Positions 1 through 64,000 of a DNA stretch of 64,000 bases are shown here, one piece after another; positions within the stretch are counted from its first letter, which is position 1; every line of letters begins with the position of its first letter. A program made the translations under genes and the position numbers. A model generated the notes under the pieces. It ran no database searches and had not been told where the DNA came from. It worked only from the letters and a program-made list of their open reading frames with translations. The stretch covers positions 310,001-374,000 of the forward strand of contig JANQON010000006.1 of NCBI GenBank assembly GCA_028289605.1, given 5' to 3'. Source of the stretch: Hyphococcus sp. GTDB lineage: Bacteria > Pseudomonadota > Alphaproteobacteria > Caulobacterales > Parvularculaceae.

Positions 1-1103
1 CCGCCCATGAAGAAGCCGTTCTCATAACCCTGGAGCGAAAAATCCCGGCCGTCCACGACTAGCTCCTGGCCCTCATCGGCCGCCATCTGGATGTAATTGG
101 CCACCCGGTCGCGATGCGCCGCCGTTACGAGCGGGCCGAGATCGGAGTCCTCCGACAAAGACGGCCCGATGCGGAGCGATTCCACCCGGGGCTTCATCAT
201 CTCGACCAGCTTGTCCGCCGTCCCCTCGCCCACCGGCACCGCCACCGGCGTCGCCATGCAGCGCTCGCCGGCGGAACCATAGGCTGACCCGACGAGCTGG
301 TTGACGGCGTTGTCCATATCCGCGTCGGGCAGGATGATCATATGGTTCTTGGCGCCGCCGAAAGCCTGGACCCGTTTGTTATGGGCCGTACCGTTTGCAT
401 AAATATACTGGGCGATGTCGGACGAGCCGACAAAGCTGATCGCCTTTACGCGCGGGTCCTCAATCAATCCGTCGACAGCTTCCTTGTCGCCGTTGACGAC
501 ATTGAGAACGCCTTCCGGCGCGCCAGCCTCCATCATCAATTCGGCGAGCCGCAGCGGCACCGACGGATCCTTTTCCGACGGCTTATTAATAAAGGTGTTG
601 CCGCAGGCGATGGCGACGCCGAACATCCACATCGGGATCATCGCGGGAAAATTGAACGGCGTAATGCCGGCGACGACGCCCAGCGGCTGGCGCATGGAAT
701 AAACGTCGATGCCCGGACCGGCCGCTTCGGTGTATTCGCCCTTTTGCAAGTGCGGGATACCGCAGGCGAACTCAATCACCTCCAGCCCGCGCTGCACGTC
801 GCCGCGGGCGTCCGGCAATATCTTTCCGTGCTCGGAGGACAACATCTTTGCGAGGTTGTCCATGTCTTTCTCGACAAGGTCTTTGAACTTGAACATCACC
901 CGCGCGCGCCGCTGCGGGTTGACCGCCGCCCAATCCGGAAAGGCTTTTTCCGCAGCGTCGATCGCGACGGACAACTCGTCGCGGCTCGCCAGCGCCACTT
1001 TCGCCTGCACCTCGCCGGTGGTCGGATTGAATACGTCATGGGTGCGACCCGAAGCGCCCGAAACCGCCTTGCCGTTGATGAAGTGTCCCAGTTCTTGCGT
1101 CAT
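1..1103 (-). CDS. mmsA: CoA-acylating methylmalonate-semialdehyde dehydrogenase, 3' end cut by window edge
   Basis: Oxidises methylmalonate semialdehyde (valine and inositol breakdown) to propionyl-CoA with NAD+ and CoA in the cytoplasm. The visible 367 residues start MTQELGHFINGKAV and show the aldehyde dehydrogenase Rossmann region (GVVAGITPFNFP, GSSDIAQYI) and the catalytic cysteine Cys282 in GSAGERCM. The family is usually about 500 residues, so roughly the last 130 lie outside the window. The glycine-rich context around the cysteine and PFNFPAMIPMWM are typical of MmsA rather than of generic aldehyde dehydrogenases. The 213 bases upstream hold no gene and probably carry its promoter. Confidence 0.93.
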   Translation of the reverse strand, partial: MTQELGHFINGKAVSGASGRTHDVFNPTTGEVQAKVALASRDELSVAIDAAEKAFPDWAAVNPQRRARVMFKFKDLVEKDMDNLAKMLSSEHGKILPDARGDVQRGLEVIEFACGIPHLQKGEYTEAAGPGIDVYSMRQPLGVVAGITPFNFPAMIPMWMFGVAIACGNTFINKPSEKDPSVPLRLAELMMEAGAPEGVLNVVNGDKEAVDGLIEDPRVKAISFVGSSDIAQYIYANGTAHNKRVQAFGGAKNHMIILPDADMDNAVNQLVGSAYGSAGERCMATPVAVPVGEGTADKLVEMMKPRVESLRIGPSLSEDSDLGPLVTAAHRDRVANYIQMAADEGQELVVDGRDFSLQGYENGFFMG

Positions 1104-1316
1104 GCCTTTTTTCCTCGCCGCATCTTCATTGGCGCGCGCTTGCGCGCCGTCATTTGCCGCGAACCTAGACGTCAGGGCGGCGCGCCACAAGGCGGGGAGC
1201 CTCGCCGGTCGGGATGACAATTCATACTATGATTTTAGCAAGCGGCGCGATTTTCCGCCGGTTCCAGACGGCCTTATTGGCGGTAACGGCCCGGTCGCGT
1301 TTGCGGCGCCGGACCG

Positions 1317-1820
1317 CTAGGCCAAGCGCAGGTCCGACCCTGCTTCGGCGTCATGGGCGAACCGTCCGTTTACCGCGCCGACAATATGTGTGATGCGGCG
1401 CCCGTCTTCGGCGAGCGGCGCCGTCACGGCGCGGATCAAGACACGCCTGCCATCGCACAGCACCAGGCTTTCTTCACGGAAATGCGGTGCTTCACTGGCC
1501 TGGGCCGCGTAAATGTCGGCGGTCGCCTTATCCAAGAGAGATAATCCAAAATTCTCGCCCCCGGTGAGAAACACGTCGGAAAATTTCGAAAGCTGTTCGC
1601 CGAGAAACACGAAAAACGGAAAGCCGCAGCTTTTCTCGCAGTCAACGACAAACATCCAGTCGATATCGGCGCCGAGTTCCTGATCCTGCAAAGCGGTCCA
1701 ACTGGGGAACCGGCCCCGCGCCGCGCGCGCCCAGGCGTCTACGACGCGCCGCGTCAATCGGCGGTCTTTGGGCGGCGCAACGGGCGCGCCTTCAAAAAGA
1801 TCCGCCACATCGCTCAGCAT
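1317..1820 (-). CDS. PAS-like sensory domain protein, first of a tandem pair
   Basis: A soluble protein of about 167 residues with no signal peptide or membrane segment. It shares a scheme with the next gene upstream: an N-terminal RRLT helix, PSW, a central YLGE/FLGE-type segment, then DGRR, an LPLS/APLAEDG strand pair and a final H(I/V)xGAxNGRF. This resembles the compact PAS domains of the PAS_5 type common in alphaproteobacteria, which sense small ligands, often without an attached output domain. I chose the internal ATG (MLSDVADLF); an earlier in-frame ATG 26 codons upstream gives a low-complexity extension. The function is unknown and the PAS call is inferred from pattern only. Confidence 0.6.
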   Translation of the reverse strand: MLSDVADLFEGAPVAPPKDRRLTRRVVDAWARAARGRFPSWTALQDQELGADIDWMFVVDCEKSCGFPFFVFLGEQLSKFSDVFLTGGENFGLSLLDKATADIYAAQASEAPHFREESLVLCDGRRVLIRAVTAPLAEDGRRITHIVGAVNGRFAHDAEAGSDLRLA

Positions 1821-1917
1821 GCCGTCCCGCCCCTTCGCCGCTCTCGCAAGAAAATGAACGCTAGGACAGGGTTTGTAACAGGACCTTAGCGCAGGCACTG
1901 CAATTTACGGATAATTG

Positions 1918-2430
1918 TTACGGTTGCGCCTGCGCCTCGAGGGTTCGGCCGAGAAAACGGCCGTTGGCGGCGCCGAACACGTGCGTGACGTCCACGCCGT
2001 TGTCGCTGAGCGGCAGGATCACGCTTCGGAATGCGATCCGTCGTCCATCATGGAGCGGCGCCACGGTTTCAAATGAGATGGACGCTTTGGCGAGCACCGC
2101 TTCATCCATGCGCACCAGCACCATGTCGATCGCCGCCCCGCCTGGAATCGAATCCTCGCTGAGCCAGGCCGTCATCAGCGGATCCAAATCCTCGCCCAAA
2201 TATATGAAATAGGGATCGGGATCGGAGAGCGCCAGATCGACCGCGAAACACGATCGCCAATCGTCGCCGAGATCGAACTTGCGGACCGTCTCCCACGAGG
2301 GCAGCCGGGCGCCGGCGTCTGCGCCCTTCGCTCGAGCCTCGCCAATGCTGGCGGCCCAGGATTTGCGCACCCGCGCGGTCAGTCTGCGCTCGGATAACCC
2401 CGCCGGCCTATCAAGAGACAGTGATTGCAT
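1918..2430 (-). CDS. PAS-like sensory domain protein, second of a tandem pair
   Basis: A 170-residue soluble protein, paralogous to the gene just downstream on the same strand (97 bases apart). Shared landmarks are RRLTARV near the start, LPSWE, YFIYLGEDL, HDGRRIAFRSV, PLSDNGVDVTHVFGA and ANGRF. Together these suggest one PAS-like fold of about 130 residues with an N-terminal helix. No kinase, GGDEF or HTH output is attached, so it would have to act through a partner or as a ligand-binding module. Tandem duplication followed by divergence is the simplest history. Confidence 0.6.
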   Translation of the reverse strand: MQSLSLDRPAGLSERRLTARVRKSWAASIGEARAKGADAGARLPSWETVRKFDLGDDWRSCFAVDLALSDPDPYFIYLGEDLDPLMTAWLSEDSIPGGAAIDMVLVRMDEAVLAKASISFETVAPLHDGRRIAFRSVILPLSDNGVDVTHVFGAANGRFLGRTLEAQAQP

Positions 2431-2644
2431 CCCGGTCCCGCCCGCTTTCGCAGCCAGCCCTGCCTAGTCGTGTTCGCGGGCAGCCGCCAGTGCCGATTCT
2501 ATGGCGGCGCCCATAAACGTCCGATTGCGGGAAAGCCCTCAGTTTGCCGAAAATTCGCCCTTTGACGCATTGCGGCCCCTAGGGGTGACGCGCCGGGCGA
2601 GCCTGCCTATAAGGGCCTATCTTGCAGACTTTGAGGGGTTGGCC

Positions 2645-2737
2645 ATGGGCCCGGGCTGGATCGCCGTTATCACTATTCTCGCCTTTGTCGCAGCGCTCGC
2701 GATTTTCAACATTCTCGAAAAAGGCCGGGTTGACTGA
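2645..2737 (+). CDS. 30-residue single-pass membrane protein
   Basis: A short ORF preceded by GAGGGG six bases before the ATG. The peptide begins MGPGWIAVITILAF and ends IFNILEKGRVD: one hydrophobic helix (residues 5-22) followed by a short polar tail. Small alphaproteobacterial proteins with a helix followed by a NxxExGRxD-like tail are known to me as conserved hypotheticals, but I cannot name a function. A longer in-frame reading from 2501 looks non-coding before residue 49. It sits 77 bases ahead of the antiporter gene on the same strand. Confidence 0.55.
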   Translation: MGPGWIAVITILAFVAALAIFNILEKGRVD

Positions 2738-2814
2738 CCGTTTCCGCATTCGCACATGCCGATCTCAATCGCCGTGCGCGTAACCGCGGCCCGCGATAAC
2801 GGAACAGGACGTCC

Positions 2815-3780
2815 ATGCTGAGCCATATTCTTCTGGTCATCGCCGGGCTTGCGATTCTGCTGGCGGCTGGGGATTTGCTGGTGCGCGGCGCCGTCGGCCT
2901 CGCCGCGGCGCTCCGGATTCCAGCGCTGCTCATCAGTCTGACGATTGTGGCGTTCGGCACTTCCGCCCCGGAACTGGTCGTAACCATCCAAGCCGTACTG
3001 TCCGGCAATGACGGCATCGCCCTCGGCAATATCATCGGCTCGAACATCGCCAACATTCTGCTTGTTCTCGGCTTGCCCGCGATTATCTATCCGGTCACAA
3101 CTCACGTCTTGGGACTGCGCCGGCATGCGGTCGTCATGCTGATCGCGACCGGCGCTTTTGCAGCGGCCGCCTATTGGATCGGATCGATCAACTCCATGAT
3201 CGGCGGGGGGTTGTTCTGCGGCGTCGTGGTCTATGTCACGTATATGTGGGTGCGCGCCATGAGCAACGCCGGCGCCGAACCGGTGATCGACGAGGTCGAG
3301 GACTACATTTCCGAAGACTCCCTCAGCGCAAAGACTGTCGTCTTCATTATCGTGGGCCTCGTCGGGCTGCCGCTGGGCGCGCATCTCCTGGTCTCAAACG
3401 GGTCTATTCTCGCCGCGGACCTCGGCATTCGCGAAGAGGTGATCGGCCTCACCATCATCGCCTTCGGCACGTCGCTGCCTGAGTTGGCGACCGTCATCGC
3501 CGCTGCGTTTCACAAAAAGTCGGACGTGGCCATCGGCGGCATCATCGGATCGAACATCTTCAACATTTTCGCTGTGGGCGGCGCCGCCGGCCTTGCCGGA
3601 ACCGCCGTGTTCGATGCAGCGTCATTGAGCCTTGAGATGCCGGTAATGATTATCTCGGCGCTGTTGCTCGCCGCATTCGTTTTCACGCGCCGCGATATCG
3701 GCCGACTGGCCGGCGCCGCAATGTTGCTCGCTTACGGCGGCTTCATCTATTGGCTCGGCGTCACGTCGGGCCTGTCATAA
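2815..3780 (+). CDS. Calcium/sodium antiporter, YrbG/CaCA family
   Basis: An inner-membrane exchanger of 321 residues that would extrude Ca2+ in exchange for Na+ or H+. It has about ten hydrophobic helices arranged as an inverted repeat. Both alpha-repeats are clear: GTSAPELVVTIQA with GNIIGSNIANILLVLG in the first half, and GTSLPELATVIAA with GGIIGSNIFNIFAVGG in the second. The glutamates in each PEL motif are the ion ligands in this family. An acidic cytoplasmic loop (residues about 158-173) separates the halves. The gene ends three bases before the next ATG, so the two are probably cotranscribed. Confidence 0.93.
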   Translation: MLSHILLVIAGLAILLAAGDLLVRGAVGLAAALRIPALLISLTIVAFGTSAPELVVTIQAVLSGNDGIALGNIIGSNIANILLVLGLPAIIYPVTTHVLGLRRHAVVMLIATGAFAAAAYWIGSINSMIGGGLFCGVVVYVTYMWVRAMSNAGAEPVIDEVEDYISEDSLSAKTVVFIIVGLVGLPLGAHLLVSNGSILAADLGIREEVIGLTIIAFGTSLPELATVIAAAFHKKSDVAIGGIIGSNIFNIFAVGGAAGLAGTAVFDAASLSLEMPVMIISALLLAAFVFTRRDIGRLAGAAMLLAYGGFIYWLGVTSGLS

Positions 3781-3783
3781 TCC

Positions 3784-4545
3784 ATGACCGACGCGCCCAT
3801 CGCTCTCGTCACCGGCGCCGGCAAAAGAGTCGGCAAAGCCATTGCGCTTGCGCTTGGCGACACGGGCTATGATGTCGCTGTTCACTATCGCTCCTCGAAA
3901 GAAGACGCCGAGGCGGTGGCCGACGCCATCCGGACCATGGGCCGGCGCGCCGCAGCCGTGGACGCCAATCTGTCGATAGAATCGGAAACCGCCGCCCTGA
4001 TGGGCAAGTGCGCCCGCGCGCTCGGACCGGTAAGCCTGCTCGTTAACTCCGCTTCGGTGTTCGAGCATGACGACATCGCGACCATGACCCGCAAAAGCTG
4101 GGACCTCCACATGGAAGCAAATCTCAGGGCGCCGCTGAAACTGATTCAGGATTTCGCCGCCCAGGCGCCGATTGGCGCCAACCCGAGCGTCGTCAACATC
4201 ATTGATCAGCGGGTGAAGAAACTGACGCCGCAGTTTCTTTCCTACACGACGTCGAAGGCGGCGCTGATGACCCTGACGGTCACGCTCGCTCAAGCGCTGG
4301 GGCCGGCCGGAATTCGGGTCAATGGCGTCGGGCCCGGCCCGGTCCTGAAAAACCCTCGCCAATCGGATGAGGACTGGCGCAAGCAGAACGAGGCGACCGT
4401 GCTCGGCCGCGGCGCCAGGCCTGAAGACATTTGCGACGCTGTGCTCTATCTTGCGCGCGCCTCGGCGGTGACAGGACAGATGATCGCCGTTGACGGCGGC
4501 CAGCATCTTGTTTGGCAAACCCCCGATGTCATGGTGAATGAATGA
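3784..4545 (+). CDS. SDR-family pteridine reductase-like oxidoreductase (FolM/PTR1 type)
   Basis: An NADPH-dependent short-chain dehydrogenase of 253 residues. The cofactor motif TGAGKRVGKAIA has the TGx3RxG form that marks pteridine reductases (PTR1, FolM), NSASVFE replaces the usual NNAG, and the catalytic triad is D (NIIDQ) with YTTSK rather than S-Y-K, as in PTR1. This suggests reduction of dihydropterins or dihydrofolate. The stop overlaps the start of folB by four bases (ATGA), which fits a pterin/folate role. Substrate assignment is inference from motifs and context; a generic SDR annotation is the fallback. Confidence 0.82.
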   Translation: MTDAPIALVTGAGKRVGKAIALALGDTGYDVAVHYRSSKEDAEAVADAIRTMGRRAAAVDANLSIESETAALMGKCARALGPVSLLVNSASVFEHDDIATMTRKSWDLHMEANLRAPLKLIQDFAAQAPIGANPSVVNIIDQRVKKLTPQFLSYTTSKAALMTLTVTLAQALGPAGIRVNGVGPGPVLKNPRQSDEDWRKQNEATVLGRGARPEDICDAVLYLARASAVTGQMIAVDGGQHLVWQTPDVMVNE

Positions 4546-4973
4546 GCCGCGCGCCCGAAACAGTCCAACATGCAGATGTCGCCGCCCTTCCCCATGCGGA
4601 GAACCGCCCGCAACGAACGGTGTTTGTGCGCGACCTTATTCTCGACGCCTATATCGGCGCCTATGAGAGCGAACAGGGCGTGACCCAGCCCGTACACATC
4701 AATATGGAAGTCGAGGTGACAGAGCCAAGCGCGCCGGAAGGCGACCGTCTCGAAGACGTCCTGTGCTACGGAAAGCTGACCCAGGGCGTGAAAGCCATCA
4801 TCGCCGAGGGCCATATCAAGCTGGTCGAAACGCTCGCCGAGCGCGTCGCTAGCCTCGCCCTGTCCCACGCCATGGCGCTTTCTGTCCGAGTGCGTATCGA
4901 AAAGCCGAACGCGATCCCTGAAGCCGGCGCCGCCGGCGTCGAGATTTTGCGGACTAAGCGCCCGGCGCCTTAA
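4542..4973 (+). CDS. folB: Dihydroneopterin aldolase
   Basis: Cleaves 7,8-dihydroneopterin to 6-hydroxymethyl-dihydropterin and glycolaldehyde in folate synthesis. The 143 residues carry an N-terminal extension of about 25 residues before the core VFVRDLILDAYIGAYESE. The conserved glutamate and tyrosine of the first strand (IGAYESE), the dimer-interface LCYGKLTQ and the catalytic lysine region (HIKLVETLAERVA) are visible. The ATG overlaps the preceding SDR gene. The 3' end overlaps the convergent DUF3592 gene by 20 bases. Confidence 0.93.
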   Translation: MSRAPETVQHADVAALPHAENRPQRTVFVRDLILDAYIGAYESEQGVTQPVHINMEVEVTEPSAPEGDRLEDVLCYGKLTQGVKAIIAEGHIKLVETLAERVASLALSHAMALSVRVRIEKPNAIPEAGAAGVEILRTKRPAP

Positions 4974-5457
4974 CGGCGCCGCTCATGCGCAGACGTTGTT
5001 CAAGGGCGTCAACGCCGTCAGAAAACGTCCAGACAACGCCGCCAATTCCAAAGAACACGCACAGGCCGCTAAGACCGCAAAAGACAACAAAGGCGAGCCC
5101 GGCGCCGCCCGGCCGCAATACCGAAAAGGACGGATGTTCCGGGTCAACGTAGACCCGTACAGACTCGCCCGGAACATAGGCGCGCGGCGCCGATTTCAAA
5201 AACCGCGCGCTGAAGACGCGCACGCGCCGGGATTCATAACTGCGCCCTTCGAAAGAATAGGCGTAGCGCACCGTAGCGCGATCGCCTTGCAGCCGGCTCA
5301 GAACAACACCGTCGACCGCCGGCCAATTGTGGCTGGCGCGCGCCCGGGCGTAGTCCTGGACGACAAAGCCGCCGGCGATGATGCCGACCAGCGCCAGCGC
5401 CACGAAAACGAGAATGATAATGGTGACGTCCGACCGGGATTTTACGATCTCGTTCAT
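4954..5457 (-). CDS. DUF3592 membrane protein
   Basis: A 167-residue inner-membrane protein with one N-terminal helix (residues 12-32), a soluble beta-rich domain and a C-terminal helix (about 121-147). The middle carries the DUF3592 signature: a WPAVDGVVL strand, VRYAYSFEGRSYES, and YVPGESVRVYVDPEHPSFSVL. The family function is not established. Its last 20 bases overlap the convergent folB end. No operon partner is evident; uvrC diverges 127 bases away. Confidence 0.85.
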   Translation of the reverse strand: MNEIVKSRSDVTIIILVFVALALVGIIAGGFVVQDYARARASHNWPAVDGVVLSRLQGDRATVRYAYSFEGRSYESRRVRVFSARFLKSAPRAYVPGESVRVYVDPEHPSFSVLRPGGAGLAFVVFCGLSGLCVFFGIGGVVWTFSDGVDALEQRLRMSGAVKAPGA

Positions 5458-5584
5458 CTTGCCCCTGCCGCATCAGATGTTCCGTTTGACCAATGCGCCG
5501 CCGCGCATTAGCTGATGCAAACAGATCCTTTTCAACAAAGGTGAACGGTCGGTTAACGCCGATGATCGCCGCTCTCGGCCGCCC

Positions 5585-7525
5585 ATGAATGCTGACGATG
5601 CTAACCCAACCATAGAGCCCAGTCCAAGCCCCGACGATCCCCTCACCGGCGCTGCGCTGATCGGCGACTATGTCAAACGGTTGCCGGGCAAGCCGGGCGT
5701 CTATCGCATGATCGGCGAGAGGGACGTTGTCCTCTATGTGGGCAAAGCGAAAAGCCTTAAAGCGCGGGTCGCGTCCTACGCCAAATCGGGCGGTCATTCG
5801 AACCGCATTATGCGGATGATCGCCGAGACGCGGTCCATGGAGTTCGTGGTCACCGGCACCGAGACGGAAGCGCTGCTGCTGGAAGCCAACCTCATCAAAC
5901 AGCTGCGACCGCGATACAATGTGATCCTGCGGGACGATAAGTCTTTTCCCTTTATTCTAGTGGCGGAGGATCACGAAGCGCCGCAGATCCTCAAACACCG
6001 CGGCGCGCAAAAACGAAAGGGCGCCTATTACGGACCGTTCGCGTCAGCCGGCGCGGTCAACCGGACCCTCAACACGTTGCAAAAAGCGTTTCTCCTGCGC
6101 TCGTGTTCCGACAGCGTTTACGAGGCGCGCACCCGCCCTTGTCTGTTACATCAGATCAAGCGGTGCAGCGCGCCCTGCGTCGGTTTGATTTCCATCGAGG
6201 ACTACGCGGCGCTGGTCGACGAAGCGCGCAGTTTCCTCGACGGCAAAAGTGGCGACGTGCAGCGCAAGCTTTCGCAACAGATGGAGCGCGCGGCCGAAGC
6301 GCTCGATTTCGAACAGGCTGGCGCTATCCGCGATCGTATTCGCGCGCTCTCCTATGTTCAGGGGACGCAGGACATCAATGCGGCGACCGTTGGCGAAGCC
6401 GACATCTTCGCGCTTCATGTCGAGGGCGGCCAGGCTTGCGTCCAGGTGTTCTTCTTCCGCGCCGGCCAGAACTGGGGCAACCACGCCTTTTTCCCGCGCC
6501 AAACCCAGGACGCCGAGGCGCCGGAAATTCTGGAGGCGTTCGTGGCTCAGTTTTACGACGGGCGCGACCCGCCGAACGCCGTTTTGACATCTCACGATCT
6601 TCCGCAGACAGACCTTCTGGAAGAGGCGCTCTCGTTAAAGGCGGGACGCAAAGTGACGGTGCGGGCCCCGCGCCGAGGAGAGAAACGCGACCTTGTCGAC
6701 GCCGCCGCCATGAATGCGCGCGAAGCCCTCTCGCGGCGCGTGGCGGAATCGGCGAGCCAGCGCAAGGCGCTCGACGCCCTCGCCGCCGCGCTCGGTCTCG
6801 ATGGGTCGCCCGAGCGGATCGAAGTATACGACAACTCCCATATCCAGGGCGCGAACGCGGTTGGCGCCATGATCGTGGCGGGGCCGGACGGACTGGTCAA
6901 AAACCAGTATCGCAAGTTCAACATCAAAACCGAAAGCCTCAGCCCAGGCGACGACTACGGCATGATGCGCGAAGTCCTCACCCGCCGTTTCTCCCGCATG
7001 TTGAAAGAGGAAAACGCCGAGCGTCCGGACCTCGTCGTGATTGACGGCGGCAAAGGACAGTTGTCGGCCGCGCTCGCGGTTTTCGACGACCTGGGGATCG
7101 ATCCCGAGACTGAGGGCATAGCCGTTATCGGGGTTTCCAAGGCGCGGCGCCTGACCGACGGCGGCGAGAAACGCATAGACCGGACCATGGGAACAGACGC
7201 AGATCAGGTCGTGGCGCCCGGAAAAGACCCGTTCATGTTGCCGCCGCGCGATCAGGCACTGTTTTTGTTGCAGAGGTTGCGGGACGAAGCGCACCGCTTC
7301 GCCATTGGCGCGCACAGGGCCAAGCGCAAAAAGGCGATCAGCGCCAATCCGCTGGACGATATTCCGGGCGTCGGCGCCAAGCGCAAGCGCGCCTTGTTGC
7401 ACCACTTCGGATCCGCCAAGGCCGTCGCGCGCGCCAAACCGGGGGATCTCTCCGCCGTTGACGGCGTTTCAGATGCGCTGGCGCAGACGATTTACGACTT
7501 TTTCCATGGCGACGGTGCGGCTTGA
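5585..7525 (+). CDS. uvrC: Excinuclease ABC subunit C
   Basis: Makes both incisions flanking UvrB-bound DNA lesions in nucleotide excision repair. The 646 residues contain the N-terminal GIY-YIG nuclease (GVY at 38-40, LYVG at 50-53), the Cys-containing central segment, the UVR motif that binds UvrB (around residues 230-256, [14 protein letters not shown]), the RNase H-like 5' nuclease ([20 protein letters not shown]) and a C-terminal helix-hairpin-helix pair ([15 protein letters not shown]). Length and order match the family. I see no convincing GTTC-N7-GTTC box in the 127-base upstream region, so SOS control is not supported here. Confidence 0.97.
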
Positions 7526-7535
7526 AGGCAGGGGT

Positions 7536-8084
7536 TCAAGCGGTCAGCACATCGTCCTTAATGTCCGCAAGCTCATCGATCGCATAACGGACAAGCGCGT
7601 GCAGATTGTCGTGCGCCCCGTCGGTTTCGCAGCGATAGCCGATGGCGAACGCAGCAAGCGTGAGAACGCGCTCGATCGTTTCGATCCGATCAGCCAGTCG
7701 TTCGTCGGAAGTCGGCGGCAACAGCATTCTGCATTGGGTGTAATCGTTGATCGCGATTTCCGCCGACGCCGGCTCGTCGCCAAACTCGGTTAACCGAAAC
7801 CGCAATTTCTGGATGGCGTCGAAGCGCGTCCTGACGCCGGCGCGCTGAATTTCGCCGACAACATCGCTCAGGCGCTCGTCCATCGCCGCAATTTCTTCGC
7901 GCATCAACGCAGCCCTCAGGTCGGCCGGCCCGCCGGACGCCCCCTGATCGATGAGCGCGAGCGCGCCGGCCAGCGACGCGCGCGCACCCTTGAGAGACTG
8001 GAACAGCGCGATCAAATCGCTGATCGCAACAGTCTCCTGTGCGTCGTTAACGACGTTTGCGGCGATTGCAGTCCGGTCGGACAT
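7536..8084 (-). CDS. Hypothetical helical protein
   Basis: A 182-residue acidic soluble protein beginning MSDRTAIAANVV. I do not recognise a family. It looks mostly alpha-helical, with regular acidic and arginine-rich segments (ALMREEIAAMDERLSDVV, SDERLADRIETIERVL) and no membrane or signal segment. The start was chosen because GGAG lies five bases upstream; an ATG eight codons earlier lacks this. It converges on uvrC with a 10-base gap and lies downstream of the nuo block on the same strand. Confidence 0.65.
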   Translation of the reverse strand: MSDRTAIAANVVNDAQETVAISDLIALFQSLKGARASLAGALALIDQGASGGPADLRAALMREEIAAMDERLSDVVGEIQRAGVRTRFDAIQKLRFRLTEFGDEPASAEIAINDYTQCRMLLPPTSDERLADRIETIERVLTLAAFAIGYRCETDGAHDNLHALVRYAIDELADIKDDVLTA

Positions 8085-8203
8085 CGCGCTCCATCCCTTG
8101 CGTCTCAATGCGGCTGCACTGAACCGCAGGGATGCAAGCGCTGCACCAGCCGGCGCTGGATCGTTTTTGGATCAAGACGTTAACCTATGGAAACGCCGTC
8201 CCG

Positions 8204-8581
8204 TCACCCGGCGAGGTAAAAGAACTCCTCGCGGACGATTTTGCCGTTGTCCACCGTATACACGCCGAACTCCTTCATGGGGCTGCGTTCGCCGGTTTCT
8301 TTGTTGGTGGCGTCGATTTGAAAAACGGCGCCGAACTGACGGTCGCCGTGAATGAACGGTCCCTCGACGGCGGCTTCATGCACTTCAAATGCATTGCCCC
8401 ACCATTCGTGCTTGCCGCGAATGCCGTCGAGTCCTTTGACTTCGCGGCCGCCGCCAGCGTCTACGGCCTCGATGGAAACGGCGTCGTCAGCATAGAGCGT
8501 ATTCAGCCCTTCCGCTTCGGTGCCGTTGCGACAGTGACCGACAAGGGCGTTTGCAATTTTTACGATATTGTCGTCGAACAT
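8204..8581 (-). CDS. SnoaL/NTF2-like protein
   Basis: A 125-residue single-domain protein with the NTF2-like cone fold pattern: an N-terminal helix ending LNTLYADDAVSIEA, a central GLDGIRGKHEWW segment, then strands around FQIDATNKETGE and the terminal YTVDNGKIVREEFFYL. This is the usual scheme for the SnoaL-like family, whose members are cyclases, hydrolases or stress proteins of unknown substrate. It lies 89 bases downstream of nuoI in the same direction and could be the tail of that transcript. Confidence 0.8.
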   Translation of the reverse strand: MFDDNIVKIANALVGHCRNGTEAEGLNTLYADDAVSIEAVDAGGGREVKGLDGIRGKHEWWGNAFEVHEAAVEGPFIHGDRQFGAVFQIDATNKETGERSPMKEFGVYTVDNGKIVREEFFYLAG

Positions 8582-8670
8582 GGATGGTCTCCTGGTTCCG
8601 AGTTAGTCCGCGCCCGATGGGCGGCACCTTACGGGTTCAGGACGCACAGCGAAAGGCGCCGGCGATCAAT

Positions 8671-9159
8671 TCAACGATAGGGGGCGTCGAGCTCGAGATT
8701 GCGGGCGATCTCGCGTTCCCAGCGGTCGCCGTTTTCCAGCAATCGTTCCTTATCGTAGAACAGCTCTTCGCGGGTTTCGGTGGCGAACTCGAAATTCGGT
8801 CCTTCCACGATGGCGTCGACCGGACAGGCTTCCTGGCAGAACCCGCAATAGATGCACTTCGTCATGTCGATGTCATAGCGCGTCGTGCGCCGTGAGCCGT
8901 CGTCTCGGGGTTCAGCCTCGATCGTGATCGCCTGGGCCGGGCAGATGGCTTCGCACAGCTTGCAGGCGATGCAGCGTTCCTCGCCATTGGGATACCGCCG
9001 CAGCGCATGTTCGCCGCGAAAACGCGGGCTCAATGGCCCCTTCTCGAAGGGATAGTTCAGCGTCGCTTTGGGCCGGAAGTAGTATTTCATGGCCAGGCCG
9101 AACGCCTTGAGAAAATCCAGCAGCGCGAAACCTTTGATCGCCTGGGCAACCCGGGACAT
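8671..9159 (-). CDS. nuoI: NADH-quinone oxidoreductase subunit I
   Basis: The TYKY subunit of complex I, carrying the two tetranuclear clusters N6a and N6b that pass electrons towards N2. In 162 residues the cluster ligands are Cys63, 66, 69, 73 ([12 protein letters not shown]) and Cys102, 105, 108, 112 ([12 protein letters not shown]). The amphipathic N-terminus ([22 protein letters not shown]) attaches to the membrane arm. It starts immediately after the nuoH stop. Unusually, it is the last nuo gene here; nuoJ does not follow. Confidence 0.97.
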
Positions 9160-10233
9160 CTAGCCTCTCCAGCTTTGGAATTGATCGGCAAGGCCGGGGA
9201 ACATAATCAACACGCCCGCCACCAGCACAACCCAGGACAGGGTCAGCGGAAGGAAAATCTTCCAGCCGATGCGCATGAGTTGGTCGTAGCGATAACGCGG
9301 CACGATCGCCTTCACCATGGCGAACAGGAAGAAGAAGAAAATGATTTTGGCGCAAAACCAAAAGACCGGCATCGGTCCGGCGTTGAGCGGTTCCCACGGA
9401 ATCGGCGAATGCCAGCCGCCGAAGAAGAGAATGGTCAGCATGGCGCACATCAGGACGATGTTCGCAAGTTCGCCGATCATGAACAAAAGAAACAGCGTCG
9501 AAGAGTATTCGACCTGATAGCCGGCGACGAGTTCGGATTCAGCCTCCGGCAGATCGAAAGGCGGCCGGTTTGTTTCCGCCAGCGCCGATATGAAGAACAC
9601 GACGAACATCGGGAGCAGCGGAATGAAATGCCAGTTCAGAATGCCGGCGCCGCGTCCCTGACTTTCCACGATCTCCGACAAGTTGACCGATCCAACCAGC
9701 AGCAGCACAGAAATGATCACCAATCCGAGCGATACCTCATAAGAGACCATCTGCGCAGCGGACCGAAGACTGCCGAGAAACGGGTATTTCGAGTTCGAGG
9801 CCCAGCCGCCCATGATGACGCCGTAGACGCCGAGCGAGGAAATCGCGAAGAGATAAAGGACCCCGACATTGATATCGGCGACCACGAGTCCAGGCGCCAC
9901 AGGGATCACCGCCCAGCCGACCAACGCGAGCACGAATGTAATCAGCGGCGCCAGCACGAACACGACCTTGTTGGCGCCCGCCGGAATAACGATTTCTTTG
10001 AAGACGAATTTCAACAGGTCGGCAAAGGACTGCAGCAGACCGAAGGGGCCGACCACGTTCGGGCCCTTGCGCATCTGCACGGCCGCCCAGACCTTGCGGT
10101 CGAAATACATCAAAAACGCCTGCGCCAGCAGCAGGGTCAGCAGAATGGCGAGAGAGCCCGCGACAACGGACGCCAGCCACCACCCTGGCAGATCCGCAGG
10201 CCGCGTGATCAGATTGGTCCAGATCTCGTTCAT
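9160..10233 (-). CDS. nuoH: NADH-quinone oxidoreductase subunit H
   Basis: A membrane subunit of complex I at the junction of the peripheral and membrane arms, forming much of the quinone-access chamber. It has 357 residues with eight or so transmembrane helices. Family motifs include [18 protein letters not shown] near the N-terminus, [19 protein letters not shown], and [20 protein letters not shown], which lines the quinone tunnel. The next gene upstream is a GIN-domain protein rather than nuoG, an unusual insertion. Confidence 0.97.
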
Positions 10234-10326
10234 GAGCGAGGGTCTTAGAGCCTATCGGCCCTCGCGTCACGGCTTTTTCGCCGCCAATTGGTCGCAAGGC
10301 GGCGGGTCGCCGCCGGCCAAACCGGC

Positions 10327-10974
10327 CTAGTGGACGGTCACTTCGGCGAACATCGAGTCGCTTTTGACGACCTGCTCCGGCGAGCCGTAAACGTCGATAT
10401 CGCCCATGCCGGAAACCCGCGCATTGACCGCTTCGGCGGCGTAGACGGACGCGTCGCCGACGCCGGAGACGTTGATTTCCACCTTGCGGCACTGCAGCTC
10501 ATCCGCATCGAGATCGCCGACGCCGGACACGCTGGCGTCGAGTTCGTCGCAGGTTCCGGAGATATCCACATCGCCGACGCCGGAGATGGCGAGTTCGAAG
10601 ACGTCAGCGTCAACGCCGTCGATATTGGCGTCAACAACGCCCGAGATTTCGACGCCATTCAGCACGGGCAGAGAGATCTCCGCATCGATGCCCTGACGTT
10701 TGCGGCCCCAGCCGCCGCGGTCTTTTTGCGAGAGCTCCAAAACGCCCTTGGACACCGACGCCTCAACCCGCGCGACCTCCTTGGAGGGCCCGGAAAGGCG
10801 CACGCGGAAGTCATCGCCAACGGTCACGGCGAGGTCATAAACCCCGGATACCTCAATGCGGTCAAAATCGGACAGAGTCAGCTCTTCAGTGACCTCTTCG
10901 TCGCGATCTCCGGCCAGCGCAGAGCCAATGCCGAGCGTGACGGCCGCCCCCAATAAAAGGATCTCTTTTCTCAT
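10327..10974 (-). CDS. GIN-domain (DUF2807) secreted protein
   Basis: A 215-residue exported protein starting MRKEILLLGAAVTLGIG, a signal peptide ending near Ala-Leu-Ala. The rest is a right-handed beta-helix type repeat in which VSGVGD, ISGVGD and VSGMGD recur about every 18-20 residues, the hallmark of the putative auto-transporter adhesin head GIN domain. Family members are periplasmic or surface proteins of unknown function. It sits between nuoG and nuoH on the same strand without any obvious link to respiration. A longer start 22 codons upstream is possible but would bury the signal peptide. Confidence 0.85.
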   Translation of the reverse strand: MRKEILLLGAAVTLGIGSALAGDRDEEVTEELTLSDFDRIEVSGVYDLAVTVGDDFRVRLSGPSKEVARVEASVSKGVLELSQKDRGGWGRKRQGIDAEISLPVLNGVEISGVVDANIDGVDADVFELAISGVGDVDISGTCDELDASVSGVGDLDADELQCRKVEINVSGVGDASVYAAEAVNARVSGMGDIDVYGSPEQVVKSDSMFAEVTVH

Positions 10975-11070
10975 TCTATCCTCCGAATTTTGCCCATTCG
11001 TATCAGGCCGGACGCCGGCTCGGAAGCCGTTCCGCCGCACACTGGGGTCCGCCCGCCGAATTGGGTCGCG

Positions 11071-11610
11071 CTACTGCAGGCGGCCCGGCGATATGGCGAA
11101 GGCGGCGGCGGCCTCCTCCTTTTCGGCGGCGCGCCAGACCGGGACCATCCTCGCGCCGAAAACGGCGGCGGTGACGGCGGTTGCGGCGAGAACCGCCGCG
11201 ATCGCCAAAGCTGACGGCCCGCCGCCCCAGGGCAAGACGCCAGCGGCAATGAGGGATGTCGCGGCGACCGCGAGCGCCGCGGCGGCGTAAGGGGACAAGG
11301 TCCTGCGCTTGGCTTTCTCCAGCGCGCGGAACAGCGGCGTGATGATGACGGCGCCGGCGCCGAAACCGACGACGAAGAACAGGAAAGACAAGACCGCCGC
11401 ATTGACGGCGATCAACATCAAGCCGCCGAAAGACACGCCGCCGGCGAAAATCGCGGCGCCCAGTTGCAAGATGAAAGAGGCGGCGCCGCAAAACCCCGCC
11501 CCGGCGATCAGCGCCAGCGCGATGTTTTCAAACGCCACATTGGCGCGGATGTCTTCGATAACCGCTTCGCGCGCCTCCGCGGGCGTTGGCGGGCGGTTAC
11601 TCGGCTGCAA
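11071..11610 (-). CDS. Hypothetical membrane protein with four helices
   Basis: A 179-residue protein with a short soluble N-terminus ([20 protein letters not shown]) and about four hydrophobic segments (roughly 29-49, 58-82, 103-121, 126-145), ending in a basic and acidic tail. I do not recognise a family. Its ATG lies 14 bases inside the 3' end of nuoG, so translation is probably coupled to it. It is one of several accessory membrane proteins embedded in the complex I cluster. Confidence 0.7.
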
Positions 11611-13702
11611 TTTTCGCTGCGCCCGACATCGCCGCGGAACTCTCCGCCATGGTTTTCGACGCGCGGGCGATTGGGTTTGTCAGATAGTAATCGGACACTG
11701 ATGATGTGAACGGCTCGCCGGACATCGCGCCGGCGACGCCGACCGCGGCGAGGTCAAACGGCGCGTCATCGCCGCCGACTTGATCAATTCGGCCGAGGGA
11801 CGGCGCGTCCTCGATCATCGCCTGACGCAATGCGAAAAGATCGTCATAGGGCAGCGTTTTTCCCGCTCGGGCCGACAGTGCGCGCAGGATCGCCCAGTCT
11901 TCACGCGCATCGCCCGGTGCAAACAACGCTCGCGCGCCCATCTGGGCGCGACCTTCGGTGTTGGCGTACACGCCCGATTGCTCCGTATACGCAGCGCCCG
12001 GCAAGATGATGTCGGCGTGACGCGCGCCGGCGTCGCCGTGATGGCCCTGATAGATCACAAAGGCGCCGCCCAGACGCTTTGGATCGAACTCATCAGCCCC
12101 GAAATTGTAAACCAGATCGATCTCGCGCGCCTCGCAGCCTGCCAGAATTCCTTCAAAATCGCGGCCGCCTTCCTGGGGCAAAAAGCCAAGGTCGAGCGCG
12201 GCGACACGCGCAGCGGCGTCGTGGAGCACATTGAAGCCGTTCCAGCCGCCTTTCACTGCGCCGACGGTCGATGCGAGCCCGGCGACGCTCGCCAAAACGG
12301 CGGCGCCGTCCTGGCGCGCGAGCGCGCCCATGCCGACGATAACCACGGGACGCTTGGCGGCTTTCAGCGCCTCGGCGAAGGCGCCCTCACCTTTTGCGAG
12401 AGAGTCGAGCGTTTCAGGACCCGCACCGAGGTAGTCATAGTCATAGGTCAGCGACGCCTGTTCCCCGATGAGACCGATCTTGAGATCAAGCTTTTCGAGC
12501 CAAGCCTTGCGGATGCGCGCGTTAATCATCGGCGCTTCCTTGCGCGGGTTCGTCCCGACCAAGAGAATCGCGTCCGCCTCTTCCAGTCCAGCGATGCCGG
12601 TATTGAAAAGATAGCCGCGACGATCGCCGCCGCCGAGGGGCGCGCCGTCCTGGCGACAGTCGAAATTGGGAACGCCGAGCGCGATCATGAGATCTTTCAG
12701 CGCCTTCACCGCTTCAGCGGGAACAAGATCGCCTGCAAGCGCGCCGATACGGTCGCTCGGGGTTGTTTTCAGTTTCTCGCCGGCGAGATTCAAGGCTTCG
12801 TCCCAACTCGCCGGCGCGAGCTTTCCGTCCCTGCGGATGTAGGGTCGGTCGATGCGCTGACGCCTGAGCCCGTCCCAGATGAACCGGCTTTTGTCCGCGA
12901 TCCACTCCTCATTAATGTCTTCGTGAACAACAGGCAGAATACGGAGCACTTCGCGGCCACGCGCATCGACGCGAATGTTCGAGCCGACCGCGTCCATCAC
13001 GTCGATCGTTTCCGTCTTGCGCAGCTCCCAGGGCCGGGCGTTAAAGGCGTAGGGCCGCGATGTCAGCGCGCCAACCGGGCATACATCGATCAGATTGCCT
13101 GTCAGCTCGCTCTCAACGGCTTTTTCAAGATACGTCGTAATTTCAGCGTCCTCGCCGCGATTGACGAGGCCTAAGTCGTCGACGCCGGCGATTTCGGTGG
13201 CGAACCGCACGCAACGCGTGCACTGAATGCAGCGGGTCATGATCGTCTTGATCAGCGGGCCCATATGTTTTTCTTCAACGGCGCGTTTGTTTTCCGCATA
13301 GCGCGAGCCGTCGCGGCCATAGGCCATGGCCTGATCCTGCAGGTCGCACTCCCCGCCCTGATCACAGATCGGGCAGTCAAGCGGATGATTGATGAGCAGG
13401 AATTCCATCACCCCTTCGCGCGCTTTCTTGACCATCGGCGTGTTGGTGAAGAGCTCCGGCGGCGCGCCCTCCGGCCCGGGACGCAGGTCACGAACGTTCT
13501 GCGCACAGGACGCGACGGGCTTGGGCGGGCCGCCCTTCACTTCGATCAGGCACATGCGGCAGTTGCCGGCGACCGACAGGCGTTCGTGATAACAAAAACG
13601 GGGAATCTCTTCGCCGGCGGCTTCGCAGGCCTGCAGCAGCGTCAGATCCGACGCAACCTCGACTTCGCGGCCGTTCACCTTGATGACGCGCGTTTCGCTC
13701 AT
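11597..13702 (-). CDS. nuoG: NADH-quinone oxidoreductase subunit G
   Basis: The largest peripheral-arm subunit (701 residues). The N-terminal 2Fe-2S ligands are Cys37, Cys48, Cys51 and Cys66; the His/Cys motif for N5 lies around [18 protein letters not shown], and [10 protein letters not shown] with CPVGAL supplies N4. The remainder is the degenerate molybdopterin oxidoreductase domain without cofactor residues. Length and order are standard for alphaproteobacteria. Upstream lies the coiled-coil ORF, downstream a membrane protein that overlaps the stop. Confidence 0.97.
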
Positions 13703-13807
13703 CCAAGGCCCCTTTCCTTCAGCAAGCTCTTAATCGCGCCGAGGTTTATACGGCTTTCGAAGGCAGCGCCAGTCTTGCAAAAGGCTGAATCCGGGCCGCA
13801 CCGGGCC

Positions 13808-14071
13808 CTATTCTCCGACCTGATGTCGCAGGGCGGACTTTACGCCGGCCAGCTCGGCGGCGACCGCTTTCAGGGATTTCTCGTGACGCTGCGCGGCCAG
13901 CCTGGCGCTTTCCTGATTGAGCCCGAGCCGGTGCATCTGCGTCGCGCTGCGTTGGCACTCTTGCTGGATGATATCGATTTGCTCAGTCAGTGCCGTCATC
14001 GCGGCCTGGAGCCGATCAAGTCCGGCTTCGATCCGCTCAAGCCGGCGATCGTTGGGAGTTTCGTCGCGCAT
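13808..14071 (-). CDS. Short coiled-coil protein
   Basis: An 87-residue soluble peptide made almost entirely of heptad-like helix (RRLERIEAGLDRLQAAMTAL, TEQIDIIQQE, then another basic helix). There is no known family that I recognise. It lies between the GNAT gene and nuoG on the same strand. The start is the first ATG. Such peptides can be structural or toxin-antitoxin-like, but no evidence here supports either. Confidence 0.5.
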   Translation of the reverse strand: MRDETPNDRRLERIEAGLDRLQAAMTALTEQIDIIQQECQRSATQMHRLGLNQESARLAAQRHEKSLKAVAAELAGVKSALRHQVGE

Positions 14072-14162
14072 GGTCTCGGCCCTTCCGCTCGCTCCCCCAT
14101 TTTATGGAACACAGTGAAGCTCGATTATCCTGCAAACGGTGTTCCAATACGAGGCGGCGGCG

Positions 14163-14696
14163 CTATGGGTTGCGTTTCAGAATGAACTCAGGATCCGGGT
14201 GGTCGCCGACCATGAAAACGTATTCCTGAACCTTCCCAAAGCCGTAGCGCGCATAGAGGCGCTGCGCCCCGGTGTTTTCGCTGTAGACGCTCAGATAGAT
14301 GGCGTCGAACCGGTTCTCTAGCCATTCCAGGACGAGATTGAGCATGCGTCCGCCGACGCCGCCGCCCCGATGCTCCTGCAAGAGATACAACCGCACCAGC
14401 TCGCCGGCGCGGTCCGGCATATCGTCGACCGGCAAATCGCAAGGACCGGCGACGGCGTAGCCGAATGCGGCGCCGCTTTCGTCCCGTACAACCCAGATCC
14501 CATAGGCGGGGTCGTCGATCAGCTGCTGGTAAACTTCCGGCGCGTGCTTGTCGCGCAAGAAGGCGTTGAGGTCCCTTGGATCGTAGAGGTGACCGAAGGT
14601 CTGTGTGAAGGTCTCAGCGCCCAGCCGGCTCAACTCCGCCGCCGACGCAGCGGCCGCCGGACCGTCAATCTCCACATCGTCGCGCGCATCGCCCAT
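14163..14696 (-). CDS. GNAT family N-acetyltransferase
   Basis: A 177-residue acyl-CoA-dependent N-acetyltransferase. The acetyl-CoA pyrophosphate loop is HRGGGVGGRML after the strand ELVRLYLLQE, and motif B is YSENTGAQRLYARYGFGKV, both characteristic of GNAT. The N-terminal third (ETFTQTFGHLYDPRDLNAFL) resembles the PhnO/RimI-like small-molecule or protein acetyltransferases. The acceptor is unknown. It lies between the HU-like gene and nuoG in the same orientation. Confidence 0.9.
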   Translation of the reverse strand: MGDARDDVEIDGPAAAASAAELSRLGAETFTQTFGHLYDPRDLNAFLRDKHAPEVYQQLIDDPAYGIWVVRDESGAAFGYAVAGPCDLPVDDMPDRAGELVRLYLLQEHRGGGVGGRMLNLVLEWLENRFDAIYLSVYSENTGAQRLYARYGFGKVQEYVFMVGDHPDPEFILKRNP

Positions 14697-14790
14697 ATCG
14701 AAAATCTGCCGGCCGCCCTCGTGAAATGCAATGGGCGCCTCGCAAGGCTTTCATCCCTCGCAAGACGCCCATTCATTCAAGCGCAAAAAG

Positions 14791-15234
14791 TTAAAGAACG
14801 CGTTCTTTAAGGTCCTTTGCAACGCGGAAAGCGACCTTTTTGGAAGCTTTGATGCGGATTTTCTCGCCCGTCGCCGGGTTGCGGCCCCAGCGCGCGGCGC
14901 GATGGCGCACCTGCAGGATGCCGAGACCGGCGATGCGAAGCTTCTTACCTTTTTTCAGGTAGCCGCCCATCCGATCAACGAAGTCGGCGATGAACTCTTC
15001 GGCCTGTTTCTTGGGCATGTCATGAGCTTCCGCAAGCTCTGCTGCAAGATGCTTATAGGTCAAAACGTCAGGCAACGCTTTCTTGGCGGTTGTTTTCTTC
15101 TTTGCTGCAGCGCGTTTTGCAGGCGCTCGCTTCGCCGTCGTTTTCCGTGCGGCGGTTTTCTTCGCCGGCGCTTTGCGCGTTGTTTTTTTGCGTGCAGGCG
15201 CCTTACGCGTTGCAGTCTTTCGTTTCACAGCCAT
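14791..15234 (-). CDS. HU-family DNA-binding protein with histone H1-like N-terminal tail
   Basis: A nucleoid protein of 147 residues in two parts. Residues 1-53 are almost only Lys, Ala, Arg and Thr, with repeats such as RKAPARKKTT and KRAPAKRAAAKK, like the eukaryotic H1 tail and bacterial H1-like AlgP/HctB. From about residue 56 a HU/IHF fold follows (LTYKHLAAELAEAHDM, GYLKKGKKLRIAGLGIL, RWGRNPATGEKIRIKASKK). HU proteins are usually about 90 residues. It would bend and compact DNA with extra nonspecific affinity. Its upstream region carries four GANTC sites. Confidence 0.92.
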   Translation of the reverse strand: MAVKRKTATRKAPARKKTTRKAPAKKTAARKTTAKRAPAKRAAAKKKTTAKKALPDVLTYKHLAAELAEAHDMPKKQAEEFIADFVDRMGGYLKKGKKLRIAGLGILQVRHRAARWGRNPATGEKIRIKASKKVAFRVAKDLKERVL

Positions 15235-15249
15235 TGATTATTCCTTTGC

Positions 15250-15314
15250 GAATCAGTGAATCGGTTTGCAGTGAAATCACGAGATTCGCTGCAATTCAAG
15301 GGTTTTTGCGATTC
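15250..15314. promoter_or_regulatory. Cluster of four GANTC (CcrM) sites upstream of the HU-like gene
   Basis: GANTC occurs at 15250-15254, 15258-15262, 15283-15287 and 15310-15314 within the 119-base nuoF to HU-like gap. The first and third form an inverted repeat GCGAATC/GATTCGC. CcrM methylates GANTC in alphaproteobacteria and its cell-cycle hemimethylation controls some promoters. That this applies here is inference. Confidence 0.45.
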
Positions 15315-15353
15315 ACACGGCTTTGCAACCGCCGCCGCAAATATTTCGAAGCG

Positions 15354-16661
15354 TTACTCCGCCGCGACAGTCGCCATGGAAACGCCGCCGCGATCGGCCC
15401 GATAGCTGTTGATGCGCTCTTCAATTTCGCCTCTGAAGTGACGGATGAGCCCTTGCACCGGCCAGGCCGCCGCGTCGCCGAGGGCGCAGATTGTGTGGCC
15501 TTCAACCTGACCTGCAACATCGAGCAATTTGTCGATTTCTTCCGTGGTCGAATCACCTTCGGCCATGCGTTCCAGGACGCGCCACATCCAACCGGTTCCC
15601 TCGCGGCACGGCGTACACTGACCGCAGGACTCATGCTTATAGAAGTAACTGATGCGGCTGATGGCGCGCACAATGTCCGTCGACTTGTCCATTACAATAA
15701 CCGCCGCGGTGCCGAGGCCTGACTTGACGTCGCGCAGCGCATCAAAATCCATCAACACGTCGTCGCAGATTTCGCGCGGTATGAGGGGTACGGACGAGCC
15801 GCCGGGAATAATCGCCTTCAGATTGTCCCAGCCGCCGCGCACGCCGCCGCAATGGGTGTTGATCAATGTCTTCAGCGGTATCGACATCGCTTCTTCGACA
15901 TTGCACGGCCGTTCGACGTGGCCGGAAATACAGAAAACCTTCGTACCCTTATTATTGTCGCGACCGAATTTTTGGAACCAGTCGGCGCCGCGGCGCAGGA
16001 TCGTTGGGACCACCGCGATGGATTCCACATTGTTCACCGTGGTCGGGCAGCCATAGAGCCCGGCGCCCGCCGGAAACGGCGGTTTCAGGCGCGGCTGGCC
16101 CTTCTTGCCTTCGAGGCTTTCTAGAAGCGCGGTTTCTTCGCCGCAGATATAGGCGCCGGCGCCGTGGGCGACGTAGAGATCGAAATCCCAGCCCGACCCA
16201 GCGGCGTTTTTCCCAAGCAAACCAGCCGCGTAGGCCTCATCAATCGCCGCCTGGAGGTTGTTTCGCTCGTCGATATATTCGCCGCGAATATAGATGTAAC
16301 AGGCGTGGGCGCGCATGGCGTATGAGGCGATGAGACACCCCTCAATGAAGAGATGCGGATCATGGCGCATCATCTCCCGGTCCTTGCAGGTGCCGGGTTC
16401 GGATTCGTCCGCATTCACCACAAGATAGTGCGGACGGTCGCCGACTTCTTTCGGCATGAACGACCATTTCAGGCCCGTCGGGAAACCGGCGCCGCCGCGG
16501 CCGCGCAGCCCGGAGTCCTTAATCTGTTGAATGATCCATTCATGTCCCATACGGATTAAATCCGCCGTGCCGTTCCATGCGCCGCGCTTTTTGGCTTCCT
16601 CCAGCCGCCAGTCATGGAGGCCGTATAGGTTGGTGAATATCCGGTCTTTGTCTTCGAGCAT
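15354..16661 (-). CDS. nuoF: NADH-quinone oxidoreductase subunit F
   Basis: Binds NADH and FMN and carries cluster N3, starting electron entry into complex I. The 435 residues show [18 protein letters not shown] (NADH/FMN binding, residues 51-68), the FMN-contacting [10 protein letters not shown] and the N3 ligands in [12 protein letters not shown] near the C-terminus. I start at [14 protein letters not shown] because this matches the family N-terminus; five extra in-frame codons upstream begin with another ATG. The first 17 codons recur upstream as a relic (see 16915-16968). Confidence 0.97.
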
Positions 16662-16688
16662 GATATTTCCGTTCAATGCGATGAGAAC

Positions 16689-16922
16689 CTAAAAGGGAAT
16701 CCAGAACAGGATCGGCGCCAGGAGAATGACGCCAATGACAATAAAAACAATGCCGGCGGTTTGCGCGCCGACGTTTAACAGTACTCCACCCACGGCCATA
16801 GACGACAACGCCAGGGCGATCAGAACCCAAAGCATGCGTTGCTTTACCTTCGGCCCGCTCTCCGGTCTGTCCGGATCCAACTCCGGAATATAGTGGGGGC
16901 TCTGTTTGCGCTCGTCAGTCAT
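16689..16922 (-). CDS. Small two-helix membrane protein with QSPHYIPELDP N-terminus (copy 1)
   Basis: A 77-residue protein starting MTDERKQSPHYIPELDP, followed by two hydrophobic helices (about 32-48 and 52-72). It shares 15 of its first 17 residues with the gene just upstream (16978-17229), while the helical parts have diverged. The start codon is formed by the duplication junction and overlaps the stop of the vestigial nuoF leader as ATGACTGA, with no clear Shine-Dalgarno, so translation may rely on coupling. No known family is recognised. Its position suggests a link with complex I membrane assembly, but this is conjecture. Confidence 0.65.
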   Translation of the reverse strand: MTDERKQSPHYIPELDPDRPESGPKVKQRMLWVLIALALSSMAVGGVLLNVGAQTAGIVFIVIGVILLAPILFWIPF

Positions 16923-16968
16923 GGAGGCCGTTGGGGTTGGTGAGTATCCGGTCATTGTCGTCGAGCAT
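16915..16968 (-). pseudogene. Vestigial duplicate of the nuoF N-terminus (17 codons)
   Basis: Reads MLDDNDRILTNPNGLHD then TGA. It matches the first 17 residues of NuoF ([17 protein letters not shown]) at 12 positions and lies exactly 307 bases upstream of it. It is the leftover nuoF start from a tandem duplication that also produced the two small membrane protein genes. It begins right after the stop of copy 2 and its own stop overlaps the start of copy 1, so it may now act as a translational coupling leader. Confidence 0.8.
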
Positions 16969-16977
16969 CATCTGGTG

Positions 16978-17229
16978 TCACGACTTTCTTTTTTTTGCCA
17001 AAAGCCAGCTGAGAACGAACATCACAGCGGTGAACGACAATGCTCCGGCCCCCAGATAGAGGGTGATGTCATTACCATTCTTGAGGCCGACGTAGACAAA
17101 AGCGGCGCCCATTATGATCAGCGTAGCCGAAAAATATATCAGCTCGCCGGCGCTCGGTCCGGGGAACTTTTTGCTCTCCGGGTCCAGCTCTGGGATGTAA
17201 TGCGGGCTCTGCTTGCGGTCGTCAGACAT
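16978..17229 (-). CDS. Small two-helix membrane protein with QSPHYIPELDP N-terminus (copy 2)
   Basis: An 83-residue protein starting MSDDRKQSPHYIPELDP with two hydrophobic segments (about 31-49 and 56-77) and a basic KKRKS tail. It is paralogous to 16689-16922; the start codons of the two are 307 bases apart, equal to the spacing of the nuoF start and its relic. The conserved N-terminus is probably cytoplasmic and may bind a partner. A longer start 25 codons upstream runs into a repeat and looks non-coding. The function is unknown. Confidence 0.68.
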   Translation of the reverse strand: MSDDRKQSPHYIPELDPESKKFPGPSAGELIYFSATLIIMGAAFVYVGLKNGNDITLYLGAGALSFTAVMFVLSWLLAKKRKS

Positions 17230-17299
17230 CAGGCCATCCTTGAGGCGCCAACAGGACCGTGTTTGCCGCAAACGATGGCCGCGACCGCCGAACGCGCCG

Positions 17300-17345
17300 C
17301 CCATCCTTCGAGGCCCGGTCGTTGACCGGGCACCTCAGGATGAAG
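17300..17345. repeat. REP-like palindrome copy 1
   Basis: Contains CATCCTTCGAGGCCCGG, a short loop and an imperfect inverted arm ending CACCTCAGGATGA. The same CCTCATCCTGAGG / CCTCGAAGGATG element occurs four more times around 20.2-20.7 kb. It lies between two nuo-cluster accessory genes. Such elements are typical intergenic repeats in alphaproteobacteria. Confidence 0.7.
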
Positions 17346-17364
17346 ATCGGGGTTGTGGCGCACG

Positions 17365-17598
17365 TCACTGATTTTCCTCCAGCTTTGAAGGCCCCGCCAT
17401 CGCACCCTTATGCTCCTTGAACCAGCGCAGAAACAGCGGCGCGAACAGCGCCGTTGACGCCACGACGCCGACGACCAGAACCGTAACGCTGCCGGTGAGG
17501 AAAAAAGAGACGACCACCGCGGCAAGCACCGCGCCTTCCCACAGAGCGAGCTTGAGAATGGCGCTGATTGCTCTTTTTCGCGCTGCGTCCCGCTCCAT
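17365..17598 (-). CDS. Small two-helix membrane protein
   Basis: A 77-residue protein starting MERDAARKRAISAIL with two closely spaced hydrophobic segments (about 15-34 and 37-57) and a charged C-terminal tail (FKEHKGAMAG). The ATG overlaps the TGA of the upstream lipoprotein gene by one base (TGATG), showing tight operon packing. I do not recognise the family. It is another small accessory membrane gene between nuoE and nuoF. Confidence 0.65.
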   Translation of the reverse strand: MERDAARKRAISAILKLALWEGAVLAAVVVSFFLTGSVTVLVVGVVASTALFAPLFLRWFKEHKGAMAGPSKLEENQ

Positions 17599-18086
17599 CA
17601 CTGTCGCCCCTCAAATCCGGCCGCCAAAATCTTTTGATAGCGGTCCTGCAGGGCGCCGTATTCACCCCTGAGCGCCTGCTTGACCCGGCGCTCATCGCCC
17701 ATGGACCGGCAAAGGGCGTTCGCCCGCGTCAGCCAATAGTCAAGAAACGGCGTCCTTGCGTAAATAGAGGCGGAAAACGCTTCCGGCGTTTCCGGGCGAA
17801 TGATCTCCATGTCCATGTCCACGCAGGAGACTTGCGCCGCGAACGGGCTGTGATCACGATAGGGAAACGACTCGATTTTACGACGCAGCTCCAGTGCGTC
17901 CTGCGTCTGGACCACCAGCGTCTGTTCACCGTCCGCGTATACCCCAAACGCGTCGGCGAACCGGGTATCCATACCGTCGCCAGCGACGGCTTCGACGGCC
18001 TTATCCGCACAGGCGGCGAGCACCAGCCCGACGCAGGCGATCAGCCCCGCCGGAACCAGTTTCTTATGCGGCGGAGCGCTTTTCAT
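17598..18086 (-). CDS. Hypothetical lipoprotein
   Basis: A 162-residue protein with a lipoprotein signal: charged start MKSAPPHKK, a hydrophobic core and the lipobox LAAC with Cys26. The mature part is acidic and mostly helical (TQDALELRRKIESFPY, LTRANALCRSMGDERRVK) with no family that I recognise. The stop overlaps the next small membrane gene, and its ATG overlaps the nuoE stop by four bases (ATGA), so it is translated as part of the nuo transcript. Confidence 0.7.
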   Translation of the reverse strand: MKSAPPHKKLVPAGLIACVGLVLAACADKAVEAVAGDGMDTRFADAFGVYADGEQTLVVQTQDALELRRKIESFPYRDHSPFAAQVSCVDMDMEIIRPETPEAFSASIYARTPFLDYWLTRANALCRSMGDERRVKQALRGEYGALQDRYQKILAAGFEGRQ

Positions 18087-18763
18087 GACGCGGTCGGCGC
18101 CGGCTCCGCATTGGGAATAGATTTTAGCGGCTTCGCCGCCGAGCCGTCATAGAGCGCCGGATCGGTCAGCGTCGTGTTCTCCCCTTCCGGATCCGACGTG
18201 TGCCGCTTCGGATTCTGGGTGCCGGCTTTCACTTCTTTGCCGGCGCGCAGGTCGTTGAGGAGCTGTTCGAAATTCTCCGGCGTCAGGTCTTCGTAATAGT
18301 GATCGCTGTCCTTGGTCGAGATTTGGGCCATAGGCGCGTTGCAGCAGGCGCCGAGGCATTCGACTTCGAGCCACGTGAACTTTCCGTCGTCGCTCGTCTT
18401 CATCTCCGGACCGATGACCTTCTTACACACTTCGCGCAGATCCTGAGCGCCGCGCAGCATGCAGGGCGTCGTGCCGCAGAGCTGGACGAAGAATTCTCCC
18501 ACCGGCGCCAGATTGAACATCGTATAGAAGGTCGCGACCTCGTAGACGCGGATGTAGGGCATATCCAGCTGCTTGGCGATCGCCTCCATCATCGGGATCG
18601 AGATCCAGCCTTCCTGCTTCTGGCCGCGCCACAGAAACGGAATAACGCAGGACGCCTGGCGGCCTTGCGGATATTTCTGCAGCTGCGCGTCGCACCAGGC
18701 CTGGTTGTCATCGGTCCACGAAAAGGACGCGGGCTGGTCTTTTGCGGGGCGTCGGATGGCCAT
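18083..18763 (-). CDS. nuoE: NADH-quinone oxidoreductase subunit E
   Basis: The 24-kDa peripheral subunit holding the 2Fe-2S cluster N1a, 226 residues from MAIRRPAKDQPASF. The ligands are Cys96 and Cys101 (LCGTTPCMLRG) and Cys136 and Cys140 (ECLGACCNAP). The thioredoxin-like core is preceded by the four-helix N-terminal part (VYEVATFYTMF). Residues after about 170 form a polar tail seen in many alphaproteobacterial NuoE. A longer upstream reading would run through a repeat and was rejected. Confidence 0.96.
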   Translation of the reverse strand: MAIRRPAKDQPASFSWTDDNQAWCDAQLQKYPQGRQASCVIPFLWRGQKQEGWISIPMMEAIAKQLDMPYIRVYEVATFYTMFNLAPVGEFFVQLCGTTPCMLRGAQDLREVCKKVIGPEMKTSDDGKFTWLEVECLGACCNAPMAQISTKDSDHYYEDLTPENFEQLLNDLRAGKEVKAGTQNPKRHTSDPEGENTTLTDPALYDGSAAKPLKSIPNAEPAPTAS

Positions 18764-18886
18764 GGCTGTTCCTTTGCGGACGGGCGCCGGGCCCTCGGGG
18801 CCGGGCGTTGAAAGACAAGTTGCGCACACATACCCGATTGGCCGCGAAACGGAAGGGGTCTGGTGTCGCGGCGGAGGCTGCGTCCT

Positions 18887-19028
18887 ACCTCCCCCTTGAG
18901 GGGAGGTCGAAGGCGCGAAGCGGCTTCGGGAGGGGGGCAAACCGTCATTTCCGGTGCATGTCGCCCGACTTGCTCCCCCCACCCGAAATTTGCTTCCGCA
19001 AATTTCGACCTCCCCTCAAGGGGGAGGT
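18887..19028. repeat. Composite inverted repeat
   Basis: A 24-base arm (ACCTCCCCCTTGAGGGGAGG plus TCGA, 18887-18910) recurs as its exact reverse complement at 19005-19028. Nested inside are a G-run/C-run arm pair (GGGAGGGGGGCAA against TTGCTCCCCCC) and a hairpin GAAATTTGCTTCCGCAAATTTC. The element fills the gap between nuoE and the CxxC protein gene and could form a large cruciform or RNA hairpin. It resembles non-autonomous palindromic intergenic elements. Confidence 0.8.
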
Positions 19029-19047
19029 GCGGCGGCGCGCCCAGCGC

Positions 19048-19323
19048 CTACTCCAGATCAATCTCGTTCAGGGCGGCTGCGTCCTCAAAACAGCCAAGGC
19101 AGATGACCTTGATGTTGTTCGCGCCGAGGGCGTCGAATTCCGCCTGAGACAGGGCGTTGCACTCATTGCAGACGGCGTCCCAGATCCCGTCCTCGCCGCG
19201 ACTCCACCAGAAGCCCTTCGGTTCGCCGGATTTCAACCCTTCGATGATGTGCACGCAGACGAAGGTCTGAGGCTGTTTGCCGTGGGTATCGCACGTGACG
19301 GAGGGAACGAGAGCGTCAGTCAT
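19048..19323 (-). CDS. Small cysteine-rich protein (putative zinc binder)
   Basis: A 91-residue soluble protein with paired cysteines in CDTHG, CVHI, CNECN and CLGC, suggesting a structural zinc site. The middle contains GEPKGFWWSRGEDGIWDAVC, a pattern I associate with uncharacterised conserved hypotheticals but cannot name. The ATG overlaps the stop of the upstream hotdog-like gene as ATGACTGA, so the two are translationally coupled and probably functionally linked. Confidence 0.72.
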   Translation of the reverse strand: MTDALVPSVTCDTHGKQPQTFVCVHIIEGLKSGEPKGFWWSRGEDGIWDAVCNECNALSQAEFDALGANNIKVICLGCFEDAAALNEIDLE

Positions 19324-20152
19324 AGTAATAAAACGAAATTACCGCGCACTTATAGCGCCCTTGCGAGATTTCGAAAGCGACGCGAACCTCTCCGCCTTCG
19401 TCCGGCGCGACGGCGATGCGAAACGGCCGTCCCAATTCCACATAGCGGGTGAATTTCGCCGTTCCAGCGACCGGGTACGCCGTCCGCCCCAGAAGATGCG
19501 CCGCCTGCTGAACGGCGTCGCAAAGATGGCTGGAATTGACATGATCGCCGGAGCCGCCGTGATAGGGATGCGCCGGACGAAACCCGGTCTCTTCGGTGAT
19601 CAAGGCGTCGACAAAGGCGACGCCGTTCTCTTCGCTTAAGGGAGACACGAACACCTCGCCTTGCGAGGCGACGCCCGCCGGGCCCGGCGCGGCGAAACGA
19701 AAGTCCTGCGGCGCGGGCAAGGCGGCGATCTCCGCTTTCGCCTGCGACCGCCAGGTCTCGAAGTCGCGGTTGCGGAAGACCACGCCGGCGCCGGAAACGT
19801 CATAGACCGGCGCCCCTGACGCATCGACAAAAGCGCAGGCGTAACCCGCATCATCCGGTTTGCCGCTATGGGTCGAGCGCCCGCGCGCGGGATGGACCGC
19901 CCCCTCGCCCGTATGATGACAGCGCCATTGAAAATCCGTAAGCGCAGTCCATTTCTCGCCGTCCATCTCACCCAGAAACAGCGAAACGCCCGTCAACGCA
20001 AAGTAGTTCGTCGCCTGAACGGCGATATTGTGCGCAGGATGCAAGTTGAGCCACGGCCACGCGGACGCGTCGTCGCTGCAGCGAAACGTGACCGTGCGAT
20101 CGCCGTCGCGCGCAAAGTCGTAGCAAAAGTCGCCTGATTCCTGCCGGGTCAT
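19316..20152 (-). CDS. Uncharacterised protein with hotdog-like C-terminal half
   Basis: A 278-residue soluble protein with no signal peptide. The C-terminal part has features of a hotdog/thioesterase fold: HPYHGGSGDHVNSSHLCDAV corresponds to the catalytic helix region, followed by TAKFTRYVELGRPFRIAV and a VRVAFEISQ strand. The N-terminal half (WPWLNLHPAHNIAVQATNY) may be a second, degenerate hotdog unit. No confident family assignment is possible from inspection. Coupled downstream to the cysteine-rich small protein. Confidence 0.68.
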   Translation of the reverse strand: MTRQESGDFCYDFARDGDRTVTFRCSDDASAWPWLNLHPAHNIAVQATNYFALTGVSLFLGEMDGEKWTALTDFQWRCHHTGEGAVHPARGRSTHSGKPDDAGYACAFVDASGAPVYDVSGAGVVFRNRDFETWRSQAKAEIAALPAPQDFRFAAPGPAGVASQGEVFVSPLSEENGVAFVDALITEETGFRPAHPYHGGSGDHVNSSHLCDAVQQAAHLLGRTAYPVAGTAKFTRYVELGRPFRIAVAPDEGGEVRVAFEISQGRYKCAVISFYYYD

Positions 20153-20189
20153 GGCGCGAGCCTACCACTGCCCACGCGCACGCTAAACC

Positions 20190-20306
20190 TCATCCTGAGG
20201 CGCAAACACGAAAGTGTTTGCCTCGAAGGGTTTGCCGCAACCGTCTGAATTCGCATCCATCCTTCGAGGCTCGGCTTCGCCTCGCGCCTCAGGACGAGGA
20301 TTGAGA
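20190..20306. repeat. REP-like palindrome pair (copies 2 and 3)
   Basis: Two inverted copies: CCTCATCCTGAGGCGC with arm CCTCGAAGGG (about 20192-20234) and CATCCTTCGAGGCTCGGC to CTCAGGACGAGG (about 20258-20300). The second copy runs into the last codons of the GIY-YIG gene, supplying its C-terminal serines. Related copies are at 17300 and 20634. Confidence 0.75.
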
Positions 20307-20612
20307 TTTTAGCTTCGCCCCAGGGCGCTTGGAGTGATGCTTCAAGGCGTCGAAGTCGCCGCGGATGAAGGCCTCTTTCTTCTTGCGACTCCACCCTTTG
20401 AGCTGACGTTCGAACGCCGCTGCGTCATCGAAACGAGAAAACCAGTCGGACGATACGCAAGTCACGGGCCGTCGCGTAAACGTATATGCGTTACGATAGA
20501 CGCCCTGATTGTGCGCATTGACACGATCATCGACAGCAACGCCTCGATGCGACCCGACATAGTAGGAATTGTCGGCGCATAAGAGGATGTAAACGAAAGC
20601 TTGGCGCTCCAT
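20289..20612 (-). CDS. GIY-YIG nuclease family protein (YhbQ/URI-like)
   Basis: A 107-residue single-domain protein starting MERQAFVYILLCADNSYYVGSH, where VYI and YYVG form the GIY-YIG signature; Arg and Glu catalytic positions are plausible in the following helix and in FERQLKGWSRKKKEAF. Small stand-alone members are structure-specific endonucleases or of unknown role. REP copies lie at both ends, and the C-terminal residues are encoded by repeat sequence. It interrupts the nuo cluster between nuoD-linked and nuoE-linked genes and is probably a relatively recent insertion. Confidence 0.9.
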   Translation of the reverse strand: MERQAFVYILLCADNSYYVGSHRGVAVDDRVNAHNQGVYRNAYTFTRRPVTCVSSDWFSRFDDAAAFERQLKGWSRKKKEAFIRGDFDALKHHSKRPGAKLKSQSSS

Positions 20613-20633
20613 TCTCTCAATCTCCTATGAACC

Positions 20634-20720
20634 TCATCCTGAAGCGCCCGCGAAGCGGGCCTCGAAGGATGGCGGCGTCCGAAGTGTCCTCCATCCTGCA
20701 AGGCTCGGCTTCGTCCGGTG
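20634..20720. repeat. REP-like palindrome pair (copies 4 and 5)
   Basis: CCTCATCCTGAAGCGCCCGC with arm GCGGGCCTCGAAGGATGG (about 20634-20674), then a degraded copy CCATCCTGCAAGGCTCGGC (about 20692-20712). They fill the gap between the GIY-YIG gene start and the NTF2-like lipoprotein stop, mirroring the pair at 20190-20306. Confidence 0.7.
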
Positions 20721-20736
20721 ACTGCGCCGCCCAGAC

Positions 20737-21273
20737 CTACTCCCGCGCCGCTCCCGGCACTGCAGCGTTGCCGCGTTGGTGCGTTGCGGTAAACGTGAAG
20801 GCGGTGATTTTCCAGTCCCCGCCCAATCGCGCGAAGTCGTATTCGTAAACGCCCCAGACTTCCCAGAGGGCGCCGCCGTCGTCGGCGAGGGCATCGTATT
20901 TGTTCCAGGCGTAGCCGTGGGAGACCATTGAGGCGCCGTCGCCGTCAATGGCGACGACATGGTTGCCACGCAAATGAAAGCTGGTCTTTTCGGCGAAGAG
21001 GTTCGCGCGCCAGCCGCCGATCAGGTCGTCGGCGGGGATCGTCGCCGGCTCTCCGCCGGCAAGCGAGGTGAAGTCCACCGTCACATCATCGGCGAAATAG
21101 GATCGCGCCGCGCCCCAGTCCTTGGCGTCGACCGCGACGTCCAGGGCATTGGCGATGTCGATCAGGCGGGCGCGGTCGTCTTGGACCTCCACTGCGGGCG
21201 TCGATTCCGCTTCGCCGTTTGAACACGCCGTCGCCAGAAGCGCGACGGCGCAGACGGCGAACAGTCTCTTCAC
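20737..21273 (-). CDS. NTF2/SnoaL-like lipoprotein
   Basis: A 178-residue exported protein with a GTG start (GTG AAG AGA CTG) overlapping the nuoD stop by four bases (GTGA). The signal [16 protein letters not shown] has lipobox Cys17. The mature part is a SnoaL-like NTF2 fold: [33 protein letters not shown], then LIGGW and C-terminal strands [20 protein letters not shown]. Periplasmic and of unknown ligand. The overlap supports the GTG start over a longer upstream ATG inside nuoD. Confidence 0.82.
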
Positions 21274-22490
21274 CGATCGATCTCGCCAAACACAATATCG
21301 AGCGATCCCAAGATCGCCGACACGTCCGCCAACAGGTGTCCGCGGTTCATCCAATCCATCGCCTGGAGATGCGGATAGCCCGGCGCCCGGATTTTGCAGC
21401 GATAAGGCCGGTTGGTGCCGTCGGAGACGAGATAAACGCCGAACTCGCCTTTCGGCGCCTCGACCGCGGCGTAAACCTCGCCGGCAGGCACGTGGAAACC
21501 TTCCGTATACAGTTTAAAGTGGTGGATCAGGGCTTCCATATTGCCCTTCATCTTGTCGCGCTTGGGCGGGGCGACCTTGCCGTCGGTGGTCATGACCGGT
21601 CCCGGGGTTTGGCGCAGCTTCGCGATCGCCTGTTTCATGATCTTCACCGACTCGCGCATTTCCAGCACGCGGATCAGATAGCGGTCGTAGCAGTCGCCGT
21701 TCTTGCCCACGGGAATCTTGAAGTCGTATTCTGCGTAGGACTCATATGGCTGCGAGCGGCGCAGATCCCAGGCCATGCCGGAGCCGCGCACCATCACGCC
21801 GGAAAAACCCCAGGCGAGCGCGTCTTCCTGGGAAACAACGCCGATATCGACATTGCGCTGTTTAAAAATGCGGTTGTTGGTGATGAGCGTCTCGATGTCG
21901 TCGAGCTTTTCCGGGAACTGGTCGCACCACTGATCGAGATCGTTGATCAGGGCTTCGGGCAGATCCTGATGCACGCCGCCGACACGGAAATAGGCTGCAT
22001 GCATGCGGCTGCCGCTGGCGCGCTCGTAAAACACCATCAGCTTCTCGCGCTCCTCAAAGCCCCAAAGCGGCGGGGTCAGGGCGCCCACATCCATCGCCTG
22101 GGTCGTAATGTTGAGTAGGTGCGAGAGAATCCGGCCGATCTCGGAATAAAGCACCCGGATATGCTGCGCGCGTTTTGGAACCTCAAGTCCTAAGAGTTTC
22201 TCCGCCGCCATGCAGAACGCATGTTCCTGGTTCATGGGGGCGACGTAATCGAGGCGGTCGAAATACGGGATCGCCTGCAGATAGGTCTTGTATTCGATCA
22301 GCTTCTCGGTGCCCCGGTGCAGGAGCCCGATATGCGGGTCGACGCGCTCTACGACCTCCCCGTCCAGTTCCAGGACAAGGCGTAGCACGCCGTGCGCCGC
22401 CGGGTGCTGCGGTCCGAAATTGATCGTGAACTCGCGCTCCGACGTCGCATCGGAAGTTGAGTCTTCGGGAATGTTGTGGCCGTCCGCCAT
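21270..22490 (-). CDS. nuoD: NADH-quinone oxidoreductase subunit D
   Basis: The 49-kDa quinone-binding subunit of complex I, 406 residues. The start shows the family pattern [20 protein letters not shown]; the HGV histidine and a tyrosine further along contact quinone. Further hallmarks are [26 protein letters not shown] and the C-terminal DIVFGEIDR. It is not fused to NuoC. Upstream is a tandem GFA pair instead of nuoC directly. Confidence 0.97.
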
Positions 22491-22500
22491 ATCTGCCGTC

Positions 22501-22929
22501 CTATGAAACGCCGAAAGCCGCGAAGACTTCGTCGCCTGTCATCTGTTTGGTTTTCTCCGCAAACGAGTAGTAGGCGGGTTTTTCGTCAATAAAGACTTCG
22601 TGGTCGAGTGTAAGGTCGTCGAAGTCGTCAAAAAGATCTGCGGCCATGATGGTCAATGACTTGTCTTTCAGGCGCCAGAACAGCGTCGAGCCGCATGTTT
22701 TGCAAAAGCCGCGCTCAGCCCACTCAGAAGACCCGTATAGCCCGATCGCGTCTTCGTTGGAGAACGAAACAGTGTCGCCGCAGTCGACCGCGAAAAACGG
22801 GCCTGCGTTCTGTCGCCGACACATGTTGCAGTGACAAACGCCGACCTCATGGGACTTCGGCGTCGCTTTGAAGGTCACCGCGCCGCACAGGCACTTGCCC
22901 GTTCTTTCCTTACCCGACTGGTTTGTCAT
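22501..22929 (-). CDS. GFA/CENP-V family zinc protein (copy 1)
   Basis: A 142-residue protein of the glutathione-dependent formaldehyde-activating (GFA) family. Zinc ligands are the cysteines of [15 protein letters not shown] and [10 protein letters not shown]. True Gfa/S-hydroxymethylglutathione synthase activity is unproven for most members, so the enzymatic role is open. It overlaps its paralogue by four bases (ATGA at 22926-22929) and precedes nuoD with a 10-base gap, so it belongs to the nuo transcript. Confidence 0.9.
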
Positions 22930-23360
22930 CGCGCTTCTTCCTTTTTCAGGTGCGCTTCAAGCTCGGCGAACATTTCCGCGCTGGTCTGTTTCTTGGTGTC
23001 GTTGGCGAATTCGTAGTTGCCAGGCTTGTCGTCGATGAAAATCTCGCTCGAAAAACGAAACGCCTCGGGGTTGTCAAACGCCTGCATGGAAACAGCGACG
23101 TTGGTCCCGTCGCGCATGCGCCAGAACAAAGTTGAGCCGCAGACCTTGCAGAAACACCGGTCGCCCCAGTCTGACGATGTGTAAACACCCAAGTGCTCGT
23201 CGTTTTCGACGACGACATCAGGTCCGCAGGAAACGGCCATGAACACGCCTCCGGCCCAGCGCCGGCACATGCCGCAGTGGCACACGCCCATGTCCTGCGA
23301 TTTCGGAACCGCCGTGAACCGGACGGCGCCGCAAAGGCACTGACCCGTCATCGCTTCCAT
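22926..23360 (-). CDS. GFA/CENP-V family zinc protein (copy 2)
   Basis: A 144-residue paralogue of the following gene, sharing [30 protein letters not shown] and the late IDDKPGNYEFA segment. Both carry the full set of zinc cysteines, so neither looks degenerate. It begins two bases after the nuoC stop region. Tandem duplication followed by divergence is likely; a heterodimer is possible. Confidence 0.9.
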   Translation of the reverse strand: MEAMTGQCLCGAVRFTAVPKSQDMGVCHCGMCRRWAGGVFMAVSCGPDVVVENDEHLGVYTSSDWGDRCFCKVCGSTLFWRMRDGTNVAVSMQAFDNPEAFRFSSEIFIDDKPGNYEFANDTKKQTSAEMFAELEAHLKKEEAR

Positions 23361-23362
23361 CG

Positions 23363-23974
23363 CTAATCCTTCGCTCCATCCGCTTTTTCGTCGCCGGGCA
23401 GAACATATTCGGCCCCTTCCCAGGGCGAGAGATAGTCAAAGTTGCGATACTCCTGGACAAGGCTCACCGGCTCATAAACGACGCGCTTTTGTTCGTCGTC
23501 GTAACGGACCTCAACATGGCCCGTAAGCGGAAAGTCCTTGCGCAGGGGATAACCCTCGAAATTGTAGTCGGTGAGAATGCGGCGCAGATCCGGGTGCCCG
23601 GAAAAAACGATGCCGTACATGTCGAATGTCTCACGCTCGAACCAATCGGCCGCCGGGTAAACGGGCGTGACGGTCGGCAGGCTTTCGTCGTCGCCGACAG
23701 CGACTTTCACCCGAACGCGCTGATTGTTGTGCATCGAAAGAAGGTGATAGACCACGTCAAATCGCCGGGCGCGGTTTGGGTAGTCAACCCCGCACAGATC
23801 GATCAGCACCAGGAACTTCGCCAGCGGATCGTCGCGCAGAAACTGGAGCACCTGAACGATCCGGTCCGCGCGGGCGGTGATGTTGAGCTCGCCATGGTCG
23901 ACCGACCAGCCGCGAATGTCGCTGTCGATATTGGCGGCGATGTGTTCGCCCAGTTCTTTGAGTTCTTCAGACAT
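23363..23974 (-). CDS. nuoC: NADH-quinone oxidoreductase subunit C
   Basis: The 30-kDa peripheral subunit of complex I, 203 residues. Recognisable motifs are [13 protein letters not shown], the signature [20 protein letters not shown] and [20 protein letters not shown]. It helps dock NuoD and NuoB. Unlike in many enterobacteria it is separate from NuoD, as in other alphaproteobacteria. A long palindrome separates it from nuoB upstream. Confidence 0.97.
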
Positions 23975-23994
23975 TTTCGTCGTTCTCTCCGCCG

Positions 23995-24057
23995 CTCATC
24001 CCCGCGAAAGCGGGGATCCAGCGGTCAAAAATGGATCCCCGCTTTCGTGGGGATGAG
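23995..24057. repeat. Perfect inverted repeat between nuoB and nuoC
   Basis: Two 26-base arms that are near-exact complements (23995-24020 starting CTCATCCCCGCGAAAGCGGG, and 24032-24057) separated by 11 bases. Each arm is itself a hairpin CCCCGCGAAAGCGGGG. This CATCCCCGCGAAAGCGGGGAT element is a common intergenic repeat in alphaproteobacteria. Within the nuo transcript it would fold into a strong RNA stem. Confidence 0.85.
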
Positions 24058-24068
24058 CGGGTGATGGC

Positions 24069-24638
24069 CTATCGAATAATCGAGCCTTCCCGCCGGATCT
24101 TCTTCTGCAGCTGCAACACGCCGTAGACCAGCGCCTCCGCCGTCGGCGGGCAGCCGGGCACGTAAATATCCACAGGCACGACCCGGTCGCAGCCGCGCAC
24201 CACTGCATACGAGTAGTGATAATAGCCGCCGCCATTGGCGCAGCTGCCCATCGAGATGACGTAACGAGGGTTTGGCATCTGGTCGTAAACTTTGCGCAGG
24301 GCCGGCGCCATTTTGTTGGTCAGCGTGCCCGCGACGATCATGACGTCGGACTGGCGCGGCGACGCGCGCGGGGCGAAGCCAAAGCGTTCAAGGTCATAGC
24401 GCGGCATCGAGGCCTGCATCATTTCCACCGCGCAACAGGCGAGCCCGAAGGTCATCCACATCAAGGAACCGGTGCGCGCCCAGTTGATCAGCGCGTCCGC
24501 CGGCGCAGTGAAAAACCCGCGATCGGCCAGCTGGTCGGACAACTCGCCGAAGAATGGGTCCTTTTCGGAAGGACTGTAGCCCTCGCCGCCGACGCGCGCG
24601 GCGGATCCGTAAGCGAGCTTCGATGGGTCTACCGCCAT
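24069..24638 (-). CDS. nuoB: NADH-quinone oxidoreductase subunit B
   Basis: The PSST subunit holding the terminal cluster N2, 189 residues from [15 protein letters not shown]. The ligands are Cys68 and Cys69 ([10 protein letters not shown]), Cys133 (GSCANGGG) and Cys163 ([14 protein letters not shown]). The start is the ATG that overlaps the nuoA end by 10 bases; a further upstream ATG would overlap more and adds a non-conserved heptapeptide. Confidence 0.97.
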
Positions 24639-25024
24639 TCGAGGGCTCCTTTCTTCCACTCATAGAGGAACCCGATGGTAAACACGGCAAGAAAGACGAA
24701 CATCGACCAGAAGGCGAAAATCTGGAAGTCGCGGTCGGCGCCCAGTTCCGGGTTGAACAGCGTCACCGCCCAGGGAAAGAGAAAGGCGACGTCGAGGTCG
24801 ACGATGATGAAGAGGATCGCGACGATGTAAAACTGGACGTCGAACTTCATGCGCGAATCGTCAAACGCGTTGAAGCCGCATTCATAGGTCGAGACTTTTT
24901 CCGGATCCGGGTCGGCCGGCGCGATCACCGACGGGATCAGCAAAAACGCAACGCCCAGCACAGTGGAAATCCCGAGAAAGACGATAATCGGGAGCCAGTC
25001 GAGCAAAAAATCCGGTGTCGCCAA
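24629..25024 (-). CDS. nuoA: NADH-quinone oxidoreductase subunit A
   Basis: A three-helix membrane subunit of complex I, 131 residues. It shows the conserved loop [20 protein letters not shown] and the acidic helix [16 protein letters not shown]. There is no ATG near the expected N-terminus: the frame is open far upstream, but the best start is a TTG (residues [11 protein letters not shown] follow) with GGAGG six bases ahead, giving the family length. I chose that TTG over the distant upstream ATG that would add a basic 32-residue extension. It is the first gene of the nuo cluster. Confidence 0.93.
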
Positions 25025-25177
25025 GGGTGGCCTCCTTCGTCGAACGGCCCAAACGCCGCCGCTTTTCATAAATCGGCGCGACCCTAGAAAGCTGCGGCCC
25101 CAAAGGCAACGCGATTTCATGTCGCGAAAGGCGAATTCGGTCGGGTTTTCAGCCGGTTTCCGGATCGTCAGCGACGA

Positions 25178-25774
25178 TCACTCGGGGTCGGAGGGCGATT
25201 CCAGCGACTCGATCGGGAATTCGATCCCCTGGTCGGCCGGCGGCAGGCCGCTGCGGCGCGCTCTCAGATAGTCCATGCCGTCTTCCATCTCCCAGATCCG
25301 CACATCAAGGAGGCTGTTGCGCAGCGCCTCCGGCAGGGCGTCTTCGCTCAGCGCATGTTGCGCGGCGCGGTCCGCGGCGAAGGCGGCGAGATCGGCGATT
25401 TCCGGGGCGGTCAGGTCGATGGCGTAGCCGAGTTCGGCGTCCTGCATGTCGATCATCGCCGGGGCCCCGCGCCACATCCGCGCAGCGAATTCCAGCGGAT
25501 CCGCCGCTGGGGCGCCGAAAGCAGCGTCGAGGGCGGGTGCAGCTTTGCCGCCGACCCCGTTAACGGCGTGGCAGACGACGCAGCCCTTATCAATAAAGAG
25601 CGCCCGACCCGCGTCTGGATCGGCCAGGCGCACCCGTTTCATGGCGACGCGCTCGGTCGCCGTCGCCGGGGCCTTCGCGACGCTCGCAGGCTGCGCCGCC
25701 CGCTCGCATGCGACGAGCGCGGCCGCCGCCACGCCAGCGGCGATCACCATGGTTTTCTTCACAAAATCTCGCAT
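25178..25774 (-). CDS. c-type cytochrome lipoprotein
   Basis: A 198-residue exported electron carrier. The signal MRDFVKKTMVIAAGVAAAAL ends in a lipobox VAC (Cys23), and the haem site is C65-V-V-C-H69, followed by a putative axial methionine in the RGAPAMIDMQDAE stretch. The family is cytochrome c class I in fold. An upstream in-frame ATG 11 codons earlier precedes the signal and seems less likely. Its position beside nuoA hints at a respiratory role, but it lies on its own transcript or just ahead of the nuo promoter. Confidence 0.88.
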   Translation of the reverse strand: MRDFVKKTMVIAAGVAAAALVACERAAQPASVAKAPATATERVAMKRVRLADPDAGRALFIDKGCVVCHAVNGVGGKAAPALDAAFGAPAADPLEFAARMWRGAPAMIDMQDAELGYAIDLTAPEIADLAAFAADRAAQHALSEDALPEALRNSLLDVRIWEMEDGMDYLRARRSGLPPADQGIEFPIESLESPSDPE

Positions 25775-25812
25775 CCACAGGCCTTTCGCAGACCTTACGA
25801 AACGCACCGTAA

Positions 25813-27093
25813 ATGGTTGTTAAGCAAGAAGCGCTTTTCTCTTTTGTAATGAACTCCCTATGGCCCGATTCCGGGCCGGTGCGAGAGGGCCGTCGACGCG
25901 TGACAGACCGGATTCGATCGATCATCGAGAATGGGCTTGCCCCGTTGCGCGAGCAACGGCTGCGCCTTGCGGTCGCCGGATCGCTGGTCATGCTGGCGAT
26001 GTTCGCGCTGCACTTCGCCCGCATCTTCCTGCCGGCCGAGATATCGGCGGGCGACGCACAACAGGATTACGCGGCCTTTTACGGCGCCGCGCGCGCAGCT
26101 TTGGCGGGCGCAGGCGGCAATCTCTACGATCCGCAGGTGTTTCAGGACGCCATCGGCGCGGAAACAACCTTGTTGTGGCTTTACCCGCCGCCGATGCTGT
26201 TCGCGCTCGCGCCTTTCGGTCTCATCCCTTACGGCGCCGCCAAGCTTCTCTGGGCGGCCGCCGCGCTGGGCGCCGCCTTTGCGATCGGCCGTCTGGCGAG
26301 CGGCGGCGGCCTTCCCGGCGTGTTGACCGCTGTCAGCCCGGCCAGCTTCGCCGCGCTCTATGTCGGGCAGGTCAGCGCCGTCTTCGCCCTGATGCTGGCG
26401 GCCGGTCTCGTGATGGCCCGGAAGCGGCCGATCATCGCCGGTCTTTGCTTTGCGTTGCTGACGATCAAGCCGCAATACGGGCTTCTCGTCATTCCCTTCC
26501 TCATCGCCATGCGGGCATGGCGCGCCATGGGCGCAGCCGTTATTTTCAGTATCGTGATGATTGGCCTCTCCGCTTTCGTTTTCGGCGCAGAGATGTGGCG
26601 GGCGTTTTTTGAATCGCTCCTAAACGGCGTTCACGCGTCATATTATCAATCGGCGGGTCATCCCGGCCGGATCACCCTGTCGGACGCGGTCAAGGCCGCC
26701 GGGCTGCCGGCGCCGCCTGCAATCGTTCTTTACGGCCCACTTTTCGCCGCCGCCGTCACGGGCCTTTTCACAATCGCTCGACGGGCGCCGTTGGCGCTCG
26801 TCGTCGCCTTTACGCTCGCCGCAAGCGCTCTCATCTGTCCCTATCTCTTCGTCTATGACTATTTTATTTTCAGCGCCGCGATCCTGATCGTCGCGGGTTA
26901 TACGTCGGCGCTGAAAACGTCCTTCGCCTATGTTCTGATGGCGGTCTGGTTCGCCCCCATCGTTCCTTTCATCGGCGGAGCGCCGGTGACCCCGGCGATC
27001 CTGTGGCCCTTAAGCGCCGCCGCGACCGGCGTGATCTTCATGTTGGCGCGCAACTCGTTTTCGTCGCGAAGCCCGGCCGCGGTTCCCGCCTGA
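25813..27093 (+). CDS. Glycosyltransferase family 87 (DUF2029) membrane protein
   Basis: A 426-residue polytopic protein with about ten hydrophobic helices. It carries the GT87 pattern: an acidic residue after the first helix (GDAQQDYAAFYGAARAAL), LYDPQVFQ, WLYPPPMLFALAPFGLIPY and the LTIKPQYGLLVIPF segment. Such enzymes use polyprenyl-linked sugars to modify periplasmic glycans. The first in-frame ATG is shown; the N-terminal 30 residues look poorly coding and a GTG or ATG start at about 25849-25900 is possible. Confidence 0.85.
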   Translation: MVVKQEALFSFVMNSLWPDSGPVREGRRRVTDRIRSIIENGLAPLREQRLRLAVAGSLVMLAMFALHFARIFLPAEISAGDAQQDYAAFYGAARAALAGAGGNLYDPQVFQDAIGAETTLLWLYPPPMLFALAPFGLIPYGAAKLLWAAAALGAAFAIGRLASGGGLPGVLTAVSPASFAALYVGQVSAVFALMLAAGLVMARKRPIIAGLCFALLTIKPQYGLLVIPFLIAMRAWRAMGAAVIFSIVMIGLSAFVFGAEMWRAFFESLLNGVHASYYQSAGHPGRITLSDAVKAAGLPAPPAIVLYGPLFAAAVTGLFTIARRAPLALVVAFTLAASALICPYLFVYDYFIFSAAILIVAGYTSALKTSFAYVLMAVWFAPIVPFIGGAPVTPAILWPLSAAATGVIFMLARNSFSSRSPAAVPA

Positions 27094-27199
27094 ACCGGCG
27101 AATTTGAGACCCTCCAACAAGACGTTGGCGCCGACCGGCGGTATCTTGTAGCGTGCACGGCGAACCACGCCCCTTCACTCTTTGCGGGAGACAAATCCA

Positions 27200-27658
27200 T
27201 TGCCGGGACTCTATTTTGAGGAATTTCAGGTTGGCCAAATTTTTAAGCACGCGTTGCGCCGTACCCTGACGGAAGCGGACAACACGTTTTTCTCGGCTCT
27301 CACGCACAATCCCGCCGCACTGCACCTTGATGAAGAATACTGCCGGGAGCATTCCGAATTCGGTACGCGCGTGGTCAACAGTTGCCTGACCCTCGGCATG
27401 ATGGTCGGCATCAGCGTCGCAGACACGACCCTCGGCACGACGGTGGCCAATCTCGGCTGGGACGAAGTCCGGTTTCCGCATCCGCTGTTTCACGGCGACA
27501 CGATCCGTGTGGAAAGCGAAGTTCTGGAACTGCGCGAAAGCAAGTCGCGTCCCGACAACGGCATCGTTATTTTTCAACATCGCGCCTACAATCAGAAAGA
27601 CGTGCTTGTGGGAACATGCAAGCGCTCCGCACTGATGCTGCGCAAGCCGAAAGGCTGA
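27200..27658 (+). CDS. MaoC-family (R)-enoyl-CoA hydratase
   Basis: A 152-residue hotdog-fold hydratase. The hydratase motif residues are in TLTEADNTFFSALTHNPAALHLD (Asp and His positions), and FPHPLFHGDTIRVESEVLEL gives the second conserved block. I chose the TTG start that reads MPGLYFEEFQVGQIF, matching related proteins, with GGGAG nine bases upstream; a TTG six codons earlier is the alternative. It ends six bases before the CitE-like lyase and probably forms a hydratase/lyase pair with it. Substrate (mesaconyl- or itaconyl-CoA) is inferred. Confidence 0.85.
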   Translation: MPGLYFEEFQVGQIFKHALRRTLTEADNTFFSALTHNPAALHLDEEYCREHSEFGTRVVNSCLTLGMMVGISVADTTLGTTVANLGWDEVRFPHPLFHGDTIRVESEVLELRESKSRPDNGIVIFQHRAYNQKDVLVGTCKRSALMLRKPKG

Positions 27659-27664
27659 GGTTTC

Positions 27665-28537
27665 ATGCACCGCTCTTATCTTTTCGTTCCCGCCGACAGC
27701 GACAAGAAGATGGCCAAGGCGCGCGCGCTTGCGCCTGACGCCGTAATTTACGATCTCGAAGACGCCGTCGCGCAGGACGCCCGGCCGGAAGCGCGCCTGC
27801 GCGTCGCCGAGTTCCTGTCACAGGACAGAAGCGGCGTTTCGACGGCGCAGTTCGTCCGTATCAACCCCATGGACAGCGAAGACGCCGACAAGGATCTGGG
27901 CGCCGTCATGTCGGGCGCGCCGGACGGGATTGTCCTGCCGAAAGCTCATGCGCCCGATGATATCGCAGCGCTCAGCGCGCGTCTCGATGCGCTGGAAGCC
28001 CAGCACGGCGTAACGCCAGGGGCGACGTGCATTCTCCCGGTCGCGACGGAAACGCCGAGGGCGCTTTTCACTCTCGGCGCATATGCGACGGTTTCGGAGC
28101 GGCTTGCGGGGCTCACCTGGGGCGCAGAGGATCTCGGCGCCGCTGTCGGCGCCACGTCGAAAGCAGGCGACAATGAAGAGTGGAGCGATCCGTTCAAACT
28201 GGCGCGCTCTTTGTGTCTCTTTGCAGCGGCGGCGGCGGAGACGGAAGCTGTGGACACGCTTTATGCGGACTTTCGCGACCAGGCCGGACTGAAAGCCTCG
28301 GCCGAACGCGCAAGACGGGACGGCTTCACCGGCAAGCTCGCCATTCATCCGGGTCAGGTCGACGTCATCAACGCCGCCTTTTCACCAAGCGAAGCGGAAA
28401 TCGACCAAGCGCGCGCGATCATTGACCTCTTTGAGCGGAATCCCGGCGTCGGCGCGCTCAGTCTCGAAGGTCGGATGGTAGACATGCCGCATCTGATTCA
28501 AGCCAGGAAGATCATCGCGCTCGCTCGCGGGCGGTAA
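27665..28537 (+). CDS. CoA-ester lyase of the CitE/HpcH-HpaI family
   Basis: A 290-residue cytoplasmic TIM-barrel lyase starting MHRSYLFVPADSDKKMAKA. The CoA and metal ligands are in IYDLEDAVAQDARPEAR, VRINPMDSED and the PVATETPRAL/LTWGAEDLGAAVGA stretches, all typical of L-malyl-CoA, citramalyl-CoA or beta-methylmalyl-CoA lyases. Together with the MaoC hydratase it could convert mesaconyl/itaconyl-CoA via citramalyl-CoA to pyruvate and acetyl-CoA, or serve in an ethylmalonyl-CoA-type route. No transferase is adjacent. Confidence 0.9.
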   Translation: MHRSYLFVPADSDKKMAKARALAPDAVIYDLEDAVAQDARPEARLRVAEFLSQDRSGVSTAQFVRINPMDSEDADKDLGAVMSGAPDGIVLPKAHAPDDIAALSARLDALEAQHGVTPGATCILPVATETPRALFTLGAYATVSERLAGLTWGAEDLGAAVGATSKAGDNEEWSDPFKLARSLCLFAAAAAETEAVDTLYADFRDQAGLKASAERARRDGFTGKLAIHPGQVDVINAAFSPSEAEIDQARAIIDLFERNPGVGALSLEGRMVDMPHLIQARKIIALARGR

Positions 28538-28569
28538 GCCCGGCGGCGCCCCTCCCGCGCGGCGTCGCC

Positions 28570-28941
28570 TCAACCGCCGCACAGCTGGCCGATAGCGCAG
28601 CCTTCTTTGTTCTTGCGGTCCAATCGATCGAGCGCCTCGCGGCCTTGTCTTGATTCCGCCTCCCACTCATCGACTGTCTGGCATTTCCGTCTGGCGAAGT
28701 TTGAACCGGTTGATCTGGTTCTTTTGCAGACGACAGTATCGCCCGTAACTGGCGGCTCGTCGGTCGCGGCGGCGGTTTTGTCAGGGTCGGCGTCTGATTT
28801 CGCAGCGGCGGTCGGCGCCGCCGCGGAGGCGTCCGCCGCCGTATCCGGCTGTTGCGATGGCGACGTCGCGGCGCAACTCATCGCGCCCAACATGGACGCG
28901 CAAAAGAGTGCTGCGACAAGCGATTTTATTGTGTCGGACAT
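28570..28941 (-). CDS. Hypothetical lipoprotein with low-complexity linker
   Basis: A 123-residue protein starting MSDTIKSLVAALFCASMLGA, with lipobox MSC (Cys23). The mature N-terminus is a long Ala/Thr/Ser/Pro/Asp linker, followed by a short conserved-looking domain with cysteines (DTVVCKRTRSTGSNF, RRKCQTVDEWEAE, GCAIGQLCGG). I do not recognise the function; the domain resembles short periplasmic proteins of the DUF type seen next to Cys-rich lipoproteins. A longer start upstream was rejected because it precedes the signal. Confidence 0.7.
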   Translation of the reverse strand: MSDTIKSLVAALFCASMLGAMSCAATSPSQQPDTAADASAAAPTAAAKSDADPDKTAAATDEPPVTGDTVVCKRTRSTGSNFARRKCQTVDEWEAESRQGREALDRLDRKNKEGCAIGQLCGG

Positions 28942-29235
28942 AATTATCCCCTCTACTGCCAGTCGGCGCCGTGATGATTGGCGGTCACAACACCGAACAC
29001 AAACGATGCCTTTTGCAAGCGCCCATTTACGGTCGCGTCGCCCGCGCAGTGTGGGAACGGATCGCAACAGCGCCTGAAGCCATATGACATCCGAGGCGGC
29101 TGATTCCTCACTGCGGAAATGAAGTCGCCCGGCGCTCGCTTATTGGGCGCCGTTGTCATGTCGGGTTCATGTCGTGCTTGTGTGTTTAAACCGGTTTTCG
29201 ACCGCACCCCGTTTAGCCGGCGCCGACCGTCCGGT

Positions 29236-29583
29236 TCAGCCGCCGCCGATCACATTGAGCATGGCGCGAATTTCAGGAAGCCGCCACAGGATGAAAGCGC
29301 CGATCAAGAATACGACAATGGCCCGGGCCATAAATCCGCGGAGACTTGCGGGAAAGTCGAGCACCGGTCCGCTCATATATCCGGCCAAGAACCCTACCGC
29401 GCCGACCGACGGAATCATGACGGAGAAAACCGGATGACGCAAAATCCATTGCAGACCCGCCGTAGCGTCGCACGCAGCGACGGCCACGCATCCAGACGCA
29501 TATATTGCGCTCGCAATCAAAATATTGATTGCGATCAAAAAGGTCGAAAGCCTGATCCCCTCAGTAAAATGAAATAGCCGCAT
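29236..29583 (-). CDS. Hypothetical three-helix membrane protein
   Basis: A 115-residue protein with hydrophobic segments at about 12-37, 51-72 and 85-103 and short basic loops. No family recognised. The start ATG lacks a clear strong Shine-Dalgarno, and no neighbour is on the same strand closely enough to indicate an operon. It looks like a real coding frame by composition, but support is moderate. Confidence 0.5.
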   Translation of the reverse strand: MRLFHFTEGIRLSTFLIAINILIASAIYASGCVAVAACDATAGLQWILRHPVFSVMIPSVGAVGFLAGYMSGPVLDFPASLRGFMARAIVVFLIGAFILWRLPEIRAMLNVIGGG

Positions 29584-29983
29584 CAGTGTTGAGTGTAACG
29601 CAACGCCGCCAGATGTGAAGCTTGCGGCGACGATTCAATTTCCGCAACCATGCGGGGAACAGCGCACCGCCGCGCATCATATTCGGGACGCGACCGGTTG
29701 GCGTCAAAGTCGTCGCCGGGGACAAGCGGCGCCTGCCAAACAGGGGACGTATGACATTTTTGAATTCGAAGGCGCCCGGCGCCGGCGTCACTTGGATGCG
29801 CAATCGCCGGGAATTTTATCGCGCAGGCACGGCGAATTGGCTCTGCAGATTTTCAACATGCGGGACAATCTGCAAACGGCGAGCTATGCTCTGCCAACGG
29901 GCGCCGCTTCTTTAAAAGATTTAACCACTTGCACGCTTAGTATGGCCGTGTCGCAGAACGCGCGTCGTAGCGACAGGCGCCGC
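29584..29983. other. Intergenic region without a supported gene
   Basis: About 400 bases containing several short open frames in different directions, none with a recognisable domain, good Shine-Dalgarno or family-like composition. The last 80 bases are AT-richer (around 29900-29950) and could hold a promoter. I see no repeat or RNA gene. Confidence 0.5.
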
Positions 29984-30196
29984 TCACTCGCCTGTCGCTG
30001 AACATTCCATCCCGGCGCGCATCAACGCGCCCGCCGCAGGGCTCTCAAACGCCCTCCCCCCTGCCCGCGGCGGGCGCGTTTTCTGCGTCTTCAGCAATGC
30101 ATAAAATGCAAAGCCAGCCGTCAAGACTGACAAAGCGGCTAACCAACCCCCAACCAGGCCCAAGGCCAGGCCTAAGGGACCGACGCAGATCGCCAT
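29984..30196 (-). CDS. Small membrane protein (uncertain)
   Basis: A 70-residue frame beginning MAICVGPLGLALGLVGGWLA with one long or two short hydrophobic segments (about 5-34) followed by a basic Pro/Arg-rich tail. No family or operon context supports a function. The reading frame is open and hydrophobic composition is protein-like, but it may be spurious. Confidence 0.35.
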   Translation of the reverse strand: MAICVGPLGLALGLVGGWLAALSVLTAGFAFYALLKTQKTRPPRAGGRAFESPAAGALMRAGMECSATGE

Positions 30197-30213
30197 TTAA
30201 CGTCGGCAGCCCG

Positions 30214-30531
30214 TCACGGTGATCTGCGGCGCCGCCATGGATACGGCGTCTTATCCGCTGACGCGTCTTCGGCCCGATCGCGTTCTGAGACGCCTTCGAG
30301 CAATCCGATGTCGCGCCAGAGGCGCGCCGCGTTCGCCATGGCGAGGCGATGTTCGCGGGAGGCGTCCAGCCATCGCTCGAAGGCGGCGCCGCGCTCCGGA
30401 CTGATGCTGCCGGAATTCAGTTCCACCAGCCAGGCGCGGGCGGCGTCGCCAGCACAAACCGTCGGCCGTCCTGCGGCGTCGGCGCTGCAATAGTCAGGGC
30501 GTGTTTGCCGGTTTTGGGTCGTCGTCCTCAT
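30214..30531 (-). pseudogene. Orphan FecR N-terminal (DUF4880) domain, apparently truncated
   Basis: A 105-residue frame with the FecR/DUF4880 anti-sigma N-terminal pattern: DAARAWLVELNSGSISPERG, AAFERWLDASREHRLAMANA and ARLWRDIGLLEG. In complete regulators this 50-60 residue cytoplasmic part is followed by a membrane helix and a periplasmic FecR domain, about 300 residues in all. Here the frame ends with a Pro/Arg tail and neither part is present. No ECF sigma factor or TonB receptor lies next to it, so it is probably a decayed remnant. Confidence 0.65.
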
Positions 30532-30890
30532 CGCCTGGCGCGCCTTTGCGCTCTGATGGGGCCGCCGCAGCGGAGCAAGGCGTTCTGACTGATTTCGACC
30601 CGGTCAATCGCACACATTCGGAGCAGGCTTCGCCCGGGCGTCGATATTGGACAGTCCATACGCATAAGCCTCGACGGAGCGCGCCGCACCCCGGTTTGAG
30701 GCAAAACAAAAGCGCTCTTACCCTTAGATTGCTTCCAGAGGAATTTTTTCCAAGAAATTCAGCAGGCTTCGGTCTACGGCGCGAAATCTGCGCAATTTTT
30801 GCATGTTTGGACAGCCGAAAGCCCGGCGGTCGCAGCGCGCCCGAAGTAAAGCCGCAAGACGCCGCCCTCGGCGCAACGCTAATGCCGGTC
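30532..30890. other. Intergenic region without a supported gene
   Basis: About 360 bases between the FecR-like fragment and the NTF2-like lipoprotein stop. Apparent frames here are out-of-frame extensions of the neighbouring genes. I looked for a sigma-factor remnant matching the FecR fragment and saw none. Confidence 0.5.
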
Positions 30891-31688
30891 TTATTTCGGA
30901 CTGGTCCAGGCTTTGTCCACGATCCGCCAATCTTCGCCGGTCCGATAGAACGTAAATACCGTGACGCCGCCGGACGACGGCTTGTCGATGCGCACAAACG
31001 CCATGCAATTGTAGATCAGTTGAACATCGGCGATCTGCCTGTCGTTGGCGTAGCCGGCATGTGTGTCGCCTTCAAGGCGCGTCGCGAACGCGGCTTTTCC
31101 TTCTGACGCCACCGCGTCGCCGTCATGGTTTTTCATGCGCCAGTCTTCGTGATGCACCGCGTCCAGGGCGCCCGCGTCATCAGCATCGACAGCCGCATAG
31201 TAGCCGCCGAGGACGTCAAGCACCGCGCTTGCGGCGATGTCGGCGTCGTATCGGCCGGCGCGTTCCACGCAGGTCGCCGGCGCCGTCGCCTCCGTCGCTA
31301 CGCGCCAGACGCCGTCGGCGAAGAACAAGGTGAGCAGCATCGTTGACGGCGAACGCCAGTCGTCGATCCGCGCAACAGCAAAATCGCCGAGAAAACTCTG
31401 AATGGACGTCACGCGCGGCGCCGCGAACATCGCCGGCATGCGCGCGACGTCAGCGCGATCAACCATGTGCGGCCCTTCGCCGTCGTGAAAGCGTCCGTTC
31501 CAGACAGGCGCCGCAACGCGGGACGCGCGGTCCGCATCGGCGCCGCCGCGACGCCAGTCGATATAGTCCGCAACGCTCGCCGCAGCCTTTGCGTAGGCCG
31601 AAACATCGTCGCTGGCGTCGCCGCTGCTTCCGCCGCAGGCGGCGAGACCCGCGGCAAGGGCGACGACGGTATTCCTGGCGCTATTCAT
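30891..31688 (-). CDS. Lipoprotein with two NTF2-like domains (probable)
   Basis: A 265-residue exported protein with signal MNSARNTVVALAAGLAACGG, lipobox Cys18. The second half shows an NTF2/SnoaL-like scheme: LDVLGGYYAAVDADDAGALDAV, then a ADVQLIYNCMAFVRI strand and VFTFYRTGEDWRIVDKAW at the end. The first half (IQSFLGDFAVARIDDW, STMLLTLFFADGVWRVATEA) looks like a second, diverged copy. Probably periplasmic; ligand unknown. It diverges from an Lrp-type regulator 157 bases away. Confidence 0.75.
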   Translation of the reverse strand: MNSARNTVVALAAGLAACGGSSGDASDDVSAYAKAAASVADYIDWRRGGADADRASRVAAPVWNGRFHDGEGPHMVDRADVARMPAMFAAPRVTSIQSFLGDFAVARIDDWRSPSTMLLTLFFADGVWRVATEATAPATCVERAGRYDADIAASAVLDVLGGYYAAVDADDAGALDAVHHEDWRMKNHDGDAVASEGKAAFATRLEGDTHAGYANDRQIADVQLIYNCMAFVRIDKPSSGGVTVFTFYRTGEDWRIVDKAWTSPK

Positions 31689-31845
31689 GAAACGGTCTCT
31701 CCTTCAGGCGTTGCGCGGCGCACAGTCGGGCTGCGCTCGCGGTCCCCGGCGATGATGGCGCGTGTCCCGGGTCTTTTTCTTGCTGAATTCCGGCCGTCGC
31801 CATAAAGATCTTTCACTTTTGTCCTGTCTGCCGAGGCGTTTTTTC

Positions 31846-32310
31846 ATGACTGTTGAAATCGATGACGTTGACCGCGCCATATTGCGGATCGTGCAGCGCA
31901 ACACGCGGCGCTCGGCCGAGACCATCGGCGAAGAAATCGGCGCCTCAGCCGCCTCGGTGCACCGCCGCCTGCGCCGTTTGCGCAATGCCGGCGTGATCGA
32001 ACGCGAAGTCGCGGTGCTGAACGGTAAAGCGCTCGGCAACGGCCTCACCATCCTGGTGACGATCGTGATGGAGCGCGAGCACAAAGAGATCATGGATGCG
32101 TTCGGCGCCCGCATGCGCGCGCATCCCAATGTGCAGCAGTGTTACCTGATCACCGGCGAGGCGGACTTTGTCATCGTCGTAAAAGTCGGCGACATGGATG
32201 AATTCGAAGCATTTTGCGACGTCGCCTTCGCAGACCGCGAAAACTTTCGCAAGTTCAATACCTCGATCGTTATGAGCCACGTAAAGACCGGCTGCGAAGT
32301 TCCGGTCTAG
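31846..32310 (+). CDS. Lrp/AsnC-family transcriptional regulator
   Basis: A 154-residue regulator. The N-terminal winged helix-turn-helix (DDVDRAILRIVQRNTRRSAE, IGASAASVHRRLRRLRNAGVI) binds DNA; the C-terminal RAM domain (VMEREHKEIMDAFGARM, CYLITGEADFVIVVKVGDMD) binds small effectors, usually amino acids, and oligomerises. Starts at MTVEIDDVDRA. It is divergent from the NTF2-like lipoprotein, a classical arrangement for local regulation. Confidence 0.93.
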   Translation: MTVEIDDVDRAILRIVQRNTRRSAETIGEEIGASAASVHRRLRRLRNAGVIEREVAVLNGKALGNGLTILVTIVMEREHKEIMDAFGARMRAHPNVQQCYLITGEADFVIVVKVGDMDEFEAFCDVAFADRENFRKFNTSIVMSHVKTGCEVPV

Positions 32311-32707
32311 GCGCGGCCATGCGTTTCAAATGGCGGCTCTTCGGCGCCGGCGATATCGACCTGTGGACTTCTGAAACCGGCTGACCAATGCACCCCCCGA
32401 TCCAACTCGCGCTTGTCCGGCTTTGACGCGGCCGGCATATCGCAAATTGGCAATGATTGTCTCAATTCGGCCCGAAGCGACGCTCGAAAGGGGGCGCCTG
32501 ACCGTCGCCATTCGACCGCCCCGCCAGGTTTCGATATGACGAAAACGATCCTGCTTGCTGCAATATTCTGGTCCATGTATAGAGTGGTCAGATCGTTGCA
32601 ACGGCGCCAGACCTGGGGAAAGGCGCCGACAAGATCGTGCTATGTCACGACTCGCGCTTTGGTTGTTGAGTGGGCTCTCCGCCTGCACGAAGCGCTTGGG
32701 GGGGATT
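32311..32707. other. Intergenic region without a supported gene
   Basis: About 400 bases upstream of the SGNH hydrolase. Open frames in this part are continuous with neither neighbour and show no recognisable domain. It probably contains the hydrolase promoter, but I cannot point to clear -35/-10 boxes. Confidence 0.45.
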
Positions 32708-33790
32708 ATGGGCGGAGCCATCAGGGATACTGCGATTATCGCATTGGTGACCGCGCTGATGATGGCGTCGGTGGAGTTTGGCGTGCGGATTTTCGCACCC
32801 CAAAAGGAATACACGGAATATGTTGAAGGCGGCCCTCTTGGTTTAGAAGATCCCGTACTGGGACATGTCAATCGTCCCAATGTCCGCGCTCATGTTCGAG
32901 CGCCGGAATTCAAGGTCGAGTACGTTGTGGATTCGCGCGGTTTCCGCGCCAACACGATCCAAGACAGCGATGAGCGGTCAGAGGCGGCGACAAAAATACT
33001 CCTGATCGGCGATTCGTTCACATTCGGAGCCGCCAACCATTACGAGGAAATTTGGCCGGTAAGGCTTTCCAAACTGATGAAAAAGGACGGTTCCAACGTT
33101 GAGATCGTCAACGCCGGCGTTGCCGGGTACAACACGGCGCAGCAGGCGCTTTTTCTTGAACGCATCTTTGACGACATTCGCCCTGACTATGTTGTCGTCA
33201 TGTATCTGCCGAACGATCTTTTTGCGAATGAGCCAATCGCGAATTCTGACGGCAATGGCGAGCTGGCCAAGGGCGACGCCAGCGCCGTCGTCGGCGGACG
33301 CGGCAGCAAGAAATCGCAATTGCAGACGGTTATTCTGTTGAAGCGGCTCCTCATGAAAAACGACCGTCTTTATTCCAACCTTTACAAGATGACGCCGCGG
33401 CGCGAATTTTTCGAAACGCCGGCCTCCGATCTCGTCGCCCATAAAATGCAGGCGACAGCGTCTATTCTCGATCGCATCTATCAATTCTGCGAAAGCCGCA
33501 ACAGCAAACTCGTGGTCGTGTCGGTTCCGCAGCTTTTCCAGGTCATCGAACAGGCTTCGACGGGCCCCGACGGCGGAGACCTCGACGTTTCGATTCCCGA
33601 CGCCGGAATTCAATCCTTGCTGTCCGACAAAGACATTGTGTGGATAAGCGCCTTAGATACGCTTTCCGAGCACTACGCCGCTGAGAAGCAGGACCTTTAT
33701 CACCGCTATGACGGTCACCTCAACGGATTGGGGAATGATGTCGTGGCACGCTTGATTTACGATGAGTTACATCCGCTGCTCGGTCCATAA
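32708..33790 (+). CDS. Membrane-anchored SGNH/GDSL hydrolase
   Basis: A 360-residue exported or membrane-anchored esterase. Residues 8-30 form an N-terminal helix. The SGNH block I is LLIGDSFTFG with nucleophile Ser103, block II glycine lies in VNAGVAGYNTAQ, block III asparagine in MYLPNDLFAN, and block V Asp-x-x-His in YDGHLNGLGND. Members of this type de-acylate or acylate cell-surface glycans. Start at ATG with GGGGGGA just upstream; a longer frame upstream is non-coding in character. Confidence 0.85.
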   Translation: MGGAIRDTAIIALVTALMMASVEFGVRIFAPQKEYTEYVEGGPLGLEDPVLGHVNRPNVRAHVRAPEFKVEYVVDSRGFRANTIQDSDERSEAATKILLIGDSFTFGAANHYEEIWPVRLSKLMKKDGSNVEIVNAGVAGYNTAQQALFLERIFDDIRPDYVVVMYLPNDLFANEPIANSDGNGELAKGDASAVVGGRGSKKSQLQTVILLKRLLMKNDRLYSNLYKMTPRREFFETPASDLVAHKMQATASILDRIYQFCESRNSKLVVVSVPQLFQVIEQASTGPDGGDLDVSIPDAGIQSLLSDKDIVWISALDTLSEHYAAEKQDLYHRYDGHLNGLGNDVVARLIYDELHPLLGP

Positions 33791-34121
33791 TCATTTTGGG
33801 CTGATCAGGCTGCAAAGGCGCCGACCGGCCTCCCCCGAGGCGACGTTCTGCGGCAAGCCGAAACAAGATGCGCTTCGCGCCGTTATGGCTGCACGCGGCG
33901 CATCGAAAATGGTCGCTTTCCCTGAACGCGATATCTCCGCCGGCGCTTTCTCGCCCATGCGCCTGCCGGCTGCGCCTCGAAGCGGGCGTTCGATTTCTGT
34001 GAGGTGAGGCTCGACAGGGTCCGGGAACAGCAATTGAGCCGGCTGCACGCGGGATGACACTCCATTGAAGTTTGGCTACCGTCTTCCGGCTTGAGTCCAG
34101 CTTTAAAGAGAGAAGAATTTG
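33791..34121. other. Intergenic region without a supported gene
   Basis: 331 bases between the SGNH hydrolase and the S9 peptidase. Short open frames occur on both strands but none has a domain or clear ribosome binding site. The start of the following gene has AGAGAGAAG upstream. Confidence 0.45.
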
Positions 34122-36212
34122 ATGCGCCTTGCTTTGAAAACCACATTTTTGGGGGCGAGTGCGCTCGCTCTCGCCGCCTGTTCAAATCAATCCTCGTCTG
34201 GTCAGGACCCGCAATCGGACGCAGCGGACACCGCTGATGCGGTGCGCGCCGATGCGGAATTGATCCCGCGGGAGCTGATCTTCGGAAACCCAACCTATTC
34301 CAGCGTCCAGATCAGTCATGACGGCTCCATGGTGAGTTACCTCGCTCCGGTCGAGGGCGTCATGAACATCTGGGTCGCACCGACCGATGATATCGCCGCC
34401 GCCAGACCGGTTACAAACGATACCGGTCGCGGCATCCGCGGTTATGGTTGGGTCGCCGGAATGAGCCGCCTCGTCTACATCCAAGACAAGGGCGGCGATG
34501 AGAACTTTCTGCTTTACGGCGTTGATCCCATGACGGGGGAAGAAACGAATTACACGCCTTTCGAAAACACCCGCGTAAGGTTCATCGCCAGCGACGAGGA
34601 CATTCCCGGGAAGCAAATCATTGGCGTTAACAACCGCGATCCGCGCTGGCACGACGTTTATGAGCTTGATGTGGAGACTGGAGAACTCACGCTAATTTAT
34701 GAGAACACAGAAGATTTTGGCGGCTTCTCCTTCGACAACGACCTGCAGCTCCGCTTCGGGCAGAAATCAACGTCGGCCGGTGGTTCGGAGTATTATCGCC
34801 GTACGGACGAAGGCTGGGACCTCTTCATGGAGGTGTCGCCGGAAGACCTCTACACCACAAACCTTGCAGGGTTCAGCGAGGACAACGCCACCTTGTATCT
34901 CATTGAGAGCACCGGACGCGACACGGGCGCGCTCTTTGCAATGAATATGGAAAGCGGCGAGAAAACGCTGATCGCTTCGGACGATCGGGCTGACATCGGC
35001 GGCACATGGCGCGACCCGGATACTGGTGAGCCATTTGTTTACGCCGTTACCTATGAAAAGACGGAATACACGGCGCTCGATACGCGCGGTGAAGACATTC
35101 TCTCCACGCTCGGCGACAGGTTCGACGGCGAGATCTCGCGCGCGTCAACGACTCAGGACGGATCGACATGGATCGTCGTGAACACTGAATCCGATCAGGT
35201 GCCGACCTATTATCTGTGGGACCGAAACGACAACGAATTCACCCGTCTGTTCGCTGTGCGGCCGGAACTGGAGGACAAGTCCCTCGCCGCAATGACCCCT
35301 GAGATCATTGAATCGCGCGACGGCCTGGCGCTCGTTTCGTACCTGACCTTGCCTCCCGGAGCAGACGCTGACGGCGACGGCCGTCCCGAAAAACCCTTGC
35401 CGATGGTGCTCAACGTTCATGGCGGCCCGTGGGCGCGCGACTTCTACGGGTACAACTCAACCGCACAATGGCTGTCCAACCGCGGATATGCCGTATTGCG
35501 CGTAAACTTCCGCGGCTCGACGGGCTTCGGGAAGTCGTTTGTCAATGCGGGCGACCTTCAATGGGGCCTGACAATGCACGACGATCTGATCGACGCCGTT
35601 GAATGGGCTGTCGACGAGGGAGTCACAACAGACGAAACGGTCGCGATCATGGGCGGCTCCTATGGCGGCTACGCGACGCTTGCGGGATTGACCTTCACGC
35701 CTGACCGGTTTGCGTGCGGCGTTGACATTGTCGGCCCCTCCAATCTGATCACCTTGCTCGATTCTATTCCTCCCTACTGGGAGAGTTTCCGACGCGTTCT
35801 GGAAATGCGCGTCGGCGATCCGAATACGGAGGAAGGGCGCGCTATTCTTGAAGCAGCGTCGCCGCTCAACAGCGTCGACAACATTTCAAAGCCGCTTCTC
35901 ATTGGCCAGGGCGCAAATGATCCTCGCGTCAAGCAGGCTGAATCCGACCAGATTGTCTCGGCGATGGAAGAAAAAGGCATTCCGGTAACTTATGTGCTGT
36001 TCCCCGACGAGGGGCACGGGTTCGCCCGCCCGGAAAACAGGCTTGCATTCTATGGCGTCGCCGAGGGTTTTCTTGCAACCTGTCTCGGAGGCCGCGTGGA
36101 GCCGATCGGCGATGATTTCGACGGATCGAGCCTGACGGTGCCGGCAGGCGCCGATTTTATCGACGGCCTTTCGGAGGCGCTGGAAGGGTTCACTCCCGAA
36201 GAGCGAGGGTAG
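34122..36212 (+). CDS. S9-family peptidase, lipoprotein
   Basis: A 696-residue prolyl-oligopeptidase-family hydrolase. The signal [20 protein letters not shown] ends in lipobox Cys20, so it is exported and anchored. The N-terminal beta-propeller (about 60-400) includes repeated TG/GYGW and DGSxW strands; the C-terminal alpha/beta hydrolase has Ser513 in [10 protein letters not shown], Asp600 in [10 protein letters not shown] and His632 in DEGHGFARP as the probable triad. It likely cleaves peptides in the periplasm. Confidence 0.94.
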
Positions 36213-36344
36213 ACGGGTAAGGCGCATCCCCGGAGCCGCCCGCTTCGGGGAGCCCCTCCCCGCGTCGCCTTGGGCACGCATGGTTCGGATTCAAAGGTTC
36301 GCATTTGGCCCAAAGCAGCTGATCGCCGTTGTCGTTTGCCAAAG

Positions 36345-37031
36345 TCAAACGTCAAATCGACTGTGAGCGCGCTCTTTGGCTTCAGCGCCGCCGACGCCCG
36401 GAATGCTTTGTCCAGGCAGGCTTTTTCTTTTCACGATAAGCCAGACGCTCAACGCAAGTTCCGCGATCGCCATGGTCAACATAATCACTACTGCAAGCGG
36501 TTCGGACAATCGAAGATCCACAAAAAAAACTATGTAGGTGAACGAAGCAATTATCAGCAATAGGCCAAGGCTTCTGGGGATGTATCCGGACCTGAAGACA
36601 GAATAACCGAGCACAAAAATATGGGATGCGAAAAAGATATATCCCAAGAGCTTTATGGAAGCGTAGTCGTAAGCATCGATAAACTGAAACAGCAGCGCCA
36701 GCACGCCGAAAATCAATACGCCCGCATAAAGCAGCCGAAGCGCGCCTGTCAGCGATGCAAGCGTCTTATTGGCTGGCTTGAGTACGACATAGAGCGCAAC
36801 GCCGATAATCGAATCAAGCACGAGCACGAGCAAATAGCCGATTGCGGCAAAAACAAATCGCTCCGGGTTGGCCGCAATATCACCGGCCAAGGCAGCTGTA
36901 TCTCCGGGCACGACAAAATTAGCCAACAGAAAATCATCGACAATCGTCACGATAAAAACCGAAACGACAAACGCAATTCCGACAATCAACGCCGCCTTGC
37001 TTGGGGGCATGTCTGTGATGCGATTTATCAA
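36345..37031 (-). CDS. DUF4386-family membrane protein
   Basis: A six-helix membrane protein of about 228 residues, with the DUF4386 pattern of NRITDMPPSKAALIVGIAF at the start and GYIFFASHIFVLGYSVFRSGYIPR near the C-terminus. The function is unknown. The start is a TTG preceded by AGGACGG; other TTG or the ATG at 37010 are possible, and the frame stays open upstream to 37112, so the exact N-terminus is uncertain. It diverges from the ArsR operon. Confidence 0.75.
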   Translation of the reverse strand: MINRITDMPPSKAALIVGIAFVVSVFIVTIVDDFLLANFVVPGDTAALAGDIAANPERFVFAAIGYLLVLVLDSIIGVALYVVLKPANKTLASLTGALRLLYAGVLIFGVLALLFQFIDAYDYASIKLLGYIFFASHIFVLGYSVFRSGYIPRSLGLLLIIASFTYIVFFVDLRLSEPLAVVIMLTMAIAELALSVWLIVKRKSLPGQSIPGVGGAEAKERAHSRFDV

Positions 37032-37215
37032 TTCTAACCGTCCTGCCTCGTTCTCATGGCTCCATTTCAACAGGCAAACAGATTTCTCGTTTGAAAAATT
37101 GACCCCCGTCAATCGTTACAACTGACTTGAACCGTCAGATGGTTACGACGATTGACGTGTTGGCGGTCGCCGACAGGCGATTCCTTGTGCGCTCACAGCG
37201 CCGGTCACGCTGGAT

Positions 37216-37244
37216 TTGACAACATTTCGATAATTGGCTAAATA
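37216..37244 (+). promoter_or_regulatory. Sigma70-type promoter of the ArsR gene, probably leaderless
   Basis: TTGACA (37216-37221) and TAAATA (37239-37244) with a 17-base spacer. The start codon at 37252 is only 8 bases after the -10, so transcription would begin at or one base before the ATG, and no Shine-Dalgarno is present. A leaderless mRNA is therefore predicted. The AT-rich overlap with the start may be the autoregulatory operator. Confidence 0.7.
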
Positions 37245-37251
37245 TCTAACT

Positions 37252-37566
37252 ATGAGCTTGGTGTTTAAGGCTTTGGCGGATCCCACGCGTCGAAAGGTGC
37301 TCGAACTCTTGCGACATGGTCCCATGACCGCCGGCGAGATCGCCCAACACTTTGACGTGTCGAAACCGACGATGTCCGCGCATTTTGCAGTGTTGCGCGA
37401 GGCCGACCTCGTCGCATCGGAAAAGCAAGGCAAGCAGGTCTTATATCAGCTCAAAATGTCAGTGCTGGAAGAAGCGCTGATGGAGTTCGCAAGCGCATTC
37501 GGGTTCGACCCCAACGCTGGAAAGAGAGCGGGCGCCCGCCGCGCCAAGAAGGAGGCCCCCGTATGA
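37252..37566 (+). CDS. ArsR/SmtB-family regulator (SdpR-like autorepressor)
   Basis: A 104-residue winged helix-turn-helix repressor starting MSLVFKALADPTRRKVLELL, with recognition helix region VSKPTMSAHFAVLREADLV and a beta wing EKQGKQVLYQL. It lacks the CxC metal-binding motif of ArsR and matches the SdpR-type subgroup that pairs with SdpI-like membrane proteins. Its stop overlaps the next gene by four bases (ATGA). Regulation is probably by binding over the promoter just upstream, which spans the start codon. Confidence 0.92.
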   Translation: MSLVFKALADPTRRKVLELLRHGPMTAGEIAQHFDVSKPTMSAHFAVLREADLVASEKQGKQVLYQLKMSVLEEALMEFASAFGFDPNAGKRAGARRAKKEAPV

Positions 37567-38375
37567 ATCACGAGCGGTCTGAATATGGATGGCCGGCGCG
37601 CTTTGCTGCGGTCACGGCAATAGGGTCTGCGTGCGCCAACTGGGTCTTCGAGCCCGACAAGGCGCTCCTTTGGGCCGCGCTCGTCGCGCTGATTGGTTTC
37701 GGCGCTGTTGCGCCTTTCATATTGCTCCGTGAACAAAAAGAATTCTCTGATCTTACCCGCCGTCACATCGAACGCGGGTTGTTCTGGGCTTTTTTGACCC
37801 TCGCGGCGGTTTTGGGATTGAGCGCCGCGCAAGAAGCCGGGCTCGTCGCCGCCGATATTTCCAAACGCGCCGGCGGGCTCTTTATCGGGGCCGTTTTTGT
37901 CGGCGCCGGAAATTTCCTGCCGAAAATCGTCACCCCGATTGCGGCGCGCCGAGTGGATCCGTCGCGGGCCCAGGCGGCGGAACGCTTCGCCGGACGCCTC
38001 TTTGTCGCCGCCGGTGCGCTGTATTGTTTAATCTGGCTGTTCGCGCCGATAGACGCAGCGAAGCTTTACGGATCAGCGATCGGTCTTACCGCGTTTGCCG
38101 CCGTTCTAGCAGTGTGGCTGCGCGTTTGGTTGCGCGCGGGCCGGGATACGAATTCAACAATGGGAGAAACTCAAATGAGCAATCATTCAACCGCGCTCCG
38201 CATTACGGCGCTACTGCTTTTGAACGGTATTTTCTGGGCTTTCGCGATGATACTCATCGATTCCGTCATCGGGGTGGGCGGCGACGCCGTGGTAAAATGG
38301 ATAGCCCTTGCGTTTGTTGTCTTCAACGGCGTGCTGGCTGCGTTTCTTTTGCGCCCGCTCGGTCGTTCGGAATAA
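37563..38375 (+). CDS. SdpI-like membrane protein
   Basis: A 270-residue polytopic protein with about seven hydrophobic segments. The SdpI family signature is GGLFIGAVFVGAGNFLPK (residues about 103-120), with the paired basic segment after it. In Bacillus SdpI confers immunity and signals to SdpR; here, coupled to an SdpR-like regulator, a similar membrane-stress sensing role is inferred. The last part (residues about 201-266) looks like an extra two-helix region beyond the usual SdpI length. Confidence 0.75.
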   Translation: MNHERSEYGWPARFAAVTAIGSACANWVFEPDKALLWAALVALIGFGAVAPFILLREQKEFSDLTRRHIERGLFWAFLTLAAVLGLSAAQEAGLVAADISKRAGGLFIGAVFVGAGNFLPKIVTPIAARRVDPSRAQAAERFAGRLFVAAGALYCLIWLFAPIDAAKLYGSAIGLTAFAAVLAVWLRVWLRAGRDTNSTMGETQMSNHSTALRITALLLLNGIFWAFAMILIDSVIGVGGDAVVKWIALAFVVFNGVLAAFLLRPLGRSE

Positions 38376-38603
38376 CAACACCGCGGGGAGACCGTGAGCT
38401 GCGCCATACGCCGAACTTGCGGTCAATCTTCAATGAAGCCAACGCCCCCTTTCGACGCGCTACAAAAATTCACTCAAAGACCCAAAATCCCCGCCGTTTC
38501 CCGTCGCCGCGGCGATCCGAATTCGATGTCTCGTTTTCTGCAAATCATGCTAGACGCCGCCGTTATGCGCCCGTGTTAGGCGACAATTGTTGGCAGGTGT
38601 CTC

Positions 38604-39371
38604 ATGCTTCTCCGCCGCGTTTTGGAAAATGTCAGAGCCCAGAACTGGACCGCCGTCGGGCTGGACTTCGTCATCGTAGTTGTCGGGGTGTTCCTGGCCA
38701 TCCAGGCTTCCAACTGGAGCCAGGCGCGCCAGGACCGCGCGCTCGAAGCCCAGTATCTTGACCGTCTCTACGCCGACATGCGCGATACGCTCACTGAGTA
38801 TCAGGCCAACGCGGCGTGGGACGAGGAACGCCTGGCGACGCAGGCGGTTGTCATGAACGCGCTCGACAAAGGGCAATTGTTTGAATCCGAACGCGACGCC
38901 TTTACCCGCGGGCTGATTTTCGCGGGCATGACCAATCGCGCCGCGCGCCGATGGGGAACGGCGGCCGAGCTGGAAGCCACGGGCGATATGGCGCTGATCC
39001 GCGATATCGGGCTGCGCGATCAGATCGCCCGCACCGACGCCAGCTATCGCCGCGCCGACAAGATCAACGCCTCGTTGGAAACCGAGATCATCGCCCTGCG
39101 CGCACGCATGGCCGACCGGTTTCGATCCACCCTCCCCGCCTTCGCCGCCGGCGACCCGGTCGAGGCCGACTTCGACTTCAAGGCCCTCGCCGAAGACATC
39201 GCATTCCAGAACATGTTCGCCATGACGGATCTCAAATCCCGCACGATCCTGCGCTATAACGCCGACTTCCTACGAGACCTCGCCGCCGCCTGCGGATATC
39301 TCGCCGACATGCTTGACGAAGAGCCGTGCGCGTATGAGCCCCCGGACTTCGACCGGCGCTTTCTGGATTAG
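38604..39371 (+). CDS. DUF6090-family membrane-anchored protein
   Basis: A 255-residue protein with one N-terminal helix (about 17-38, AVGLDFVIVVVGVFLAIQAS followed by NWS) and a long cytoplasmic or periplasmic helical part (LEAQYLDRLYADMRDTL). This resembles DUF6090, of unknown function. The C-terminus holds two cysteines (AACGY, EEPCAYE). It converges on tRNA-Trp with a 35-base gap. No operon partner is evident. Confidence 0.72.
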   Translation: MLLRRVLENVRAQNWTAVGLDFVIVVVGVFLAIQASNWSQARQDRALEAQYLDRLYADMRDTLTEYQANAAWDEERLATQAVVMNALDKGQLFESERDAFTRGLIFAGMTNRAARRWGTAAELEATGDMALIRDIGLRDQIARTDASYRRADKINASLETEIIALRARMADRFRSTLPAFAAGDPVEADFDFKALAEDIAFQNMFAMTDLKSRTILRYNADFLRDLAAACGYLADMLDEEPCAYEPPDFDRRFLD

Positions 39372-39406
39372 ACCGGCGGCGAGTTTCCAATTGCGTGGCT
39401 AGCGCC

Positions 39407-39482
39407 TGGCAGGGGCGGAGGGACTCGAACCCCCGACCCTCGGTTTTGGAGACCGATGCTCTACCAACTGAGCTACACCCCT
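39407..39482 (-). tRNA. trnW: tRNA-Trp (anticodon CCA)
   Basis: A 76-base cloverleaf including an encoded CCA end. The acceptor stem AGGGGTG pairs with CGCCCCT, the D arm is TAGCTCAGTTGGTAGAGC, the anticodon stem-loop TCGGT-CTCCAAA-ACCGA gives anticodon CCA, and the T arm contains GTTCGAGTCC. In many bacteria it precedes secE/nusG; here lpxB lies upstream and no secE follows. Confidence 0.97.
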
Positions 39483-39549
39483 AAGGCCAAGGGCATCAAT
39501 TAAGCCGCGGCGGGGCGCTCTGCAAGGAAGAAATCCGGGGCCAAGGTCC

Positions 39550-40707
39550 TTAACGATCCGTGATCCAGGCGAGGATGGCGTCCGCGGCCCGTTCGCCCGC
39601 GGGCGCGCCGCCGGCGCCAAGGCGCTCCAGAGAGGCGGGAAAGGCGCTGAGCTGGGCCTCCCGCGCCGCGGGATCAGTCAGCACCGCCGCCAGCGCCGGC
39701 GCCATCAGGTCCGGCGCGCACCGCTCCTGAATGAAGTCGGGAACGATCTCGCGATCGACGGCGATATTCACCAGCGAGGCGTAGGGCGTTGTCACGACGC
39801 TCTTCGCCCAGGCGGCGGTGAGCCAGCCGGCGCGATAGCCGACGACCATGGGCGTGCGGCAAATGGCGAGTTCGGTGCTCACGGTGCCCGACGCGATCAG
39901 CCCCGCGTCTGCGGCGTCGAAGGCGGCGGCCTTTTCCTCCGCGCCGACGAAAATCGGCCCATGGCGCCATTCCGCAAACGCGTCTTTGACCGCCGTTTCG
40001 CGCCCTGGCGCCACGGGGATCGCGATCCTGAGACCGGGCACGCCCGGGGCAACCATATCCACGGTCCGCATAAAGGGCTCGGCCATCCACTTGATTTCAG
40101 AGCGACGGCTGCCCGGCGCCAGGATCAGCAAGGGCGCGTCGCCGACGTCATGGCGGGCGCGAAACCCATCGCCCCCGCCCCGTTCCGCCGTCAGTTTCTG
40201 AAAGCCCGGATGGCCTGCGCCCACCGTGGGCGCCCCCGCCCGTTCAAACCAGGGAACTTCGAAGTCGAACAGCGTGACGACGCCGTCAAAAAGGTCGGCG
40301 AGGGTCTCCGCCCGTTTGGGGCGCGAGGCCCAGACCTGCGGGGCCACATATTTAAAGAGCTTCATCCCCGGCGCGCGCTTTCGCATGCGCTTGGCGACCA
40401 TTTTGGAAAACGCCCAACTGTCGATGAGAACCGCCGCATCCGTCTCTTCCGCAGCGGCGACGTCAGCCAGCAACGCGGCGCCCTTGAGCGCCGCCGGCAG
40501 GGCGCGCAATGCGTCAACCGGACCGATCACTGACAGGTCCTCAATGTCGATCAGGCTGTCGAGCCCTTGCGCCGCCATTGCAGGGCCGCCGCACCCGGAT
40601 ATGGTCATCTCCGGCGCCTTGGATTTCAGGTGTTCGATCAGCGCAGCGCCAAGCGCGTCGCCGGAGGGCTCGGCTGCGCAGACCATGACCTTACGCGGCC
40701 GGCTCAC
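39550..40707 (-). CDS. lpxB: Lipid-A-disaccharide synthase
   Basis: Joins UDP-2,3-diacylglucosamine and lipid X to the tetra-acyl disaccharide of lipid A at the inner membrane. The 385 residues start with GTG (SRPRKVMVCAAEPSGDALG), overlapping the lpxI stop by four bases (GTGA). Conserved stretches are GCGGPAMAAQG, DSWAFSKMVAKR, YVAPQVWASRPKRAE, GHPGF and the C-terminal LAPGSRRSEIKW. A longer upstream reading would run through lpxI and was rejected. Confidence 0.95.
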   Translation of the reverse strand: MSRPRKVMVCAAEPSGDALGAALIEHLKSKAPEMTISGCGGPAMAAQGLDSLIDIEDLSVIGPVDALRALPAALKGAALLADVAAAEETDAAVLIDSWAFSKMVAKRMRKRAPGMKLFKYVAPQVWASRPKRAETLADLFDGVVTLFDFEVPWFERAGAPTVGAGHPGFQKLTAERGGGDGFRARHDVGDAPLLILAPGSRRSEIKWMAEPFMRTVDMVAPGVPGLRIAIPVAPGRETAVKDAFAEWRHGPIFVGAEEKAAAFDAADAGLIASGTVSTELAICRTPMVVGYRAGWLTAAWAKSVVTTPYASLVNIAVDREIVPDFIQERCAPDLMAPALAAVLTDPAAREAQLSAFPASLERLGAGGAPAGERAADAILAWITDR

Positions 40708-41552
40708 TGGCTGTTCAGCTCCGTCGCCGTAAATCCGTACAGGAATAATCCCGCCTCGTCTGCAACGTGGACAGCTTCGTCGCGGTTCATCAAGAGCGCC
40801 AGATCCGCCTCCACCGCAACGCCGCGCAGGCCCGCCGCCAATGCGCGACGCAGCGTTTCCGGCCCAATGACAGGAAGATCGACACGCAATTCCTGTCCGG
40901 GCTTGGGCCGCTTGACAAGTACGCCGCGCAATTCCGGCCGATTGTCGCCAGGCAGCTCGGCGCACCGGGCGAGCATAAGGTCGGTGCCTTCCGCGGCCTC
41001 GACAGCCAACACCTGTCCATGGGCGACAACCGCGCCCTGACCCACGTCAAACGGTCCAATCGCATTGATGAGCGCGGCGCCCTTGGCGATGTCGTCAAGG
41101 TCATCCGCCGACGGACGGTGCGCGCCGATGGCGCCGGCCGGCGCCGATAGGCCGCCGACCGCTTCATCGGCCCCGACAACCAGAAAGTTCTCCGCTTCCA
41201 GGGTCTCCACGATCACGTCGAGGATCGCCCCGTCGCCGCGCGCCGCCGCCGCGGCGATTTTCGGCAACAGGGCCGCGCCGCGCCAGTCCACCTTAAGCGA
41301 AGAAAATTCAGGGCGCCGGACAATGCCGGCGAAGCAGACAGCGTCGCAGTCCGCGTCGCGAAGCTTCCTCAGGATTTTTCCCGCCTCCCCGATGCCGCAG
41401 TCATCGGCTGAAACATGCGCCGTCGTTTCATCAGCCGAACCGATGATCCGAACCACGTGAAACGGTTCGCCCAGGGCCTGTCGCTCCGCCACAATTCGCG
41501 CCGGCAACGGACCGCCGCCGGCGACCAGCCCAAGCTTTCGCCAACGCGCCAC
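40704..41552 (-). CDS. lpxI: UDP-2,3-diacylglucosamine pyrophosphatase LpxI
   Basis: Hydrolyses UDP-2,3-diacylglucosamine to lipid X, the role LpxH plays in gammaproteobacteria. The 282 residues start MARWRKLGLVAGGGPLPARI; family blocks include FAGIVRRPEFSSLK, LETLEAENFLVVGADEAV-type region and the C-terminal GPETLRRALAAGLRGVAVEA. Overlaps lpxB by four bases and follows lpxA after 9 bases. Presence of LpxI is typical of alphaproteobacteria. Confidence 0.94.
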   Translation of the reverse strand: MARWRKLGLVAGGGPLPARIVAERQALGEPFHVVRIIGSADETTAHVSADDCGIGEAGKILRKLRDADCDAVCFAGIVRRPEFSSLKVDWRGAALLPKIAAAAARGDGAILDVIVETLEAENFLVVGADEAVGGLSAPAGAIGAHRPSADDLDDIAKGAALINAIGPFDVGQGAVVAHGQVLAVEAAEGTDLMLARCAELPGDNRPELRGVLVKRPKPGQELRVDLPVIGPETLRRALAAGLRGVAVEADLALLMNRDEAVHVADEAGLFLYGFTATELNSQ

Positions 41553-41561
41553 GGGGCTCTG

Positions 41562-42347
41562 CTAACGCCCCGCCGTCATGAGCGATCGCGTGGCGCCGGC
41601 GTCGATGAAGGCAAGAATGCGCCCCACTTCGGCGCAGTCGCCATATGTCTCGCGCGCCATTTCCAGCCGGTCGACAAACGCGCCTTCGCCCTCGAACAAC
41701 AAACGGTAGGCGCCGCGCAATTGATGGATTGTCGCCCGCGCTATGTTGCTTCGCTTCATGCCGATAATGTTCAGACCTCCAAGGCGCGCATGATTTCCAA
41801 ATGCAGACGCATACGGAATAATGTCGCCTGCGACCGCGGCGCACCCTCCAACGAAGGCGTAGTCGCCGATTCGGCAAAACTGGTGAATGGCCGACAGTCC
41901 GCCCAGAAAGGCGCGCTCACCGACAACGACATGACCGCCAAGCGTCGCACTGTTGGCGAAAATTACGTCATTTCCAACCTGACAATCATGCGCGACATGC
42001 GCGCCCGCCATGAAAAACCCGCGATCGCCGATACGCGTGACGCCGCCCCCAGCCTCAGTGCCGAGATTCATGGTGACGTGTTCGCGGATGATGACGTCGG
42101 CGCCGATCTGAAGCTGCGTTGCTTCTCCCCGGTATTGCAGATGCTGCGGCGGCCCGCCAAGGACGGCGAATGGGTGCACTACCGATTGCGAACCAATGAC
42201 CGTATTGCCCGTGATGACGACATGGCTATGCAACACCACGCCTGCGCCGAGCACGACATTTGCGCCGACCTGACACATCGGGCCAATGACAACGTCGTCC
42301 GCAATGCGTGCGCCCTCTTCGACTATTGCGGTGGGGTGGATGCTCAT
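41562..42347 (-). CDS. lpxA: UDP-N-acetylglucosamine acyltransferase
   Basis: The first lipid A enzyme, adding a 3-hydroxyacyl chain to UDP-GlcNAc. The 261 residues form a left-handed beta-helix with hexapeptide repeats (IADDVVIGPMCQVGANVV, VLHSHVVITGNTVIGS), the catalytic His in VAHDCQVGNDV, and a C-terminal helical domain. The start is MSIHPTAIVEEGARI. It lies between fabZ and lpxI in the standard order. Confidence 0.96.
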   Translation of the reverse strand: MSIHPTAIVEEGARIADDVVIGPMCQVGANVVLGAGVVLHSHVVITGNTVIGSQSVVHPFAVLGGPPQHLQYRGEATQLQIGADVIIREHVTMNLGTEAGGGVTRIGDRGFFMAGAHVAHDCQVGNDVIFANSATLGGHVVVGERAFLGGLSAIHQFCRIGDYAFVGGCAAVAGDIIPYASAFGNHARLGGLNIIGMKRSNIARATIHQLRGAYRLLFEGEGAFVDRLEMARETYGDCAEVGRILAFIDAGATRSLMTAGR

Positions 42348-42361
42348 GCGTGCGCCGGCCC

Positions 42362-42838
42362 CTAAATGCCCTGAGCGAGCATAGCGGAGAATTGAGCGTC
42401 CGCAACGCGCTTGCCGTCGACTTCCGCTTCGCTTTCAAACCGCCATACGGGCGGACGGCGGTGCACGGTGCGCACATGCAAGCGCAATTGGTCGCCTGGC
42501 ACGACGGGCTTGCGAAACCGCGCGCGATCGACTCCCATAAAAAGGACGATCTTTCCTTCTACATCGAGGCCTTCCGTATACGATGTATAGGCGGCCGCCG
42601 CCTGCGCCATCGCCTCAATGATCAGAACGCCCGGCATCACGGGCTTTTGCGGAAAATGTCCCTGAAAAATCTGATCGGAGTAAGAAATATTCTTCACCCC
42701 CACCGCGCTTTCGCCGGGTTTGATGTCAATCAGGCGATCGATCATCAATATCGGATAGCGATGCGGCAGCAGTTGCATCAACTCGTCGACTTCCAGAACG
42801 GATTTGCCAGGCTCAAGCGGCTTATTGTCGGTGCTCAT
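42362..42838 (-). CDS. fabZ: 3-hydroxyacyl-ACP dehydratase FabZ
   Basis: Dehydrates 3-hydroxyacyl-ACP in fatty acid elongation. The 158-residue hotdog enzyme has the active-site blocks [15 protein letters not shown] (His), [20 protein letters not shown] (Glu) and [17 protein letters not shown]. The ATG overlaps the lpxD stop by four bases (ATGA); a start 19 codons upstream would overlap lpxD further and is less likely. The pairing with lpx genes balances lipid A and phospholipid supply. Confidence 0.96.
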
Positions 42839-43857
42839 TTGTCTCCCGCTTTCAATTTCGACTGTCGCAACGCTGCGGCGGATGCGCGAAGCCATGTTTT
42901 TCCCGGCATGGCCGGCGTGCCGCCCCAGGTTTCGCCCGCCGGGATATCGCGGATCACGCCGGACTGCGCGGCAATCCGCGCGCCGGCGCCGATTGTAACT
43001 CCGTCCGCGACGCCGACCTGACCGCCGACCATAACCCCTTCGCCAAACTCAACACTGCCCGAAAGGCCCGTTTGCGCGGCGAGGAGACAGAACCGACCGA
43101 TCCGGACGTTGTGGCCGATTTGAACCAGGTTGTCGATCTTTGTGCCGGCGCCGATTTCGGTGTCCTGCAGGGCGCCTCGGTCTATGGTTGTATTGGCGCC
43201 GATCTCAACGTCGTCTTCGATCACGACGCGACCGAGCTGCGGCGCCGGTTCAGGTCCCGCGGGCCCTTCCACGAAGCCGAATCCCGCCTCACCAATGACG
43301 ACGCCCGCCGCAATACGCACCCGGGCGCCGATGAGCGCGAATGAGATGCTGACATTGGGACCGATCCGACCGTTATCCCCGATAACCACGCCGGCGCCGA
43401 TAACGCTGTTGGGGCCGATCACGACGCCGGCGCCAATCTCCGCGCCGTCGGCGACGATCGCTGACTCGTGGATTTGCGCAGAGGCCCCGATTAACGGCGC
43501 TGCAAGGTTCCCTTCGTCTTCCAGCGGCGCATGCAGACTGGCGGCGACGCGCGCAAAAGCGAGCTTCGCCGATCGATGGGCGATAACCGGTCCGCCGGCG
43601 CTGAGATCATCTGCCAAGGCCGGCGATGCGAAACACAAACCGAATGATCGCCCGCGTATCTTTCGCGCCGCGTCCTTGTGCTGACAAAAAATTACGGCGT
43701 CGGTGAGGTCGCTGTCCTCGACGCCCGCGGCATGGGTGACGCGTCCGCCCTCCGCCCCGACAATACGGGCTTCGCCGTCCGCCTCGAGGCATGCCGTGTA
43801 AATGCTCTCGACCGAAAGAGACGGCCCAGTTTTAAAAAATCGAGGATCAGGCATCAT
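42835..43857 (-). CDS. lpxD: UDP-3-O-(3-hydroxyacyl)glucosamine N-acyltransferase
   Basis: Adds the second acyl chain in lipid A synthesis. The 340 residues have a mixed N-terminal domain ([20 protein letters not shown]) and a left-handed beta-helix made of hexapeptide repeats ([20 protein letters not shown]) with the catalytic His in [12 protein letters not shown]. The alternative start two codons later (MPDPRFF) is equally plausible. Length and order fit the family. Confidence 0.95.
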
Positions 43858-43889
43858 CTCGCCTTTTCCGAATGTATAGCCGCGATTCG

Positions 43890-43918
43890 AAAACAGCCGG
43901 CGATAAAACCGCCGGCTG
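43890..43918 (-). terminator. Terminator-like hairpin between ompH and lpxD
   Basis: On the minus strand the sequence reads CAGCCGGCG, a 7-base loop, CGCCGGCTG and then TTTT. The stem is perfect over nine pairs, but the U-run is short, so it may only attenuate transcription from ompH into lpxD. Confidence 0.6.
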
Positions 43919-43956
43919 CCGTTACTCCCGATACGTCGTGCTGAGGCGCGTACGGA

Positions 43957-44601
43957 TTAGTTGTTTGCAGCAGCTTGGGCCTGCGCCTTCGCCTGCGCCT
44001 CAATGATTTGTTTTTCGATTTCAGCCAGTGAGATCTTTTGCACTTCGACCGTCTTCATTTTCTTGTCGAGCGCTGCGATCACTTCCTGCGTCACATCGGT
44101 CTCGACGGCTGCGTACATCACCGCCGCCCGGTCCAGCAACACAGTCGCGCCGCGCTTGTCGACGATCTCTTTCAGGATCGGCTGGCTCTCGGCGAGGATT
44201 TTGGCCTGCGCGTTTTGGATCGCCATACGGAACGCCTGATCGGCGATCTGCGCCCGTTGCGGCAAGCCGTATTGCGAACGAACCTGAAGCTCTTGAGCGG
44301 TTTTTTGCTTCACCTCATCGGACATCAGTTCAGAATTTTTCTGAAAATTCTCGATGTCCTTTTTGAGCTTGTCCGCTTCCGCCTCGAGTTCTTTCGAGAC
44401 GCTGTCGCGCACTTCCTCGGCCTGGGCCGGGATGGTTTGCCCCGCCTTGGACTGCGCCACCAGCAGCTCCATATTGACGACGAGAATAACCGGAGCCTTG
44501 GCGTCCTTCTGGGCCTGCGCCGCCGTGAAGGACGCGCCGCCCGCGAGCGCAGCCAGGCCAATCAGGCCCGCGCTTGCAACCGCAAGAATACTGTTTTTCA
44601 T
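43957..44601 (-). CDS. OmpH/Skp-family periplasmic chaperone
   Basis: A 214-residue exported coiled-coil chaperone that holds unfolded outer membrane proteins. A signal peptide (MKNSILAVASAGLIGLAAL) is followed by the Skp core: VILVVNMELLVAQSKAG, a long helical coiled coil around residues 60-130, VDKRGATVLLDRAAVMYA, and a C-terminal Ala/Gln-rich tail. It follows bamA, as usual. A hairpin terminator candidate lies downstream. Confidence 0.93.
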   Translation of the reverse strand: MKNSILAVASAGLIGLAALAGGASFTAAQAQKDAKAPVILVVNMELLVAQSKAGQTIPAQAEEVRDSVSKELEAEADKLKKDIENFQKNSELMSDEVKQKTAQELQVRSQYGLPQRAQIADQAFRMAIQNAQAKILAESQPILKEIVDKRGATVLLDRAAVMYAAVETDVTQEVIAALDKKMKTVEVQKISLAEIEKQIIEAQAKAQAQAAANN

Positions 44602-44645
44602 GGGTACACCTCTTACCTTTTTAAGTCTTTGTTCTAACTTACAAA

Positions 44646-47294
44646 TTAGAAACTCGTGCCGGCGCTGAACCGGAAGCCCTCCGTCCGATCATACTCTTCT
44701 TTGCGGATAATCTCAGCAAAATCAAATCGAACCGGACCGAAGGGCGAATCCCAACTCACCGATACGCCCGCGGTGACGCGGAACGAGAAATCATCCTGAA
44801 TCGGCGCCAGGTCGCCAATGCCGTCCCCGTCCGTGTCGATAAAGAGGCTCGGATCGGAGTTCAAGATTTTCGTCGAATCGTCGACAAGGCCGACGGAGCC
44901 GAAATCGCTGAACAAGGCGGCGCGAATGCCATATTCCTCAGGCAGCGGCAGCGGGATCAGGATCTCCGCCGTACCGATGGCGTAGGCTTTAGCGCCGATG
45001 GCCTGACCTAGAAGCTGGCCGTCCCGGATAACCGGCAACTGCCCCTGCCCGGTGGCGACGCCGTCTTGGTCTACCGCCGGTCCGCCGAGCGACAGGAAGC
45101 GCGGGCCGACCCCGGCGACTTCAAATCCGCGGAACGACGATGCGCCCTCGAAGAATCGGTCCGACAAACGAACGTCGTCGCCGCCGTAGCCTTCGATATA
45201 GCCTGCGCGTCCTTTCAGCGAGCCGACAAAACCGGCGAACAGCGGGTGGTAATAAGCCGCCGTCGCTTCACCCTGGTAATAGTTGACGTCGCCGCCCAGC
45301 CCGGCGAACCGCGCTGACACGCCCGCGCGCCAACCGCGGCTCGGCTTGATCGGATCGTTGCGCGTGTCAAAGCTCAAAGACGCGCCAATCAGCGAGGTCA
45401 GGAAATTACCGCGAGACTGACAGGTCGGCGACTGAGATTGAATAATCACGTCACACAAATTCGCCGAGAAGAACTGCGCCGTTGCATCGGGATCCCCGGC
45501 GGCCACCTGAACGCCCGCGCTGTTAAGAAAAATGATGTCGCTCGCCGGCGTCGCGCCCGGAATCAGCACCGAGGACGGATCATCATCGATGCCGATCGTT
45601 TGTGAAACGAGCTGATCGATTTCAACATCGTCCTTGCTCAGAAGATAGGACAACCCGCCGCGCCCGTATTCAGAGACTTGGAAGCCGGCGTTCAACCCGA
45701 AGCCGATGCGGTTACGCACAAATCCCGCTTCGCGAAAGTTCGTTCGCTGATTGAAGGCGGAAGCCCCCGCCGCCAGGTTGCGCCCCAGGAAGTAGGGTTG
45801 CGTGAACTGCAAATCGACCAGCCGGGTGCGCGACGAGGCCTGCACGCGGAAGGTGAGCGCCTGGCCGCGCCCCATCAGATTACGCTCCTGGATGGAGAAA
45901 TCGACAATGAAGTTATCAGTCGACGAGACGCCGACGCCCACTGAGAAGGCGCCGGTCGACTGTTCTTCGACCGTGACGTCGAGTTCGGTCCGGTCCGGCG
46001 CCGAGCCCGGGGTTTCTTCGATGGCGACTTCCTTGAAGAAACCCAGCGAGCGAATGCGCGCACGCGATCGGTCGACCAATACGCGGTTAAAGGGGTCGCC
46101 TTCCGCAATCCGGATCTCGCGCCGGATGACTTTGTCGAGGGTGCGCGTGTTGCCCTTGATGTTGATCCGCTCAACGTAAACGCGCGGGCCTTCGTTCACC
46201 TGGAACGTGAGATCAATCGTTCTGGTGTCCTCAAACCGCGACAATTGCGGATTGACGTCGACAAATGCATATCCGGTGGCGCCGGTTGCGAAAGTGATCG
46301 CTTCCGTCGCTTTTTCCAGTTTTTCAGAGTTGAAGGTTTCGCCCGGCTTGATCGGCACAAAGCGCACAAGCGTGTCTTCGTCCAGTTTGGCGAGGGTCGT
46401 TTTCACCCGCACTTCACCGACTGTGTATTGCGGTCCCTCGTCAATGGTGAAGGTGATGAAAAAGTTCTTCCGGTCCGGCGTCAGCTCGGCGACGGCCGAG
46501 ACGACCTGAAAGTCCGCATACCCGTTTTTACCATAGTGCTGGCGCAACAATTCGCGTTCATATTCCAGGCGATCGGGATCGTAATTGTCATTGGACGAGA
46601 AAAACCGCCACCACCGGCTTTGCTTGGTCAGGATGACGCCGCGAAGTTCATTATCGGTGAACACCTCGTTGCCGACGAAATTCACCTTTGCGATTCCGGT
46701 TTTCGGCCCCTCGTCGACTTCAAAAATGACGTCGATCCGGTTTTGATCGAGAGGGGTCACCTTCGGCGTCACCGTCGCCGCAAAGCGGCCCTTGGCGCGA
46801 TAGAGCTCGATGATGCGCTGCACATCGGCCTGCACCTTTGAGCGCGTATAGACGGCCCGCGGGGTAAGCTGGACTTCCTCGGCGATTTTGTCGTCTTTAA
46901 CGCGCTTGTTGCCTTCGTAAATGACGCGGTTGACGATCGGGTTTTCCTTCACCGTGATGAGAAGAACGCCGTTCGGCTGCATTTCCAGCGACACGTCGGA
47001 AAACAACCCTGTGTTGAACAGGGTCTTCAGCGACAGATCGAGGAGTTCCGGATCAGCGGGCATGCCCGCCTGAAGCGGCAGATAGGAGCCCACTGTTTCC
47101 GCTTCGATGCGCTGATTGCCAGTCACACTGACGCCCTGGATCACAGGCGCGGCTTGGCTGTGGCGCTCAACGCCGCCGGCTATCTGCGGCGGCGGCTGCT
47201 GCTGGGCCGCGGCCCCGCCGATCACCGCCGCCGAAGCCGCGATGATGAAAATAACTGCGCGGCGGAATGCCCCCCCGGACAACTTCACACTCAT
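44646..47294 (-). CDS. bamA: Outer membrane protein assembly factor BamA
   Basis: The 882-residue Omp85 protein that folds beta-barrels into the outer membrane. A signal peptide (VIFIIAASAAVIGGAAA) precedes five POTRA domains (about 50-460) and a C-terminal 16-strand barrel; the LRGF-type loop appears as GASSFRGFEVAGVGPR and the last strand ends RFSAGTSF with a terminal Phe. It is longer than E. coli BamA (810), mainly in extracellular loops; one loop contains two cysteines (NLCDVI, PTCQSRGN) that may form a disulfide. Confidence 0.96.
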   Translation of the reverse strand: MSVKLSGGAFRRAVIFIIAASAAVIGGAAAQQQPPPQIAGGVERHSQAAPVIQGVSVTGNQRIEAETVGSYLPLQAGMPADPELLDLSLKTLFNTGLFSDVSLEMQPNGVLLITVKENPIVNRVIYEGNKRVKDDKIAEEVQLTPRAVYTRSKVQADVQRIIELYRAKGRFAATVTPKVTPLDQNRIDVIFEVDEGPKTGIAKVNFVGNEVFTDNELRGVILTKQSRWWRFFSSNDNYDPDRLEYERELLRQHYGKNGYADFQVVSAVAELTPDRKNFFITFTIDEGPQYTVGEVRVKTTLAKLDEDTLVRFVPIKPGETFNSEKLEKATEAITFATGATGYAFVDVNPQLSRFEDTRTIDLTFQVNEGPRVYVERINIKGNTRTLDKVIRREIRIAEGDPFNRVLVDRSRARIRSLGFFKEVAIEETPGSAPDRTELDVTVEEQSTGAFSVGVGVSSTDNFIVDFSIQERNLMGRGQALTFRVQASSRTRLVDLQFTQPYFLGRNLAAGASAFNQRTNFREAGFVRNRIGFGLNAGFQVSEYGRGGLSYLLSKDDVEIDQLVSQTIGIDDDPSSVLIPGATPASDIIFLNSAGVQVAAGDPDATAQFFSANLCDVIIQSQSPTCQSRGNFLTSLIGASLSFDTRNDPIKPSRGWRAGVSARFAGLGGDVNYYQGEATAAYYHPLFAGFVGSLKGRAGYIEGYGGDDVRLSDRFFEGASSFRGFEVAGVGPRFLSLGGPAVDQDGVATGQGQLPVIRDGQLLGQAIGAKAYAIGTAEILIPLPLPEEYGIRAALFSDFGSVGLVDDSTKILNSDPSLFIDTDGDGIGDLAPIQDDFSFRVTAGVSVSWDSPFGPVRFDFAEIIRKEEYDRTEGFRFSAGTSF

Positions 47295-47303
47295 TAGGAC
47301 GTC

Positions 47304-48569
47304 CTAGCTGATTGAAGAGATCAGATTATTGATGTCGTTCCATGTGACGAAAATCATGAGCGACGCCAACAGGACGATGCCCATCCTAAACCCTATTGCC
47401 TGCGCCCGCGCCCCCAGCGGCCTGCCTGCGACAGCTTCGTAGGCGTAATACACAAGATGGCCGCCGTCGAGAACAGGCACGGGCAAAAGATTCAGAAAGC
47501 CGATCGAAACCGACACAACCGCAGCCAGAGAAATGAAATCGATCAGGCTCAATTTAAGCTTCGTCCAGAAACTCGGAGGATCGCTATAACCTGACTCGTC
47601 AAAGCCGGACATCACTGATTGCCCGGCATATTGGGCCATTTTGATCGGTCCGCCGAGCTGGCTTGCGTCTTCCTGCCCGGTGATGATTTTGCCCATGAAT
47701 TTCACGGTAATTGACAAAACCCGCCACAATTCGTGAACGCCCTCGCCGAGCGCCGCGGCGAATCCATACTTTTCAAAACTGTATGCGTTCGGGTCCGGCG
47801 AGACGCCGAGCTGCCAGCGTTCAATCGCATTGCCGTAGCGGTCTTCGGCCATCACGCGCGTCGGCGCCACCAGAATTTCCACCTGGTCGCCGTCTCGCTC
47901 AAGCAGGAACCGCATTTCTCCGCCGCCGCTCAGCAGCACAATATCGTAAAGCTCGTTGAAGGTTTGGAGCGCCCGTCCGTCCACGGATACGATCCGGTCG
48001 CCGGCCTCGAATCCGGCCTGATAGGCCGCGCTTTCCGGGTAGACGCCGCCGACCACCGGATCGAGATTGGTGCGGCCCAGCGTCATTAACAGCGCCGTGA
48101 AAATCGCAATTGCGAGCAGAAAGTTGAACATCGGTCCCGCAGCGACAATCAAGGCGCGAGCCCATATCGGTTTGAAATGAAAACAAACCGCGCGCTCTTC
48201 CGGCGTCATATGGGATGCAATTTCGTCTTCATGGCCGGGGCGCGGGAACTGTGTCGTGACCGGGCGCGCGGATTGCTCCGCCGCTTCCGGCGGCGCCTGA
48301 GACGCAGCGTTCAGGTCGCCGAAAAACTTCACATATCCGCCGAGGGGCAGCATCGCGATGCGCCATTCGGTGCCCTTGCGATCCACCCACTTCACGAGGG
48401 TCTTGCCGAAACCGATGGAGAAGACGTCGACTTTGACGCCCAGCAGTCTGGCTACGGAGAAATGGCCGTACTCGTGAATGAAGACGATAATCGTCAGGAG
48501 AATCAGAAACGCAATCAGCGTGATCGGTAAAATCAATACCGTTTCAAGGCTCAAGCCGGCTGCGTTCAT
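47304..48569 (-). CDS. rseP: Site-2 zinc metalloprotease RseP
   Basis: An intramembrane protease that cleaves anti-sigma factors and signal peptide remnants. The 421 residues include the zinc motif HEYGH (His32, Glu33, His36) in the first helix, the PDZ domain (about 165-245, GGVYPESAAYQAGFEAGDRI), and the C-terminal NLLPVPVLDGGHLVY motif. The N-terminus is taken at MNAAGLSLETVLI; an ATG 15 codons upstream adds a basic segment. It lies between dxr and bamA. Confidence 0.95.
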   Translation of the reverse strand: MNAAGLSLETVLILPITLIAFLILLTIIVFIHEYGHFSVARLLGVKVDVFSIGFGKTLVKWVDRKGTEWRIAMLPLGGYVKFFGDLNAASQAPPEAAEQSARPVTTQFPRPGHEDEIASHMTPEERAVCFHFKPIWARALIVAAGPMFNFLLAIAIFTALLMTLGRTNLDPVVGGVYPESAAYQAGFEAGDRIVSVDGRALQTFNELYDIVLLSGGGEMRFLLERDGDQVEILVAPTRVMAEDRYGNAIERWQLGVSPDPNAYSFEKYGFAAALGEGVHELWRVLSITVKFMGKIITGQEDASQLGGPIKMAQYAGQSVMSGFDESGYSDPPSFWTKLKLSLIDFISLAAVVSVSIGFLNLLPVPVLDGGHLVYYAYEAVAGRPLGARAQAIGFRMGIVLLASLMIFVTWNDINNLISSIS

Positions 48570-48588
48570 TATTGTTGTTCCGCCATCT

Positions 48589-49797
48589 TCACGCCGCCGC
48601 GCGCGCAGCCGCAAATTCCTCGGCCAGGCGCCGCGCCTCCCCGTCAGCGGCGACGACTTCTTCCAGCGTCGTTAACCGCGCCGGACTGTTCTCCCCGCTG
48701 ACCTTTTCCAGTACCTGCTCGGTAATTGCGGCAATATCAAGAAATTTGACGGCGCCGTCCAAAAATGCGGCGACAGCGACTTCGTTGGAGGCGTTCAGGC
48801 TCGCCGGCATCACCCCCCCGCTCTCAATCGATTCGCGGGCGAGGCGAAGGCAAGGAAACCTTTTTAAATCAGGGGGTTCGAAGGTCAGCGTGGCAACTTG
48901 GGCGAAGTCCAGCTTGGCTGATGGGCTGGGCGTTCGATCCGGCCAGGCGAGCGTCGTCGCGATCGGCGTGCGCATGTCAGGCGTGCCGAGCTGAGCGAGC
49001 ACAGAGCCGTCGACATATTCAACCATTGAGTGAATCACCGACTGCGGGTGGACAAGCACCTCGATCTGTTCGTGCGGGGTGGGAAAGATATGCGCCGCCT
49101 CGATCAGCTCCAGCCCCTTGTTCATCAGCGTTGCGGAGTCGACGGAGATCTTCGCGCCCATGGACCAATTCGGATGGGCCACCGCCTGGGCCGGCGTCGC
49201 CGTCGCCATGTCATCGCGCGACCAGGTTCTGAACGGTCCGCCCGACGCCGTTAAAATCAATCGCGAAATGCGCTCCGGCCGATCAAAGTCATAAACTTGG
49301 AAAATCGCATTGTGTTCTGAGTCGACGGGCAAGAGACGCCCGCCTGCCGCCTCAATCGCCGCGGTGACGACATCGCCGGCGCAAACGAGGCATTCTTTGT
49401 TCGCTAGCGCGATATCGGCGCCGCGCTTGGCGGCCTGCAATGTCGGTCTGAGACCGGCGGCGCCGACGATCGCGGCCATCACCCAGTCAGCGTCGCGCTG
49501 CGCCGCTTCTTCAATCGCGTCAGGGCCTGCGCCGGTCTCAATCCCCGTTCCCGCCAACGCCGATTTCAAGTCATCGCCGAGGGCGGCGTCGCCGATCGCT
49601 GCAAAGTCCGGTCGGAACTTTTTCGCCTGTTCGACCAGCGTTTCCAGATTGCGGTTTGCGGTCAGGGCGACGATGTCGACCTCTGCTTCGCCCTGGTCAG
49701 ATGCAAACTCGATCAGATCGAGCGTGTTAACGCCGATCGAGCCCGTTGATCCCAGAATCGTTGCGCGTCGCGCCTTGTTTTGTGTGATCGCTCCCAT
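48589..49797 (-). CDS. dxr: 1-deoxy-D-xylulose-5-phosphate reductoisomerase
   Basis: Converts DXP to MEP in isoprenoid synthesis, using NADPH. The 402 residues show the cofactor motif ILGSTGSIGVNTLD near the start, the active-site SEHNAIFQV (Ser/His/Asn), LILTASGGPFR and SATLMNKGLELIEA. I start at MGAITQNKARRATILG; ten further upstream codons are not conserved. It precedes rseP and follows cdsA. Confidence 0.96.
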   Translation of the reverse strand: MGAITQNKARRATILGSTGSIGVNTLDLIEFASDQGEAEVDIVALTANRNLETLVEQAKKFRPDFAAIGDAALGDDLKSALAGTGIETGAGPDAIEEAAQRDADWVMAAIVGAAGLRPTLQAAKRGADIALANKECLVCAGDVVTAAIEAAGGRLLPVDSEHNAIFQVYDFDRPERISRLILTASGGPFRTWSRDDMATATPAQAVAHPNWSMGAKISVDSATLMNKGLELIEAAHIFPTPHEQIEVLVHPQSVIHSMVEYVDGSVLAQLGTPDMRTPIATTLAWPDRTPSPSAKLDFAQVATLTFEPPDLKRFPCLRLARESIESGGVMPASLNASNEVAVAAFLDGAVKFLDIAAITEQVLEKVSGENSPARLTTLEEVVAADGEARRLAEEFAAARAAA

Positions 49798-49807
49798 GCC
49801 CCAACTC

Positions 49808-50647
49808 TTACATCCCTTCGAAGACATTATAGAGTAAATAGACGCTCGTCATCGCGACCGTCGCGAAAATCATTCCGTCGAGCCGATCGAGAACGCCGCC
49901 ATGGCCGGGTATCAGCCCGGAAATGTCCTTGACCGCAAAGCGCCGCTTGAACGCCGATTCTGCAAGATCGCCGGCGACCGAGGCGGCGCCCAGGACGCCT
50001 CCGGGGATCAGAAACGACGCCGCCGCCCCGGGACCGAACAGGAAATAGGCCGCGACGGCGCCGATCATCGCGCCCCCGGCGACGCCGCCGCCAATGCCCG
50101 CCCATGTCTTTGAGGGCGACAGGGCGTGCGAAATCTTTGGCCCGCCGATCAACTTGCCGAATATGAAGGCGCCCGTATCGGCCGCCCAAACGGTCGCGAA
50201 AATAAGGATCGTCAACGCCTCGCCGTAAGACGGATCGAACCGTAGCCAGATCAACGCCACTGACGGGGCGATGATGTAGGGCGCTGCGACGGCGGGCCAA
50301 AAGGTGAAGCCGCCGATCGGCGCCAGGCTCGCCGCGCCGCCTGCGGCGGCGATCCCCAGCGCGGGGAACACAAAGCCGGCGCTCGCCAGAATCAGCGCTG
50401 CGGCGGCGGAGGCGCTTAATACGTAAAACCGCCAGGAATAAGCGCGCCCTTCGACCATCCGGGTCCACTCAAACACCATCAACATGGCGGCGAAGGCAAT
50501 CATCGCGGTGAAGGCGCGTCCGCCGATCATGACGGCGGCGATAACCGGCGGGATCAACACCGCTGCGGAGAGTATCCGCAGTCTGAGCGCACGGCGAACC
50601 TCGGCGCTGCCGCTGGCTGCGGATTTTTCAATCGCGGGCGCCGGCAT
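49808..50647 (-). CDS. cdsA: Phosphatidate cytidylyltransferase
   Basis: Makes CDP-diacylglycerol from phosphatidate and CTP in the inner membrane. The 279 residues have about eight helices and the family signature at the C-terminus: ESAFKRRFAVKD, ISGLIPGHGGVLDRLDG. The Lys, His and Asp residues there are catalytic or bind metal. The stop is 10 bases ahead of dxr, and the ATG overlaps the uppS stop by one base. Confidence 0.95.
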   Translation of the reverse strand: MPAPAIEKSAASGSAEVRRALRLRILSAAVLIPPVIAAVMIGGRAFTAMIAFAAMLMVFEWTRMVEGRAYSWRFYVLSASAAAALILASAGFVFPALGIAAAGGAASLAPIGGFTFWPAVAAPYIIAPSVALIWLRFDPSYGEALTILIFATVWAADTGAFIFGKLIGGPKISHALSPSKTWAGIGGGVAGGAMIGAVAAYFLFGPGAAASFLIPGGVLGAASVAGDLAESAFKRRFAVKDISGLIPGHGGVLDRLDGMIFATVAMTSVYLLYNVFEGM

Positions 50648-51411
50648 CAGGCCCCGCCGACGCCGCCATATCGACGCTCGCGGGCGTTGAATTCGGCAAT
50701 CGCCTCGCCGAACACCGCGGCGTTAAAATCCGGCCACAGAACATCCAGAAACACATACTCGGCGTAAGCGGCCTGCCAATTCAGGAAATTCGACGTCCGC
50801 TTCTCTCCGCTCGTACGAATTACGAGATCCGGGTCCGGCCCGTCGCCGGTATCGAGAAAGGCGCCGAAAACGGACTCGTTCAGGTCTTTGGCGCTTATAT
50901 CGCCGCGGGCGATGGCCTGCGCCGCCGTGCGGGCGGCGCGAACAATCTCGTCGCGACCGCCGTAATTGAACGCAATCTGAAGCGTATGCGCGGTATTGTC
51001 CCTCGTTTCCTTTTCGGCTCGGCGCACGAGCGCCTTAACGTCGGCCGTCAGATTTTCCTTATCGCCGATAATTCGAATACGAACGTTTTCTTCCTTAAGA
51101 CGGGGAAGGTCTTCGACAATAAACTCTTTCAACAACCCCATGAGGTCGCGAACTTCGCCGGCGGGACGGCGCCAGTTTTCGGTGGAAAAAGAGTAGAGCG
51201 TCAGATATTCGACGCCGAAATCGCGGGCGGCTTCAACGGCGCGGCGGGCGGCGGCGACGCCTTCGCGATGTCCGTCCTTGCGTTCAAGCCCTCTCGCCTT
51301 GGCCCAACGGCCGTTGCCGTCCATGATGATCGCAACATGACGCAGCGCCTTGCCGCCGCCATTGGCGGGCGAGCGCGCATCGTCAAGCGTTTTTTCAACT
51401 GCGTTCAACAC
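50647..51411 (-). CDS. uppS: Undecaprenyl diphosphate synthase
   Basis: The cis-prenyltransferase that makes the C55 lipid carrier for cell-wall and O-antigen assembly. The 254 residues contain catalytic Asp31 in [15 protein letters not shown], the Arg/His in [35 protein letters not shown] and [20 protein letters not shown]. The N-terminal 20 residues are a variable extension. It precedes cdsA with a one-base overlap. Confidence 0.95.
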
Positions 51412-51450
51412 TCATCTCCGGCTGCGTGGACGCGCTCAAAAACGAGCGCG

Positions 51451-51999
51451 CTATACCTGCATAATCTCCTCTTCCTTCGCCGCGAGCGCCTCGTCCACTT
51501 TCTTCACGTAGTCGTCCGTGAGCTTTTGCACTTCGTCATGGAGTCGCTTCTGTTCGTCTTCGCCGCCTTCGGCGGTTTTGGCCTGGGTCATGCCGTCCTG
51601 GCGCACATTGCGGACAGCGACGCGCGCCTGCTCGGCGTACTTCGCCGCCACTTTCGTTAACTCCAGTCGCCGTTCTTCCGTAAGCGGCGGAATCGGAATG
51701 CGCACATTTTGGCCGTCGACCACAGGATTTATACCAAGACCGGATTCGCGGATCGCTTTTTCTGTCGCCGCCACAAGGCCCTTGTCCCAAACCTGAATCG
51801 AAATCATGCGCGGCTCTGGCACGGAGATCGTGCCGACTTGATTCATCGGCATTTTGGAGCCGTAGGCGTCAACATCGATCGGTTCGACCAGGCTCGCGGA
51901 CGCCCGGCCGGTTCTGAGCCCGCCGAACTCCGACTTCAGCGCGGTGATCGCGCCGTCCATGCGTTTTTTGAGATCGTTTAGGTCAACCCCGCTGGTCAT
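51451..51999 (-). CDS. frr: Ribosome recycling factor
   Basis: Splits the post-termination ribosome with EF-G. The 182 residues form the usual L-shape: a three-helix bundle ([20 protein letters not shown] and the long C-terminal helices) plus a beta domain ([33 protein letters not shown]). The start is [10 protein letters not shown] with AGGAG upstream; the longer upstream frame would run into the pyrH gap. Confidence 0.96.
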
Positions 52000-52087
52000 G
52001 GGTCTATTCTCCTGAATGTATTTGTCTTTTTCCCGAATAATACGCCAGAACTCGGGCGAAAAGGGGGTAATGCGCGGCGCGGCCGCA

Positions 52088-52834
52088 TCAGCGGTCCGAT
52101 ATAACGGTCGACGGCCCTTCTCCAGTGAGCGCGCCGACGACGCCTCCCGGGGCCCCGATCGGGAAAACGACAATGGGAATGCCGCTTTCCCGCGTCAGCG
52201 AAATGGCGGCCTGGTCCATGACCTTGAGGTCGCGCATCAGCACCTCGTGATAGGTAAGCGTGTCAAAACGCTCTGCGTTCGGGTCCTTTTTCGGATCCGC
52301 GGAATAGACGCCGTCCACCTGCGTTCCCTTCAGCAGCGCATCGCAGCCCATCTCGGCGGCGCGCAGCGCAGCGGCCGTATCCGTCGTGAAGAACGGATTG
52401 CCGGTGCCCGCGGCGAATATGACAATCCGGCCGCGTTCCATATGGCGCAGGGCGCGGCGGCGGATATAGGGCTCGCAAATGGCGGTCATCTCAATGGCGG
52501 AAAGAACCCGGGTGAACAGCCCGATTTTTTCCAGCGCGTTCTGCATCGCCAGCGCGTTCATGACGGTCGCCAGCATGCCCATATAGTCGGCGCTCGCCCG
52601 TTCCATGTTCTGCCCGGCCGGCGACACGCCGCGGAAGATATTCCCGCCGCCAATCACCAGACACAGCTCTACGCCCAGCTCCTTGGCGTCTTTCACCTCG
52701 CCCGCGATCCGATCCACGGTGTCGTTGTCGATGCCGTACCGGCCGGACCCCATCAGGGCTTCGCCGGAAATCTTCAACAAAATCCGCTTGAAGCGGGACT
52801 TGCCGGCGGCGGAGGCGGGTGAAGCATCGGTCAT
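52088..52834 (-). CDS. pyrH: UMP kinase
   Basis: Phosphorylates UMP to UDP; a hexameric amino-acid-kinase family enzyme. The 248 residues include [16 protein letters not shown], the [10 protein letters not shown] glycine loop, [20 protein letters not shown] and [16 protein letters not shown]. The N-terminus has about 14 extra residues. It lies between tsf and frr; a strong terminator lies between tsf and pyrH, so pyrH probably also has its own promoter. Confidence 0.96.
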
Positions 52835-52915
52835 GGTTCAACTCATCTCATCGGCGCGCGGCGCAGAGGCTGGCGGCATGGGCGCCGGGATTAACGGCAT
52901 ATCGGGTTTCGACGC

Positions 52916-52959
52916 AAAAAAACGCCGCGGGGAGAGGTTTGTCCTCTCGCCCGCGGCGC
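52916..52959 (-). terminator. Rho-independent terminator after tsf
   Basis: On the minus strand a GC-rich stem (GCGCCGCGGGCGAGAGG pairing with CCTCTCCCCGCGGCG, with mismatches) closes a 5-base loop and is followed directly by seven T. It lies 43 bases after the tsf stop and well before pyrH, so rpsB-tsf is probably a separate transcript. Confidence 0.92.
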
Positions 52960-53001
52960 TTGTGACCCTTTTGAAGCGTCGCGTCAAATCCGCAGCGGCG
53001 A

Positions 53002-53910
53002 TCAATCTTCCTCGTCGGCCGCTTCAACGCCTTCGCCGAGCTCAAGACGCTTGAAACCGGCGAATTCGACCGGCGCGCCCACGTCGGCGGCGGCGTTTTC
53101 GATGACCTTGCCGACCTTGGTCTCGCCGTCGATGACAAAGACCTGCTCCAGCAGAACCGATTCCTCATAGAATTTGCGCAGGCGGCCCTCGACCATCTTT
53201 TCGATAATGTTCTCCGGCTTGCCCGAGGCCCGCGCCTGATCAGCGAGAACGGCTTTTTCGCGTTCCACCACCGCAGGATCGAGATCCTCGACCCGGCCGG
53301 ACAGGGGCCGCGCCGCCGCCACATGCATGGCGATCTGCTTTCCGAGCGCCGCCAGCTTGTCCTTATCGCCGGCAGATTTCAGACCGACGATAACGCCGAT
53401 TTTGCCGGCGCCGCTGGTCACCATTCCGTGCACGTAGGATGCGACGACACCGTTGTCGACGGACACGCCCTCGGCGCGGCGCAGGGCCATGTTCTCGCCG
53501 ATCTGACCGACCATCTCGGCGATATGATTGTCCACCGACTTGTCCGTTCCAGGATAGCTCGCCGCTTTCAACGCATCGATATCGCCTTTGACCGAGATTG
53601 CCGTTGCGGCGATATCGCCGACCATCTTCTGGAAAAGATCGTTGCGCGCAACAAAGTCGGTTTCCGAATTCACCTCGACGAGGACGCCCACGGCGCCGTC
53701 GCCTTCTGTTTCAACATTGACGGCGACAAGGCCCTGCGCCGCCGTGCGGCCGGCTTTCTTCGCGGCTTTGGCGAGGCCCTTTTTGCGCAACCAATCGACA
53801 GCTTCCTGCATGTCGCCGCCGGTTTCGTTCAGCGCAGTTTTACAATCCATCATCCCTGCGCCGGTTGTCTCACGCAGTTCCTTGACCATTGCAGCGGTAA
53901 TCTGAGCCAT
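53002..53910 (-). CDS. tsf: Elongation factor Ts
   Basis: The nucleotide exchange factor of EF-Tu. The 302 residues start [21 protein letters not shown]; the EF-Tu contact motif TDFVARND is visible around residues 80-88, and the C-terminal [19 protein letters not shown] core is standard. It follows rpsB, and the operon ends at a strong hairpin downstream. Confidence 0.97.
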
Positions 53911-54053
53911 CTTTCTTTGCTCCTGTCTATTCGTTTCCTGCGGCGCGAGCGGGCGGTCCCGACGCGACGCGACTCCATATTCGACACAGTCCCGCGCCGC
54001 GCTGCGCCAGCGCTTACCACGGGCCTCGTGACAATTTCGCGAAAGCCGCGCGC

Positions 54054-54887
54054 TTAGGCGCTTGGCTGCTCGCCGGCGGCGGCCTCAGGGGCCGGCGCGT
54101 CTGTCGGCGTTTCCGCCGCAGGCTCGTCAGCCGGCTCCGCCAAAGCAGGCTCCAGCGGAACCTCTTCGGATGCGCCAAGGTCAACGCCGAGCGCGGCCTG
54201 GCTTTCGCCAAGGCCGTCGATGACGGCGTCGGCGACGAGATTGCAGTAGAGCCCGATGGCGCGCGACGCGTCGTCATTGCCGGGAATGACATAGTCAATG
54301 TCGAGCGGAGAACAATTGGTGTCGACCACCGCAACGACGGGAATGCCGAGCTTTTTCGCTTCCTTGATGGCGATGGCCTCTTTGTTGACGTCGACGACGA
54401 ACATGAGGTCGGGCAAGCCGCCCATGTCGCGAATGCCGCCGAGAGAGGCTTCAAGCTTTTCGCGCTGGCGGGTCAGATCAAGCAGCTCTTTCTTGGTGAA
54501 ACCGGCGCCGCCGCTCTCAATACTTTCTTCCAGGTCTTTCAGTCTCCGGATCGAGTCTGAAATCGTCTCCCAGTTGGTCAGCGTGCCGCCGAGCCAGCGC
54601 ACATTCATATAGTATTGCGCGCAACGCTGCGCCGCTTCCGCGATCGGGCCCTGAGCCTGCCGCTTGGTGCCGACAAAAAGCACGCGGCCGCCGCCGGCGA
54701 CGACGTCGCGGATCTTTACCAGCGCCTGGTGAAAGAGCGGCACGGTCTGGGAAAGGTCGATAATGTGAATGCCGTTGCGATCGCCGAAAATGAACTGCTT
54801 CATTTTCGGGTCCCAACGATGGGTCTGGTGACCGAAATGCACGCCAGCTTCTAGCAGCTGGCGCATGGAAAATTCTGGCAGCGCCAT
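54054..54887 (-). CDS. rpsB: 30S ribosomal protein S2
   Basis: A 277-residue ribosomal protein starting [26 protein letters not shown]. It contains the RNA-contact strand [13 protein letters not shown], the coiled-coil domain and the C-terminal [20 protein letters not shown] block. Beyond residue about 245 an acidic Ala/Glu/Pro tail ([20 protein letters not shown]) is a lineage-specific extension. AAGGAG lies at a normal distance from the ATG. Confidence 0.97.
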
Positions 54888-55299
54888 CGAGTTGCTCCTT
54901 TAGTTTTACCGCCGCGAAACCGAACAACCGGAAAAAGCCGTTTCGGGGCTCCAGCCGGCCACTAAGGAATAGTCTCGCGTGAGAGATGGCGGGGCCTATA
55001 CGCTCTCTTGGGCGATTGCGCAACCGCAATAATCCCGGCCGCCGCGAAGACCCGGCCCAGGGGCGTCGGGGGGGGGCGTCCGGGGGGCGTCCGGGCGCTG
55101 CGCGATCCGCCAGGGACCGCGGCGGGCGGCGCAGAAAAAAGCATCGCGGAAGCAAACAAGGTCGACCTAGACGGGGTCGACCTAGACGGGGCCGACCTAG
55201 ACGGGGCCGACCTAGACAGGGCAGATGTAGACGGGGCCGACGCAGGCGGGGCCGAACCAGGCGGCGAGGCCCCGCGAAACAGACAAAGGCGCCGCCCTG
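54888..55299. other. Gap between rpsB and dnaE, including a tandem repeat
   Basis: 412 bases between the dnaE stop and the rpsB start. It should contain the rpsB promoter. The middle holds the 15-base repeat array (55161-55265). Reading frames on both strands are open but show no convincing start or family; the +strand frame gives a pentapeptide-like stretch. Confidence 0.55.
55161..55265. repeat. Seven tandem 15-base repeats
   Basis: Units at 55161, 55176, 55191, 55206, 55221, 55236 and 55251. The first four follow G(T/C)CGACCTAGACGGG with only minor changes; the last three are increasingly diverged. Translated on the + strand in one frame they read VDLDG, VDLDG, ADLDG, ADLDR, ADVDG, ADAGG, AEPGG, like pentapeptide repeats. 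Whether this is expressed is unknown. Confidence 0.9.
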
Positions 55300-58200
55300 C
55301 TAGACGAGCTCCACGTCGGCGACCCCCTCCACCCCCTTCAGGGCCCCGCGCATGGCGGGCGTGCACGCGGCGGCCTCAGGCAGGGTAATCTCAACATCCC
55401 TTCCCTTTTCGCCGACCCGCATGGCGATGACGACATCGCCCTTCTCCTGCGGGCTTGCCGGTTTAACCGCCGCCAGGCGGCGGCGAACCCCTTCAAGCGC
55501 CCGTTCCGAGGTGATGGAAATGCGCAACTGCGAAACGGCGGACGCCGCCGCCAGGTCGAGCGCGACCATCCCGTTGCAGGTGAAGCGAATATCCCCGTCC
55601 CCGTCGCGATCCTCCGCCGTGACGTCGGCGAGCACGAGGGCGCCCGGCTCTAACAGGTCGCGGGCGACATTCAGGACTTCGGAAAAGACCGTGACTTCAT
55701 ATTCGCCGCTCGGATCCGATAACTCGATCCAGGCGAAGGGTTTGCCGGATTTCGAGCGGCGCATGCGCACCGCGCGAATGACGCCCGCCATTTTGAGGGC
55801 GTAGGCGCCGGCCTTGGCCCGCTCGACTGCTTCAGCGTATGTGGCGACCCGCAGACGCGCCATCTCCCGCTCATAATCGTCAAGCGGATGACCTGAAAAA
55901 TAAAAGCCGATGGCGGCGCGCTCCTCATCGAGGCGGACCTGCGAGGTAACGTCCTCCACCGACGGCAGACGCGGCTTGTCGAGCGCGGGCGCAGCGTCGA
56001 TGGCGAAAAGCGCGCCCTGATCGCTGGCGCGCTCTTCGGCGGCCTGCGCGGAAAACCGGATCATCAGATCGACGGCGGCGAAGGCTTGCGCCCGCGAAGC
56101 GCACAGACCGTCAAGGGCGCCGGCGCGGGCGAGGTTTTCAAGCGCGCGCTTGCCGACGGATTTCAGGTCAACCCGTTCGGCGAAGTCGAAAAGATCTTTA
56201 AACGGACCGTTCGCACAGCGTTCGTCAGCGATCAGGGCCATCGCCGCCTCGCCCACATTCTTGATGGCGGAAAGGGCGTAGACGACGGCGCCGTTCTCCA
56301 CCGTGAAATCGCTCGAGGAATGATTCACATGGGGCGGTCTGACGTCGACCTCAGACCGGCGGGCTTCTTTCAGAAAGACGGCGAGCTTGTCCGTATTGGC
56401 CCGGTCGAGGGACATGGACGCGGCGAGAAACTCAGCCGGGTGGTTCGCTTTCAGCCACGCCGTCTGATACGCGATATAGGCGTACGCGGCCGCGTGGGAC
56501 TTGTTGAAGCCGTATCCGGCGAATTTCTGGACAAGATCGAAAATCGACGAGGCCTTGGCCCGGTCGACGCCTTTCTCCGCTGCGCCTTCGACAAAACGCA
56601 CGCGTTGCTTGTCCATCTCCTCTTTTTTCTTCTTGCCCATGGCGCGGCGCAAGAGATCGGCCTCACCGAGACTGTATCCGGAAAGGATCTGGGCGATCTG
56701 CATCACCTGTTCCTGATAGATAATGACGCCGTAGGTTTCCTTCAGAACGTCTTCCAGCATCGGATGGAGATAATCCGGATCCTGATCGCCCTGCTTTCGT
56801 TCGATATAGGTCGGAATGTTCTCCATCGGGCCCGGCCGATAGAGGGAAACAAGGGCGATGATATCTTCCAGCGTATCGGGTTTCATCGACCGCAGGACCG
56901 CGCGCATGCCGGCGCTTTCCAGCTGGAACACGCCGGTCGCCGCGCCCTCGCCCAGCATCTCATAGGTTCGCCGGTCGTCGAGCGGCGTTTTGGCCATGTC
57001 GACGTCAAGACCGCGCTTGGCGATGAGGTCAACCGCGCGATCGATCACGGTGAGCGTCTTCAGGCCCAGAAAATCGAACTTCACCAGCCCGGCTGGCTCA
57101 ACCCATTTCATGTTGAACTGGGTCGCCGGCATGTCCGACCGCGGGTCGCGATAGAGCGGCACGAGTTCGTCAAGCGGCCGATCGCCGATCACAACGCCGG
57201 CGGCGTGGGTGGACGCGTGCCGGTAAAGCCCCTCCAGGCGCAGCGCCTTTTCGATCAGGGCGGCAACGGCCTCGTCCTCGTCGCGCTGTTCCTTGAGGCG
57301 CGGCTCGGTCTCCAGCGCTTCGGCGAGCGTGACCGGATTGGCGGGATTATTCGGCACCAGCTTGCAGATCCGATCCACCTGCATGAACGGCATGTTCAGG
57401 ACCCGGCCGACGTCGCGCAGCACCGCGCGCGCCTGCAATTTTCCGAAGGTGATAATCTGAGCAACCCGGTCGCGGCCGTATTTTCCCTGGACGTAACGAA
57501 TGACTTCGTCACGCCGGTCCTGGCAGAAATCGATATCGAAGTCGGGCATCGACACCCGCTCCGGGTTCAGGAACCGTTCAAACAGGAGGCCGAAGCGCAG
57601 GGGATCGAGATCCGTGATGGTGAGCGACCAAGCAACCAGCGATCCGGCGCCGGAACCGCGGCCCGGGCCCACGGGAATACCTTCGGTCTTGGTCCATTTG
57701 ATGAAGTCGGAAACGATCAGAAAATAGCCGGGGAATCCCATGCCGTTGATGATGTCGAGTTCGCGTTTCAACCGCGCCCAGTAGTCGTCCTCCGGCGCGG
57801 CGAGCTCAGTCTCGCGCAGCCGCGCCTTGAGGCCTTCCCGGGCTTGTCGTTCAAGCTCCATGGCCTCCGCCTTGGCGGCGGCGTCCCCCTCTTCGCCGGT
57901 GAAGCTCGGCAGGATCGGATCATGAAAGCGCGGTCGAAAGGCGCAGCGTCTGGCCACTTCAATCGTGTTCTCGATCGCCTCGGGCAGATCCGCGAACAAG
58001 GCGGTCATCTCAGCGGCGGTTTTGAAATAGTGGTCCGGGGTCGCTTTGATGCGGTCGTCCTGATGCACATAGGCGCCCTGGGCGACGCAGAGCAGCGCGT
58101 CATGGGCCTCATAATCGTCAGGGGACGGAAAAAACGGTTCGTTCGCGGCGACAAGGGGCAGATCAAGGGCGTAGGCGAGATCGACGAGCGGCGCCTCGAC

Positions 58201-58755
58201 GCTGTCGCGGGCGCGGTCGCGATGGCGCTGCAATTCGACATAGAGCCGGTTTGGAAAGAGCGCGGACAGGCGCTCCAAAACCGCGCGCGCCTCGCCCTCG
58301 CGATTTTCCCGCAGCAGGCGGTCGACCGGACCGTCATACCCGCCGGTGAGACAGATGAGGCCGTCGCTTGCGCCGCCCAACCAGTCGACTGCGGCGCACG
58401 CCCCCTCCTCGGCCGCCGAATTCAGGAACGCGTCGCTGGTGATTTTCAGGAGGTTTTTGTACCCGGCCTCGTTTTGGGCGAGGAGAACCAACGCCGGGTG
58501 GCGCGCGCCGCGCGCCAGAGGCAGGCCGAAATCCGCCGCGGCGAAGGTCTGATGGAGACCGATAATCGGCTGGATCCCGGCGGCGGCGAGACTGGTGGAC
58601 ACCTCCAGGGCGCCGAACAGGTTATTGGTGTCGGTCACCGCCGCCGCGGGCATGCCGGAGCGCTTGCATAGATCCGGAAGATCCCCCACCCGGATCGCCC
58701 CCTCTGACAGCGAATAGGCCGAGTGCAAATGCAGATGGACAAAGCCGGCGGTCAT
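55300..58755 (-). CDS. dnaE: DNA polymerase III subunit alpha
   Basis: The replicative polymerase, 1151 residues. The N-terminal PHP domain starts VHLHLHSAYSLSEGAIRVG; the polymerase active site aspartates are in PDFDIDFCQDRRDEV; further motifs are YQEQVMQIAQ, GYGFNKSHAAAYAYIAYQ and the C-terminal OB-fold (GVIRAVRMRRSKSGKPFAW). GGGAG precedes the ATG. It is transcribed away from the small SOS-box ORF 64 bases upstream in the same direction, and ahead of rpsB. Confidence 0.97.
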   Translation of the reverse strand: MTAGFVHLHLHSAYSLSEGAIRVGDLPDLCKRSGMPAAAVTDTNNLFGALEVSTSLAAAGIQPIIGLHQTFAAADFGLPLARGARHPALVLLAQNEAGYKNLLKITSDAFLNSAAEEGACAAVDWLGGASDGLICLTGGYDGPVDRLLRENREGEARAVLERLSALFPNRLYVELQRHRDRARDSVEAPLVDLAYALDLPLVAANEPFFPSPDDYEAHDALLCVAQGAYVHQDDRIKATPDHYFKTAAEMTALFADLPEAIENTIEVARRCAFRPRFHDPILPSFTGEEGDAAAKAEAMELERQAREGLKARLRETELAAPEDDYWARLKRELDIINGMGFPGYFLIVSDFIKWTKTEGIPVGPGRGSGAGSLVAWSLTITDLDPLRFGLLFERFLNPERVSMPDFDIDFCQDRRDEVIRYVQGKYGRDRVAQIITFGKLQARAVLRDVGRVLNMPFMQVDRICKLVPNNPANPVTLAEALETEPRLKEQRDEDEAVAALIEKALRLEGLYRHASTHAAGVVIGDRPLDELVPLYRDPRSDMPATQFNMKWVEPAGLVKFDFLGLKTLTVIDRAVDLIAKRGLDVDMAKTPLDDRRTYEMLGEGAATGVFQLESAGMRAVLRSMKPDTLEDIIALVSLYRPGPMENIPTYIERKQGDQDPDYLHPMLEDVLKETYGVIIYQEQVMQIAQILSGYSLGEADLLRRAMGKKKKEEMDKQRVRFVEGAAEKGVDRAKASSIFDLVQKFAGYGFNKSHAAAYAYIAYQTAWLKANHPAEFLAASMSLDRANTDKLAVFLKEARRSEVDVRPPHVNHSSSDFTVENGAVVYALSAIKNVGEAAMALIADERCANGPFKDLFDFAERVDLKSVGKRALENLARAGALDGLCASRAQAFAAVDLMIRFSAQAAEERASDQGALFAIDAAPALDKPRLPSVEDVTSQVRLDEERAAIGFYFSGHPLDDYEREMARLRVATYAEAVERAKAGAYALKMAGVIRAVRMRRSKSGKPFAWIELSDPSGEYEVTVFSEVLNVARDLLEPGALVLADVTAEDRDGDGDIRFTCNGMVALDLAAASAVSQLRISITSERALEGVRRRLAAVKPASPQEKGDVVIAMRVGEKGRDVEITLPEAAACTPAMRGALKGVEGVADVELV

Positions 58756-58819
58756 ATTGGCTCCCGAAAGCGGCGGCGGTTGGACCCAACGCGGTTGGAC
58801 CGAATTATGTGAACGGGGA

Positions 58820-58915
58820 TTACGCCCCCAAAAGCGCGCCCCAGATCTGCGTCGCGCTAAGCACGACCAGAAGTACGCCGAGTCCGATGACGTCGCGCAA
58901 GGCCTCGTTTTCCAT
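58820..58915 (-). CDS. 31-residue SOS-regulated membrane peptide (SidA-like candidate)
   Basis: A short ORF reading MENEALRDVIGLGVLLVVLS then ATQIWGALLGA: a short polar N-terminus and one transmembrane helix. AGGAGA lies seven bases before the ATG, and a LexA-type box (58946-58960) lies 31 bases upstream. Caulobacter SidA is a 29-residue SOS-induced inner-membrane peptide that blocks division through FtsW/FtsN, and I recall its gene also lies next to dnaE. Size, topology, control and location agree, but sequence homology is not demonstrated. Confidence 0.65.
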   Translation of the reverse strand: MENEALRDVIGLGVLLVVLSATQIWGALLGA

Positions 58916-59461
58916 AGGGTTTCTCCTCTCTCCAGATTAGTCGATGTTCATATTTTGTTCTATATTCCCTTTTTGTTCTCAAGTCGAGTCATTTGTCGGG
59001 CCGTTTTCTGCGGCGCCGCCGCGCATCCCCGACCAGGCGGCGCAGGCTTCGTCAAAAAAAAGTTTCGGGGATCCAAGGCCGTCCATTGAACGCACGCGCA
59101 AAGCTCGGAGCGCAGCCGCCCGCGGATCTCCGAATTCTGCAGAAACGGCGCCCGATTTGTCAGTTTAATCCAATCTCATAATCGAAGCCGTCCGCTGGCA
59201 GAGCGAAGCAGACCGTTGGCAGACTGCCTGATGAGCCGCGCGATGAATCCATCGACAAATTCGGTGTCGGGCGCGGTCTCGGTTGCCGTTTTCGCTCTCG
59301 CACGACGCCGACAATTGCAGTGCTGACGAGCCTGGCCCTTAAACGAAGCAAGCGCGGCGAGCGCATGCGCTCGGCTCCGGGCGACGACAATTCGCTGTCG
59401 GACGATCTGTTTTCATGGGTCGGCGCGGAACAAAGCGGCCGGCGCGGAGGAAAGACGGAAG
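58916..59461. other. Regulatory gap between the small SOS ORF and the receiver gene
   Basis: About 545 bases. The part next to the small ORF holds the LexA-type box and AT-rich promoter sequence. Longer open frames (58757-59089 on the + strand, for instance) are shadows or low-complexity and lack a start context. I see no other gene or RNA here. Confidence 0.5.
58946..58960 (-). promoter_or_regulatory. LexA (SOS) box GTTC-N7-GTTC
   Basis: GTTCATATTTTGTTC, which reads GAACAAAATATGAAC on the minus strand; this is the alphaproteobacterial LexA motif GTTC-N7-GTTC. A third GTTC is at 58975-58978. The box overlaps the AT-rich promoter region of the 31-residue ORF, so LexA would repress it until DNA damage. 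Confidence 0.7.
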
Positions 59462-59992
59462 ATGGACTTGGAAAGGACGCCGGATGGGCGAAAACCTATG
59501 AGCGAGGAGCAAAATCAAAACAGCGCGGCGCCAGCCGACGCAGCGCCGTTTACGGTTCTGATTGTCGGCGGCAGTCCGGAAAACGTGCGCACCCTGAAGT
59601 CACTGATGATGACCTATGTCGTCCAGGTGCTGATCGCCCGGGACAGTTACGAGACCCTGGCCATGCTCAAAAGGGTGCGCAAAAAAGACGTCATGCGTAT
59701 CGATCTCGTGCTGATCGACGTCACGCTGACCCCGTCCCAAGACTTGCGCACGGCCCAAGGCCTTCAGATCGCCAAGGAGATTCGCGCGAACGAACGCGCG
59801 GCGGGCGCAAGCCCCGCATCCATCATCGCCGTCACGTCGCCGATACAACCGGTGGACCAGCATATCTGCATGGCGGCCGGCATGAACGATTACCTGTACA
59901 AACCGGTCAACGACGAGTCCCTCAGGCGGTTGTTAAAGATCTGGGCGCCGGGCTTGCCCTTTGCGCGGCCCAATCGCAGTGCAAGCGGTTAG
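59462..59992 (+). CDS. Receiver-domain protein with degenerate acidic pocket
   Basis: A 176-residue protein with an N-terminal polar stretch (about 30 residues) and one receiver fold. The phosphoacceptor Asp86 in LVLIDVTL, the Thr/Ser in IIAVTS and the Lys in DYLYKPV are kept. The two acidic residues that bind Mg2+ in typical receivers (IVDDDPEN) are replaced by glycines (IVGGSPEN, Gly36-Gly37), so phosphorylation is doubtful. No output domain. The start may also be the ATG 12 codons later. Confidence 0.83.
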   Translation: MDLERTPDGRKPMSEEQNQNSAAPADAAPFTVLIVGGSPENVRTLKSLMMTYVVQVLIARDSYETLAMLKRVRKKDVMRIDLVLIDVTLTPSQDLRTAQGLQIAKEIRANERAAGASPASIIAVTSPIQPVDQHICMAAGMNDYLYKPVNDESLRRLLKIWAPGLPFARPNRSASG

Positions 59993-60142
59993 GCGTTGAT
60001 CACACCCAGGCGCCGCAAGGCGCTTCGATGCGGGCGCCGCTTCCGTTGAAACCGCGTATCTGCGCCCGGAGCGCGACCGCCGTCTTTAGAACGATCTGTC
60101 CGCGCCCGCCGCCTCATGTGAAGGCGGCAGGCTATTCGGCCG

Positions 60143-60802
60143 CTAAAACTTAAAATTCAGGCCGACCTCGGCCGCATGAAAGCCCACAGTGACGCCCTCG
60201 GTGACGCCGAAATAACGGTAGCCGCCTTCAATGCCGAAACGATTGGTAATGGAAAACTCCAATCCTGCGCGGCCATTGTAAGAGAACAAAACATCGTCGC
60301 CGCTGATTCCGCCAAAGCTTGAATCGATTTCGTAAAAGGCGAATGTCGGCCCTACCCCAACTGACGCGTAAGGCGCGACGGTGCGGTGAAAGTTGTATTG
60401 CCAGCGCAGATTGAGCTGCGGCGCGACGTCCCACTCGGTGAACTCGGCGAAAAGAACGCCGTCGGTGACATCGATGGATCCGCGCGCGACAACAACCTCC
60501 CCCTCCAAAGCAAACATGGACGCACCGGCGCGCGCGAGTTTGGCGCGATACCCAACAGCGCCGTAGGCGGAGGACAAGTCTCCGAGATCATCGAGTCCGG
60601 GCGTCGACAACAAGTCGTCGAGAAACTCTTCGGTATTGTCGAAAATGTGACCGCCTCTCACAAAGAAGGCGTTTCCATTTGTATGATAGGCCGAAGCGCG
60701 CTCGAGCGCCGGCGACTAGTAGTAGTCTTGCGCCGCAGCGCCGGACGCCATCAAACCGCAACAAGCGCCGATTGCGGCGACGACGTTAAAACGATATCTC
60801 AT
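60143..60802 (-). pseudogene. Outer membrane beta-barrel protein gene with in-frame TAG at codon 29
   Basis: The frame begins with a good signal peptide (MRYRFNVVAAIGACCGLMAS, cleavage after GAAA) and continues as QDYY, TAG, SPALERASAYH and then an uninterrupted opacity-type beta-barrel to the stop. Barrel strands include YGAVGYRAKLARAGASMFAL, QLNLRWQYNFHRTVAPYASV and the final EVGLNFKF with a terminal Phe. The TAG (60716-60718) lies in the mature N-terminus; the rest is intact, so either a recent nonsense mutation, a sequence error or suppression. Confidence 0.8.
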
Positions 60803-61013
60803 TTGCCAATTCTCCTAGCTGACACCGGAGAATTTTGATTGCACCAATAAATTTGCTCTTAACGTAAATATTGCGTCACTATCAATAATATATAGGAAAT
60901 ATACAGTTCACATGTATAATATCTGCAATTTTGTGTTTTGACGCCGATTACTTCGACGACCGCCTCAGTCGCAGCGCAGCGCTGTTGTCGGCCATTGCCT
61001 CGCCAAGCTCAAC
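60803..61013. other. AT-rich intergenic segment
   Basis: A 211-base gap containing an unusually AT-rich run (about 60830-60950, for example AATAATATATAGGAAATATA). It probably carries the promoter of the barrel gene (minus strand). No gene is seen. Confidence 0.5.
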
Positions 61014-61481
61014 TCACGCGGTCCCCACGTCGCCGAGCCAGATCCGGCGCGTGTCGGCGCCGGTCTGAAACCTCTTGTTGAGCGCAATCGACGGCGCATG
61101 CGGTCGAATGACGACGTCCACGCCTTTGCTGCGCAGGTAGTCTTCGTTTGTGTCGAAGTCAGCGGTGTTCTCCGCATCAAGAATGACAACCATCGGAATC
61201 TTGAACAGAAGTATGGCGCCGGCGCACATGGAGCACGGGCTTAAGGTCGTGAACAATACGGCCTTGCTGAAGTCATGAGCGTGACCGGCGTTTTCAAGGC
61301 AATCGGTTTCGCCATGCAGCACGTTGCTGCCGGATTGAACGCGCTTGTTATGTCCGACCGCAACGACGGCGCCGTCGACCACAAGCGCGCTTCCCACCGG
61401 CACGCCGCCCTCGTCAAAGCTTTTTTTCGCTTGTGCGTAGGCGGCTTCAGCGCCCGCTTCCAGTGTTGCGTTGTCGACCAT
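61014..61481 (-). CDS. Cytosine deaminase, yeast Fcy1-like
   Basis: A zinc deaminase of 155 residues, converting cytosine to uracil. The zinc and catalytic residues are His56 and Glu58 in VLHGETDCLEN and Cys83, Cys86 in LSPCSMCAGAIL. The pattern GGVPVG, HNKRVQSGSNVLHGE, CLENAGH and TTLSPCSMCAGAILLFKIP closely follows yeast Fcy1 (HGEISTLENCG, TTLSPCDMCTGAI), and the C-terminal WLGDVG parallels WFEDIG. Most bacteria use the unrelated CodA, so this is noteworthy. tRNA or guanine deaminase is less likely. Confidence 0.87.
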   Translation of the reverse strand: MVDNATLEAGAEAAYAQAKKSFDEGGVPVGSALVVDGAVVAVGHNKRVQSGSNVLHGETDCLENAGHAHDFSKAVLFTTLSPCSMCAGAILLFKIPMVVILDAENTADFDTNEDYLRSKGVDVVIRPHAPSIALNKRFQTGADTRRIWLGDVGTA

Positions 61482-61547
61482 GACTGAACTCCGCGGATTC
61501 GATCAACGTTAGCGCAGTTCGGTTGGTCGGCGCCAGAGCAGCGCGGT

Positions 61548-61919
61548 TCAGCCGAGCGACGATCGCGGCCGCGCGAGCAACGTTAGAACAAGCGCCAACG
61601 CCGCCGGCGCCGCCTGCGTGAACAAAATCGTCGGTTTGGCGGTCGCGGCGCCGAAGACGCCGGCGACGACAACGCACAGCAAAAAGAAAATGACCACATC
61701 GCGCTTGCTCGCCAGCAGGCCCCAAAAGAGTCCCGCCGCAAGAAAGCCGTTGTAAAGGCCCTGATTGGCGGCGAGTGTTTTGGTGATCGCCGATTCCTCC
61801 GCGGTCATGGAAAAGATCTCGCGCCCGATCTCGTGATCCCAGAAGAACATTTCGAGCACCAGAATGCCCACATGTTCAATAGCGACGAACAGAGCGGCGA
61901 GAACGGCGAGTATGCGCAT
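61548..61919 (-). CDS. DUF1304 membrane protein
   Basis: A 123-residue protein with four hydrophobic helices and the DUF1304 hallmark NQGLYNGFLAAGL, after an acidic FFWDHEIGREIF loop. The function is unknown. It is on the same strand as the cytosine deaminase and the DUF1439-like gene, with short gaps. Confidence 0.9.
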   Translation of the reverse strand: MRILAVLAALFVAIEHVGILVLEMFFWDHEIGREIFSMTAEESAITKTLAANQGLYNGFLAAGLFWGLLASKRDVVIFFLLCVVVAGVFGAATAKPTILFTQAAPAALALVLTLLARPRSSLG

Positions 61920-61933
61920 GGGAGCCTCCTGGC

Positions 61934-62503
61934 TTAATTATCAGTAGACTGATCTAACGCCAGCGTTACGACCAGATGTTCGTCCTTGACCGTTACGTCT
62001 TTCAACAGCAACCGCGCCGCCCGGTCGGCGGCTTCGGTTCCCTCCAGGGTGTAAATTGGCCGCGATTTGTAAAATGCGCCGAGCGCGTTGGAAATCGCCT
62101 GGTTGGCCCTGTTGGCGTAGCGGTCGGGGATCCCGGCGATGCGCACATTTTCAACCTGCGGATCGGCGAGATAGAAAGCGGCCTCTTCGCGCACATAGCG
62201 AACCGACCCGGACAGATCGACGGCGCCGGACAGCGGCTGCGGATTGTCGTTGATAGTGATGTTGAGGGTCGCGTCGACGCCGCCGGCGACCCGGTCGCTG
62301 CCCTCAATCAAATCGATGCGCGGATTGTCGACCGTCACTTCAAAAATCAGATAATAGCGCTCCGACCATGGCAGTTGATCGTCCAGCCGCTCGCGCAAGT
62401 CCGCCTCGGAAAACCGAAACACGAATTCCTGGTCGCGGAGAAAGAAGAAGGCGGCGGCGCCTGCTGCAATGACGAGGAGAATGATGGTTGTCAGAATTCT
62501 CAT
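61934..62503 (-). CDS. DUF1439 (YceB-like) membrane-anchored protein
   Basis: A 189-residue protein with an N-terminal hydrophobic segment (ILTTIILLVIAAGAAAFFFL) and a periplasmic beta-rich domain similar to YceB/DUF1439: FSEADLRERLDDQLP, VDATLNITINDNPQPLSGAV, and a LLLKDVTVKDEHLVVTLAL C-terminus. The fold is a lipid-binding-like SMP type; the function is not established. It is the upstream gene of the DUF1304 cluster on this strand. Confidence 0.78.
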   Translation of the reverse strand: MRILTTIILLVIAAGAAAFFFLRDQEFVFRFSEADLRERLDDQLPWSERYYLIFEVTVDNPRIDLIEGSDRVAGGVDATLNITINDNPQPLSGAVDLSGSVRYVREEAAFYLADPQVENVRIAGIPDRYANRANQAISNALGAFYKSRPIYTLEGTEAADRAARLLLKDVTVKDEHLVVTLALDQSTDN

Positions 62504-62646
62504 AGAACGTGTCTTGGCGCAGCCCCGCTATTCCCTTCGCAGGTTTCACGCCCCCGGCAAACCCCTCCGCCCTACGCCAGACGTGATTTGCCGTTTTGCG
62601 TTGCAGCATTTAGGAAACCGCCATGCAGCATGAAAGGACGCGCCCC

Positions 62647-63429
62647 ATGACAGCCCCGCTCAACGCCGTCGTCACCGGCTCCACCTCCGGCATCGGTCTC
62701 GGCATTGCGACCGCATTCGCCGAGAACGGCATGAACGTGATGCTCAACGGATTTGGCGACGCCGATGAGATTGAGGGGATCCGGGCCGGCCTCGAACAAC
62801 AGCACAGCGTGAAAGTGCGCTACAGCGGCGCGGACATGACGAAACCGGAAGAGATTCGCGCCATGATGGCGCAGGCGGAAGACGCGTTCGGCCAGGTCGA
62901 CGTCCTCGTCAACAACGCCGGCATCCAGCATGTGGTGAAGATCGAAGATTTTCCCGAGGAGAAATTCGACGCCATTATCGCGATCAACATGGTCTCCGCC
63001 TTCCACACCACCAAAGCGGTGATCGGCGGCATGAAGGATCGCGGCTTTGGACGCCTCATCAACATCGCGTCCGCGCACGGCCTTGTCGCCTCGCCGTTCA
63101 AGTCGGCCTATGTCATGGCCAAACACGGCATTGTCGGCTTCACCAAGGTCGCCGCCATGGAAGGCGCGGAGTTCGGCGTGACAGCCAACGCCATTTGTCC
63201 CGGCTACGTCAAAACGCCGCTGGTGGAGAACCAGATCGCCGACACCGCAAAAGAACGCGGCATCACGGAAGAAGAAGTGGTGAGAGACGTCATGCTTGGC
63301 GAGCAGCCGACCAAGGAATTCGTCACGGTCGAACAGCTGGGCGCTCTTGCCGTGTTCCTGTGTTCAGAGGCGGCCGCGTCGATCACCGGAACGGCGTTGC
63401 CGGTCGACGGCGGCTGGGTCGCCCACTAG
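62647..63429 (+). CDS. bdhA: D-3-hydroxybutyrate dehydrogenase
   Basis: Interconverts 3-hydroxybutyrate and acetoacetate with NAD+, in poly-hydroxybutyrate turnover. The 260-residue SDR has TGSTSGIGLGIA, NNAGIQHV, the catalytic Ser in NIASAHGL, YVMAKHG (Tyr/Lys) and the BDH-typical CPGYVKTPLVENQIADTAKERG. The ATG chosen reads MTAPLNAVVTG. It stops immediately before the patatin gene, a pairing I know from other alphaproteobacteria. Confidence 0.93.
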   Translation: MTAPLNAVVTGSTSGIGLGIATAFAENGMNVMLNGFGDADEIEGIRAGLEQQHSVKVRYSGADMTKPEEIRAMMAQAEDAFGQVDVLVNNAGIQHVVKIEDFPEEKFDAIIAINMVSAFHTTKAVIGGMKDRGFGRLINIASAHGLVASPFKSAYVMAKHGIVGFTKVAAMEGAEFGVTANAICPGYVKTPLVENQIADTAKERGITEEEVVRDVMLGEQPTKEFVTVEQLGALAVFLCSEAAASITGTALPVDGGWVAH

Positions 63430-64000
63430 ATGGCGCAATCGAAAAGCATCAACCTCGCGCTTCAGGGCGGCGGCGCCCATGGCGCTGTCTCCTGGGGCGT
63501 CGCCGACAGGATCCTCGAGGATCCGCGCTTCGACATCGACGCCATATCCGGCTCCAGCGCCGGCGCCGTCAACGCCGCCGCCGTCGCCTACGGCCTCCAT
63601 GTGGGCGGCAAGGAAGGCGCGCGCGCGTCGCTTGAGACGCTGTGGCGCGAAGTCTCCAAAGCCGGTCAGGCCTTCAGTCCGGTGCGCGCCAATCCGTTTC
63701 CATCCCTCTTCGGCAAGGACATTGTGAACGCCGTTTCCTACCAGATGTTCGACAGCGTCACGCGCACCTTCTCGCCCTATCAGCTCAATCCCTTCGGATT
63801 TAATCCGCTTAGGGACATTTTAGAAGCCTGCATCGATTTTGAGAGCCTGCAAAAATGCGACGTGACGAAACTCTTTCTCTCGGCGACTAACGTTCGCACC
63901 GGCAAGGTTCACGTCTTTGAAACAAAAGACGCCACCGTCGACGCGGTCTGCGCTTCGACATGCCTGCCCTTCCTTTTCAAGGCGGTCGAAATCAACGGGG
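63430..64000 (+). CDS. Patatin-like phospholipase, 3' end cut by window edge
   Basis: A lipid acyl hydrolase, 190 residues visible. The oxyanion hole NLALQGGGAHGAVSWGV and the nucleophile elbow SGSSAGAVNAAAVAYG are at the start, as in the patatin fold; the catalytic Asp lies beyond the window or near TKDATVDAV. The start directly follows the bdhA stop. With bdhA it may release 3-hydroxyacids or act on storage granules. Confidence 0.92.
   Translation, partial: MAQSKSINLALQGGGAHGAVSWGVADRILEDPRFDIDAISGSSAGAVNAAAVAYGLHVGGKEGARASLETLWREVSKAGQAFSPVRANPFPSLFGKDIVNAVSYQMFDSVTRTFSPYQLNPFGFNPLRDILEACIDFESLQKCDVTKLFLSATNVRTGKVHVFETKDATVDAVCASTCLPFLFKAVEING

Follow-up and report, generated by a model that had tools for sequence, protein, structure and literature searches.

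A probable SidA-type membrane micropeptide under LexA boxes ahead of dnaE in Parvularculaceae, with candidate relatives across Alphaproteobacteria

In Caulobacter, SidA is described as a 29-aa inner-membrane inhibitor that interacts with FtsW and, in a two-hybrid assay, with FtsN (PMC4211646), in agreement with what a sequence-only reading of the locus studied here had stated about this division inhibitor. Mutations in FtsW or FtsI relieve the effect of SidA, the suppressor changes in FtsW being A31K, F145L, and A246T, and the authors propose a stabilised inactive state of FtsW/I/N (PMC4211646). The same article describes DidA, a second Caulobacter protein that has one helix, is induced by damage, and inhibits division through the FtsW/I/N complex, but DidA has 71 residues, is SOS-independent and induced by DriD, and interacts with FtsN (PMC4211646). 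Further away, YneA of Bacillus subtilis and SosA of Staphylococcus aureus are reported as SOS-induced division inhibitors, YneA interacting with FtsW (PMC13396833, PMC6851548); their hosts, however, are Gram-positive, and the likeness drawn here to the peptide presented below is one of description. In the literature found, detailed knowledge of a peptide that stops division after DNA damage comes, among alphaproteobacteria, from Caulobacter only. None of the open-licence papers found states that sidA occurs outside Caulobacter or that it is linked to dnaE.

Here we analyzed a window of 64,000 nucleotides from Hyphococcus sp. (contig JANQON010000006.1, positions 310,001 to 374,000). On its minus strand, an open reading frame at 58820..58915, stop codon counted, encodes the 31-residue peptide MENEALRDVIGLGVLLVVLSATQIWGALLGA, and a Shine-Dalgarno sequence, AGGAG, is found at 58923..58927 on the same strand, 7 nt ahead of the ATG. 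A translated search of 60 relatives found the peptide in 24 of the 28 genomes of the window's genus (Marinicaulis-type Parvularculaceae; E <= 7.8e-9), with a length of 31 residues in all 24 copies. The remaining four gave no usable sequence upstream of dnaE, three having no dnaE match and the fourth a contig end inside dnaE. Across the 24 copies, pN/pS is 0.27 in the peptide frame, whereas the two alternative frames give 0.90 and 2.83. The ORF is a real gene, with amino acids under purifying selection in its own frame only. AlphaFold2 predicts a single helix spanning residues 2-29 (mean pLDDT 95.3), and the hydrophobicity of this helix suggests that the peptide inserts into the membrane. The sequence-only reading had described a 31-codon ORF with a good Shine-Dalgarno sequence and one transmembrane helix; the ORF, the ribosome site, and the single helix hold, and the membrane location is what hydrophobicity suggests. 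Pfam and PADLOC gave no match for the window peptide, and PHROGs gave none for it and two weak ones for its relatives. A weak resemblance to the peptide of family f7 was seen for one PHROG, phrog_11446 (E 0.049), a phage family of 34 positions with no known function.

The main LexA box, GTTCATATTTTGTTC, lies at 58946..58960, 30 bases from the ATG (GAACAAAATATGAAC in gene orientation, minus strand). It is present as an exact GAACN7GAAC at all 23 genus loci with enough upstream sequence, one further locus (L012) beginning 24 bp ahead of the ATG. A second box with one mismatch, GAACAAAAAGGGAAT in gene orientation (58964..58978, minus strand), is set 18 bp further upstream. Among 26 aligned loci, each letter of its GAAC is retained in 25, and the letters of its GAAT are retained in 25, 25, 26, and 26. 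The GTTC-N7-GTTC box of the sequence-only reading is therefore the main box, and the third GTTC that it had pointed out is located at 58975..58978, as half of the second box. That reading had also set conservation of the ORF and the box in relatives as a matter to be checked, and both turned out to be conserved. When named genomes were scanned for the box plus a start, 40 named contigs matched. The peptide is carried by 22 of them (records of Marinicaulis, Parvularcula, Parvularculaceae, and unclassified alphaproteobacteria, one being cut at a contig end), and the third GAAC is present in 22/22 of these versus 0/18 of the others. A one-mismatch box was found 16-26 bp above the exact one at 12 of the 15 loci tested for tandem boxes. 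Tandem pairs of this kind, often with an upper box ending in GAAT, are present at L025, L027, L031, L033-L035, L037-L039, and L120-L122. Similar boxes occur in other genera of the window's family, and several loci of the genus g18, discussed below, have two one-mismatch boxes 17-18 bp apart.

The conserved columns over 26 loci suggest a promoter whose two elements are 17 bp apart, composed of a likely -10 element, TATAGA (58959..58964, minus strand), which overlaps the LexA boxes, and a likely -35 element, TCGACT (58982..58987, minus strand), whose equivalents in relatives are TTGCCA, TGGACA, and similar sequences. TATAGA lies at the junction of the two LexA boxes, so bound LexA would directly obstruct RNA polymerase. 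A simple promoter and terminator scan of the window locus returned no promoter, and no terminator-like site between the peptide gene and dnaE.

The SOS box of Caulobacter is GTTCN7GTTC (PMC9578287), which fits the earlier identification of the motif as the alphaproteobacterial LexA site. In the window's genome, the same motif precedes lexA (its own box, L130), uvrA, an ImuA-like/Y-polymerase pair, and a DNA glycosylase gene. The last three were recognised among 12 sites picked by eye from 130 exact matches, so they show the motif in use, not how often. At the nine other sites of these 12, no SOS gene was recognised, and the one that was searched against families is a glycosyltransferase. At the glycosylase site (L132, G000:C14:155718), the HhH-GPD ORF begins 42 bases downstream of the first box base, and it is likely an SOS gene. 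Box counts were not accepted as evidence by themselves, since they do not exceed chance either in the window (4 exact matches versus 2.55 expected) or in the whole genome (66+64 versus 69+48 for the backwards pattern). The weight for the locus comes instead from conservation, from purifying selection in a single frame, and from the occurrence of the same motif ahead of other SOS genes. A separate observation concerns Roseobacter/Rhodobacteraceae-type loci (L145, L163, L164, L170, L176, and L181), where a 207-241-aa ORF starting with MENDS follows a LexA box after a fixed 14-base gap; it may be ImuA, given the impB/mucB domain in the stretch near the L145 ORF.

The genus g18 is presumably Caulobacter, an assignment whose basis includes the SidA match itself. 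We found dnaE in 71 of its 75 genomes and examined the upstream sequence at 44 of these loci, 42 of which have at least 250 bp. Directly before dnaE, a peptide of 29-30 residues is present at 42/42, preceded by a box that is exact in 25 cases (0 of 708 control windows) and has at most one mismatch in every case (10 of 708 control windows). The one g18 peptide scanned matches the NCBIfam model NF033228.1, "cell division inhibitor SidA", with 72.3 bits against a cut-off of 35. SidA itself thus precedes dnaE, which bears out the adjacency proposed in the sequence-only reading. Peptides of two other genera also score above the cut-off of this model (g17, 44.3 bits; g20, 47.6 bits), and that of g11 scores below it (23.5 bits).

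Similar peptides were found through most of the order, here divided into families f1, which is the window's own, to f5, with g18 in f3. Within f1, the genera g2 and g3 have the peptide and an exact box at 11/11 loci. The genera g4-g7 have the peptide at 15/15 loci, these loci having been located by the peptide itself, with an exact box at 12, a one-mismatch box at two, and none within 120 bp at one (L036). In f5, the peptide is present at all 13 loci, with nine exact boxes and four with one mismatch, and in f3 outside g18 at all five. It is present at three of eight loci in f4, the other five having no such peptide, and at 0/5 loci in f2 with the sequence upstream of dnaE examined, so its presence in the order is wide but not universal. 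The calls at L018, L027, L033, L121, L086, L093, and L109 were settled by eye.

Outside the order, 112 genomes of the class have dnaE, and 70 loci, including the window's own, were examined. An exact box in gene orientation lies within 450 bp of dnaE at 15 of the 69 other loci and is absent from 54. All 15 have, in addition, a ribosome site and a short hydrophobic ORF whose start is 28-60 bp downstream of the first box base. At 6/69 loci the motif points the other way, the backwards-motif controls gave 1 and 1, and two loci have such an ORF and no box. A profile built from the order only ranks 12 of the 15 outside peptides, from 10 families, above all 138 true decoys (three of the initial 141 were dropped, having turned out to be genuine members of the family). 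We also searched 290 alphaproteobacterial whole genomes with a profile, blind to position. Each of the 16 places with E <= 0.0012 combines an exact box with a dnaE gene that lies 54-268 bp downstream. Eight of them had supplied query rows; among the other eight, one peptide repeats a row exactly, and the remaining seven come from a genus or family that also supplied a row. Of the 11 weaker places, two show both a box and dnaE, a third has its box at the end of a contig, L278 has a box with one mismatch and no dnaE, and the last seven lack both. The search upstream of dnaE for a small ORF with a LexA box, which the sequence-only reading had put forward, was thereby carried through, and such ORFs were found in the genus, in the order, and in some families beyond. 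Our best reading of this distribution is that the SidA-type peptide family is probably older than its order.

How the window peptide relates to SidA is less direct. The two share a size of 29-31 residues, one hydrophobic helix, a LexA box, and a position directly before dnaE on the same strand, but direct sequence similarity is undetectable. The window peptide gave no NCBIfam family, NF033228.1 included, at E up to 1, and none of the f1, f4, f5, and non-order peptides tried matched NF033228.1. Direct profile matching between SidA and the window peptide failed both ways: with a profile of the SidA clade (f3), 95 of the 138 decoys score at least as well as the window peptide, and with an f1 profile, none of the 36 f3 peptides rises above all decoys. 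Comparison of the f1 and f3 profiles by hhalign gave a probability of 0.14%, with 74 of 100 column permutations as good. This lack of a direct f1-f3 match would be expected if small membrane peptides had arisen repeatedly beside dnaE under LexA, so that those of presumed Caulobacter and of Parvularculaceae were not homologous. We nevertheless regard such repeated origin as unlikely: position, box, length, and orientation are in common, the 23 order peptides have an acidic residue in the same alignment column, and the families can be joined through an intermediate. The profile links between f1 and f5 (90% probability) and between f5 and f3 (95.6%) both rank above all 100 column permutations. 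Moreover, the f5 profile places 36/36 f3 peptides above all decoys. A profile built from everything except f1 places the window peptide above 137 of the 138 decoys; 4/138 decoys score at least as high as this peptide with the f5 profile alone, and 18/138 with a pooled f3 and f5 profile. The motif [DE]xx[AGST][LFAGMI] occurs in 22/22 order representatives and 8/12 outside ones, counts that shuffles reach in 0 and 17 of 2000, and the stricter [KR][DE]xx[AG][LF] in 10/22 and 4/12, which 0/2000 shuffles reach; these counts lean in favour of a relationship, as the patterns were chosen after viewing the peptides and the 34 representatives, about one per genus, were picked by hand. Taken together, the data support a tie between the window peptide and SidA that runs through intermediate families, position, LexA boxes, size, and topology, and not through a direct sequence match. 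The proposal of a positional homologue of SidA outside Caulobacter stands in that form. We consider it likely that the peptide is a diverged SidA-type, LexA-repressed one-helix division inhibitor and the positional counterpart of Caulobacter SidA; the sequences also support a family wider than the annotators' SidA model.

An FtsW-family protein is present in the window's genome. At positions 31, 145, and 246, where the SidA suppressors map, it has V, M, and A versus A, F, and A in g18, which speaks against a mode of action identical to that of SidA, and since two of these three residues differ here, FtsW is a putative target. In Marinicaulis flavus (G022), FtsW has I, M, and T at these positions, the native T being the A246T change that makes Caulobacter insensitive to SidA. 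As a guess, the peptide and FtsW may have drifted together. FtsW of the window's genome (L256) and of G022 (L258) was also seen to be without the GPGEG loop present in L253-L255 and L257.

TisB and DinQ of Escherichia coli are other very small SOS-induced membrane peptides; both are toxins with antisense or regulatory RNAs, their LexA box differs, and they are not known to lie beside dnaE. A membrane-depolarising toxin of this sort, induced by the SOS response to slow growth or promote persistence with no binding to the divisome, would match the window peptide in size, single helix, and LexA box, and DinQ is an example of this sort (PMC3567139). We find this identity improbable, as no Rfam family exceeds its cut-off at the locus (only a tRNA elsewhere, in a search that covers described RNA families), the distance from the boxes to the start is short with an evident ribosome site, and the positional counterpart in presumed Caulobacter is a divisome inhibitor.

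The gene downstream of the peptide, dnaE, encodes the DNA polymerase III alpha subunit (55300..58755, minus strand; NCBIfam, 1453.6 bits) and begins 64 bp after it. On the other side, a response-regulator receiver-domain protein is encoded at 59462..59992 on the plus strand, divergent from the peptide gene across about 0.5 kb. At 27 of 28 homologous loci, dnaE lies downstream of the peptide. The exception is Parvularcula sp. BBD 1991-13 (L021/L165), which keeps the peptide and the exact box but shows no dnaE over the following 2.2 kb. In its L165 record, the peptide and a triple half-site are near 5682-5812 with no dnaE match in the 8 kb examined, and the SDR-like and patatin-like neighbours resemble, by eye, the window genes at 62623 and 63430. 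L278 (G483) likewise has, near 1375-1585, a peptide that resembles the family and has a LexA box with one mismatch but no dnaE; it lies after an ABC-transporter gene (LolD-like by look) and ahead of a histidine-kinase-like gene. Both are single draft-contig cases, so misassembly is possible. These loci bear on whether the peptide is an inert leader whose SOS-controlled translation tunes dnaE expression, and although leader peptides exist in Caulobacter (PMC4117421), the peptide lies 4-270 bp ahead of dnaE on the same strand at loci with both, and the window's intergenic stretch has no terminator-like site, we judge this very unlikely, because the peptide and its box persist without dnaE or before another gene in these drafts, its amino acids are under purifying selection, its gap to dnaE varies widely, and its presumed Caulobacter counterpart, SidA, is a protein with its own activity (PMC4211646).

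For a SidA-type division inhibitor, the locus suggests the following course. LexA would bind the tandem pair of GAAC-N7-GAAC-type boxes that covers the promoter, and the peptide gene would stay silent. Upon DNA damage, RecA would become active and LexA be cleaved, allowing a short transcript to be made that carries a good ribosome site. The peptide would then enter the inner membrane and, by analogy with SidA, hold the late divisome proteins FtsW/FtsI/FtsN inactive until repair.

From a broader perspective, we think it reasonably probable that these peptides represent an old alphaproteobacterial checkpoint, in which a LexA-repressed micropeptide of about 25-47 residues precedes dnaE in four of the five sampled families of the order and in at least 10 outside it, keeping only a short acidic-helix signature while its sequence drifts with the FtsW of the host, and of which SidA would be the tip visible to current models. 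If true, division arrest and the replicative polymerase would belong to a single unit that responds to damage, given how often the peptide gene is linked to dnaE. The peptide is missed by NCBI and Pfam models but can be picked out by its position and LexA box, which gives testable candidates across the class, and natural peptide-FtsW pairs are offered for interaction mapping. It would also be an example of a protein family that is recognisable mainly by synteny, regulation, and intermediates.
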